Positions 1 through 45,705 of a stretch of DNA of 45,705 bases are shown piece after piece. The translations under genes were made by a program, and so were the position numbers. Origin of the DNA: Chloroflexota bacterium (lineage in GTDB: Bacteria; Chloroflexota; Limnocylindria; P2-11E); the NCBI GenBank assembly GCA_005889275.1, contig VBFI01000052.1, positions 1-45,705 on the forward strand, written 5' to 3'. Each line of letters opens with the position of its first letter. Within the stretch, counting starts at the first letter, position 1. Below the pieces are notes generated by a model that was not told where the DNA came from, searched no databases, and saw only the letters and a program-made list of their open reading frames with translations.

Positions 1-335
1 GGCTGAGCCATCGGGCGGGGAGCCGACGATCCGAGAGCCGGGAGGCCGTCGTGCTCGCGGGGCCCCTGGTAACGCGAGACGCTCGCGCATGGAGGTCACT
101 TAACCCCGCTGCGCCGCCGACCTCCCGTCTCTTGTCTCGAGCAGCTCTTCAAGGGATGCCCTGATGCTTCAGGGCTGAGCGATCGGGCCTGGGCCGACGA
201 TCCGAGAGCGGATCCGAGTGGGAGACGAGAGGTGGGAGGTCGGCGGCGCAGCGGGGTGCGGAACATCCATGCGCTCGCGTCTCGCGTTAGCCGGGGCCCC
301 GCGAGCACGACGGCCTCCCGGCTCTCGTCTCGGTC
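1..335. repeat. Compound repeat: ~108-nt imperfect inverted repeat (arms about 31-139 and 221-328) plus a ~38-nt direct repeat (1-40 vs 172-210)
   Basis: Arm 31-139 (ccgagagccgggaggccgtcgtgctcgcggggcccc...ccccgctgcgccgccgacctccc) matches the reverse complement of 221-328 at high identity. ggctgagccatcgggcggggagccgacgatccgagagc recurs as ggctgagcgatcgggcctgggccgacgatccgagagc. A gccctga-tgct-tcagggc hairpin (158-175) sits near the centre. Confidence 0.9.
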
Positions 336-509
336 ACGATCGTCGTGATCACGAGCTTGGCACGGCTCTCCCATCGGCCTGAGGTCTGAGTCACAGATTG
401 TGCTCGCCAAACGTTGAGCCTGCGGGATATAGTCACGACGCGAACTGAATAGCCATGAGCGCACCGCTAGGGGAGGGGCAGCGGCATGGACATCATGGAG
501 GCTTGACCC

Positions 510-1643
510 ATGCCCCTCCGAAGCGACATAGAGAACTTCGCGCTCATTAAGGTCGTCGGCGTCGGCGGCGGTGGATCCAACGCGGTAAACCGGATGATCC
601 GCGCCGAGCTCCTCGGTGTGGAGTTCATCGCGGTCAACACCGATGCCCAGGCCCTGCTCCTCTCGGACGCGCCGCACAAGATCCGCATCGGCGACAAGGT
701 GACGAAGGGCCTCGGCTCGGGAGCCGACCCGACGGTCGGCCGAAAGTCCGCCGAGGACGACAGCGAGAAGCTCTACGAGGCCCTGAAGGAAGCGGACATG
801 GTGTTCGTGACCGCCGGCATGGGCGGCGGGACCGGCACCGGAGCCGCCCCGATCATCGCCGAGATCGCCAAGGACGTCGGCGCCCTCACCGTCGCCGTCG
901 TCACGAAGCCGTTCAGCTTCGAGGGCGCCAAGCGGAGGCTCCTCGCCGAGCAGGGCATCGCCGAGCTCGTCGACAAGGTCGACACGCTCATCACCATCCC
1001 CAACGATCGGCTGCTCCAGGTGGTCGAGAAGCGGACGAGCATGGTGGACGCGTTCCGGATCGTCGATGACGTGCTCCGGCAAGGCGTCCAGGGCATCAGC
1101 GACCTCATCACCGTCCCGGGGCTCATCAATCTCGACTTCGCGGACGTGAAAACGATCATGACGAACGCCGGCTCGGCGCTCATGGGGATCGGGCACGGTT
1201 CAGGCGAGACCCGCGCCGCGGAAGCCGCGCGCCAGGCCATCATGTCGCCGCTCCTCGAGCAGTCGATCGACGGCGCGCGCGGTGTCCTCTTCACGATCAC
1301 CGGCGGTCCGGATCTCACGCTCTTCGAGGTGAACGAGGCCGCGGAGATCATCCACGCGGCGGCGGACCCTGAGGCGAACATCATCTTCGGTGCGGTGATC
1401 GACGAACGGATGGGCGGTGAGGTGAAGATCTCCGTTATCGCCACCGCGTTCGAGCAGGCTCGGGCGATTCGCAAGCTGGAAGGACCGATGTACAAGCGCC
1501 AGGCGCCCTCGGTCGAGCAGCGCTCGGCACCGGCGACGGCGGTCGCGACGGCGCCGGCTGCTTCAGCACCGCACAAGGTCGATGAGCCGAAGAAGTTCGA
1601 GGCGGACGATCTCGAAGTCCCAAGCTTCCTGAGACGCCGTTGA
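510..1643 (+). CDS. ftsZ: Cell division protein FtsZ
   Basis: Tubulin-type GGGTGTG motif ([11 protein letters not shown]), N-terminal [15 protein letters not shown]-terminal peptide [17 protein letters not shown] 9 nt upstream of ATG. Confidence 0.98.
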
Positions 1644-1645
1644 AC

Positions 1646-1670
1646 TGAGCGGCGGGACGTCCGCCGCTCA
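1646..1670 (+). terminator. Hairpin 3 nt after the ftsZ stop; possible terminator without a clear T-tract
   Basis: Perfect 10-bp stem TGAGCGGCGG-gacgt-CCGCCGCTCA. Confidence 0.45.
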
Positions 1671-1743
1671 CCGTAGTTGGCACGTCGGGTGCATCCCCGC
1701 TCGGGGAATTGACTCAGTTTTCGGAGCGGGAGGTGCTCATTTG

Positions 1744-2364
1744 ATGCGAGAGAGCGCCACCGCCGTCGGCGCGAACCGCTGGGCGGCGTGGCCGGTGTTC
1801 TGGACTCCTGTGCTCGTCGGCGCGCTTGCCGCCATCGTCGCGGTCGCACTCTTTGGGGTCATCGGGACCGCGATCGGCGCGTCCAAGGCAGGCGCTGCGG
1901 GCCGGATCACGACGTTCAGCGGGATCGGTCTCGGAGCTCTCGCGTACGCGGTCTTCGCGTCGTTCCTCGCATTCGTCATCGGCGGATGGATCACCGCGCG
2001 GGTCGGTGGGATCACGTGGGCCGAGCCCGCGATGCTGCACGGAGCGATCGCTTTCCTCGTCGCGACCGTCGGGCTTCTCGCGATGGCGAGCTTCGGCGGG
2101 GCCGTCTACAGCGGGTGGTACGCCGCGCTCGCGCCTTCTCCGGCCGTCCCCGCGGCGCCTGGCCAGCCGGTCGACCCGAATGCCGCCAAAGCCGCAGCGG
2201 CGGGAGCGACCGCCGCCGCAGCCGCGGTCCTTCTCGGACTCGCGGGGAGCGTCGTCGGTGGCTGGATGGGCTCAGGCGAGCCGATGAACCTCACTCACTA
2301 CAAGACCCGCGGCACGACGGTCGGCTCGCGACCGGTCACGAGCGATCGCACGACCCGTATCTAA
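1744..2364 (+). CDS. Predicted multi-pass membrane protein
   Basis: Several hydrophobic segments with Ala/Gly-rich helices; GGGAGG upstream; TTG at 1741 is an alternative start. Confidence 0.75.
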   Translation: MRESATAVGANRWAAWPVFWTPVLVGALAAIVAVALFGVIGTAIGASKAGAAGRITTFSGIGLGALAYAVFASFLAFVIGGWITARVGGITWAEPAMLHGAIAFLVATVGLLAMASFGGAVYSGWYAALAPSPAVPAAPGQPVDPNAAKAAAAGATAAAAAVLLGLAGSVVGGWMGSGEPMNLTHYKTRGTTVGSRPVTSDRTTRI

Positions 2365-2379
2365 AGGAGGAGGCTCGAG

Positions 2380-2460
2380 ATGATCCTGATCCTGCTCTGG
2401 CTGCTCGGCGCGCCGCTGGCGCTGATCATCCTTCTCTTCTTGCTCGGCATAGGCCGCTAG
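2380..2460 (+). CDS. 26-aa hydrophobic membrane microprotein (MILILLWLLGAPLALIILLFLLGIGR)
   Basis: Strong SD AAAGGAGG upstream of ATG, a single TM segment, terminator hairpin directly downstream. Too short for the ORF track. Confidence 0.65.
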   Translation: MILILLWLLGAPLALIILLFLLGIGR

Positions 2461-2477
2461 AGCCGCCTTTCACCGCG

Positions 2478-2522
2478 AAGCCCCTGGCGTGGCCCTCCGT
2501 CGGCCTGCCGGGGGCTTTGTGT
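2478..2522 (+). terminator. Probable intrinsic terminator after the membrane microprotein
   Basis: aagcccctggc ... gccgggggcttt stem followed by tttgtgttgt. Confidence 0.65.
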
Positions 2523-2543
2523 TGTGAGGACCTCGGCAGGAAA

Positions 2544-2581
2544 CCACTAGATTTGGTGGTCCGCCATCCCATATCTTGTGT
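2544..2581 (+). promoter_or_regulatory. Candidate tandem NrdR boxes, the second overlapping the putative -10 of nrdR
   Basis: CCACTAGATTTGGTGG (2544-2559) and ATCCCATATCTTGTGT (2566-2581) resemble the ACACWAKWTVTWGTGT-type consensus. Start-to-start spacing is 22 bp. Confidence 0.55.
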
Positions 2582-2584
2582 GCC

Positions 2585-3124
2585 ATGCGCTGCCCGGCGT
2601 GCGCGAACCCCGATACCCGCGTCATCGACTCGCGCGAGGCGGAGGACGGCGCGTCCATTCGCCGGCGGCGGGTCTGCGACCGGTGCGAGGAACGGTTCAC
2701 GACCTTCGAGCGAAGCGAGTCCGCGCGCATCCAGGTCCTGAAGCGGGACGGCTCCCGCCAGGAGTTCGACCGCCGCAAGCTCGCGAGCGCGATCGAGAAG
2801 GCGGGCTCGAAGTCCCTGCACTCCGACGAGATCGACCGGCTCATCGAAGACCTCGAGACGACGGTGCGGCAGAGCGGACTCTCCGAGATCCCGTCGCAAC
2901 GGATCGGCGAGATGGTCCTCGAGCGCCTCGCGGAGCGCGATCCACTGAGTTACCTCCGCTTCAAGATCGTCTACTCGCGCATCGAGGACATCGACGCGCT
3001 GTATGACGAGCTCGCGGCCCTCGTACGCCGCCGGCAAGAGGCGCGGGATCGCCGCGTCGCCGAGCAGATCGTGCTCCCGATCGCGGAGCCTGTCGGCGCG
3101 AGCCCGCGCCGCCGTCGCCGCTAG
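2585..3124 (+). CDS. nrdR: Transcriptional repressor NrdR
   Basis: [43 protein letters not shown] zinc ribbon, followed by an ATP-cone domain. Confidence 0.98.
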
Positions 3125-3174
3125 CAGGCGCGGCTAGGCGCGACGGGTCCTCGGCCCCGCATACTCGGGCGCCA

Positions 3175-3738
3175 GTGGTCCTCTCCGATCGTGACATCCG
3201 CGCGGCGATCGCGGCCGGGCGGATCGGGATCGACCCGTTCGACCCGAAGTGCGTGCAGCCCGCCTCGGTCGACATCCGCCTCGATCATCGTTTCCGCGTC
3301 TTCCGATCGAGCCGGCATGCGTTCATCGATCTCGCGCGCCCGCTCGACGACATCACCGAGCTCGTGCAGGTCCCTCCGATGACCCCGTTCATCCTTCACC
3401 CGAACGAGTTCGTCCTCGGCTCGACGCGCGAGCGGATCCGGCTTCCCGACGATATGGTGTCGCGGGTCGAGGGCAAGAGCTCGCTCGGCAGGCTTGGACT
3501 GCTCATACACAGCACGGCGGGATTCATCGACCCAGCATGGGACGGCCATATCACCCTCGAGCTCTCGAACGTGAACACCATCCCGATCACGCTCTACGCC
3601 GGGATGCGCATCGGCCAGCTCTCGTTCTTTCCGCTGTCGACGCCCGCCGAGCATCCCTACGGTTCACCCGAGCTCGGCTCGTCCTATCAGGGACAGACCG
3701 GCCCGACGCCGTCGCGCTACCGCCTGGACCTGCCGTAG
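3175..3738 (+). CDS. dcd: dCTP deaminase (Dcd; dUTPase-fold)
   Basis: [56 protein letters not shown]. Confidence 0.96.
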
Positions 3739-3741
3739 CCA

Positions 3742-4029
3742 ATGTGTACGACCTGCCTGCTCATCGTGTTCGTCGAGGCGTTCATCAACGTCCTTGGCGC
3801 GGCGCTCACGATCGCGATCTTCGCCCGGGTGGTGCTCTCGTGGATCCCCGGCCTGCGGCTCCCGTTCGGCCTCGGGGAGTTCGTGTGGAACGTGAGCGAG
3901 CCGATCCTCGGGCCGATCCGCCGGGCGCTCCCGCTCATGGCGGGCATCGACTTCTCGCCGTTTGTGGCCCTCTTCGTCATCCAGGTCGCCGAATCGGTCC
4001 TCCTGCGTCTCCTGCCGCCGCCGGTGTAG
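3742..4029 (+). CDS. YggT family membrane protein
   Basis: ARVVLSWIPG...EFVWNVSEPILGPIRRALPLMAGIDFSPFVALFVIQ signature. Confidence 0.92.
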   Translation: MCTTCLLIVFVEAFINVLGAALTIAIFARVVLSWIPGLRLPFGLGEFVWNVSEPILGPIRRALPLMAGIDFSPFVALFVIQVAESVLLRLLPPPV

Positions 4030-4032
4030 GGA

Positions 4033-4299
4033 GTGCCCGGCCGCGTCAGCCTCGCCGTGCGCGTCATCCCGCGCGCGGACGCGGACCGCATCGGTGGCGA
4101 GCGCGCCGGCAGGCTCGTGGTCCGGGTTTCGGCCGCGCCCGAGGCCGGTGCCGCGAACCGCGCGGTGCGTGCGCTTCTCGCACGGCGTCTTGGCCTCCGG
4201 CAGGCCGACGTCCGCATCGAGGCCGGCGAGACCGCGCGTGACAAGGTCCTGAGCCTCCCGGGCTCGGCCGCCGCGGCCCTCGCCGCGCTGATGAAATAG
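4033..4299 (+). CDS. DUF167/YggU family protein
   Basis: VRVSAAPEAGAANRAVRALLARRLGLRQADVRIEAGETARDKVLSL; lies next to YggT. Confidence 0.9.
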   Translation: MPGRVSLAVRVIPRADADRIGGERAGRLVVRVSAAPEAGAANRAVRALLARRLGLRQADVRIEAGETARDKVLSLPGSAAAALAALMK

Positions 4300-4327
4300 G
4301 ACCGGTCCCGACGGCGTATTGAGGGAG

Positions 4328-4879
4328 ATGACGGCAAGTGTCGCGCTGTCCTTCGCGCGGGCCGTCGTGACCGCCCCGCGGACGACGTTCACCGACGCCG
4401 TGCGGGATTACCAGGACGAGGTGTACGGCGTCGCGCTCCGCATCACCGGCGACCGCGAAAGCGCGCTCGACGTCACGAGCACGACCTTTCTCAAGGCCTA
4501 CCGCGCGTTCGCCCGTTACGACCAGACGCGGCCGATCCGCTTCTGGCTCCTGCGGATCGCGACCAACGAAGCCATCAGTCATGCGCGCCGCGCCGGCCGG
4601 GAACTCCGTCGCCGTACTGCGGTGGAGTCGGCGGACGAGGTCGCCGATGCGACGGCCGCGCCCGAGGCCGCGTCACTCGCGCGTGAGGAGCGCGACCTGA
4701 TCCGCGCCGCGGTCGCGCAGCTCCCCGAACTCTATCGCAGCGTCATCGTCCTTCGGTACTTCAACGAGCTGTCGATCGACGAAATCGCCGCGGTGACCGA
4801 ACGCCCGGCCTCGACCGTCGGCGTGCAGCTGCTCCGCGGCCGCACGCTGCTGCGCCGCGCCCTGGAGGGAAGCGCGTGA
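4328..4879 (+). CDS. ECF-type RNA polymerase sigma factor
   Basis: Sigma2 region (YQDEVYGVALRITGDRESALDVTSTTFLKAYRAF) and sigma4 region (LPELYRSVIVLRYFNELSIDEIAAVTERPASTVGVQLLRGR). Confidence 0.95.
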   Translation: MTASVALSFARAVVTAPRTTFTDAVRDYQDEVYGVALRITGDRESALDVTSTTFLKAYRAFARYDQTRPIRFWLLRIATNEAISHARRAGRELRRRTAVESADEVADATAAPEAASLAREERDLIRAAVAQLPELYRSVIVLRYFNELSIDEIAAVTERPASTVGVQLLRGRTLLRRALEGSA

Positions 4880-5286
4880 GCGAGGAGCGTCGTGCCGACC
4901 TCTTCGACGAGGGGCGTCTCCGTCGCGCGCTCCGCCTCGAGCCGAGCGAGATCCCAGCGCGCCTCGACCCGAACGCGTTCGCTCTGCTCGCGCGTCCGCG
5001 GTTCGCCGCCGCGACGCTCGCTTCGGCGAGCCTCGCCGGTCTCGCCGGCGCCCTCCTCGTCGCCGCGGCGTTCGTGGGCATCGGCGCGATCGCGCCGGCG
5101 CTCGTCTCCGAGATCCTCGCGTCGGCGATCGCGTTCCTCGCGTCCGCCGCGGTGCCGATCGACGGAACGCTCCGAATCGCCGAGGACCCGACCGTGCCGG
5201 TCGCCGTCCTCGTGTGTCTGGGGCTCGCGATCGCGTACGAGCAGGGCCAGAGAAGGGAGCGCGCACATGTCATCGGCTCGTCTTGA
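4876..5286 (+). CDS. Small membrane protein, candidate anti-sigma factor
   Basis: 4-nt overlap with the ECF sigma gene; ~35-residue charged N-terminus then about three TM helices. Confidence 0.75.
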   Translation: MSEERRADLFDEGRLRRALRLEPSEIPARLDPNAFALLARPRFAAATLASASLAGLAGALLVAAAFVGIGAIAPALVSEILASAIAFLASAAVPIDGTLRIAEDPTVPVAVLVCLGLAIAYEQGQRRERAHVIGSS

Positions 5287-5809
5287 ACGAAGCACCACCA
5301 ACCGGGTCATCTCGGGGGTCTGCGGCGGGATCGCCGACTACCTCGCGATCGACTCGACGCTTATCCGCGTCTTCTTCGTCCTCGCCGGCATCTTTACCGG
5401 TGGCCTGTTCGTGATCGCGTACGTCGCGTTGATGTTCGTGATGCCCCTTCCCGGCCGCCCGGTGACCGGGATCGCCGCGTCCGCCGGATCGACGGCTTCC
5501 GAGGTCGCCGATTCGCTCCGCCGCGCGGCCGACGACATCACCCAGAGCTTCCGCCGTGAGCCGAACACCGCGACCGGGGCGGTCCCGGGCGAGCCCGCGG
5601 CCGCCGAGCCGAGCGTCGTCGACCACGAAGGGCGCGCGAAGGAGACCGACCGGCGCCGTGCGGCGTTCGGCTATCTGCTCATCCTGGTGGGCGTCGTCTT
5701 CCTGCTCGGGAACACCGGGATCTTCCGCGCCATCCAGTGGCAGCTCGTGTGGCCGCTCGTCCTCGTGGGGATCGGCATCCTGCTCCTCGTGCAGCGGGTG
5801 CGGCAGTGA
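5267..5809 (+). CDS. PspC domain-containing membrane protein
   Basis: ERSTTNRVISGVCGGIADYLAIDSTLIRVFFVLAGIFTGG PspC signature plus a C-terminal two-TM module. Internal ATG chosen with SD AAGGGAG; overlaps the previous gene by 20 nt. Confidence 0.92.
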   Translation: MSSARLERSTTNRVISGVCGGIADYLAIDSTLIRVFFVLAGIFTGGLFVIAYVALMFVMPLPGRPVTGIAASAGSTASEVADSLRRAADDITQSFRREPNTATGAVPGEPAAAEPSVVDHEGRAKETDRRRAAFGYLLILVGVVFLLGNTGIFRAIQWQLVWPLVLVGIGILLLVQRVRQ

Positions 5810-6723
5810 CGGCGCGTCGCGGCGTCTTCTGGCCGCTGCTGCTCATCGCGATCGGCCTCATCTTCCTTCTGTCGAACTACGGTCTGATCGCGGGCGTCTC
5901 GTGGCTCGCGGTCCTGAACCTCTGGCCGCTCCTGCTCGTCCTCATCGGCCTCGACATCGCGTTCGCCCGGCGCTGGCCCCTTCCGACGCTCATCGCCGAG
6001 GTCCTCGTGATCGCGGCGGGCCTCGCGCTCGTCGCGTCCGGACCACGGTTCGGCGGCGGCATCGTCTTCGGTGACGGGGGCGGCGCGGCGGACGTCTCGG
6101 TGCCGCGCGGCGCCGCGACCACGGCCTCGGTCATGATCAACGGCGGGGCCGGCCGGTACCACGTGAGTGGGGGAGCCGCGGCACTCGTCGAGGCACACAG
6201 CGCGAACGCCGACCTGCGTCTTCGGCTGAGCGATCGCCAGGATCGTGTCGACGTGCGTCTCGAGCAGGTCGGACCGCAGTCGGTCGGATTCCTCCGGCCG
6301 ACGAACCCGGCGGACGTCGAGGTCCGGATCGCGAGCGACGTGCCGGCGTCGTTCGAGATGAACGCGGGCGCGGGAGAATTCGACGTCGACCTCTCGGACG
6401 TGCGCGTGACCGACGCTCGCCTGAACACCGGCGCGTCCTCGGCGCGCATCGTCCTGCCAAAACCGACCGGCGACGTTGGGGTCCGCCTGAACGCGGGCGC
6501 CTCGAGCATCGTCGTCACGGTCCCTCCGGACGTCGAGGCGCGGATCTCGACGAGCGGTGGGTTCCTGACTCTGCGCAGCGACAACGGCCGGCTCGGCGAG
6601 AGCGGCGGATCGGGCGGATGCGTGGCCTGCGGCAGCTCGGTTCAGACGAGCGGTTACGGCGGGGCGAAGGATCGGGTAACCGTCACGATCACCGCCGGCG
6701 CGAGCTCGATCGTGGTGCGCTAG
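5806..6723 (+). CDS. LiaF-like TM plus beta-rich 'toastrack' (DUF4097-like) envelope protein
   Basis: GTG overlaps the previous stop. N-terminal FWPLLLIAIGLIFLLSNYG TM repeats, C-terminal repeats such as LNTGASSARIVLP / LNAGASSIVVTVP / ITAGASSIVVR. Confidence 0.82.
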   Translation: MTARRGVFWPLLLIAIGLIFLLSNYGLIAGVSWLAVLNLWPLLLVLIGLDIAFARRWPLPTLIAEVLVIAAGLALVASGPRFGGGIVFGDGGGAADVSVPRGAATTASVMINGGAGRYHVSGGAAALVEAHSANADLRLRLSDRQDRVDVRLEQVGPQSVGFLRPTNPADVEVRIASDVPASFEMNAGAGEFDVDLSDVRVTDARLNTGASSARIVLPKPTGDVGVRLNAGASSIVVTVPPDVEARISTSGGFLTLRSDNGRLGESGGSGGCVACGSSVQTSGYGGAKDRVTVTITAGASSIVVR

Positions 6724-6776
6724 CACTCGCACCTCATCGACACGTCGAGCCCTTGCTCGTTCGGCATACTGCGGCG

Positions 6777-8141
6777 GTGCACGAGCCCGGCTCGATCTCG
6801 AGCCTCAGTCCGGTGGGTGCGCGTTCTGCGACGACCCCGCCGGCTGAAGTCGACGCACTGCGATCGCTGAACGCCGAGTACGTCCGGCAGCACCCCGAAG
6901 AGGTGGCGCGTTTCCTCGACGGCCGGTCGCCGCACGAGACCACGACGCTCCTCCTGCACGCGCCGCCCGCCGCGGCGGCACAGCTCGTCGAACGGCTGAA
7001 CCCCCGCGTCGGCGCCGAGGTGCTGCTCCTGCTGCCGCGCGAGGTCTCGCGTGCCGTGCTCAGCGAGATGAACCCGGCCCGCGCGGCGCCGGTCATAGTC
7101 AGCATGCCGCCCCAGGAGCGCGAAGAGCATCTGGGCGCGCTCGACTCGCGTATCGCGACGGCGATCCGTGAGGTCCTGAGCTATCCCGCGGATTCCGCGG
7201 GGGCATTGATGGATCCGCGGATCACCGCCTTCGCGCCCGAGACGACCGTCGAAGGGGCGCTTCAGAAGATGCGGACCTTCAAGGAGAAGGAGCTCGGCGC
7301 GATCTACCTCACGGATGCCCACGGACGCCTTGCCGGAACCGTCCCACTCGGTGAGATCGCGACGGCGCTCCCGCATATCCCGCTGAGCGAGCTGGTCCGC
7401 GGCAACGCCGCCGCCGTGTACGTGAACGCATCACGCCACGAGGTCGTCGAGTACTTCAACGAGCAGCGCGTCGCGACGCTCCCGGTGGTCGACGCGGAGC
7501 ATCGTCTCGTCGGGGTCATCCGCTACCGCGCGCTCGTCAGCGCGGCGGAGGCCGAGGCGAGCATGACGCTCCAGACGATGGTCGGCGTCAGCAAAGACGA
7601 GCGCGCCCTCTCGAAGGTCGCCTTCGCGATCCACCAGCGCCTGCCCTGGCTCGAGATCAATCTCGCGACGGTGTTCCTCGCGGCCCTCGTCGTCGGTCTC
7701 TTCGAGAACACCATCTCGCGCTACACCGCGCTCGCGGTGCTCCTGCCCGTCGTCTCTGGACAGACCGGCAACGCCGGCATGCAAGCCCTGGCCGTGACCA
7801 TGCGCGGCCTCGCACTCCGCGAGGTTCGGCCGGCGCAGTGGCCCAGGCTCATCGTGAAGGAGCTTGGCGTCGGCCTCCTGAACGGTTTCGCCATCGCGCT
7901 CACCACGATGCTCGGCGTGACCATCTGGAGCCACTCGTTCGGGCTCACCCTGGTCATCGGCCTGGCGATGCTCTTTTCGATGATGATCGCGGGTGTGGCG
8001 GGTGCGGGTGTGCCGCTCGTGCTCAAGGCGCTCGGCCAGGACCCCGCGCAGTCCTCGTCCATCGTGCTCACGACGGTGACCGACGTCGTCGGGTTCTCCA
8101 CCTTCCTCGGTCTCGCCACGATCTTCGCCGCGGCCCTGTGA
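6777..8141 (+). CDS. mgtE: Magnesium transporter MgtE
   Basis: MgtE_N repeats, CBS pair (DPRITAFAPETTVEGALQKMR), C-terminal PVVSGQTGNAGMQALAVTMRGLALREV. Confidence 0.96.
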   Translation: MHEPGSISSLSPVGARSATTPPAEVDALRSLNAEYVRQHPEEVARFLDGRSPHETTTLLLHAPPAAAAQLVERLNPRVGAEVLLLLPREVSRAVLSEMNPARAAPVIVSMPPQEREEHLGALDSRIATAIREVLSYPADSAGALMDPRITAFAPETTVEGALQKMRTFKEKELGAIYLTDAHGRLAGTVPLGEIATALPHIPLSELVRGNAAAVYVNASRHEVVEYFNEQRVATLPVVDAEHRLVGVIRYRALVSAAEAEASMTLQTMVGVSKDERALSKVAFAIHQRLPWLEINLATVFLAALVVGLFENTISRYTALAVLLPVVSGQTGNAGMQALAVTMRGLALREVRPAQWPRLIVKELGVGLLNGFAIALTTMLGVTIWSHSFGLTLVIGLAMLFSMMIAGVAGAGVPLVLKALGQDPAQSSSIVLTTVTDVVGFSTFLGLATIFAAAL

Positions 8142-9862
8142 CCTTCGCGCGAGCGCCGCTCGTCGCGACGATCGCGCTGGTCCTCGCTCTCGCACAGCCG
8201 ACGGCCGCGACCGCCGACGAGGGCTGGACCATCGAGCGGTTCGCGGCGGACATCACCATCCGGCCGGACGCGTCGCTCCATGTGGTGGAGACGATCGACG
8301 TGAACTTCGGCGGCCTGGAACGCCACGGGATCTTCCGCACCATCCCGGTGCGGTACAAGGTCGACGACACGCACGTACGCGTCTACCGGCTGAGCGTCAC
8401 GAGCGTCACGGACGCGACGGACCGAGCGGTCCCGTACGCGGCGACCGACCAGGGCGGCTACCGTGTCGTGAAGATCGGAGACGCGAACCGCCTCGTGAGC
8501 GGCCGCCAGACCTATCGCGTCACGTACGACCTCGCTGGCGCGCTGAACACGTTCTCCGACCGCGACGAGCTCTTCTGGAACGTGAACGGCCCGGATTGGC
8601 CGGTGCCGACGAGCGCGGTCACGGCGAGCGTGCACGCGAGCCAGCTCGGCCAGATCATCTGCTATGAGGGCGCCGCGGGATCTCGCGAGCCCTGCCGGTC
8701 GACGCCGTCTTCGACGTCTGCCCAATTCGCGACGGCGCGCCCGCTCGATCCCGGCGAGCAGCTCACCGTCGTCGCGGCCCTTCCGAAGGGCACAGTCGCC
8801 GAGCCCGCCCCGATCATCGAGCGGGACAGCGACAACCCGCTGACCTATTTCGAGCCGCAGCCCGCCTTCCTCGCGCTCGCGGTGCTCGTCCTCGTGGGCG
8901 GTCTCGCGTTCCTCTTCTGGCGCTGGTACGCCGCGGGCCGCGACCTCCGGGAGCGCGAAACGATCGTGCCGGAGTACGAGCCACCGGATTCGCTGCGGCC
9001 GGCCCAGCTCGGTCTCCTCCTCGACGAGAGCGCCGACACGAAGGACGTGACCGCGACGATCGTCGACCTCGCGGTCCGCGGTTATCTGGTCATCGGCGAG
9101 ATCCCGCAGCATGCCGTCTTCGCGACACGGGACTGGACGCTCACGAAGACCGCGAAGGTCGCGACCGACCTTCTTCCGTACGAGCGCATCGTGTACGACG
9201 GCCTCTTCGACGATCGCGAGTCGGTGAAGCTCTCGGAGCTGAAGCGGCACTTCGCGGAGACGCTGCAGAAGGCCGAGGGCGCCCTCTACCAGGACTCGGT
9301 CGCGCGCGGTTGGTTCGCGCGACGCCCCGACCGCACGCGCCTCGGCTATCTCGGCCTCGGGCTTCTCGGGATCGTCGCGGGTCTGGCGCTCGCCTTCGTT
9401 CTTGGCCGCGGTGTCGGCGCGGGTCTTGTCGGCCTGGCGGTCGTCCTCGTCGGAATCGTCGCTGTGCCGGTCGCGCGGATCATGCCCGCGAAGACGGCCG
9501 TCGGCGCCGAGCTCCTTCGCCGCACGCTGGGCTTTCGCAGGTACATGGACGTCGCCGAGAAGGATCGCGCCCGTTTCGCCGAGCGCGAGAACATCTTCTC
9601 CACCTACCTGCCGTTCGCGATCGTGTTCGGCTGCGTGGACCGCTGGGCGCGCGCCTTCGCGGGGATCGACACCGCGGCGCAGACCGCGGCATGGTATTCG
9701 GGGACCTCCGCGTTCAACGCGGCGCAGCTCTCGTCGTCACTGCAGGGCTTCTCGTCGGACCTCGGCTCGGCGATCGCGGCGACGGCGGGCTCGAGCGGTG
9801 GGAGCGGCTTCTCGGGCGGCGCCGGGGGCGGCGGCGGTGGCGGCGGCGGGGGAAGCTGGTGA
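8138..9862 (+). CDS. DUF2207 family membrane protein
   Basis: Signal peptide, IRPDASLHVVETIDVNFGG...RHGIFRTIPVRY, TMs, Gly-rich C-terminus GGAGGGGGGGGGGSW; GTG overlaps the mgtE stop. Confidence 0.9.
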   Translation: MTFARAPLVATIALVLALAQPTAATADEGWTIERFAADITIRPDASLHVVETIDVNFGGLERHGIFRTIPVRYKVDDTHVRVYRLSVTSVTDATDRAVPYAATDQGGYRVVKIGDANRLVSGRQTYRVTYDLAGALNTFSDRDELFWNVNGPDWPVPTSAVTASVHASQLGQIICYEGAAGSREPCRSTPSSTSAQFATARPLDPGEQLTVVAALPKGTVAEPAPIIERDSDNPLTYFEPQPAFLALAVLVLVGGLAFLFWRWYAAGRDLRERETIVPEYEPPDSLRPAQLGLLLDESADTKDVTATIVDLAVRGYLVIGEIPQHAVFATRDWTLTKTAKVATDLLPYERIVYDGLFDDRESVKLSELKRHFAETLQKAEGALYQDSVARGWFARRPDRTRLGYLGLGLLGIVAGLALAFVLGRGVGAGLVGLAVVLVGIVAVPVARIMPAKTAVGAELLRRTLGFRRYMDVAEKDRARFAERENIFSTYLPFAIVFGCVDRWARAFAGIDTAAQTAAWYSGTSAFNAAQLSSSLQGFSSDLGSAIAATAGSSGGSGFSGGAGGGGGGGGGGSW

Positions 9863-9892
9863 GCGGCGGCCGCTATCCTTGTCGGGTCGCGC

Positions 9893-9966
9893 GGGCTGTT
9901 GGCTCAGCCGGTTAGAGCGCTGCGTTCACATCGCAGAGGTCGCTGGTTCGAATCCAGCACAGCCCA
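9893..9966 (+). tRNA. tRNA-Val(CAC)
   Basis: Cloverleaf GGGCTGT...ACAGCCC, anticodon arm CTGCG-TTCACAT-CGCAG, T-arm GCTGG-TTCGAAT-CCAGC; CCA not templated. Confidence 0.95.
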
Positions 9967-10005
9967 CCGAGACCGCTTCGCGGAGCTCTCACCCGCGCGT
10001 CTTGC

Positions 10006-10320
10006 TCAGGCCGGACGCTCCACGACGTTCAGGATGAGCCCGCTCGCGACGAGTAGCGCGAGGGCGATGGCAACGACGACGGCGATCCGCCGGAAGTCGC
10101 GCAGCACGTATGCGCGCTCCGAGGCGGCGGCGCGCTCCAGGCCCTGCGAGGGCGCTCCGACCGCTCGGGCGGTGCCGCCCCGGGCCCCGTAGCGCACGCG
10201 GGACGCGGCGGGACGGGCGGGCTCCTTCTCGTAAGGCGTCGCGACGCGGGGCGCGGACGCACGACGAGAAGCCTCGACCGAGCGGCGCGAGCGCGAGCGA
10301 ACGCGGTGCTTCTTGGCCAC
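10006..10320 (-). CDS. Small protein with Arg-rich N-terminus and a C-terminal TM helix
   Basis: GTG start at 10320; VAKKHRVRSRSRRS...RDFRRIAVVVAIALALLVASGLILNVVERPA; divergent from the DUF4446 gene. Confidence 0.6.
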   Translation of the reverse strand: MAKKHRVRSRSRRSVEASRRASAPRVATPYEKEPARPAASRVRYGARGGTARAVGAPSQGLERAAASERAYVLRDFRRIAVVVAIALALLVASGLILNVVERPA

Positions 10321-10360
10321 GGGAATAGAGAGGATAGCGGACCTTTTATGCTCCGCCGCG

Positions 10361-10855
10361 ATGCCGCTCGACGAAGGGACGCTTTCGCTCGTGGTCGTCG
10401 CGCTCGCGGCCGCGGTCGTCCTCCTCGTCGTGTGGGTCGCCTGGCTGCAACGCTCCGAGGCGGTGCTGCGGCGCCGTCTGCGGCGGCTCATCGGCGACGC
10501 CGAGGGGACCGGCTTCGACGAGGTCCTGGATCGGCAGCTGCGCCGCCTCGACGAGGTCGCCGGACGCGTCGACGCGCTCAACAAGCTGCACCACGACCTC
10601 GAGAACCTGACCCAGCGGAGCATCCAGAAGGTCGGCGTCGTGCGCTTCAACCCGTTCGCTGACACCGGCGGCGATCAGTCGTTCGCGATCGCGCTGCTCG
10701 ACGCCGAGGGGAACGGCCTCGTCCTCTCGAGTCTCCACGGCCGGACCGACACACGGATCTTCGCGAAGCAGGTGCAGAGCGGGCGTTCGCGCCACCAGCT
10801 CTCCGACGAGGAGCAGGACGCGATCCGGCGCGCGCTCGCACCGGCTGGGGCGTGA
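10361..10855 (+). CDS. DUF4446 family protein
   Basis: N-terminal TM, VGVVRFNPFADTGGDQSFAIALLDAEGNGLVLSSLHGRTDTRIFAKQV. Confidence 0.92.
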   Translation: MPLDEGTLSLVVVALAAAVVLLVVWVAWLQRSEAVLRRRLRRLIGDAEGTGFDEVLDRQLRRLDEVAGRVDALNKLHHDLENLTQRSIQKVGVVRFNPFADTGGDQSFAIALLDAEGNGLVLSSLHGRTDTRIFAKQVQSGRSRHQLSDEEQDAIRRALAPAGA

Positions 10856-11751
10856 CCGAGGCGAGCTCGTTCGCGGACGACCGCGCGCTCGCGATCGTGA
10901 ACCCGATCGCCGGCAAGGGCGCCGGCGAGCGCCTCGCGAAACGGATGGCCGCCGACTTCAGGGCCCAGGGCGTCCGCGTCGACATCGTCCGCACGCCCGC
11001 GCCGGACGAGGCCGCGCGGCTCGCCCGCGAGGCCGCGGCCGACGGCTACCGGTTCATCGTCTCGGCGGGCGGGGACGGAACGGCGAACGAGATCGCCAAC
11101 GGGATCGTGGGAAGCGGCGCGGTCCTCGCGCTCTACCCGATCGGGTCGGGGAACGACTTCGCGCGCGCGCTCGGCTACCCGCGCCGCCCGCGCGACGTTG
11201 TCGGCTTCCTCCGGAGCGCCCGCCGCCGCTCCATCGACGTGGGCGAGATGAATGGCCGGATCTTCGTGAACGCCGCGGGCGTCGGCATCGACGGACACGT
11301 CGCGGCGCGGGTCACGGCGACGAGCCGGATCGTCGGCGAGACGCTTGGCTACTTCACCGGCGCCCTCGTAGGGATCGCGACGTACCGGCCCCGGCCGATG
11401 CGCGTCCTCATCGACGGCGAGCTCATCAGCGGGCGATTCCTGAGCGTCGTCGCGGCGAACGGCACGCACTTCGGTTCGGGGATGCGCATCGCGCCGCAGG
11501 CGTCGCTCGACGACGGGCAGCTCGACGTCGTCCTCGCCGGAGACCTCTCCCCGTGGGCATCGATGGTCGCGCTCGGCAAGATCTACTTCGGGACCCACAT
11601 CGACGGCAAGACGATCATCCTGAAGCGAGCGCGCGCCGTCGAGATCGAGCTCGAGCGGCCGCTCGCGGCGCAGCTCGATGGTGAGGTCACCACGGTGCCG
11701 CATCTTTCGATCCGTGTGCGCCCGCGCGCCCTCGAGGTGCTCGCGCGATGA
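10852..11751 (+). CDS. Diacylglycerol/sphingosine kinase family lipid kinase
   Basis: VNPIAGKGAG, SAGGDGTANEIANGI, PIGSGNDFARALG. Confidence 0.94.
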   Translation: MTEASSFADDRALAIVNPIAGKGAGERLAKRMAADFRAQGVRVDIVRTPAPDEAARLAREAAADGYRFIVSAGGDGTANEIANGIVGSGAVLALYPIGSGNDFARALGYPRRPRDVVGFLRSARRRSIDVGEMNGRIFVNAAGVGIDGHVAARVTATSRIVGETLGYFTGALVGIATYRPRPMRVLIDGELISGRFLSVVAANGTHFGSGMRIAPQASLDDGQLDVVLAGDLSPWASMVALGKIYFGTHIDGKTIILKRARAVEIELERPLAAQLDGEVTTVPHLSIRVRPRALEVLAR

Positions 11752-13157
11752 AGCGCGTCGATCCCCGCCGCCAGCTCCCCTCGGTCGACGCGGTGCTGCG
11801 CGCCGCGAGGCCGCCCGACGCCGATCGCGAGCGGTTCGCCCGCGCCGCGCGCGACGTCCTCGCGCGGGCGCGCGAGTCGGGCGCCACCGGCGACGCCGCC
11901 GCCTTCGCCGCCGAGGCCCGCGCGCTCCTCGACGAACGCGCTCGCCGCACGCTCCGCCGTGTCCTCAACGCGACCGGCGTGATCCTCCAGACGAACCTCG
12001 GCCGAGCGCCGCTCTCGGCGCGCGCCCTCGCCGCGATCGCCGAGGCCGCGGGCGCGGTGAGCGTGGAGTTCGACCTTGCCGCCGGGAAGCGCGGCGAGCG
12101 GCACGGCCACGCGGCGCGACTGCTCGCCGATCTCGCCGGCGCCGAGGATGCCTGCGTCGTGAACAACAACGCCGCCGCCGTGCTGCTCGCGCTCGCGGCA
12201 CTCGCGACCCGCAAGGAGGTCATCGTCGCGCGAGGCGAGCTCGTCGAGATCGGCGGTGGCTTCCGCATTCCCGACGTCCTGCGGCGGTCCGGAGCGAAGC
12301 TCGTCGAGGTCGGCACGACGAACCGCACGTACGCGCGCGACTACGCCGCGGCTATCACCGAGCGGACTGGCGCGATCCTTCGCGTGCACGCGAGCAACTT
12401 CAAGCTGACCGGCTTCGTCGCGCGGGCCGACGGCCGCGACCTCGCCGCCCTCGCGCGCGAGCACAACGTCGCGTACATCAACGATCTCGGCAGCGGCACG
12501 TTCCTCGACACCGCGAAGTACGGTCTTCCGCCGGAGGAGACGGTCGCCGGCGCGGTTGGGGAAGGCGCCGACGTCGTCACCTTCAGCGGCGACAAGCTGC
12601 TCGGCGGGCCCCAGGCCGGGCTCTGCGTCGGCCGCGCGTCGCCGATCGCGGCGATCCGCGCGCATCCGCTCATGCGTGCGCTCCGCCCGGACAAGCTGAC
12701 CCTGGCCGGGCTCATCGCCACGCTCGAGGTCTACCGGGACGGGACCGCGGAGACCGAGCTCCCGGTCTGGCGGATGATCGCCGCCGCGCCGCGCGCGCTT
12801 GCCGATCGCGCGCGTGCGGTCGCGGATCGCCTTTCCGCCGCGGGGGTGCGGGCGGAGGTGATCGAGACGCGCTCGGCCGTCGGCGGCGGCTCGCTCCCCG
12901 ACGAGACCCAGCCCTCGTTCGCGGTCGCGCTGTCGGGGCCGCACGTCACGCGTCTGGCGGCCGCGCTTCGCCGCGCCGATCCGCCGGTGATCGCGCGGAT
13001 CGTCGACGAGCGGGTCGCGCTCGACCTGCGGAGCGTCCTGCCGGAGGATGATGAGCTGCTGGCGCGCGCGGTCGAGACCGCGCTCGAAGAAGGGGGAGCA
13101 GATGGATCTTCGGAGCACCCGGACCGACCGAGCCCCGGCGCCGGTCGGTCCGTATAG
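11748..13157 (+). CDS. selA: L-seryl-tRNA(Sec) selenium transferase
   Basis: LNATGVILQTNLGRAPLS, CVVNNNAAAVLLAL, VEVGTTNRTY, PLP-lysine context TFSGDKLLGGPQAGL; followed by selB. Confidence 0.97.
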   Translation: MKRVDPRRQLPSVDAVLRAARPPDADRERFARAARDVLARARESGATGDAAAFAAEARALLDERARRTLRRVLNATGVILQTNLGRAPLSARALAAIAEAAGAVSVEFDLAAGKRGERHGHAARLLADLAGAEDACVVNNNAAAVLLALAALATRKEVIVARGELVEIGGGFRIPDVLRRSGAKLVEVGTTNRTYARDYAAAITERTGAILRVHASNFKLTGFVARADGRDLAALAREHNVAYINDLGSGTFLDTAKYGLPPEETVAGAVGEGADVVTFSGDKLLGGPQAGLCVGRASPIAAIRAHPLMRALRPDKLTLAGLIATLEVYRDGTAETELPVWRMIAAAPRALADRARAVADRLSAAGVRAEVIETRSAVGGGSLPDETQPSFAVALSGPHVTRLAAALRRADPPVIARIVDERVALDLRSVLPEDDELLARAVETALEEGGADGSSEHPDRPSPGAGRSV

Positions 13158-13488
13158 CCAGGCGATCGTCGCCGGGGACTTTGTGTTCTGCGCGGGGCAG
13201 ATCGCGCTCGATCCCGCGACCGGGCAGCTCGCGGGAGGCGAGGACGTACGCGCTCAGACCCGTCGCGTGCTCGACAGCCTCGCGGCCGTCCTCGTGGAGT
13301 CGGGCTCCGGCCTCGATCGGGTCACGAAGACGACGGTCTTCCTCACCGATCTCGGCGACTTCGCCGCCATGAACGAGGTGTACGGGGAGCGCTTCGGATC
13401 CCATCGGCCGGCCCGGTCGACGGTCCCGGTGGCGGCGCTGCCCCGCGGCGCGAAGGTGGAGATCGAGTGCATCGCGGTGCGTCGCTAG
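13102..13488 (+). CDS. RidA/YjgF family enamine/imine deaminase
   Basis: APAPVGPYSQAIVAGDFVFCAGQIALDPATGQL, GSGLDRVTKTTVFLTDLGDFAAMNEVYGERFG, RSTVPVAALPRGAKVEIECIA; overlaps the selA 3' end by 56 nt. Confidence 0.96.
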   Translation: MDLRSTRTDRAPAPVGPYSQAIVAGDFVFCAGQIALDPATGQLAGGEDVRAQTRRVLDSLAAVLVESGSGLDRVTKTTVFLTDLGDFAAMNEVYGERFGSHRPARSTVPVAALPRGAKVEIECIAVRR

Positions 13489-13501
13489 CCGGCCACGGCC
13501 G

Positions 13502-15439
13502 GTGACCGAAGCCGGTCCCGTTCGCGTCGTCGCGACCGCGGGCCACGTCGATCATGGGAAGTCGACGCTCATCACCGCGCTCACCGGCATCGACCCCGAT
13601 CGCCTCCGCGAGGAGCGCGAGCGCGGGATGACGATCGACCTCGGATTCGCGTGGTTCGTTCTCCCGGGCGGCGCGGACGTGGGCATCGTCGATGTCCCGG
13701 GACATCAGGACTTCATCCGCAACATGCTCGCGGGGGTCGGCTCGGTGGACGCGGTCCTGCTCGTCGTCGCGCTCGACGAAGGCGTCATGCCGCAGACGCG
13801 CGAGCACCTCGCGATCCTGCGAATCCTCGGCGTCGAGCGCGGGGTCGTGGCCCTCACGAAGCGCGACCTCGTTGACGACGAATGGGCCGCGCTGGCTCGC
13901 GCGGACGTGGCCGCGACCCTCGCCGACACGCCGTTCGGGGCGGCGCCGCTCGTCGAAGTGTCGGCGACGTCGCGCCGCGGCCTCGACGACCTGAGCCGTG
14001 CGCTCTCGGACGTGCTCGCCCTCGCGCCGCCGCGACGCGACATCGGCCGGCCGCGGCTGCCCGTCGACCGCGCGTTCACGCTCGCGGGGTTCGGCACGGT
14101 CGTCACCGGGACCCTCGTCGAAGGGACCCTCGCCCTGGGGGACGAGGTCGCGATCTACCCATCCGGCAGGCGCGCGCGGATCCGCGGGGTCCAAACGCAC
14201 AAGCGCGGTCTCGCCCTCGCCCGTCCGGGGAGCCGCGTCGCGCTGAACCTGACTGGCGTCGACAAGGACGATCTCGCACGGGGCATGGTCGTCGCGCATC
14301 CCGGGGCGCTCGCGCCGACCTCGGTCATCGCGGCGCGCGTCTCGCTGCTCCCGGCGGCGTCGGGTCCGCTCGCACACGACGAGGCCGTGAAGGTGCACCT
14401 CGGCACCGCCGAGGTGATGGCCCGTGTCTCGCTGCTCGAGGGCACGACTCTCGACCCCGGCGCCACCGGCTGGGCGCAGCTTCGGCTCGCGGAGCCGGTC
14501 GCCGCGGCGGTGGGCGACCGCTTCGTCATCCGCCGGCCGTCGCCGCCCGAGACCCTCGGCGGTGGCGCGATCGCGGACATCTCCGGCGAGCGGGTCCGCC
14601 GGCGCCGCGATGCGGTCGACGCGCTCGAACGCCGCGCGGCACCGACACCGGAGTCGCGTCTTCTCGCCACGCTCGACCTGCCCCGGGGCGCGGAGGAAGC
14701 GGCGACCCGGAGCGGACTCTCCGACACCGAGCGCGACGCCGCGATCGCGGTGCTCCTCAGCGACGGCCGCGCGGTCCGCCTCGGCGACGCGCTCGTCGGT
14801 CGCGAGGGCTACGAGGCGCTCGCGACTCGGCTCGAGCGTGGCCTCGCCGCTGCGCACCGCAAGGCGCCGCTCCGTGCGGGCCTCGCCCGCGAGGAGATGC
14901 GGAGCGCGCTCGGCCTACCACCGAAGCGGTTCAACGGCCTGGTCGGGGAGCTCGCGCGTGAGGGTCGGGTCGTCGAGCGTGGCACCGCGCTCGCGCTTCC
15001 CGGGCACGTCGTCAGCCTGAGCCCGGCCCAGGAGGCGGCCTGGTCGCGCGCGCGCGCGGCGCTCGGCCGTGATCCGCTGCAGCCACCGTCGCCCGCGGTG
15101 CTCGAGGCGGACTTCGGCATCGATCGTGAGCTCGTCGCGGCGCTCGCGGAGCGCGGCGATCTCGTGCGGATCGGGACCGAGGCCGTCTTTCTGCCGGAGG
15201 CGGTCGCGGACTTCGCCGAAAAGGTGATCGTCGAGATGGCCGCCGTCGGGCGGGTCACCGTCGCGAGGGCGCGCGATCTTGGCGGCTCGAGCCGGAAGCA
15301 CGTCCTCCCGCTGCTGCAGTTCCTCGATGACCAGGGAGTCACACGGCGCAGCGGCGACGACCGCGTCCTGGTCGTGTCGGCGGAGCAGGCGCGCGAGCGC
15401 ATCGCTACGCTCACGCGTCGGAAAGAGGTGGCTCGATGA
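13502..15439 (+). CDS. selB: Selenocysteine-specific elongation factor SelB
   Basis: [58 protein letters not shown]-terminal winged-helix region. Confidence 0.97.
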
Positions 15440-16736
15440 AGTTCCGCGCCGTCCGACCGGACAAGCTCGGCAGCGTCGACGCGATCGTGGTTCCGCTGTT
15501 CGCAGACACGCCGCCGCCCTCGTGGCTCCCGCGAGCGACCCGCACGGCGATCGCGCGGATCCAGAAGCAGGAGCATGGAACGACCCGGCTCTACGGCGTG
15601 AACACGCTGCACGGCGATCCGCGCATCGTCCTCGTCGGAGCCGGGAAGCCGGGCGAGCTCGACGCCGAACGCGTGCGCAATATCGCGAGCGCGGGGATCC
15701 GCGCGCTCTGGCGATCGTCTCTGCGCAAAGTCGCCATCGGCGTTCCGCGCGGCGCGCTCACCAGTGCGCGCGCGGTGCAGGCGAGCGTCGAGGGGGCGAT
15801 CTACGCGATGTGGCGGCCCGAGGTTCACCGGACGCGCTCGGAAGAGCGGCATCTTCCGGAGATCGACACGGTGACGCTCGTCGCCGAGGACGCGCCGAAG
15901 GAGGCGATCGACCGCGGCGTCGCGATCGGTATCTCTCGGTCGCGCAGGGAAGCCACGAGCCGCCGCAGTTCATCGTGATGCGGCACAAGGGGCGGGGCGG
16001 GAGCGGCTACGACCTCGGCCTCGTGGGGAAGGGGATCACCTTCGATTCGGGCGGCATCTCGATCAAGCCAGCCGACAACATGCACCACATGAAGGCGGAC
16101 ATGACCGGAGCGGCCTCGGTGATCGCAGCTCTCGCGGCGATCGGAAAGCTCGGCGTGAAGGCGAACGTCATCGCCGTGGCGCCGTGCACCGAGAACCTCC
16201 CCGGCGGCGGTGCGACGAAACCCGGCGACGTCTTCACGGCGATGAGCGGGCGCACGGTCGAGGTGATCAACACCGACGCCGAGGGCCGGCTCGTCCTCGT
16301 CGACGGGATCAGCTACGCGCAGCGCGAGGGCGCGACACGGGTGGTCGACGTCGCCACGCTCACCGGGGCGATCGCCGTCGCCCTGGGCAACCACTTCACC
16401 GGGCTCTTTGGCAAGCCCGCCTCGTTCGTCGAGACCGTCCGCGCCACCGGCGCCGAGGCGGGCGACCGCCTCTGGCCGATGCCCCTCACCGACGAGTACC
16501 GCGAAGAGATCAAAGGTGAGGTGGCCGACATCCGCAACAGCGCGGGACGCGAGGGCGGGGCGATCAAGGCCGCCGCGTTCCTCGATTCCGCGGTCGAGGA
16601 CGGCACGGAGTGGGCGCACCTCGACATCGCGGGGACGTTCTGGTTCGACCGCGACCGATCGCACGCACCCAAGGGGCCGCAGGGTCCGATCGTGCGAACG
16701 CTCGTCGCGCTTGCGGAGCGGTACGCGCGGGGCTGA
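15436..16736 (+). pseudogene. pepA: Leucyl aminopeptidase (M17) with an internal out-of-frame deletion
   Basis: N-terminal domain reads in frame 15436-~15930 (ends EAIDRGVAIG). The catalytic domain resumes in another frame from ~15927 (YLSVAQGSHEPPQFIVMRHKG...GKGITFDSGGISIKPADNMHHMKADM...[10 protein letters not shown]). The expected ~50-aa linker with an NxPxN-type motif is absent. Confidence 0.88.
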
Positions 16737-16788
16737 CAATAGAACGAATGGTCTATCGGCGCTCACTGGACCCGCCGTCGCCGCGAGG

Positions 16789-19785
16789 ATGAACGAGCAG
16801 CTCAGCTTCGCGCTTGGCGAGCCAAAACCCGACATCCTCGGCACGCTCACCCCCGAGCAACGCCTCGCGGTCGAGCACGGAGCCGGACCGCTCCTCGTCG
16901 TGGCCGGCGCCGGGACGGGGAAGACGCACGTGCTCACCGCACGGATCGTCCATCTCATCACCTCGCTCGCGGCGAAGCCGCACGAGATCCTCGCGGTGAC
17001 CTTCACCGAGCGCGCCGCCGCGGAGATGCAGGAGCGCGTCGACATCAACACGCCGATCGGGCTGAACGACGCGGTCATCCGCACCTTCCACGGGTTCGGT
17101 GACGAGGTCTTCCGCGAGTTCGCCCTCGAGCTCGGCCGCTCGGGGGAGCTGCGGGTCCTCTCCCCGGCGGAGCAGGTGATCCTCGTGCGCGAGCACCTCT
17201 ACGGCTGCGCGCAGTGCGAGATCGCCCTGCCTCTCGAGCGGTACCGTCCGGCCGGCGACCCGCTTGCCCACGTGCGCGCGCTGCTCGATCTCTTTGGCCG
17301 CGCGCGCGACGAGGACGTCTCGCCCGAGGCGTACCTGGGATACGCGCGCGCGCTGCGCGAGGCCGTGGGGGAGTCCCTCGACGCCGACGTGAAGGCGGAC
17401 GAGGCCGCGATGCACGAGGAGCTTGCGGCGACCTACGACGCATACACCAGAATCAAGGAGCGTCACGGCGTCGTCGATTTCGGCGACCAGATCGCGCTCA
17501 CCTTACGGCTCCTCCGCGATCACCCCGCGGCGTCGGCCAGGCTCCGCGCGCGCTTCCGCTACGTCCTCGTCGACGAATTCCAGGACACCAACGACGCGCA
17601 GTTCGAGCTGCTCCACCTTCTGGGCGAGCCGCACCACAACATCACCGTGGTCGGCGACGACGACCAGTCGATCTTCGCCTGGCGCGGCGGGACGCTCCGG
17701 AACTTCGCCAGATTCCGCGAGGCGTATCCCGACCACACGACCGTCGCGCTCATCGAGAACCGGCGCTCGCCGCAGGACCTCCTGGATGCGGCGTACCGGC
17801 TCATCACCAAGAATCCCGAACGGCTCGAGACGACGCTTGCCATCGACAAGCACCTCCGCGGCCGGCCGCCCGGCGAGGCCAGCGCGATCGATCACATCCA
17901 GAAGGTCAGCGGCGCCGACGAGGCCGACGCGGTGGCCGAGCTCATCGCGAGTGAGGCGGTCCGCCGCCAGCGCCGCTATGGCGAGTTCGCGATCCTCGTG
18001 CGAAACAACTCGGACGCGACGCCCTTCCTCCACGCCCTTGCGCAAAGACAGATCCCGACGCACTTCTCCGGGGGCGGACAGCTCTACGAGCGCCCCGAGA
18101 TCCGTCTGCTCATCTCCTTTCTGTCGGCGGTCGCGCTGCCCTCCGACTCGCGCCACGTCTACCACCTCGCGGTCAGCTCGCTCTACGCGTTTCCCGCCGA
18201 TGAGCTGGCGCGCGCGATGGAGCGAAGCGGACGGCGGCAGAAACCCCTCCGCGAGGTGTTCGCCGAGATCGCGAGCGGCGCGATCCCCTCCGGCCCCGAG
18301 GCGACGGCCTCGGCCGCGGCGCTGTGCGGCGATCTCGACGATTACGCCGCGCGCGCCACCGAGCTCACCACCGCCGCGCTGCTCTACGAGTTCCTCGATC
18401 GCTCCAAGCTGCTCGCGCGGTACCTGGACCCAGACTCGGCGCTGGTCGAGGAGCAGGGCCGCAACGTCGCGAAATTCCTGCGCCTCGTTCACAACGCCGG
18501 CCGCGCCCTTTCGACCGATCACGCCTCCTTTTTTGTCCCGCACCTGGAGCTCCTTCGCGAGGCGGGGGACGATCCGGTCGCCGCGGACTTCGAAGCGTCG
18601 CGCGAGCAGGTGAACGTCCTCAGCATCCACAAGGCGAAGGGCCTCGAGTTCGCGGTCGTCTTCTTGGTGCACGCGACCGACGAGCGCCTTCCCGGGCAGG
18701 CGCGGCTCGACGCGTTCCGGCTCCCCGATGGGCTCTCGCGGATCCCGCCGCCGGACCGCGAACGGCACATCGCCGAGGAGCGGCGGCTCGCCTACGTCGC
18801 GATGACCCGCGCGAAGGATCTGTTCGCTTTTACCAGCGCGATCGACTACGGCTTCCAGCGGCCGAGCCGGCCGAGCCGCTTCATCGGCGAGGCGCTCGGT
18901 CGCGAGCCTTCACGGCTCTCCGCGCGTCTTGCGGTCGTCGAGGAGCTGCAGCGTTTTCAGCGCCCGCCGGCCGAGGCCGACGCGCCGCTTCCCGCCCTCG
19001 GCGTCGATGACGTGCTCACGGTGTCGTACGAGGCCATCGACGACTACCAGCGCTGCGCCCTCCTGTATCGCTTCAAGCACGTCCTCCGGATCCCGGTGCT
19101 GCCGACGCCGCAGATGACCTACGGCCTCGCGCTCCACGAGGCCGTGCGCGACTATCTGCGACGCAAGCGCGATGGCGAGACGCCGTCGCTCGCCGAGCTG
19201 CAGGCGGTCTTCCGCGCGGCGTGGCTCGCCGAGGGATTCATCAGCCCGGCTCACGAAAGCGAGCGCTTCCAGGCAGGACTTGATTCGCTCCGTCGCTTTC
19301 ACGAGCAGGAGCGTGCGGAGATCGCGCCCGATCTCGTCGAGCAGCGCTTCAGCTTCATGCTCGGCAACGACCGCGTGGTGGGACGCTGGGACCGCGTCGA
19401 TCGCACCGCCGACGGCCCGGTCATCGTCGACTACAAGGCGGGGGCCGATGAGGAGGGGAGCGGCCGCGCGCAGCGCGCGGCGAACGAGAGCCTCCAGCTT
19501 CGCCTCTACGCCCTCGCCCACGAGCGTGTGTACCGCGAGCGCCCGGTCCGCGCGGTCTTGCACTACCTCGAGAGCGGTGAGCGGGGCACGGTCACGCCGA
19601 ACGACGACAGCCTCGGCGCGGTCCGCGCGCTCGTGACCGCGACCGCCGCGAGGATCCGCGCACGGGAGTTCGCCGCGAATCCCAAGGGGCTGCGGACATG
19701 TCAGCAGTGCCCCTATCACCAGATCTGTCCGAGTTCCCTGACCGCGCGAGCCGCCGGCGCGGCGGCGGTGCCCACGCCGGCCTAG
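16789..19785 (+). CDS. UvrD/Rep-family helicase fused to a C-terminal PD-(D/E)XK (AddB/RecB-like) nuclease
   Basis: Walker [61 protein letters not shown]-terminal VIVDYKAG and CxxCxxxxxC ([12 protein letters not shown]). Confidence 0.95.
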
Positions 19786-19804
19786 CGTCTCTGCGCAGAG
19801 ACGC
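19785..19804. repeat. 20-bp perfect palindrome at the stop codon of the helicase-nuclease gene
   Basis: gcgtctctgcgcagagacgc is its own reverse complement. Confidence 0.85.
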
Positions 19805-19810
19805 CGCCGG

Positions 19811-19853
19811 AGAAAAGAAAAAGCAGGGAGCGCGAAGCTCCCTGCTTTTCTTT
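19811..19853. terminator. Bidirectional intrinsic terminator between convergent genes
   Basis: AAGCAGGGAGC-gcgaa-GCTCCCTGCTT, flanked by agaaaagaaaa and ttctttt. Confidence 0.92.
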
Positions 19854-19864
19854 GGTCGCGAGAG

Positions 19865-20389
19865 CTATGCGGCGACGGTGGTGCGTCGATCAGCGCGGAT
19901 GAGCTGCGCGAGGCGAAGCGCGCCGCCGAGCGCAACGAGAGCCGCCACGAGCGGCACGGCCACGCCGAGCGGGTCGGTCGCGGGCGCCGAGGCTGGTGTG
20001 CCGGCGGACGACCCGACCGGTCCGAGGACGGTGATCGAGCCGAGATCCATCGGCGCGAAGAACGAACCCTGGGTCACCTGCCAGGTGTACGTGCCCGCGG
20101 CGGGGAAGTAGACCTTGGCCGTGTAGTGGCCCGCCGTTCCGTCGGGCGTCCCGGGGTACGAGAGCACCTTGCCGGTCCCGTTGCGAATGACGATCTCCGT
20201 CGTGTCCGCCTTGTACGGCTCGACGCTGTCCATGCGGATCGTGTAGCCGAGCGTGTAGTTCTGGCCGGCGTGCCACTCGCCCGGCAGGCTGTCGAACTTG
20301 GTGACCGCGCCTTCCTTCGCGAGCGCCACGCCGCTCATCGCGACGAGGGCGCCCAGCGCGCCGAGTGCGAGGATCAAGGTGCGCCGCAT
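19865..20389 (-). CDS. Predicted secreted/anchored beta-rich protein (signal peptide, C-terminal TM)
   Basis: MRRTLILALGALGALVAMSGVALAKEGAVTKFDSLPGEWHAGQNYTLGYTIRMDSVEPY...GTAGHYTAKVYFPAAGTYTWQV, C-terminal TM; GGAGG upstream. Confidence 0.85.
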   Translation of the reverse strand: MRRTLILALGALGALVAMSGVALAKEGAVTKFDSLPGEWHAGQNYTLGYTIRMDSVEPYKADTTEIVIRNGTGKVLSYPGTPDGTAGHYTAKVYFPAAGTYTWQVTQGSFFAPMDLGSITVLGPVGSSAGTPASAPATDPLGVAVPLVAALVALGGALRLAQLIRADRRTTVAA

Positions 20390-20481
20390 GCGTGCCTCCA
20401 GCGGTGGCTGCATGGCCCTTGCGCCACTCGTCATCCATACAACGGCGTCTGACCTTGGTTCCCGGAGGGCCGGGAGCTCGC

Positions 20482-21711
20482 TCAGGCCGCCGCCGCGAGC
20501 GCGGGCTCGACGGGCCCCGCCCCGCGTGAGCGCACGAGCAGGAAGAGGAGGGCCAGCGCGAGCACGATGTTGATCGCAAGCATCGCGAAGATCCCGCGAT
20601 AGCCAAAGCGCGGGAGAAAGAGCTCGGCCGCGACGAAGATAGAGAGTGGGATCGCGACGGACTCCGAGGCCGCCTTCAGGCCGGCGAAGACCCCGGTCTC
20701 GTCGTGCGGGATGAGCTCGGTGAGGAGCGGCCACGACATCGCCGTGGCGGCGCCGTTGCCGATCCCGGCGAGCACCACGACGCCGACGGTCTGCGGGAGT
20801 CCATGGACGATCGTCCCACCGATCGCCCCGAGGACGAGGATCGCCCAGCCCGCCGCGAGGACCGCGCGCGTCCCGAACCGCTCGGCGATCTTTCCTGACG
20901 CCACCGCCGAGATCGCCGTCACGAGCAGGGTGAGACCCGCGAGCGCGAACGCGACCTCGGCGCTCTCGCCGATGTCTTCGATGATGAAGAGCGTGAGGTA
21001 GGGCAGCACGGCGTTGATGCCGAACTGGTAAACGAAGAGCGTCAGCAGGTAGCGCATCGCGGCGCCGTGGCTCACGACGGCGCGAACGTAGCGCCCCCAC
21101 GAGTAGTGCTCCTTCCGCGCGATGAGGTCCCGCCGCTCCTTGATACCAAATACGGTTGCAGCAAACGAGGCCACCATGACCGCGCCGACGAGGGCGTAGG
21201 TCCAGAGCGGCACCTCGCCCGAGGCCGCGGCCCGCGAGACGACGACCAGAAACGCCACCTGCGCAAGGAGCTGGACCGCCGTCGAGACACCCGACAGAAG
21301 GCCCCGTTCGTGGACCGGAGCGATATCGGCGAGAAGCGCCGCGTATGGGTCCACGGCGGCGTTGAAGAAGATCGAGAAGAGGAAGATCGCGATCGCGAGG
21401 CCGAGCAGCGTGTGGGTGAAGAACCCGGCGATGACGAAGAAGAACGCCGACAGCGGGATGCCGACCGCGATGAAGATGCGCCGCCGACCGAGGTGCGGGG
21501 TCCAGATGCGGTCCGAGACCGCTCCGACCGTCGGCTGGATGACGACGCCCTCGATGCTCCTCGTGCTCGAGAGCAGCCCGGTGAGCAGGTCCGGCGCGCC
21601 GGCGCCCTTCAGGATCGTCGGCAGCACGAAGTTGTTGAACGCGAAGAAGGCGCCCGCCCCGATCGACCCGGCCGAGTAGAGCGCCGTCGTGCGCTTGTCG
21701 AGCGACTCCAT
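20482..21711 (-). CDS. Major facilitator superfamily transporter
   Basis: Multiple TM helices, VGAVSDRIWTPHLGRRRIFI (MFS loop 2-3 motif); resembles glycoside/SLC45-like MFS. Confidence 0.9.
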   Translation of the reverse strand: MESLDKRTTALYSAGSIGAGAFFAFNNFVLPTILKGAGAPDLLTGLLSSTRSIEGVVIQPTVGAVSDRIWTPHLGRRRIFIAVGIPLSAFFFVIAGFFTHTLLGLAIAIFLFSIFFNAAVDPYAALLADIAPVHERGLLSGVSTAVQLLAQVAFLVVVSRAAASGEVPLWTYALVGAVMVASFAATVFGIKERRDLIARKEHYSWGRYVRAVVSHGAAMRYLLTLFVYQFGINAVLPYLTLFIIEDIGESAEVAFALAGLTLLVTAISAVASGKIAERFGTRAVLAAGWAILVLGAIGGTIVHGLPQTVGVVVLAGIGNGAATAMSWPLLTELIPHDETGVFAGLKAASESVAIPLSIFVAAELFLPRFGYRGIFAMLAINIVLALALLFLLVRSRGAGPVEPALAAAA

Positions 21712-21817
21712 CAGCCGGCGTTTGTAGCGCACGGCCGGTCCGGCTGAACGTGGCGCGCCCGACGAATGTCCGCTTGGAACACTTGTGCTAACGACCCCGG
21801 GAACGGAGAATCGCGCG

Positions 21818-22900
21818 ATGGACGTGGCCACGCTGCTCGCGCTCGCGGCGGCCCTCGCCGCCGTCGCCGCGCTCGCGATCGTGATCCGCCGACGCCCCGG
21901 CGACGGAGGCACGGTGGCGCTGTCGGCGCAGATCCAATCGGCCCAGCAGGGGATGCAGGGCAACGTGCAGCTCTTGGCGGCGTCGCTCGACGAGCTCCGC
22001 GGCGAGGTGCATCGCTCGCTCGGAGCCACCGAGCAGCAGCTCACCACTCAGACCGGGGCGACCCAGCGGACGCTGTCGGATCTCTCGCGCCAGCTCGGCG
22101 CGCTGTCGGAGCAGGGGCAGCGGATCGGCGAGCTCGCCAAGGACATCGGGTCGCTCCAGGACCTCCTGCGCGCGCCCAAGGCGCGCGGCGGCTTCGGCGA
22201 GCTGCTGCTCGAGCGGCTCCTCGGCGACGCGCTCCCGGTGTCGGCATACGAGGTCCAGTACACGTTCCGTGACGGGTCGCGCGTGGACGCGATCGTCCGG
22301 TACGCCGGTCGGATCGTGCCGATCGACGCGAAGTTCCCGAACGAGTCCTGGACCGCGCTCGCGCAGTCGCCCGAAACCGAGCGGCGAACGAAACGCCGCG
22401 CGTTCCTCCACCAGGTGCGCCGGCACGTCGAGGCGGTCTCGCGCTACGTCTCGCCGGCCGACGGCACGATCGACTACGCGTTCATGTACATCCCTTCCGA
22501 GGCCGTCTACTACGACGTCGTGTTGCGCGAAGAGGAGGGTGAGCCAGACCTCACCGCGTACTGCGCCGAGCGGCACGTCATCCCGGCGTCGCCGAACACG
22601 CTCCTCGCGTATCTCCAGGTGGTCGCGCTGGGTGTCCGCGGTCTCGCGATGCAGGAGCGCACGCGCGAGCTTCAGCAGGGAGTGGGCGCGGTCCGCCGCG
22701 AGTTCGAGCGCTTCGTCGAGCTCCACGATCAGCTCGGCCGCCATCTGGAGAACGCGACGAAGAAGTTCGACGAGACCGACCGCGCGCTCGCGCGAGCATC
22801 GGGTGCGATCGAGACGCTCGCGCAGGCGCCGATCGCCGCGGGGAGCGAGCAGGTCGCGCTGCCGCTCCGCCTCGACGCGCGCGACACCGAGGAGCGCTGA
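21818..22900 (+). CDS. rmuC: DNA recombination protein RmuC
   Basis: ARGGFGELLLERLLGDALP, VDAIVRYAGRIVPIDAKFPNESW, FMYIPSEAVYYDVV. Confidence 0.94.
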   Translation: MDVATLLALAAALAAVAALAIVIRRRPGDGGTVALSAQIQSAQQGMQGNVQLLAASLDELRGEVHRSLGATEQQLTTQTGATQRTLSDLSRQLGALSEQGQRIGELAKDIGSLQDLLRAPKARGGFGELLLERLLGDALPVSAYEVQYTFRDGSRVDAIVRYAGRIVPIDAKFPNESWTALAQSPETERRTKRRAFLHQVRRHVEAVSRYVSPADGTIDYAFMYIPSEAVYYDVVLREEEGEPDLTAYCAERHVIPASPNTLLAYLQVVALGVRGLAMQERTRELQQGVGAVRREFERFVELHDQLGRHLENATKKFDETDRALARASGAIETLAQAPIAAGSEQVALPLRLDARDTEER

Positions 22901-23274
22901 CGAAGCTCGTTCTGGGCCTTCTCGCGATCGGCGGCGTCACTCTCGTCGCCTACCTCGTGGCGAACCGGGATCCGGACACCGCGCTCAGCGTTGGCGGAGT
23001 GATCGTCGGCTTCTCGGTCGCCCTAGCCGGCGCGACCGCGCTCGTCGCCCTGTCCTTCGAGGAGCGCGCGGCCGCGTTGGCTCGGCCACGCCGGCGTGAG
23101 CCGGCCCGCGGGCGCGCGCTGCGTCGCGGGATCGGGATCGGTGCGCTCGTCGGCGTCCTCGCGCTGCTTCGCGCGGTGGATGGGCTGACCGTGGTGACCG
23201 GTGGCTTCGTCGTCGCCGGCTTCCTGCTCGCCGAGCTGGTGCTCGCCGCGCGTCCGGTCTCGCGTTCGGGTTAG
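22897..23274 (+). CDS. Small multi-TM membrane protein (start uncertain; candidate CTG overlapping the rmuC stop)
   Basis: Hydrophobic TKLVLGLLAIGGVTLVAYLVANR precedes the first canonical start (GTG 22957). Confidence 0.6.
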   Translation: MTKLVLGLLAIGGVTLVAYLVANRDPDTALSVGGVIVGFSVALAGATALVALSFEERAAALARPRRREPARGRALRRGIGIGALVGVLALLRAVDGLTVVTGGFVVAGFLLAELVLAARPVSRSG

Positions 23275-23283
23275 CCTCGGCGC

Positions 23284-24456
23284 GTGAGCCCCGCGGACCG
23301 CAAGCGGCGGATCGGCGAGCGCGTCGACGCGCGCCGCGACGCGCTGGACCGCCTCGCGCTCGAGATCCACGCGCGGCCCGAGCTCGCCTTCGAGGAGCGC
23401 TTCGCCGCGGACGCGCTGTGCGCGTATCTCGAGAGCGAAGGGGCCCACCCGCGGCGCGGCATCGGCGGACTCGAGACCGCCTTCGTCGCCGAGGCAGGGA
23501 GCGGCGAGCCGGTCGTCGCGATCCTCGGCGAGTACGACGCGCTTCCCGGCGTCGGACACGCGTGCGGCCACAACCTCATGGGGACGGCGGCGGTCGGCGC
23601 GTTCCTCGCGCTCCGCGAGACGCTCGACGGGGTTCGCGGGCGCGTGCGATTGCTCGGCTGTCCCGCCGAGGAGCGCGGCAACGGCAAGACCTACCTCATC
23701 AAGGCGGGAGTCTTTGGGGACGTCGCGGCCGCGCTCATGTATCACCCAGGCGACCGCGACGAGGTCGACCCGCTGATGCTGGCGATGGTGAACCTCGACA
23801 TCGAGTTCGCGGGAAAGGCCGCCCACGCGGCGGCCGAGCCGCACGAGGGTGTGAACGCGCTGGACGGTCTCCTCCTCGGGTGGAACGCGCTGTCGGCGCT
23901 CCGGCTCACGATCCGGAGTGACTCGCGGGTCCACGGGATCATCACCGACGGCGGGAAGGCGGCGAACATCATCCCGGACCACGCCGCCGCCCGGCTCATG
24001 GTCCGCTCGCCCGACAACGCGTACCTCGCCGATCTGAAACGGCGCGTCCTCGCGTGCTTCGAGGGCGCGGCGCAGGCGACGGGGTGTGAGCTGCGGGCCG
24101 AATGGAGCGAGGTCTGCGAGGTGGTGACCACGAACCGCCCCCTCGCGGAGGCGTTCACGGCGAACGCGAAGAGTCTCGGTCGGACGCTCCACCCGCGGCG
24201 CGCCGCGGACACACATGGATCGACCGACATGGGCAACGTGACCACGATCGCGCCGGGCATCCATCCGTTCCTGTCGATCACCGACGTTCCGATCCCGGGG
24301 CACTCCGTCGCGTTCGCCGAAGCGGCGAAGACGCCGCAGGCGCTCGAGACCATGCACATCGCCGCGAAAGCACTCGCGATGACCGCGATCGACGTGCTCA
24401 CGGATCCCGGGCTCGCCAAGCGCGCGAAGGAGGCCCACAACGGACACAAAGCCTGA
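23284..24456 (+). CDS. M20 family amidohydrolase/peptidase
   Basis: EIHARPELAFEE, LGEYDALPGVGHACGHNLMG, HAAAEPHEGVNALDG, GSTDMGNVT. Confidence 0.95.
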   Translation: MSPADRKRRIGERVDARRDALDRLALEIHARPELAFEERFAADALCAYLESEGAHPRRGIGGLETAFVAEAGSGEPVVAILGEYDALPGVGHACGHNLMGTAAVGAFLALRETLDGVRGRVRLLGCPAEERGNGKTYLIKAGVFGDVAAALMYHPGDRDEVDPLMLAMVNLDIEFAGKAAHAAAEPHEGVNALDGLLLGWNALSALRLTIRSDSRVHGIITDGGKAANIIPDHAAARLMVRSPDNAYLADLKRRVLACFEGAAQATGCELRAEWSEVCEVVTTNRPLAEAFTANAKSLGRTLHPRRAADTHGSTDMGNVTTIAPGIHPFLSITDVPIPGHSVAFAEAAKTPQALETMHIAAKALAMTAIDVLTDPGLAKRAKEAHNGHKA

Positions 24457-25264
24457 TTGGCAGGGAAACGAGCGCGAGCCGCGCGAGGCCGCTCGGCTCG
24501 CCGCGCTGTACGACCTCGACGTCGCGCCGCTCGAAGGTGCGGATGACGTCGAGTGGTTCGGCGGGCTTGCCCGGCGGACGGGGGGGCCGATCCTCGAGCT
24601 CGGCTGCGGCACCGGTCGCATCACCGTGCCGCTCGCGCAGGACGGTCATCACGTCGTTGGACTCGACCGGTCCGCGGCGATGCTCGAACGTGCCGAACGT
24701 CGCGCGCGCCGCGCGAACGTCGAGGTCCGCTGGGTCGAGGGCGACATGCGCGCCTTTTCGTTCGACGAGGCGTTCGGCCTCATCCTCATCGGGCTCAACT
24801 CGTTCCTGATGCTCACGCCGGACGACCGTTGGGCGTGCCTCGCGCGCGTCCGCGAACATCTCGGACCGCGTGGCCGCTTCGCGGTGGACGTCTTCCAGCC
24901 CGATCCCGAGCTGATCGTCGGAAAGGACGGCGGCGTGGTCGATGAGTGGGAGCGGGAGGACCCCGAAACAGGCCGCGCGGTACGGAAGCTCTCGTCGAGC
25001 CGAGCGAACGTCGATGGCGTCACTCAGCGCGTCTGGTTCGACGAGAGCGCCGACGACGGCACGGTGCACCGGATCACCGGTACGACGAGCCTCCACTATC
25101 TCTACCGGCGCGAGGCCGAGCTGCTCTTTTCCGAGGCGGGATTCGACGTGGAGACGCTGCACGGCGACTACGACGGGAACCCCGCGGGTCCCTCGTCACG
25201 GAAGCTCCTCGTCGTGGCGAAGCGGCGGGAGCGGGGGAGCGGCCGAGAGCGGCGTCGCACGTGA
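24440..25264 (+). CDS. Class I SAM-dependent methyltransferase (start uncertain; candidate ACG)
   Basis: Motif I PILELGCGTGRITVPLA lies upstream of the first canonical start (GTG 24626). The frame is open from 24383. GAAGGAGG ends 6 nt before ACG 24440. Confidence 0.85.
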   Translation, partial: TDTKPDWQGNEREPREAARLAALYDLDVAPLEGADDVEWFGGLARRTGGPILELGCGTGRITVPLAQDGHHVVGLDRSAAMLERAERRARRANVEVRWVEGDMRAFSFDEAFGLILIGLNSFLMLTPDDRWACLARVREHLGPRGRFAVDVFQPDPELIVGKDGGVVDEWEREDPETGRAVRKLSSSRANVDGVTQRVWFDESADDGTVHRITGTTSLHYLYRREAELLFSEAGFDVETLHGDYDGNPAGPSSRKLLVVAKRRERGSGRERRRT

Positions 25265-26844
25265 CCGATCTCGTCCTTCGCGGCGGGATGGTCATCGACG
25301 GGACCGGCGCACCCGAGCGCCGCGCGGACGTCGCGATGCGCGGCGACATGATCGTCGCCGTCGAGCGCGACGTCGCCGCGAACGGGGCCACGGTGCTCGA
25401 TGTCGCGGGCAGAGTGGTCGCGCCCGGGTTCATCGACATCCACTCGCACTCGGACGAGGCGATGTTCGTGAACGACGCGCTCGAGAGCGCGCTGCACATG
25501 GGTGTGACGCTCGTCGTCTGCGGCAACTGCGGAGGATCGTCCGCGCCGGTGAGCGGCCTCGCCGAGGCGGAGCTCGATCGAGAGCTCGCGCGACTCGACG
25601 TCAAACGCACCTGGTCGTCGTTCGGCGAATACGCGGCGGCGGTCGACCGTGCGAAGCCGGCGATCAACGTGTGCTCGTTCGTCGGTCATGGGACGCTCCG
25701 GTCCTGCGTGATGGGCGCGGACGCGCGGCCGCCGAGCGCCGCCGAGCTCGAACGGATGCGCGCGCTCCTCGGCCGATCGATGGACGAGGGTGCCATCGGC
25801 CTCGCGTCCGGCCTCATCTATCCACCGAGCGCGTTCGGGACGACGGACGAGCTGGCCGCGCTCGGCGCCGTCGTCCGTGAGAAGGGCGGCCTCTACGCGA
25901 GCCACATCCGCAACGAGTCGACGAGGCTCCTCGAGGCGGTCGCCGAGAACGTCGAGATCGGCCGTCGCGCGGGCGTGCGCGTGGAGCTCTCGCACCACAA
26001 GGCCGCCGGCCAGAGCAACTGGGGCAAGGTGCGCGAATCGACCGCCTCGATCGAGCGCGCGCGCGCCGAAGGGGTCGACGTGACGGCGGACCAGTATCCC
26101 TACACCGCCTCTTCGACCGGCCTCGCGGTCACCATCCCGAACTGGGTGCACGAGGGCGGCACCCAGAGGATGTGCGAACGGCTCAAGGATCCGGCCGTGC
26201 GCGAACGGATCCGCGGTGAGGAGGTCGAGACCGGCCGGGCCTGGGACCGCATCGTCATCGCCCGGGCACGTCACCACGTCGAGTGGGCGGGGAAGAGCGT
26301 CGCCGAGCTCGCCACCGCGGCCGGACGGGATCCGCTCGATTGGTCGTGCGACGCGCTCATCGAGCACGAAGGCGCCGTCGACATCGTCCATCACTCGATG
26401 AGCGAGGACGACGTGCGCTTCGTCATGGCGAAGCGGTGGGTCTGCATCGGCAGCGATTCGCGGGCGAACGCGCCCTACGGCCCGCTCTCCTTCGGAAAGC
26501 CCCACCCACGCTCCTACGGCACGTTCCCGCGGGTTCTCGGCCGGTACGCGCGGGAGGAGGGGGTGCTGTCGCTCGTCGACGCGGTGCGCAAGATGACCGC
26601 GCTCACCGCGTCGCGACTTCGCCTGCGCGGCCGTGGGATCCTCCGAAGCGGGGCGCACGCGGACGTCGTCGTGTTCGACCCGCTTGTCGTGGCCGACGTC
26701 GCGACCTACGAGGATCCGCACCGGTATCCCGTGGGGATCGAGCACGTGATCGTGAACGGCGGGCTCGCGCTCGCGTCGGGCGAGACCGCGCGCGGGCGGC
26801 ATGGGCGCTTTCTGCGGCTCGGCGCCGATCTCGGAGGACGATGA
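25261..26844 (+). CDS. N-acyl-D-amino-acid deacylase / D-aminoacylase family amidohydrolase
   Basis: LVLRGGMVIDGTGAPERRADVAMRGDMI, APGFIDIHSHSDE, GASGLIYPP-like motif, YASHIRNE, ELSHHKAAG, GSDSRANAPYG. Confidence 0.95.
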   Translation: MTDLVLRGGMVIDGTGAPERRADVAMRGDMIVAVERDVAANGATVLDVAGRVVAPGFIDIHSHSDEAMFVNDALESALHMGVTLVVCGNCGGSSAPVSGLAEAELDRELARLDVKRTWSSFGEYAAAVDRAKPAINVCSFVGHGTLRSCVMGADARPPSAAELERMRALLGRSMDEGAIGLASGLIYPPSAFGTTDELAALGAVVREKGGLYASHIRNESTRLLEAVAENVEIGRRAGVRVELSHHKAAGQSNWGKVRESTASIERARAEGVDVTADQYPYTASSTGLAVTIPNWVHEGGTQRMCERLKDPAVRERIRGEEVETGRAWDRIVIARARHHVEWAGKSVAELATAAGRDPLDWSCDALIEHEGAVDIVHHSMSEDDVRFVMAKRWVCIGSDSRANAPYGPLSFGKPHPRSYGTFPRVLGRYAREEGVLSLVDAVRKMTALTASRLRLRGRGILRSGAHADVVVFDPLVVADVATYEDPHRYPVGIEHVIVNGGLALASGETARGRHGRFLRLGADLGGR

Positions 26845-27902
26845 AGGTCGCGATCCTCGCCGAGGGTCAGTTCGCGCCCGCCACCGCGAAGACCGCCATC
26901 GGAGTCCTCCGGTACGCGCCCTTCGAGATCGTCGCGGTCGTCGACTCGACCAGTGCGGGAAGGGATGCCGCTGACTGCGTCGGCGTCGGTCGGGGCGTTC
27001 CGGTCGTCGCCGCGGTCGAAGACGCGCTCGCGCGGGGCGCGACGGCCTTGCTCATCGGAACGGCCGCGGCCGGCGGGCGGATCCCGGATGCGTACCGCCC
27101 CGCGCTGGCGATCGCGCTCGAGCGCGGCATGGCCGTCTGGAATGGACTGCACGAGCGCGTGCTCGCCGATCCCAAGCTGGCCGCGGCCGCGAAACGCGGC
27201 GGTGCGCGGGTGCGCGAGCTCCGCGAGCCGCCGGCCGACCTGCCGATCGGCGGCCACCGCAGCCCACGGGCGGGCGCGCGAGTCGTCCTCACGGTCGGGT
27301 CCGACGCGGCGGTCGGCAAGATGACCGCCTCGCTCGAGATCGCCGCCGCGCTCCGCCGCGCGGGCGAACGCACGGAGTTCGTCGCCACCGGCCAGACGGG
27401 CATCGCGATCGCCGGCGGCGGGATCGCGGTCGACGCCGTCGTGGCGGACTTCATCGCCGGCGCCGCCGAGATCATGGTCTGCGACGCGGCCGAGCGGGCG
27501 GACTGGGTGATCGTGGAAGGCCAGGGCTCGCTCACGCATCCGGGCTTCTCGGGAGTGACGCTCGGTCTGCTCCACGGGAGCGCGCCCGAGCTCATGGTCC
27601 TGTGCCACGATGCCTCGCGGCGCAGCGTGAAGGGCTACGACGAAGGTCTGCCGCTGCGCTCGCTGCGCGAGTACGTGCGCATCTACGAGGACGCCGCCAC
27701 GTGGCGGCGCCCGCCCGGACATCCGCCATCCCGTGTCGTCGCGGTGGCGCTCAACACCGCGACGCTCGGCGAGGAGCTCGCGCGTACGGCGATCCGGGCG
27801 GCCGCGACCGAGACCGGGCTCGCGGCCGCGGATCTGCTCCGCGAAGGCGCCGCGGGCGCCGACCGCATCGTTCGCGCGCTGCGCGAGGCCGTCCCGGCGT
27901 GA
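26841..27902 (+). CDS. DUF1611 / DgcN family protein (D-glutamate N-acetyltransferase-like)
   Basis: Two-domain DUF1611 architecture with VGSDAAVGKMTASLEIAAAL and VIVEGQGSLTHPGFSGVTLGLLHG; adjacent to a DgcA-type enolase-superfamily gene. Confidence 0.9.
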   Translation: MKVAILAEGQFAPATAKTAIGVLRYAPFEIVAVVDSTSAGRDAADCVGVGRGVPVVAAVEDALARGATALLIGTAAAGGRIPDAYRPALAIALERGMAVWNGLHERVLADPKLAAAAKRGGARVRELREPPADLPIGGHRSPRAGARVVLTVGSDAAVGKMTASLEIAAALRRAGERTEFVATGQTGIAIAGGGIAVDAVVADFIAGAAEIMVCDAAERADWVIVEGQGSLTHPGFSGVTLGLLHGSAPELMVLCHDASRRSVKGYDEGLPLRSLREYVRIYEDAATWRRPPGHPPSRVVAVALNTATLGEELARTAIRAAATETGLAAADLLREGAAGADRIVRALREAVPA

Positions 27903-28918
27903 ACGCGCTCGTCCGCACGGTGGAGCTGCACCTCGCCGTTCCCTTCGCGATCTCGCGCGCGACGCACACGACGAAGCGGGTGGTCCTCGTCGAGCTTCGC
28001 GAAGGCGACCGCGTGGCGCGCGGCGAAGGGGTCCCCGACGCGTTCTTCGGCGAGACTCCCGAGTCGGTCGAGCGCGACATCCGGACGGGGCTCGAGCTCC
28101 TGCCCGAGGACCCCGGCGACCTCGGGCTCCTCGACCGGCGCCTTTCGATCCAGTTTCCGCGCGGGGGCGCGGCCTGCTGCGCGATCGACGTCCTCGCGCA
28201 CGACCGCGCGGCGCAGGCCGCGGGCCTTCCGCTACGCGAGTACCTCGGCCTCGCGCCGGCAAGCGCGCCGCCCACCTCGTTCACCATCGGGATCGCTGAG
28301 CCCGAGGTCATGGCCGAGCGCGCCGCGGGTGCCGCCGCCGCGGGGTTCGAGGTCCTGAAGGTGAAGCTCGGGCACGGCGACGACGTTCGTGTCCTCTCGG
28401 CGATCCGCGAGCGGTTCACCGGGACGATCCGGGTCGATCCGAACGCGGCCTGGAGCGCTCGGGAGGCCCCGGGACGCATCGCCGCGCTCGTCCGCTTCGG
28501 GATCGAGTTCGTGGAGCAGCCGATCCCGCCCGACGACCTCGAGGGGCTTCGCGCCGTGCACGAGCGATCCGAGCTGCCGATCGTGGTCGACGAGGCCGTG
28601 GTCACGGTCGGTGACGTGGCGATCGTGGCCGACGCGTGCGACGGGATCAACGTGAAGCTGCAGAAATGCGGTGGCGTCGCGGCCGCGCGGACGATGATCG
28701 CCGACGCGCACGAGCGCGGACTGAAGGTGATGCTCGGGTGCCGCGCGGCGGAGACGAGCGTCGCGATCGCCGCCGCGGCGCACCTCGCGGCGGCCGTGGA
28801 GTGGGCCGACCTGGATGGCAATCTTCTGATCACCGACGACCCGTTCCGCGCGGTCGCCGTCGAACGCGGCCGCTTCGTCTTTTCCGATCGGCCCGGCCTC
28901 GGGGCGGTGCCCGCGTAA
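27899..28918 (+). CDS. Enolase-superfamily dipeptide epimerase / DgcA-like racemase
   Basis: FEVLKVKLG, VDPNAAWS, EQPIPPDDLEGL, PIVVDEAV, DGINVKLQKCGGV, MLGCRAAETSVAIAAAAHLAA. Confidence 0.92.
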   Translation: MNALVRTVELHLAVPFAISRATHTTKRVVLVELREGDRVARGEGVPDAFFGETPESVERDIRTGLELLPEDPGDLGLLDRRLSIQFPRGGAACCAIDVLAHDRAAQAAGLPLREYLGLAPASAPPTSFTIGIAEPEVMAERAAGAAAAGFEVLKVKLGHGDDVRVLSAIRERFTGTIRVDPNAAWSAREAPGRIAALVRFGIEFVEQPIPPDDLEGLRAVHERSELPIVVDEAVVTVGDVAIVADACDGINVKLQKCGGVAAARTMIADAHERGLKVMLGCRAAETSVAIAAAAHLAAAVEWADLDGNLLITDDPFRAVAVERGRFVFSDRPGLGAVPA

Positions 28919-29640
28919 TCGGTCATCGGGTCGACGTCGCGGTCATCGCGATCGCCCTCGCGGTCTTCGGTCTCGTCGCTCTCGCCCTGGTGTGGAGCGG
29001 CGAGTGGGCCTACCTGGCCATCGCGAACGCGAACGGGGTGAAGGGGACGACATTCACGACCTACGGACCGTGCCCCCCTCCCGCGCAGGACTGCTTCGTC
29101 GACGGCCCGGTCTCGCTCGACGTGATGTTGAGCTGGCACCGTGCGTGGGCCGCGTATGTGACCGGGATCGGTCCGGCGCAGCGGCCGGGAAGCGACGCGC
29201 CGCCGATCGCCTTCGGCCGTCAGATCTTCACCGAGGACGAGTACCGGCACATGGCCGACGTGCGGAGCGTCTTTCGCGGAGCCGAGACCGCCGCGGTCCT
29301 CGCTCTTGGCGTGCTCGCGTTTCGGCTCATCCGCGCGCGCGGTGACCGGCGGGCGGTGCGGCTCGTCCGCGACGGCGCTGTCGGCGCGGCGGCGATGGTG
29401 ACGGGCATCGGCGTCGCCGCGGCGCTCGCGTTCGATCGGCTCTTCCTGCTCTTCCACGAGGTCTTCTTCCCGCAGGGGAACTTCCTGTTCGACCCCGCGA
29501 CGAGCAATCTCCTCCGGCTCTATCCGGATTGGTACTGGGAGGGGGTCACCGCCGGCGTGGCCGTCTCGTTCGTCGCCCTCGCCCTCATCGCGGCGGGCGG
29601 TGCCCATCTCGCGCTGCGCCGATACACTCGCCGCGCATGA
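28918..29640 (+). CDS. DUF1461/TIGR01906 integral membrane protein (Lit-like); start uncertain
   Basis: FHEVFFPQGNFLFDPATSNLLRLYPDWYW signature; ATC 28918 overlaps the TAA of the upstream gene; no ATG/GTG/TTG nearby. Confidence 0.82.
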   Translation: MGHRVDVAVIAIALAVFGLVALALVWSGEWAYLAIANANGVKGTTFTTYGPCPPPAQDCFVDGPVSLDVMLSWHRAWAAYVTGIGPAQRPGSDAPPIAFGRQIFTEDEYRHMADVRSVFRGAETAAVLALGVLAFRLIRARGDRRAVRLVRDGAVGAAAMVTGIGVAAALAFDRLFLLFHEVFFPQGNFLFDPATSNLLRLYPDWYWEGVTAGVAVSFVALALIAAGGAHLALRRYTRRA

Positions 29641-30743
29641 AACGAGTCCTGCTCATCGAGGACCTGCCGCAGGTCGCGCAGCACCTGCAGCAGATGCTCG
29701 CCCGCGAGAAGGAAGCCGAGCTCGTCGGCGCGGAGAGCCAGGCGGACGCGGCGATCGCCCGGGTGACCACGGAGAAACCGGACGCCGTCATGATCGACGC
29801 GCTCCTCCAGGGAAAGATCACCGGATTCGATCTCGCCAAGCGTGTGCGGGCCGCGTCGCCCGGTAGCCGGATCGTGATCGTCACGGTGCCGCAGCGCCCA
29901 GTCGACCCGAAGCCCGATCAGGCGATCGACGCGGTCTTCGTCCTCCCGGGTGGGGCCAACGAGCTCGCGGCGGCGCTCGCGATCGGCAGGCGGGAGACGC
30001 TGCGCCTCAAGGGAAAGATGATCGTCTGCTACTCGCCGAAGGGCGGGTCGGGCAAGACGACGATCGCGGTGAACCTCGCGACCATCCTCCGCCGCCGCGG
30101 AAGCTCGGTCGCGCTCATGGATGGGGTCATGCAGTTCGGCTCGGTCCGCCACGTCCTGCAGGTCCCGCCGTCGACGCGATCGATCGTCGACCTTCCCACC
30201 GGACAAGGCATGCGCACCTCGCTGTCGGAGGTCCTGTGGGAAGGCCCGAGTGGCGTCGCGGTACTTCTCGGGCCCCCGCGTCCCGAGGAAGCGGAGCTGA
30301 TGGCGGCGCCCGACGTCGCGACCGCGATGCAGCTCCTCGCCGAAGACTACGACTACGTGATCGTCGATGCGCCCTCGAAGCTCGGCGACGAGACGCTCGC
30401 GCTCCTCGACTCCGCCGACATCATCCTTCTCCTCGTCACCTACATGCAGGCCTCGATCGCGAACGCGCGCGCGGCGGTCGACACCTTCGAGGCTCTCGGC
30501 TACAAGGGTCAGAAGCCGATCCTCCTCGTCGTGAACCAGTCCGACACGGTGGCCGGCATGTCGCGGGGCGGCATCGAACACACCCTCAACCTGCCGGTCG
30601 TCGCCGAGATCCCGACCGACTGGAAGACGGTCGCCGAGTCGCTGAACAAGCAGCAGCCGTTCGTGCTCTCGTCCCCGAACTCGGCCATCACCAAGGCCGT
30701 GGACGCGCTCGCGAACACGCTCGTCCAGCAGCAGCGCCGCTAG
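29637..30743 (+). CDS. CpaE/TadZ-like protein: receiver-like domain plus MinD/ParA ATPase
   Basis: N-terminal MKRVLLIEDLPQVAQHL...VMIDALL; deviant Walker A CYSPKGGSGKTTIAVNLA; YDYVIVDAPSKLGDETL. Confidence 0.9.
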   Translation: MKRVLLIEDLPQVAQHLQQMLAREKEAELVGAESQADAAIARVTTEKPDAVMIDALLQGKITGFDLAKRVRAASPGSRIVIVTVPQRPVDPKPDQAIDAVFVLPGGANELAAALAIGRRETLRLKGKMIVCYSPKGGSGKTTIAVNLATILRRRGSSVALMDGVMQFGSVRHVLQVPPSTRSIVDLPTGQGMRTSLSEVLWEGPSGVAVLLGPPRPEEAELMAAPDVATAMQLLAEDYDYVIVDAPSKLGDETLALLDSADIILLLVTYMQASIANARAAVDTFEALGYKGQKPILLVVNQSDTVAGMSRGGIEHTLNLPVVAEIPTDWKTVAESLNKQQPFVLSSPNSAITKAVDALANTLVQQQRR

Positions 30744-30749
30744 GCGAGG

Positions 30750-31577
30750 GTGGGAGAGGCCAAAGACCGGCCGATCGGCCTGTTCGATTCAGGCGTTGGC
30801 GGGCTGACGGTCCTCCGCGAGCTGCGCCGCCAGCTCCCCGGCGAGTCCACCATCTATCTGGGCGACGAGGCGCGCATGCCGTACGGGCCCCGCGAGGCCG
30901 CCGAGGTCCTCGGCTTCACCCGTGAGGCGATGCGCTGGTTCGCCGATCGGGACTGCAAGCTCGTGGTGATCGCTTGCAACACGGCGACGGCCGTGGCCCT
31001 CGAGGCGGTGCGCGACGAGTCGGCCGTGCCGGTGATCGGCGTGGTGCGGCCGGGCGCGGCCGCGGCGCTCACCGCGACCGCGCGGCGGGCCGTGGGGGTC
31101 CTCGCGACCGCCCTCACCGTCCGCTCGGGTGCCTACCTTCGCGCCCTCCGAGACCTCGACCCGCTCGTGGACGTCGCGCAGCAGCCCTGCCCGAGGCTGG
31201 TGCCCCTCGTCGAGGCGGGCAGAGCGGGCACGCCCGAGGCCGAGGCCGCGATCCGCGAGTACGTCGAGCCGCTCCTGAGCGAGGGTGGAGTCGTGCGGCC
31301 GGTCGTCGACACGCTGCTTCTCGGGTGCACGCATTACCCGCTCCTTCGCGAGCAGATCGAGCACGTCGCCGGGCGCGAGGTCCGCGTGGTCGACTCCGCC
31401 ACGACGACCGCGCTCGCCGTGAGAGAGGTCCTCGCGTCGCACCGGCTCGCGCGTGCCGGGGGGCGGGCCGACCACGAGATCTTCGCGACCGGTCCGGTCG
31501 AACGGTTCCAGACGATCGCGCGCGCGATCTTCCACGAGGATCCCCCCGCGGTGACCGAGACCCGGCTCGGGTCGTGA
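30750..31577 (+). CDS. murI: Glutamate racemase
   Basis: GLFDSGVGGLTVLRELRRQLP, VIACNTATA, LLLGCTHYPLL. Confidence 0.97.
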   Translation: MGEAKDRPIGLFDSGVGGLTVLRELRRQLPGESTIYLGDEARMPYGPREAAEVLGFTREAMRWFADRDCKLVVIACNTATAVALEAVRDESAVPVIGVVRPGAAAALTATARRAVGVLATALTVRSGAYLRALRDLDPLVDVAQQPCPRLVPLVEAGRAGTPEAEAAIREYVEPLLSEGGVVRPVVDTLLLGCTHYPLLREQIEHVAGREVRVVDSATTTALAVREVLASHRLARAGGRADHEIFATGPVERFQTIARAIFHEDPPAVTETRLGS

Positions 31578-32680
31578 ACGTCGTCAGCGCGATCACCGGG
31601 CTGCCGTACGTCGGCAAAACGACGCTCTTCAATCTGCTGACGGGGGCACACGCGGCGACCGGATCCTTCTCAGGCGCCGAGGCGGAGACGAACGTCGGCG
31701 TCGCCAAGGTCCCCGACGAGCGCGTCGATCGGCTCGCGGCGCTCTTCAAGCCGAAGAAGACGACGCATGCCGAGGTGATGTACCGCGATCTCGGACTCAC
31801 TCACGCGGAAAAGCCCGGTCAGGCCATCTCGGCCGGGAAGCTCGGCGACCTGCGCACCGCCGACGCGCTGGTGCACGTCGTCCGAGCGTTCCGTGACCCT
31901 TCCGTCCCGCACGTGGACGGCAGCGTCGATCCGCTGCGCGATCTCTCGACCGTGCAGCTCGAGCTCCTCTTCGCCGATCACGGCGTGGTCGAGCGGCGCC
32001 TGGAGCGGCTCGAGCCCGAGCTCCGGTCCGCGAAGGGAGCCGAGCGTGAAACCAAGGAGCGGGAGAAGGCGGTGCTACTGCGCGCCAAGACCGCGCTTGA
32101 CGCCGAACGGCCGCTGCGCGACGTCGAGTTCGACCCGGACGAGCTCAAGCTCATGCGCGGGTTCCGTTTCCTCACGCTCATGCCTCTGCTCGTCGCCGTG
32201 AATCTGGACGAAACCGACGTCACGAAGCCGGACCCGGTCCTCGAGCCGCTCCGCGCGTCCGCCGCGGCCCACCGCTCGACGGCGGTGATCCCGTTCTCCG
32301 CCAAGCTCGAGGCGGAGATCGCCGAGCTCCCGCCCGACGAGGCGGCCGCGTTCCGTGGGGATCTCGGTCTCGCCGAGCCCGCGCTCGATCGGCTGGTGCG
32401 CGCGACGTACGAGCTGCTCGGTCTCTGCTCGTTCTTCACGGTGGGGGAGGACGAAGTTCGCGCATGGACGGTGCCGTGCGGGATGGCCGCGCAGCAGGCG
32501 GCGGGGGCGATCCACTCGGATCTCGAGCGCGGCTTCATCCGCTCGGAGGTGATCCGTTGGGACGAGCTCCTGAAGGCGGGCAGCGAGGCGAACGCGAAGC
32601 GGCAGGGACTCATGCGCACCGAGGGCAAGACCTATCCGGTCGCCGACGGCGACGTGGTTCATGTCCTCTTCAACGTCTGA
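31574..32680 (+). CDS. ychF: YchF-family GTPase/ATPase
   Basis: ITGLPYVGKTTLFNLLTGA, TNVGVAKVPDERVDRLAALFKPKKT, C-terminal TGS-like TEGKTYPVADGDVVHVLFNV; GTG overlaps the murI stop. Confidence 0.94.
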   Translation: MNVVSAITGLPYVGKTTLFNLLTGAHAATGSFSGAEAETNVGVAKVPDERVDRLAALFKPKKTTHAEVMYRDLGLTHAEKPGQAISAGKLGDLRTADALVHVVRAFRDPSVPHVDGSVDPLRDLSTVQLELLFADHGVVERRLERLEPELRSAKGAERETKEREKAVLLRAKTALDAERPLRDVEFDPDELKLMRGFRFLTLMPLLVAVNLDETDVTKPDPVLEPLRASAAAHRSTAVIPFSAKLEAEIAELPPDEAAAFRGDLGLAEPALDRLVRATYELLGLCSFFTVGEDEVRAWTVPCGMAAQQAAGAIHSDLERGFIRSEVIRWDELLKAGSEANAKRQGLMRTEGKTYPVADGDVVHVLFNV

Positions 32681-33570
32681 TGACCGACCTGCTCACGATC
32701 GGTCACGTGGCGCGCGACGAGTTTGCGGGCGAGGCGGATTGGCGTCTCGGCGGGACCGCGCTCTACGCCGCCGCCGCGGCCGCCCGGCTCGGGACGAGCG
32801 TCGCCCTGCTCACGCGGGTCGGACCGAACGAACGCGAACGCCTCGCGGCCCGGTGTCGCGAGCTTGGCATCGAGCTGCGGGCGCTGGAGGCGGAGGTCAC
32901 CACGACGTTCGCCTTCCGCTACGTCGACGGGAAAAGGCAGCTGCGCCTCAAGGCGCGCGCGCGGAGCATCGGCAGCGACGTCGTTCCGGCCGAGCTCCGG
33001 AGCGCCGGCGCCGTCGTGCTCGCCTCGATCGCCCACGAGCTCGGCCGCGACCTCGCGAGCGCGTTCGCACAGGTGCCGCGGGTCCTGGCGGCGCAGGGGT
33101 ATCTGCGGACGTGGGACGCCGACGGGACGATCCGCCGACGCGAGTGGGACGACGCGGCCGACGTCCTCGCGGGTGTGAGCGTGGCCGTCGTGAGCGAGGA
33201 GGACATCGACGGCGATCTCGGGCTCGCCCGCGGCTGGGCGCGATCCGCCGCGGTCGCGGTCACGCTCGCCGAGCGCGGCGCGCTACTGCTAAGCGGCGGG
33301 CGGGAGGTCGTCGTACCCGGCTTTCCCGCGGAACGGGTGGTCGATCCGACGGGGGCCGGGGACGCGTTCTGCGCGGGTCTCGCTATCGCGCTCGCCGGCG
33401 GAGCGCGGCTGGAGGAGGCCGCGCGATTCGCGAACGCGGTCGCATCCTTCGCGGTCGAGGCCGTCGGCGTCGATGGTCTCGGGACGCGGGAGCAGGTGGA
33501 GATGCGGATGCGCGGTCAGGGCTCGCCCTCAATCTCCTCGTCCGCACCGGGGAAGACCGCGCAGCCGTAG
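32680..33570 (+). CDS. PfkB family carbohydrate kinase
   Basis: GGTALYAAAAAARLG, C-terminal VDPTGAGDAFCAGLAIALAGG. Confidence 0.92.
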   Translation: MTDLLTIGHVARDEFAGEADWRLGGTALYAAAAAARLGTSVALLTRVGPNERERLAARCRELGIELRALEAEVTTTFAFRYVDGKRQLRLKARARSIGSDVVPAELRSAGAVVLASIAHELGRDLASAFAQVPRVLAAQGYLRTWDADGTIRRREWDDAADVLAGVSVAVVSEEDIDGDLGLARGWARSAAVAVTLAERGALLLSGGREVVVPGFPAERVVDPTGAGDAFCAGLAIALAGGARLEEAARFANAVASFAVEAVGVDGLGTREQVEMRMRGQGSPSISSSAPGKTAQP

Positions 33571-33779
33571 TCGTGCTCGATCGCCTCCGAGAGCACGAAG
33601 CCCTCGGCGGCGAGGTCCTCGAGCTCGTTCGCGTACTCGCGAAGCATGAGCGCGGCCTCGGGAAGCGTCCGCGCGCCGTCGATCGCCCACTGCCCGCGGA
33701 AGGTCACGCTTCCGCAGTCGGGGCATTCCTCCATCGAACCGCGCGGTGACCGGGCCGAGCGCGACTCTTCGTCTTCCAT
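33516..33779 (-). CDS. Small zinc-ribbon-like hypothetical protein (87 aa)
   Basis: MEDEESRSARSPRGSMEECPDCGSVTFRGQWAIDGARTLPEAALMLREYANELEDLAAEGFVL; 3' end overlaps the convergent pfkB-like gene. Confidence 0.65.
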   Translation of the reverse strand: MEDEESRSARSPRGSMEECPDCGSVTFRGQWAIDGARTLPEAALMLREYANELEDLAAEGFVLSEAIEHDYGCAVFPGADEEIEGEP

Positions 33780-33808
33780 GACGTTTCGTACATCGGCCGG
33801 TCCTTGCC

Positions 33809-34714
33809 TTACTGGGCCGGCGAGGTCTTGCGGTCGCCGGAGAGCGGCGTGATGTCCTTCTCGTAGAGGCGCGCCCAGGTTCCGTCGCGGATCGCACCGG
33901 CGAGCCAGTCGCTGAGGAACGCCGCGAACCCGATCCGATCGCCACCGGCGTTCTTCTTCGCGCCGATCGCGTACCGCTCGGTCGTGAGCGGCCGCCCGAC
34001 GATCTTGGTCTTCGCGTCGTCCCTGCGGAGCGCCCAGAGCGTCGTCTCCGCCGCCGCGATCGCATCCACCTGGCTGTGCCGGAGCGCGTCCAGGCACGAC
34101 GCGTAGGTGTCGAGCGTGAGGATCTTCGCGTACGCGTTGGCGTCCTCGACGTCCGCGCCAACGCCCGTGCCCGCGGTCACGCACACCGTCTTGCTGTCGA
34201 GGTCCGGGAGGTCGTTGATCTCGTCGTTCGGGTCCTGAACGAGGACGCGCTCGCCGGTCACGAAGTACGGGTCGGTCTGATCGATGACCGCGGCCCGCTC
34301 CGTCGTCGCCGCCAGCCGCGCGAGGACGACATCGGCCTGCGCGCTCGTGAGCGCCGAAAGCGCGGTCGAGCGGTCGACCGAGATCCACTCGATGACCGCG
34401 TCGGGATCCGGCCGCGCGCCGAAGATCGCCTTCGCGAGCTCGCGGGCGAGGTCGACCTCGAATCCGGCGTGGGCGCCGCTCGCGTCGGTCGCCGCGAAAG
34501 GCGCGTCGGCATCGAGCACGCCGACCCGGATCCTGCCCTTCGTCTGGAGCGCGTACATATAGGTCGCGAGCTCGAATCTCGGACCGGCCGTCGTCGCCCG
34601 CGCGGTCGCCGTCGGCGTGGGCGCCGCGGACGGTTGCGTGACGCAGCCCGCGAACGCGACCGCGGCGAGGGCGAGCGCGAGACCGCAGCACGCGATTCGG
34701 TGGCCGTTCCGCAC
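33809..34714 (-). CDS. Amino-acid-type ABC transporter substrate-binding lipoprotein (SBP_bac_3)
   Basis: Lipobox VAFAGC; IRVGVLDADAPFAATDASGAHAGFEVDLARELAKAIFG. Confidence 0.9.
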   Translation of the reverse strand: MRNGHRIACCGLALALAAVAFAGCVTQPSAAPTPTATARATTAGPRFELATYMYALQTKGRIRVGVLDADAPFAATDASGAHAGFEVDLARELAKAIFGARPDPDAVIEWISVDRSTALSALTSAQADVVLARLAATTERAAVIDQTDPYFVTGERVLVQDPNDEINDLPDLDSKTVCVTAGTGVGADVEDANAYAKILTLDTYASCLDALRHSQVDAIAAAETTLWALRRDDAKTKIVGRPLTTERYAIGAKKNAGGDRIGFAAFLSDWLAGAIRDGTWARLYEKDITPLSGDRKTSPAQ

Positions 34715-34756
34715 GCGACGAGCGTAGGGCGGGCGAGCGCGGTTACGCTCGCGAAC

Positions 34757-35566
34757 GTGAGCGAGCTCTTCGCGCCGGTCCGCGAACGGCTCTCGTCGCT
34801 ACCGGGCGAAGCCGCCGCCTATGTCTCCGACGCGTCAGGCCGCGAGCTCTTCAGCGAGCGCGCCGATGAGCCGTTCCCCGCGGCATCGGTCATCAAGCTG
34901 CCGCTCGTGATGGCGATCTTCGCCGACGCGGCGCGCGGGCGCGTCGACCTCGATGAGCGCGTCGCGGTCGGCGAGCGGGTCGATGGCAGCGGCGTGTTGC
35001 GGCACATGCGCGACGTCGAGCCCCTGTCGCTCCGGGACCTCGCCATGCTCGCCGTCATCGTGAGCGACAACACCGCGACGAACCGGCTCATCGACCGCAT
35101 CGGGGTCGAGCGGGTCAACGAACGGTTGCGCGAGTGGGGCTGTCCGAACACCCGCCTGGCCCGGCGGATGTACGACTTCGCCGCGGCGGAACGCGGCGCG
35201 GAGAACCTCATGACCGCACGCGAGACCGCGTCGCTGCTCGTGCGGCTCGTCCGCGGCGAGTGCGAGGATAGGGCGACGAGCGACGCGGTCGTGGCGCTGC
35301 TCGCCGAGTGCCAGGACCGAACGATGCTCCGGCGCTATCTGCCCAACGCCGCGGACGTCGCGAACAAGACCGGGACACTCGACGAGTCGCGCAACGACGC
35401 GGCGATCGTGCGGGGCGAGCCGACCGTCGTGGTCGCCGCCTTCACGCGCAAGCTGCGCGACACCGAGGCCGCGGTGTCGTGGCTCGGCGTGCTCGGATGG
35501 TGTGCGTACCGCGCGGCCGGGAACGCGGGCGGCGCTCTTCCCCCCGAGCTGGTTCGTAGCGCATGA
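34757..35566 (+). CDS. Class A beta-lactamase-fold serine hydrolase
   Basis: SxxK (ASVIKLPL), SDN (VSDNTATNRLIDRIG), KTG (NKTGTLDESRND). Confidence 0.9.
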   Translation: MSELFAPVRERLSSLPGEAAAYVSDASGRELFSERADEPFPAASVIKLPLVMAIFADAARGRVDLDERVAVGERVDGSGVLRHMRDVEPLSLRDLAMLAVIVSDNTATNRLIDRIGVERVNERLREWGCPNTRLARRMYDFAAAERGAENLMTARETASLLVRLVRGECEDRATSDAVVALLAECQDRTMLRRYLPNAADVANKTGTLDESRNDAAIVRGEPTVVVAAFTRKLRDTEAAVSWLGVLGWCAYRAAGNAGGALPPELVRSA

Positions 35567-35967
35567 TGCGCGCGGTGAGCGCGCGCTCCGGACACCGTCG
35601 ACGGCCGTCTCGCGTTCGTTTCGGCAGATCCCTGGCCGCGGTCGCGCTCTGCCTGGCGGGTCTGGTGCTCGCGGCCGCGTTCCTCGGCATCACCGTCCAG
35701 GCGAACGCGCTCGCGCGCGAGAAGGCGACGCTGCAGTCGGAGATCGCCTCGACGCTGAGCGACCAGTCCGCGCTGAAGCAGCGGATCGAGCGGCAGAAGA
35801 CCGACGACTACGTCACGCAGACGGCGCGCAACCTGGGGCTCATCGGCCCGAACGAGTCGCTCTTCGCCGTGCAGCGCGATGGACAGCCAAGCGATCCGTC
35901 GGTCCGTGTGCCTGCGGGTCCGTCGCGACTCGCGAAGTGGATCGGATTCTTTTTCGGATCGCGCTAG
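35563..35967 (+). CDS. FtsB/DivIC-like septum formation initiator
   Basis: Basic N-terminus, single TM, coiled coil, QKTDDYVTQTARNLGLIGPNE; overlaps the preceding gene by 4 nt. Confidence 0.88.
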   Translation: MMRAVSARSGHRRRPSRVRFGRSLAAVALCLAGLVLAAAFLGITVQANALAREKATLQSEIASTLSDQSALKQRIERQKTDDYVTQTARNLGLIGPNESLFAVQRDGQPSDPSVRVPAGPSRLAKWIGFFFGSR

Positions 35968-36001
35968 CGAGTAGGGATCGTTCGGGGCGGTAGAATACGG
36001 T

Positions 36002-36073
<72 letters not shown>

Positions 36074-36078
36074 CAGAG

Positions 36079-36109
36079 GACGCGGCATGGGCCGCGTCTT
36101 TTCTCTTTT
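36079..36109 (+). terminator. Intrinsic terminator of the tRNA-fMet gene
   Basis: GACGCGGC-atgg-GCCGCGTC-ttttctctttt. Confidence 0.9.
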
Positions 36110-36152
36110 CGGTCGCCTTGTCACGGCACGCAGGGTTTGGTACGTAGACCGC

Positions 36153-36704
36153 GTGCCGTACTCAGACCACGAAAAACGTCGGGCGTACGGGCGCGAATGG
36201 ATCCGCCGCCATCCCGAGAAGGCTCGGGAGGCGATGCGACGCTGGCGCGAGCGGCATCCGGAGGAGCACAACGCCGATAGCCGCGCGTATTACGCCAGGC
36301 ACAAGAAACGACTTGCCGATTACTTCGCGGCGTACAGGCGTTCGCACCGCGAAGTGCGGCAGGCGAGTGACGCTCGCAGGCGAGCGGGGAAGCTGGGCCG
36401 CGCAGGGTCCTCGTACACCGCGGCCGAATGGATCGGAGTGATGGCCGCCTGGCACTGGCGGTGCGCGTACTGCGGAGGCTCCGGGCCGCTCGAAGCAGAT
36501 CACCGCGTCGCTCTCTCGCGCGGCGGATCGACCGCGATCGAGAACATCGTGCCGGCATGTCCCTCGTGCAACGCCCGGAAGCATCGGCTCTCCGAAGACG
36601 AGTTTTGCGCCCGCCTGCGCAGCGAAGGGCGCCGCATCCGGCCCGCGCTACGCATCGCGGCGTGTCCGAAGCACCGCGAAGACGAGGGCCGCGAGGAGCG
36701 CTAG
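36153..36704 (+). CDS. HNH endonuclease
   Basis: RCAYCGGSGPLEADHRVALSRGGSTAIENIVPACPSCNARKH; Arg-rich helical N-terminus. GTG 36153 preferred because ATG 36087 sits inside the tRNA terminator loop. Confidence 0.92.
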   Translation: MPYSDHEKRRAYGREWIRRHPEKAREAMRRWRERHPEEHNADSRAYYARHKKRLADYFAAYRRSHREVRQASDARRRAGKLGRAGSSYTAAEWIGVMAAWHWRCAYCGGSGPLEADHRVALSRGGSTAIENIVPACPSCNARKHRLSEDEFCARLRSEGRRIRPALRIAACPKHREDEGREER

Positions 36705-36775
36705 CCGAGCGCGGTCGAGGCGAAGGTCTTCGCCCGACCAAGCATCATCGGAACTCTAGAATCGATCGCAGCTCC

Positions 36776-36851
36776 GGCTGGGTAGCTCAGTGGTAGAGCA
36801 GCCGACTCATAACCGGCAGGTTCGTGGGTCCGATCCCCACCCCAGCCACCA
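36776..36851 (+). tRNA. tRNA(CAT): elongator Met or Ile2, unresolved
   Basis: GGCTGGG...CCCAGCC-A-CCA acceptor with templated CCA; anticodon arm GCCGA-CTCATAA-CCGGC; T-arm GTGGG-TCCGATC-CCCAC; TAGAAT 13 nt upstream. Confidence 0.9.
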
Positions 36852-36852
36852 G

Positions 36853-38226
36853 TTGATCCCCATCAGGGTCCGCGCGACGGTCCGCGACTACATCCGCGCG
36901 CACCAGATCTTCGAACCCGGCCCGGTCGTCGTCGCGGTCTCCGGCGGCCGCGATTCGACGGCGCTGCTCCTGGTGCTCGCGGACCTCGCCGACGAGCTCG
37001 GTCTCGTTCTGCACGTGGCCCATTTCGACCACCGGGTTCGCGGCCGCCAGTCCGCGGAAGACGCCGACTTCGTCGCGAAGCTCGCGAACCGCGTGGGCGC
37101 GCCCATTCGCGCGGGTCGCGCCGACCGGCCGACGAAGAGCGAGGATGACGCGCGGCGGGCGCGCTACGCGTTCCTTCGCCGGGCCGCAGCGCAGATCGGC
37201 GCCACCGCGATCGCGACCGGTCACACGAAAGAGGACCAGGCCGAGACCGTCCTCCTTCATCTCGTGCGGGGGAGCGGCATCGCGGGGCTCGCCGGCATGC
37301 GCCCGCTCCGCGACGGGATCGCGCGTCCGCTGCTCGCCGTCACCCATGAGGACACGGCGGCGGTTTGCAGGGGCGCGCGCGTCCAGCCGCGAACCGACCC
37401 ATCGAACCGGTCGCTCGCGTATGCGCGGAACCGCGTACGGCACAAGGTTCTGCCCGAGCTCGCGAAGCTGAATCCCCGCGTCGTCGACGCGATCGCGCGT
37501 CTTGCCGACGCCGCCGCCGAACGTCACGACGCCGAGCAGGGGCTGATCGACGCCGCCGTCCCGACGGACCCGCACGGACCGATCGAGCTGGGCGCCCTGA
37601 CCGACGACGCACTACGCGCCGACGTGCTCGCCGAGGCATGGCTCCGCGCGACGGGGAACACGCTCACGAGGCGCCATCGCGACGCGCTCGCCCGTCTCGC
37701 CGCGTCTTCCGACGGCACGCGCGCGATCGATCTCCCGGGGGGACGGGCGATCCGCGAATACGGGATCCTTCGCATCGCCCCGCCCCCGGCCGAGGCGCGC
37801 CTCGATCCTCCGACGAGTTTGCGGGCTGGTGATGAGATCGACTGGAACGGATGGCGCATCGCGGTCGGGACCGGCGAGGTGGACGGCGCGTACGAGGCGA
37901 CCGTTCCTCTGTCTTTGTTAAGAAAGCTTGTGGTCCGCTCGCGTCGAAGCGGAGACCGGATCGCGGGGGGCGGGAAGCTCCAGGATCTTTTCACCGATGC
38001 GAAGATCCCCGCCCCGGTCCGCGCGAAATGGCCCGTTCTGGCGACGGACGACGCTGTCTGGTGGGTCCCCGGCCTCACCCTGCCGCCCGCCAGCGGACGC
38101 GGAACGCGCCTTGCGGTAGCGGCTCCGAAGCAGACCGGGAACGTCCTTTGGACTACTCGCGTTAGGCAGGTAGCATCGAACAAAGATGCGGTCGCTGAGC
38201 GACCGTATGGAGGACCTCGAACCTGA
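36853..38226 (+). CDS. tilS: tRNA(Ile)-lysidine synthase
   Basis: PP-loop VVAVSGGRDSTALLLVLADL, HFDHRVRG, GHTKEDQAETVLLHLVRGSGIAGLAGM, NRVRHKVLPEL. TTG 36853 preferred because the track start (36790) lies inside the tRNA. Confidence 0.94.
   Translation: MIPIRVRATVRDYIRAHQIFEPGPVVVAVSGGRDSTALLLVLADLADELGLVLHVAHFDHRVRGRQSAEDADFVAKLANRVGAPIRAGRADRPTKSEDDARRARYAFLRRAAAQIGATAIATGHTKEDQAETVLLHLVRGSGIAGLAGMRPLRDGIARPLLAVTHEDTAAVCRGARVQPRTDPSNRSLAYARNRVRHKVLPELAKLNPRVVDAIARLADAAAERHDAEQGLIDAAVPTDPHGPIELGALTDDALRADVLAEAWLRATGNTLTRRHRDALARLAASSDGTRAIDLPGGRAIREYGILRIAPPPAEARLDPPTSLRAGDEIDWNGWRIAVGTGEVDGAYEATVPLSLLRKLVVRSRRSGDRIAGGGKLQDLFTDAKIPAPVRAKWPVLATDDAVWWVPGLTLPPASGRGTRLAVAAPKQTGNVLWTTRVRQVASNKDAVAERPYGGPRT
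38189..38205 (+). promoter_or_regulatory. Perfect hairpin directly upstream of the ftsH Shine-Dalgarno
   Basis: CGGTCGC-tga-GCGACCG, followed by tatGGAGG. Confidence 0.6.
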
Positions 38227-40178
38227 ACCTGGACAACCGGATCTTCAAGAACGGCATCCTGACGCTGCTACTGGTGGTGATGGGGCTCGCGCTGCTGTAC
38301 GCCTACCGGTCGCAGACGCCGACGGTGCCCGAGGTTCCGATCACCCAGGCCGTCCAGGACATCCAGGCGGGCAAGATCAAGTCGGTCACAGTGACCGGGA
38401 ACAAGGCGACCCTCGAGTTCCGGTCGACCGCGAACAAGGAACAGGCCCAGCTCCCCGACCAGGACCAGAGCCTGCTGAAGACCGTTCAGGACTACAACAA
38501 CGCCAACCCGGCGCAGGCGGTGGAGCTCAAGTACCAGCAGGAGAGCACGACGCTCTCGATCGTCGGCTCGATCGTCCTCAGCCTGTTGCCGGTCCTGCTG
38601 ATCGGTGGCTTCTTCTTCTACATGATGCGGCAGGCCCAGGGCACGAATAACCAGGCCCTCAGCTTCGGGAAGAGCCGCGCGCGGATGTTCATCGGCAACA
38701 AGCCGACGGTGACGTTTGACGACGTCGCCGGCGTGGAAGAGGCCAAGCAGGAGCTCACCGAGGTGGTCGAGTTCCTGAAGTACCCGGAGAAGTTCAGCTC
38801 GCTTGGCGCGCGGATCCCGCGTGGCGTGCTGCTCGTCGGACCGCCCGGCACGGGGAAGACGATGCTCGCGCGCGCCGTCGCCGGCGAGGCGGGTGTCCCG
38901 TTCTTCTCGATCTCGGGCTCCGAGTTCGTCGAGATGTTCGTGGGCGTCGGCGCGAGCCGCGTGCGCGACCTCTTCGACCAGGCGAAGCGCAACGCGCCGT
39001 GCATCGTGTTCATCGACGAGATCGACGCGGTCGGCCGTCAGCGCGGCGCCGGCCTCGGCGGGTCGCACGACGAGCGCGAGCAGACCCTGAACCAGATCCT
39101 CGTCGAGATGGACGGGTTCGACACCGGCACGAACGTCATCGTCGTCGCCGCGACGAACCGCCCCGACGTCCTCGACCCGGCGCTCCTGCGCCCCGGCCGG
39201 TTCGATCGGCAGGTCGTGCTCGACCGTCCCGACATCAAGGGCCGCAAGGCGATCCTCGACGTGCACGTCCGCGGCAAGCCGCTCGACAAGAACGTCGATC
39301 TCCTGCGCATCGGTCAGATCTCCCCGGGCTTCTCCGGCGCCGACCTCGCGAACGTCGTGAACGAAGCGGCGATCCTCGCGGCGCGCCGCAACAAGAAGCA
39401 GATCGCGCAGATCGACTTCGAGGAGGCGCTCGAGAAGGTCGCGCTCGGTCCCGAGAGGAGATCGCGCGTCATCACCGAGAAAGAGAAGTGGATCGTCGCC
39501 TACCACGAGGCCGGCCACGCGCTCTGCTTCAAGCTGCTGAAGAACACGAACCCGGTGCACAAGATCTCGATCGTCGCCCGGGGCATGGCCATGGGCGTCA
39601 CCTGGTCGCTCCCGCAGGAGGACCGCTACTTCCGCACGCGCCACGAGTTCGAGGACGACATCGCCGCGGCGCTCGGCGGCTGGGTCGCGGAGCAGCTGCA
39701 CCTCGGGGGCGACGCCACCACGGGCGCCTCCAACGACATCGAAAAGGCGACCGAAATGGCCCGCCAGATGGTCACGAAGTTCGGAATGAGCGAAAAGCTG
39801 GGCCCCCTGCAGTACGGGAAGACCGACGAGCTCATCTTCCTCGGCCGGCAGATCCAGGAAGAGCGGAACTATTCCGAGGACGTGGCGAAGGTCATCGACT
39901 CGGAGGTCCACGACATCGTCGACCGGGCACGCCAGCGGGCCTACGAGGTGCTGACCCAGAACCGCGACAAGCTCGATCTCGTCGTGAACAAGCTGATCGA
40001 GCAGGAAACGCTCGAGTCCGACGAGTTCAACCGGCTCTTCGAGGAAGGCGACGGCGGGCTGCCCGTCGCCGCGTCGACGCCCGACCAGACGCCCCCGGGC
40101 GCGCCGGCCGGCGAAGAGCGCCGCCGCGAGAAGGGCGAAAAGGGAAAGGGTCCCGCGCCCGCACCGACGCCGGCCTGA
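38223..40178 (+). CDS. ftsH: ATP-dependent zinc metalloprotease FtsH (candidate CTG start)
   Basis: [46 protein letters not shown], FtsH-typical N-terminus [25 protein letters not shown] encoded upstream of the first canonical start (GTG 38274). Confidence 0.95.
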
Positions 40179-40181
40179 CCC

Positions 40182-40200
40182 CGCTCGCCTGTCGCGAGCG
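40182..40200 (+). terminator. Hairpin after ftsH; possible terminator without a T-tract
   Basis: CGCTCGC-ctgtc-GCGAGCG. Confidence 0.35.
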
Positions 40201-40239
40201 CTCGCCTGCCTGTCACGCATAACAGTCGGCATGACGCTT

Positions 40240-40255
40240 GCTTGTAGTTACAAGC
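40240..40255. promoter_or_regulatory. Operator-like palindrome immediately before a 48-aa ORF
   Basis: GCTTGTA-gt-TACAAGC, 1 nt before ATG 40257. Confidence 0.5.
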
Positions 40256-40256
40256 G

Positions 40257-40403
40257 ATGGCAGAAATCGTCGTGGCAGTACTCGCGCGGATGGGACAGAG
40301 CGAGCCGGCTCGGCTCGCGGCGCTGTGGGCGTTCACGGTGATGCTCGCCGTGGCGTTCCTGGCGCTCCTCATCGGCGATCAGGTGCACGCCGCCAGCTTC
40401 TAA
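40257..40403 (+). CDS. 48-aa single-TM microprotein
   Basis: MAEIVVAVLARMGQSEPARLAALWAFTVMLAVAFLALLIGDQVHAASF; not in the ORF track because of length. Confidence 0.55.
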   Translation: MAEIVVAVLARMGQSEPARLAALWAFTVMLAVAFLALLIGDQVHAASF

Positions 40404-40425
40404 CCCCCGCGGCTAGCCTCCTCGC

Positions 40426-40986
40426 GTGCGTCTTTTCATCGCTATCGCCCTGCCAGCGGACCTGGCCGCTCGCGCCGCGGCGCTCCTTCCGGACGCCCTG
40501 CCGGGCCTCCGGCGGGTCAAACCGGAGAACCTCCACGTCACGTTGGCGTTCCTCGGCTGGACGCCCGACGAGAAGCTCGGGGACGTGGTGGCGGCCGCGA
40601 ACGAGGCCGCCCGCGGCCAGGCCCCGTTCACCTTGGTGTTCGATCGCGCCGGCCGGTTCCCAGAACGAGGGCGGCCGCGCGTCGTCTGGCTCGGGATCGG
40701 CGAAGGCCTCGCCGGCGTCGCCGGAGCCGGAGCGCGTGTCGCGAGCGCCCTGCGGCTCCGGTCGCTGCGCTTCGACGACAAGCCGCTCTCTCCGCACCTG
40801 ACGCTCGCGCGAGTCCGCGAGGACGCGAGCCTCGCCGAGGCTCGGACGGTCGCCGCCGCTGTCGAGGCACTCTCCGTGGCCCCACTCTCGACCGACGTCA
40901 ACGAGATTCGGGTGATGGAGAGCGTCCTTTCGCCAAAGGGCCCTCGCTATACCCCCCGCGCGGCCTCGCCTCTTCGCTCCGCATGA
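40426..40986 (+). CDS. thpR: RNA 2',3'-cyclic phosphodiesterase (2H family, ThpR/LigT)
   Basis: MRLFIAIALPADLAARA, two HxTx motifs (HVTLAFLG, HLTLARV). Confidence 0.95.
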   Translation: MRLFIAIALPADLAARAAALLPDALPGLRRVKPENLHVTLAFLGWTPDEKLGDVVAAANEAARGQAPFTLVFDRAGRFPERGRPRVVWLGIGEGLAGVAGAGARVASALRLRSLRFDDKPLSPHLTLARVREDASLAEARTVAAAVEALSVAPLSTDVNEIRVMESVLSPKGPRYTPRAASPLRSA

Positions 40987-40994
40987 CCCGCCCA

Positions 40995-41023
40995 CGAATT
41001 CCGAGCGCTACACTCGGAATTCG
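40995..41023. promoter_or_regulatory. Perfect 11-bp inverted repeat, candidate operator or leader hairpin
   Basis: CGAATTCCGAG-cgctaca-CTCGGAATTCG; a TACACT -10-like hexamer overlaps the loop and the SD GGAGGG begins at its edge. Confidence 0.7.
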
Positions 41024-41033
41024 GAGGGCAGCC

Positions 41034-41729
41034 ATGCAGCGCACGGCGGATCCCTATCGCGACACGGACGTGATCGACGCGCGAGCCCCGCGGACGAATC
41101 AGGCGATCGTCGGGACGCTCTCGCTCATCGCCGTCCTCACCGGTTGGTGGCCCATCCTCGGCCTGCTCGCCGGTCAGCTCGCGATCGGTCTCGCTTTCGG
41201 GCGGCGGTACTGCCTCCCGTGCCTCCTCTACTTCGAGGTGCTCCAGCCACGCATCGGCGAGGGTTCGATCGAGGACAGCCGTCCGCCACGGTTCGCGAAC
41301 CAGGTCGGCGCCCTCTTCCTCGGATCGGCGACGCTCGCGTATCTCTTTGGGTTGTCGGTCGTCGGCGCGGTCCTCGGCCTCATCGTCGCGGCGCTCGCGC
41401 TTCTCGCGGCGACGACCGGCCTCTGCGTCGGCTGCGAGATGTATCGGATGGCGGCCCGCCTTCGTGGGATCCGTGCGCGGCGCATCGACTCGGTCGACCT
41501 CGCCGAGCTCGGTGCCGGCCGGTTCGCCGGCGACATCGTCGTCCAGTTCACGCACCCGCTCTGCACGGATTGCCACACACTCGAGGAGGAGCTCCGCGCT
41601 CGTGGCCGCACGATCGTCACGGTCGACGTCTCGCGGCGGCCCGAGCTCGCGCGGAAGTACGGCGTCGCGCTCGTCCCGACCGCGGTAGCGGTGGCGCCGA
41701 GTGGGGCGGTCATCGAGCGGCTGGCGTAG
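41034..41729 (+). CDS. DUF4395-like membrane domain fused to a thioredoxin-fold CxxC domain
   Basis: APRTNQAIVGTLSLIAVLTGWWPILGLLAGQLAIGLAFGRRYCLPC; C-terminal VVQFTHPLCTDCHTLEEELRARG...YGVALVPTAVAV. Confidence 0.85.
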   Translation: MQRTADPYRDTDVIDARAPRTNQAIVGTLSLIAVLTGWWPILGLLAGQLAIGLAFGRRYCLPCLLYFEVLQPRIGEGSIEDSRPPRFANQVGALFLGSATLAYLFGLSVVGAVLGLIVAALALLAATTGLCVGCEMYRMAARLRGIRARRIDSVDLAELGAGRFAGDIVVQFTHPLCTDCHTLEEELRARGRTIVTVDVSRRPELARKYGVALVPTAVAVAPSGAVIERLA

Positions 41730-41743
41730 CCTTCGTCGCCGCC

Positions 41744-42247
41744 GTGCCTACCCACGAAAAGCCGACGGCGCAGCCGCGATCCGCGAAGGGACGGCTCGAG
41801 CGCGCGATGGGCGACCTCCTCGGCTCCGACGAGCTCCGTGATCTCCCCGGAGCGGGCCGCCCACTTCCACCCGATCCGGACGCGGATGCCGGCGACGAGT
41901 GGGCGGCGCGCCACGTCCTCCGCACCGCGGCGGCGCTTCCGCCGTGGGCCGAGCTACGCCGGGACATCGGCGAGCGGCGTGCTCGCATCGTCACGAGGCT
42001 TCGCGCGCATCAGTCTTGGCTCGAGCGCCGCGAGGCGCTCGTCGGGCGGCTTCCGGCCGAACGGATCGTCGGCGAGGTCGCGCTGACGCGCGAGGCTGAC
42101 CGACGCGTCCGGGCCGAGGTCGCGAGCGCGGTCGGCGAGGTGAACGCGCTGATCCGCCAGCACAACCTTCAGGTCACGACCGCCGCGTTGCACCTCCGCA
42201 CGGTCTCGGCCGACGAGCTCTTGGAGATCGCCCGAACGCGACGCTAG
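41744..42247 (+). CDS. DUF1992 (DnaJ-homologue C28-type) domain protein
   Basis: GDLLGSDELRDLPGAGRPLPPDPDADAGDEWAARHVLRTAAALPPWAELRRDI...EVNALIRQHN. Confidence 0.85.
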   Translation: MPTHEKPTAQPRSAKGRLERAMGDLLGSDELRDLPGAGRPLPPDPDADAGDEWAARHVLRTAAALPPWAELRRDIGERRARIVTRLRAHQSWLERREALVGRLPAERIVGEVALTREADRRVRAEVASAVGEVNALIRQHNLQVTTAALHLRTVSADELLEIARTRR

Positions 42248-42708
42248 GCGGCGCGGTCTCCGCGGCGCACGAGCGGGGGTCGCACGACCCCACGCCGACG
42301 GAAGTTCGCGTAGGCGTAGCGGTCGCACGCGATCTCGGCGCTCGAGCCCCACCCGTGCGTCAGGTAGAGCCACCAGTGACAGAACTCGTGGAGGTAGAGG
42401 AAGCGGATGACCTCGCGCCGCGTCCGAAACGGCACGATCGGCGTGCCGTCGCTTCCGAGGTCGACGAGCTCGCGAAACGGGCGAAATGGCTCGGGGACCT
42501 GGAGGACGATCTCCGGCGCGTCCCAGTACGTGAAGGCCTGGAGGTGCGGGGCCGTCCGATACCGGAGCGGCTTCACGGTGACGCGGTAGCCCGTGGCCGT
42601 CGGGAGCCCGTGGAGGATCTCGCGAATCTCCGCCGCGCTGTGCGTCGGCAGCGTCGAGCGCACGGCCATCGGGCCGAGCGGACGGCCGCCCCCGCGAACG
42701 GATCTCAC
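42244..42708 (-). CDS. Small putative zincin-type metallohydrolase (HExxH)
   Basis: REVIRFLYLHEFCHWWLYLTHGWGSSAEIACDRYAYANFRRR; GTG start. Confidence 0.75.
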   Translation of the reverse strand: MRSVRGGGRPLGPMAVRSTLPTHSAAEIREILHGLPTATGYRVTVKPLRYRTAPHLQAFTYWDAPEIVLQVPEPFRPFRELVDLGSDGTPIVPFRTRREVIRFLYLHEFCHWWLYLTHGWGSSAEIACDRYAYANFRRRGVVRPPLVRRGDRAA

Positions 42709-42731
42709 GCTTTCAATCTAGCGGCGGCCGG

Positions 42732-42758
42732 TTGCGTCCAAAAGGCGGGTGCTACGAT
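42732..42758 (+). promoter_or_regulatory. Candidate promoter of the T-box/trp operon (TTGCGT-N15-TgcTACGAT, extended -10)
   Basis: gTTGCGTccaaaaggcgggTGCTACGATttc. Confidence 0.5.
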
Positions 42759-42764
42759 TTCGGG

Positions 42765-43028
42765 CGAACGTCGCTCGAGCGGGAGCGATTAGGCCGCGCG
42801 AAGCCGAGAGAGAACCGGGGACGAGGTGGAAGCCCGGGAGGCGGAAGCGGCGCGAATGGGTCCCGCGAGACGGCATCCCGAGCCATGTCGGGTAGGGATG
42901 CCCGGATGCCCACCGTTAGCGGGGCGCTCCGTGATCGCGGAGGCTGAGGGTCCGCCAGCAATGGCGGGCCGAGATCGGGTGGCACCACGAGCCCTCGTCC
43001 CGAAATTCGGACGAGGGTTTTTGTTTTC
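42765..43028 (+). ncRNA. T-box riboswitch (Trp specifier) controlling trpE
   Basis: Stem I specifier context gcgaa-TGG-gtcccgcg (TGG 42857-42859); conserved T-box gggTGGCACCACG (42977-42989); terminator CCCTCGTCC...GGACGAGGG-TTTTTGTTTT. Confidence 0.92.
42992..43026 (+). terminator. Attenuator terminator of the T-box
   Basis: 9-bp stem CCCTCGTCC/GGACGAGGG with tttttgtttt. Confidence 0.93.
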
Positions 43029-43044
43029 CGGGGGAGTGGACGTC

Positions 43045-44516
<1,472 letters not shown>

Positions 44517-44520
<4 letters not shown>

Positions 44521-45092
44521 CCCGGGTCCTGCTCGTCGACAACTATGACTCGTTCACGTACAACCTCGCGCAGGCGTTCGGGGCGCTCGGCGCCGCGGTC
44601 ACCGTCATCCGCGCCGACGACGGCGCGCTCGACGCGGCGCTCGACACGAGGCCCGACCGGCTGGTCATCTCGCCGGGGCCCGGACGGCCCGAGGCCGCCG
44701 GCCGCTCACCGGACCTGGTGCGGCAGGCTCCGACGCGGGGAATCCCCACGCTCGGGGTCTGCCTCGGCCTGCAGTGCGCGGCGGTCGCGTTCGGCGCGAA
44801 GGTAATCCGCGCGCCCGAGCCACGGCACGGCAAGACGTCGCTGGTGCGGCACGATGGATCGGGCATCTTCGCCGGCGTCCCCGATCCGACCGAGGCGACG
44901 AGGTACCACTCGCTCATGGTCGACGCGGCGACCCTTCCGCCCGAGCTCGTCGTCACCGCGCGGAGCGACGATGGCGTCGTCATGGCCCTCCGCCATCGGA
45001 CGCTGCCGCTCGAGGCCGTGCAGTTCCATCCGGAATCCGTCATGACCGCGGACGGCATGCGCATGCTGGAGAACTTCCTTGGACGCGCGTGA
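44517..45092 (+). CDS. trpG: Anthranilate synthase component II (glutamine amidotransferase)
   Basis: LLVDNYDSFTYNLAQ, ISPGPGRPEAAG, GVCLGLQC, VQFHPESV; ATGA overlap with trpE. Confidence 0.95.
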
Positions 45093-45705
45093 GGCCGTCG
45101 GCATCGTCGCCAGCGGGCGGACGCTCACCCGTGCGGAGGCGCACGCGGCGATGTCCTCGGTCATGGCCGGCGAGGCGACACCGGCGCAGCTCGGCGCGCT
45201 CCTGGCGGCGCTGCACGTCCGCGGCGAGACGGTGGATGAGATCGCGGGCTGCGCCGCGGCGCTCCGCGACGTGGTCGTGCGGGTCGTCCTCGAGCGGGAC
45301 GCGATCGACATCGTCGGCACCGGCGGCGACCGGTCGAACAGCTTCAACATCTCCACGGTGTCCTCGTTCGTCGTGGCGGGTGCCGGCGGCCGGGTGGCCA
45401 AACACGGCAACCGGGCCGCGTCGAGCGCGTGCGGCAGCGCGGACGTCCTCGAGGCGCTCGGCGTGAAGATCGATCTCGGTGCCGACGGCGTCGCGCGATG
45501 CGTCGAGGAGACGAACATCGGGTTCATGTTCGCTCCGCGTTTCCATCCCGCGATGCGCCACGCCGGGCCGGTGCGGCGCGAGATCGGGATCCGTACGGTG
45601 TTCAACGTGCTCGGCCCTCTCGCGAACCCCGCGGGGGTCCGGCGCATCCTTCTCGGCGTGCCGTCGCCGGCGCTCGGGGAAAAGATCGCGCGCGTGCTCG
45701 GCGAG
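45079..45705 (+). CDS. trpD: Anthranilate phosphoribosyltransferase (3' truncated by window end)
   Basis: TTG start overlapping trpG; IVGTGGDRSNSFNISTVSSFVVAGAGGRVAKHGNRAASSACGSADVLEALG, FNVLGPLANPA. Confidence 0.94.
   Translation, partial: MDAREAVGIVASGRTLTRAEAHAAMSSVMAGEATPAQLGALLAALHVRGETVDEIAGCAAALRDVVVRVVLERDAIDIVGTGGDRSNSFNISTVSSFVVAGAGGRVAKHGNRAASSACGSADVLEALGVKIDLGADGVARCVEETNIGFMFAPRFHPAMRHAGPVRREIGIRTVFNVLGPLANPAGVRRILLGVPSPALGEKIARVLGE

Follow-up and report, generated by a model that had tools for sequence, protein, structure and literature searches.

The window, by which we mean the whole stretch of DNA that was analysed (45,705 nucleotides, the entire contig C156 of a Chloroflexota bacterium), opens a short distance upstream of ftsZ, which occupies positions 510–1643 of the plus strand and is assigned by the Pfam families Tubulin and FtsZ_C. 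The gene is preceded by a conserved promoter and leader region (388–509, plus strand) that is found in relatives with or without the element described below, and the region upstream of that leader (1–345) is taken up by a large compound repeat. Position 1 is the end of a contig, a point that the preliminary description had marked for checking. The contig that bears ftsA (C155) breaks off within that gene, at approximately residue 334 of 415, and no overlap was seen between its end and the start of C156.

The repeat comprises two inverted arms, at 32–138 and 222–328, that are ∼88–90% complementary, bearing out the ∼108-nt arms that had been placed at 31–139 and 221–328 in the preliminary description. 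Two blocks make up this inverted repeat (27–96 with 263–332, 70 nt and 90% complementary; 103–138 with 222–257, 36 nt and 92% complementary), and a local alignment of 32–138 against the reverse complement of 222–328 matches at approximately 94 of 107 positions, with one 1-nt gap. Superimposed on the inverted arms is a direct repeat: nucleotides 1–38 (GGCTGAGCCATCGGGCGGGGAGCCGACGATCCGAGAGC, plus strand), truncated by the contig end, recur in the same orientation at 173–210 with a few mismatches and small gaps. The spacer also carries a hairpin of its own (GCCCTGA-tgct-TCAGGGC; 158–175, plus strand), identified by reading of the sequence and by folding; both it and the second copy of the window's start had been recognised from the outset. 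The predicted RNA fold of 1–345 has a minimum free energy of −274.7 kcal/mol, against −172.2 ± 5.8 kcal/mol for dinucleotide shuffles (z = −17.6), and among the inverted repeats of the 45.7-kb window it is far the strongest, with no other coming close. We found no credible gene overlapping 1–387; the sole long ORF in that region (96–1196, minus strand) runs antisense to ftsZ and matches no Pfam family, in agreement with the earlier statement that no coding ORF explains the repeat.

Each arm proved to be one copy of an imperfect palindrome of ∼100–140 nt. Copy A lies on the minus strand at 24–143 (covariance model score 92.5 bits, E = 3.6e-16) and copy B on the plus strand at 217–335 (86.2 bits, E = 5.9e-15), the E-values of the model being rough; the first copy of the direct repeat reads into element A and the second lies 5' of element B. 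In copy A the outer stem arms span ∼29–138 and the conserved core, located by its pattern on the minus strand, spans 50–114. In copy B the outer stem arms, given by its own inverted repeat, are 222–256 and 297–331, with the core at 246–309 of the plus strand, such that arm B (222–331) is by itself an imperfect palindrome. The two copies are one another's nearest relatives (85%), and their arms differ at ∼13 of 107 positions.

The conserved core of the element reads GCGCARYGGG...CCCGYGAGCACG. Comparison with arm B indicated that this core (as GCGCARCGGG ... CCCGYGAGCACG) recurs within hairpins at several places of genomes of the same genus. We scanned a public genome collection for the core pattern and then tested the flanks of each match for pairing, which divided the matches sharply into two groups. 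Among the core matches listed, at least 21 loci have strong stems (z ≤ −2.9), and the structured loci among them belong only to the window, to genus relatives or to public Chloroflexi CF_ MAGs. Core matches elsewhere among those listed, spread over many phyla, were set aside as chance occurrences whose flanks form no such stem, and two matches on viral contigs were absent from the top structured loci among the matches listed. The covariance model returned 57 hits in the 28 family genomes searched, approximately 56 of which are credible once an own-genome hit (C100:39007–39106, 37 bits) is removed; that hit lacks the core, falls within a coding region and was treated as chance. Hits were found in 10 of the 11 genomes of the window's genus and in three of five genomes of one sister genus; the model gave no hits in the other genera of the family, and no further hits across the rest of the class (177 genomes) or in a 400-genome sample of the phylum.

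All of these genomes are incomplete MAG assemblies, among which copy number goes down to 0–2 in some, and in the window's own genome we found two intact copies only (A and B), together with a half-copy remnant in purL. The multi-copy element proposed in the preliminary description is thus upheld within the genus and not within the genome itself. A BLAST-like DNA search with the 345-bp repeat, the suggested check on copy number, returned only the query itself in the own genome and mostly the ftsZ leader in relatives, and weak distant matches (G053, G029 and G058) were dropped after reading as ordinary-looking sequence. Rfam searches of the window and the type II copies, at gathering and permissive thresholds, gave tRNAs and chance matches only, and a literature search that misses most subscription papers found no published description of the hairpin family. 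The best reading is that the element constitutes a new palindromic repeat family of the RPE/REP-like kind, and we consider it very probable that the window feature represents copies A (minus strand) and B (plus strand) of a dispersed, genus-restricted palindrome of the RPE, REP or MITE kind situated between ftsA and the ftsZ promoter. The BIME-like palindrome or non-autonomous element first suggested comes close to this: each arm belongs to a family of dispersed palindromes, and the opposite orientation of the pair produces a BIME-like layout.

Relatives hold copies both just past stop codons and in frame within genes (a codon-score script was used to call genes, and the calls were then read by eye). 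Approximately 21 copies lie within reading frames, the hosts being purL, dnaE, a DinG-like helicase, a fused CoA-transferase III, a membrane protein and an ABC-F-like protein; purL (AIRS domains), the CoA-transferase (CoA_transf_3) and the helicase were confirmed by Pfam, and the dnaE, membrane protein and ABC-F-like hosts were identified by reading. The inserts are read in more than one frame and from either strand (for example as GAVGAAG...KGPASTT, RGAAG...RRDPRARE, SAAQRGAE...QGPREHE or VLAGP), and the host frames remain open across them with the single exception of dnaE in G007, where the linker (L290) has one in-frame TGA immediately 5' of the element, which may reflect a sequencing error, a split gene or decay. 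Most of the intergenic copies lie 2–80 nt past a stop codon, often between convergent genes.

The same sites are found in different states in different species. The linker in purL is empty in G010, filled in the sense orientation in G001, G003, G004, G006 and G008, filled in the inverted orientation in G002 and G009 and, in the genome of the window itself, reduced to a remnant of the 5' half; sequence divergence between empty and filled sites blurs the exact boundaries of the element. Between ftsA and ftsZ, G003 and G010 have no element, G006 and G001 have a single copy each, G002 keeps a 5'-half remnant and the window has two copies. Species also differ in the orientation of the element at dnaE and at mobA-xdhC, and some sites hold different subtypes in different species. 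Within G007, three or four sites carry copies that are 82–90% identical to one another (∼90% for dinG, dnaE and the MSLLERY site) and unlike those found at the same sites in other species. Copies at one site can therefore differ in orientation or subtype, and copies can be lost or halved; together with the likeness among copies within G007, these site states suggest that the sites are old and that their contents have been overwritten and flipped.

The ftsA–ftsZ gap differs in other ways in three further genomes. In G005 (L054) and G004 (L059) an extra small ORF replaces the hairpin, reading SYDLYFWK and SYDLYLWK, respectively, and in G009 (L053) a different, near-perfect hairpin of ∼95 nt, without the conserved core, lies just upstream of ftsZ.

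The stems of the element vary between copies and yet remain paired, and the internal-loop core is conserved. RNAalifold analysis of 20 copies gave 20 pairs, 12 of them with compensatory double changes. Across 59 model-aligned matches (two of which are opposite-strand echoes), 96.2% of cells are paired, as compared to 78.8% after shuffling, and double changes occur in 15 of the 20 pairs, so that the covariation check proposed at the outset came out strongly positive. Cells with double changes number 186, against 47 in shuffled alignments and at most 30 for slid structures, and none of 500 shuffles reached any observed pairing value. The covariance-model alignment is fitted to the structure, which biases these pair counts towards it; the MAFFT-only alignment used as input to RNAalifold displays the same compensatory pattern. 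At the ruvC–ruvA site the stems are very different in three species, each being complementary to itself.

The mismatches are strand-asymmetric. For STRANDEDNESS, the model's pairs contain 45 core-strand G-U pairs versus four A-C mispairs, much of this excess stemming from two columns common by descent; a scoring-neutral comparison of the arms gives a modest excess (61 versus 38). In that comparison purine–purine mismatches greatly outnumber the corresponding mismatches of the opposite strand (G-A/A-G 172 versus C-T/T-C 21; G-G 49 versus C-C 22). Conserved internal loops in a single folded strand would be expected to produce such an asymmetry, making a role of the core strand as RNA or as single-stranded DNA plausible, with the data fitting either.

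The evidence points both ways as to what keeps the stems paired, selection at the RNA level or correction of one DNA arm from the other. A DNA mechanism would rewrite one arm from its partner while DNA is replicated or breaks are repaired, through template switching or gene conversion that could involve the two arms or separate copies and would sometimes flip the interior, and we regard it as a serious possibility, if not a probable one. The flips of orientation at purL, dnaE, mobA-xdhC and other sites argue for it, as do the differing subtypes at single sites, the within-genome similarity in G007 and the scarcity of one-sided relative to two-sided changes; symmetric correction of the arms, however, would not give strand-asymmetric mismatches or preserve internal loops.

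Those same features are accommodated by a functional structured RNA family of the genus, cis-regulatory or processed, in which the internal loop would serve as a binding or processing site and selection on the RNA would keep the stems paired. Strong covariation and a core that is invariant across diverged copies are consistent with it, as are the G-U count and the excess of purine–purine mismatches, which would mark strand-specific internal loops. We nevertheless think it rather unlikely, given that both orientations occur at one site, that copies sit inside the coding frames of unrelated proteins and are readily lost or halved, that some genomes have as few as 0–2, and that the family has no Rfam match; moreover, the alignment-neutral G-U excess is modest, and much of the larger excess traces to the two columns that the copies have inherited in common.

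The preliminary description had offered a long structured leader for ftsZ as another reading. The position of the repeat upstream of that gene would fit such a leader, or a terminator or attenuator serving ftsZ alone, but all of these are very improbable. The repeat lies upstream of the conserved promoter-like site of ftsZ (404–433, with a TATAGT −10-like hexamer ending at 433) and of the leader that continues to 509, both of which are conserved in relatives; no T-tract, as expected of an intrinsic terminator, was found after the hairpin of either window copy; the hairpin is missing there from two genomes of the same genus, G003 and G010; and the same element stands beside or within unrelated genes. 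An inverted duplication generated at the contig end by the assembler or by whole-genome amplification, an artefact that the preliminary description had also named and that the location at a contig end would fit, is likewise very improbable, since an assembler fold-back would yield near-identical arms whereas these differ at ∼13 positions and have different flanks, and since related single copies occupy the same gap in G006 and G001, with many others elsewhere.

The ftsZ leader itself contains a strongly conserved motif (GCGCACCGCTAGGGGAGGGGCAGCGGCATGG) at 430–509 across the family, with apparent compensatory changes, such as CCATG/CATGG becoming CGATG/CATCG in G015; Rfam gave no match for that interval. 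It is possible that 430–509 forms a structured ftsZ leader.

Returning to the dispersed palindrome as the preferred reading, the arrangement in the window probably arose by tandem duplication of a unit consisting of the direct repeat and the element, after which the interior of one copy would have been inverted through its own complementary arms, by recombination or template switching. These two steps would account for both the direct repeat and the inverted arms, and the orientation differences at purL, dnaE and mobA-xdhC in relatives offer a parallel for the flip. The duplication is visible for the left flank, as the direct repeat, and not for the right flank, for which reason this sequence of events stays a proposal. 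G007 has two tandem copies in the same orientation (L293, 2001–2276), an arrangement that parallels the double copy of the window as it would have stood before a flip.

The conserved entity is presumably a DNA or RNA hairpin rather than a protein, and the element may spread or be overwritten as a non-autonomous sequence. RAYT-driven mobility was rejected because the genus is without a Y1 (RAYT-type) transposase: PF01797 was found in none of its 11 genomes, all incomplete MAGs, compared to five of 14 in control rings. A more far-reaching model, which we judge unlikely, would have fixed docking sites, both intergenic and within essential genes (dnaE and purL among them), occupied by self-correcting palindromes whose arms rewrite one another and whose interiors flip, each species overwriting its sites with the version it currently has, in a concerted evolution of coding hairpins that hairpin breakage and repair would drive with no dedicated transposase. 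Intergenic copies would most likely act as a passive 3'-end hairpin of the upstream transcript, affecting its stability or read-through. The window pair would lie in the expected 3' region of the ftsA transcript, with ftsZ retaining its own promoter downstream, and any effect on ftsZ would then be exerted on read-through from ftsA.

Among the known repeats closest to the element are the Rickettsia palindromic elements (RPEs), hairpin repeats of 105–146 nt that are found in intergenic regions or as in-frame fusions in unrelated conserved protein genes (PMC2229807; PMC10969869). The element resembles them and their Wolbachia counterparts in length (∼100–140 nt), and resembles RPEs in that copies occur between genes as well as in frame within conserved genes for proteins, a likeness drawn by description between different bacteria and different sequences. 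Unlike the RPEs, which encode one conserved peptide (PMC10969869), it is read in several frames and on both strands, and it displays compensatory stem differences between copies and an orientation that varies between species at one site. GTAG/CGTC REPs and BIMEs are palindromic units that lie for the most part 3' of coding regions and between convergent genes. Their subfamilies have alternative residues at complementary stem positions, they form dimers of opposite orientation, and some of their copies are intragenic, often within genes for replication and repair (PMC3733652). The element shares with the REPs its mostly downstream placement and alternative complementary stem residues; it differs in being three to five times longer than their 20–40 bp, in having its conserved part in an internal-loop core and not in a tagged foot, and in belonging to a genus without the Y1/RAYT transposase that accompanies REPs in their genomes. 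A terminal GTAG/CGTC tag is not constant among the copies: GTAG or CTAC is present near the ends of 1–4 of 56, and GACG, even at the fixed position where it is most frequent, in only 12 of 56. The MITE-like repeats of bacteria (ERIC/IRU, NEMIS/Correia, YPAL and others), which measure 100–170 nt, give transcripts with long stem-loops and are intergenic apart from some in-frame fusions (PMC2229807), are similar in size range, long stem-loops and placement. In contrast to those repeats, the element has a central core and variable termini and apparently lacks a conserved terminal inverted-repeat sequence, its arms being complementary within each copy and different in sequence between copies. We therefore do not assign it to the RPEs (it has no single conserved peptide, and the likeness is one of description), to the GTAG/CGTC REPs or to any Rfam family.

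The new family thus combines the habit of RPEs (in-frame insertion) with that of REPs (placement downstream of genes and alternative complementary stem residues). The best-known examples of palindromes that code for protein come from Rickettsia and Wolbachia, whose genomes are reduced and intracellular; a comparable family, with ∼56 copies in 13 genomes, is now found in free-living soil Chloroflexota, within genes of replication and purine synthesis. The empty, filled, flipped and half-deleted states of its shared sites provide a natural experiment on how in-frame palindromes originate, stay paired and spread with no visible transposase.
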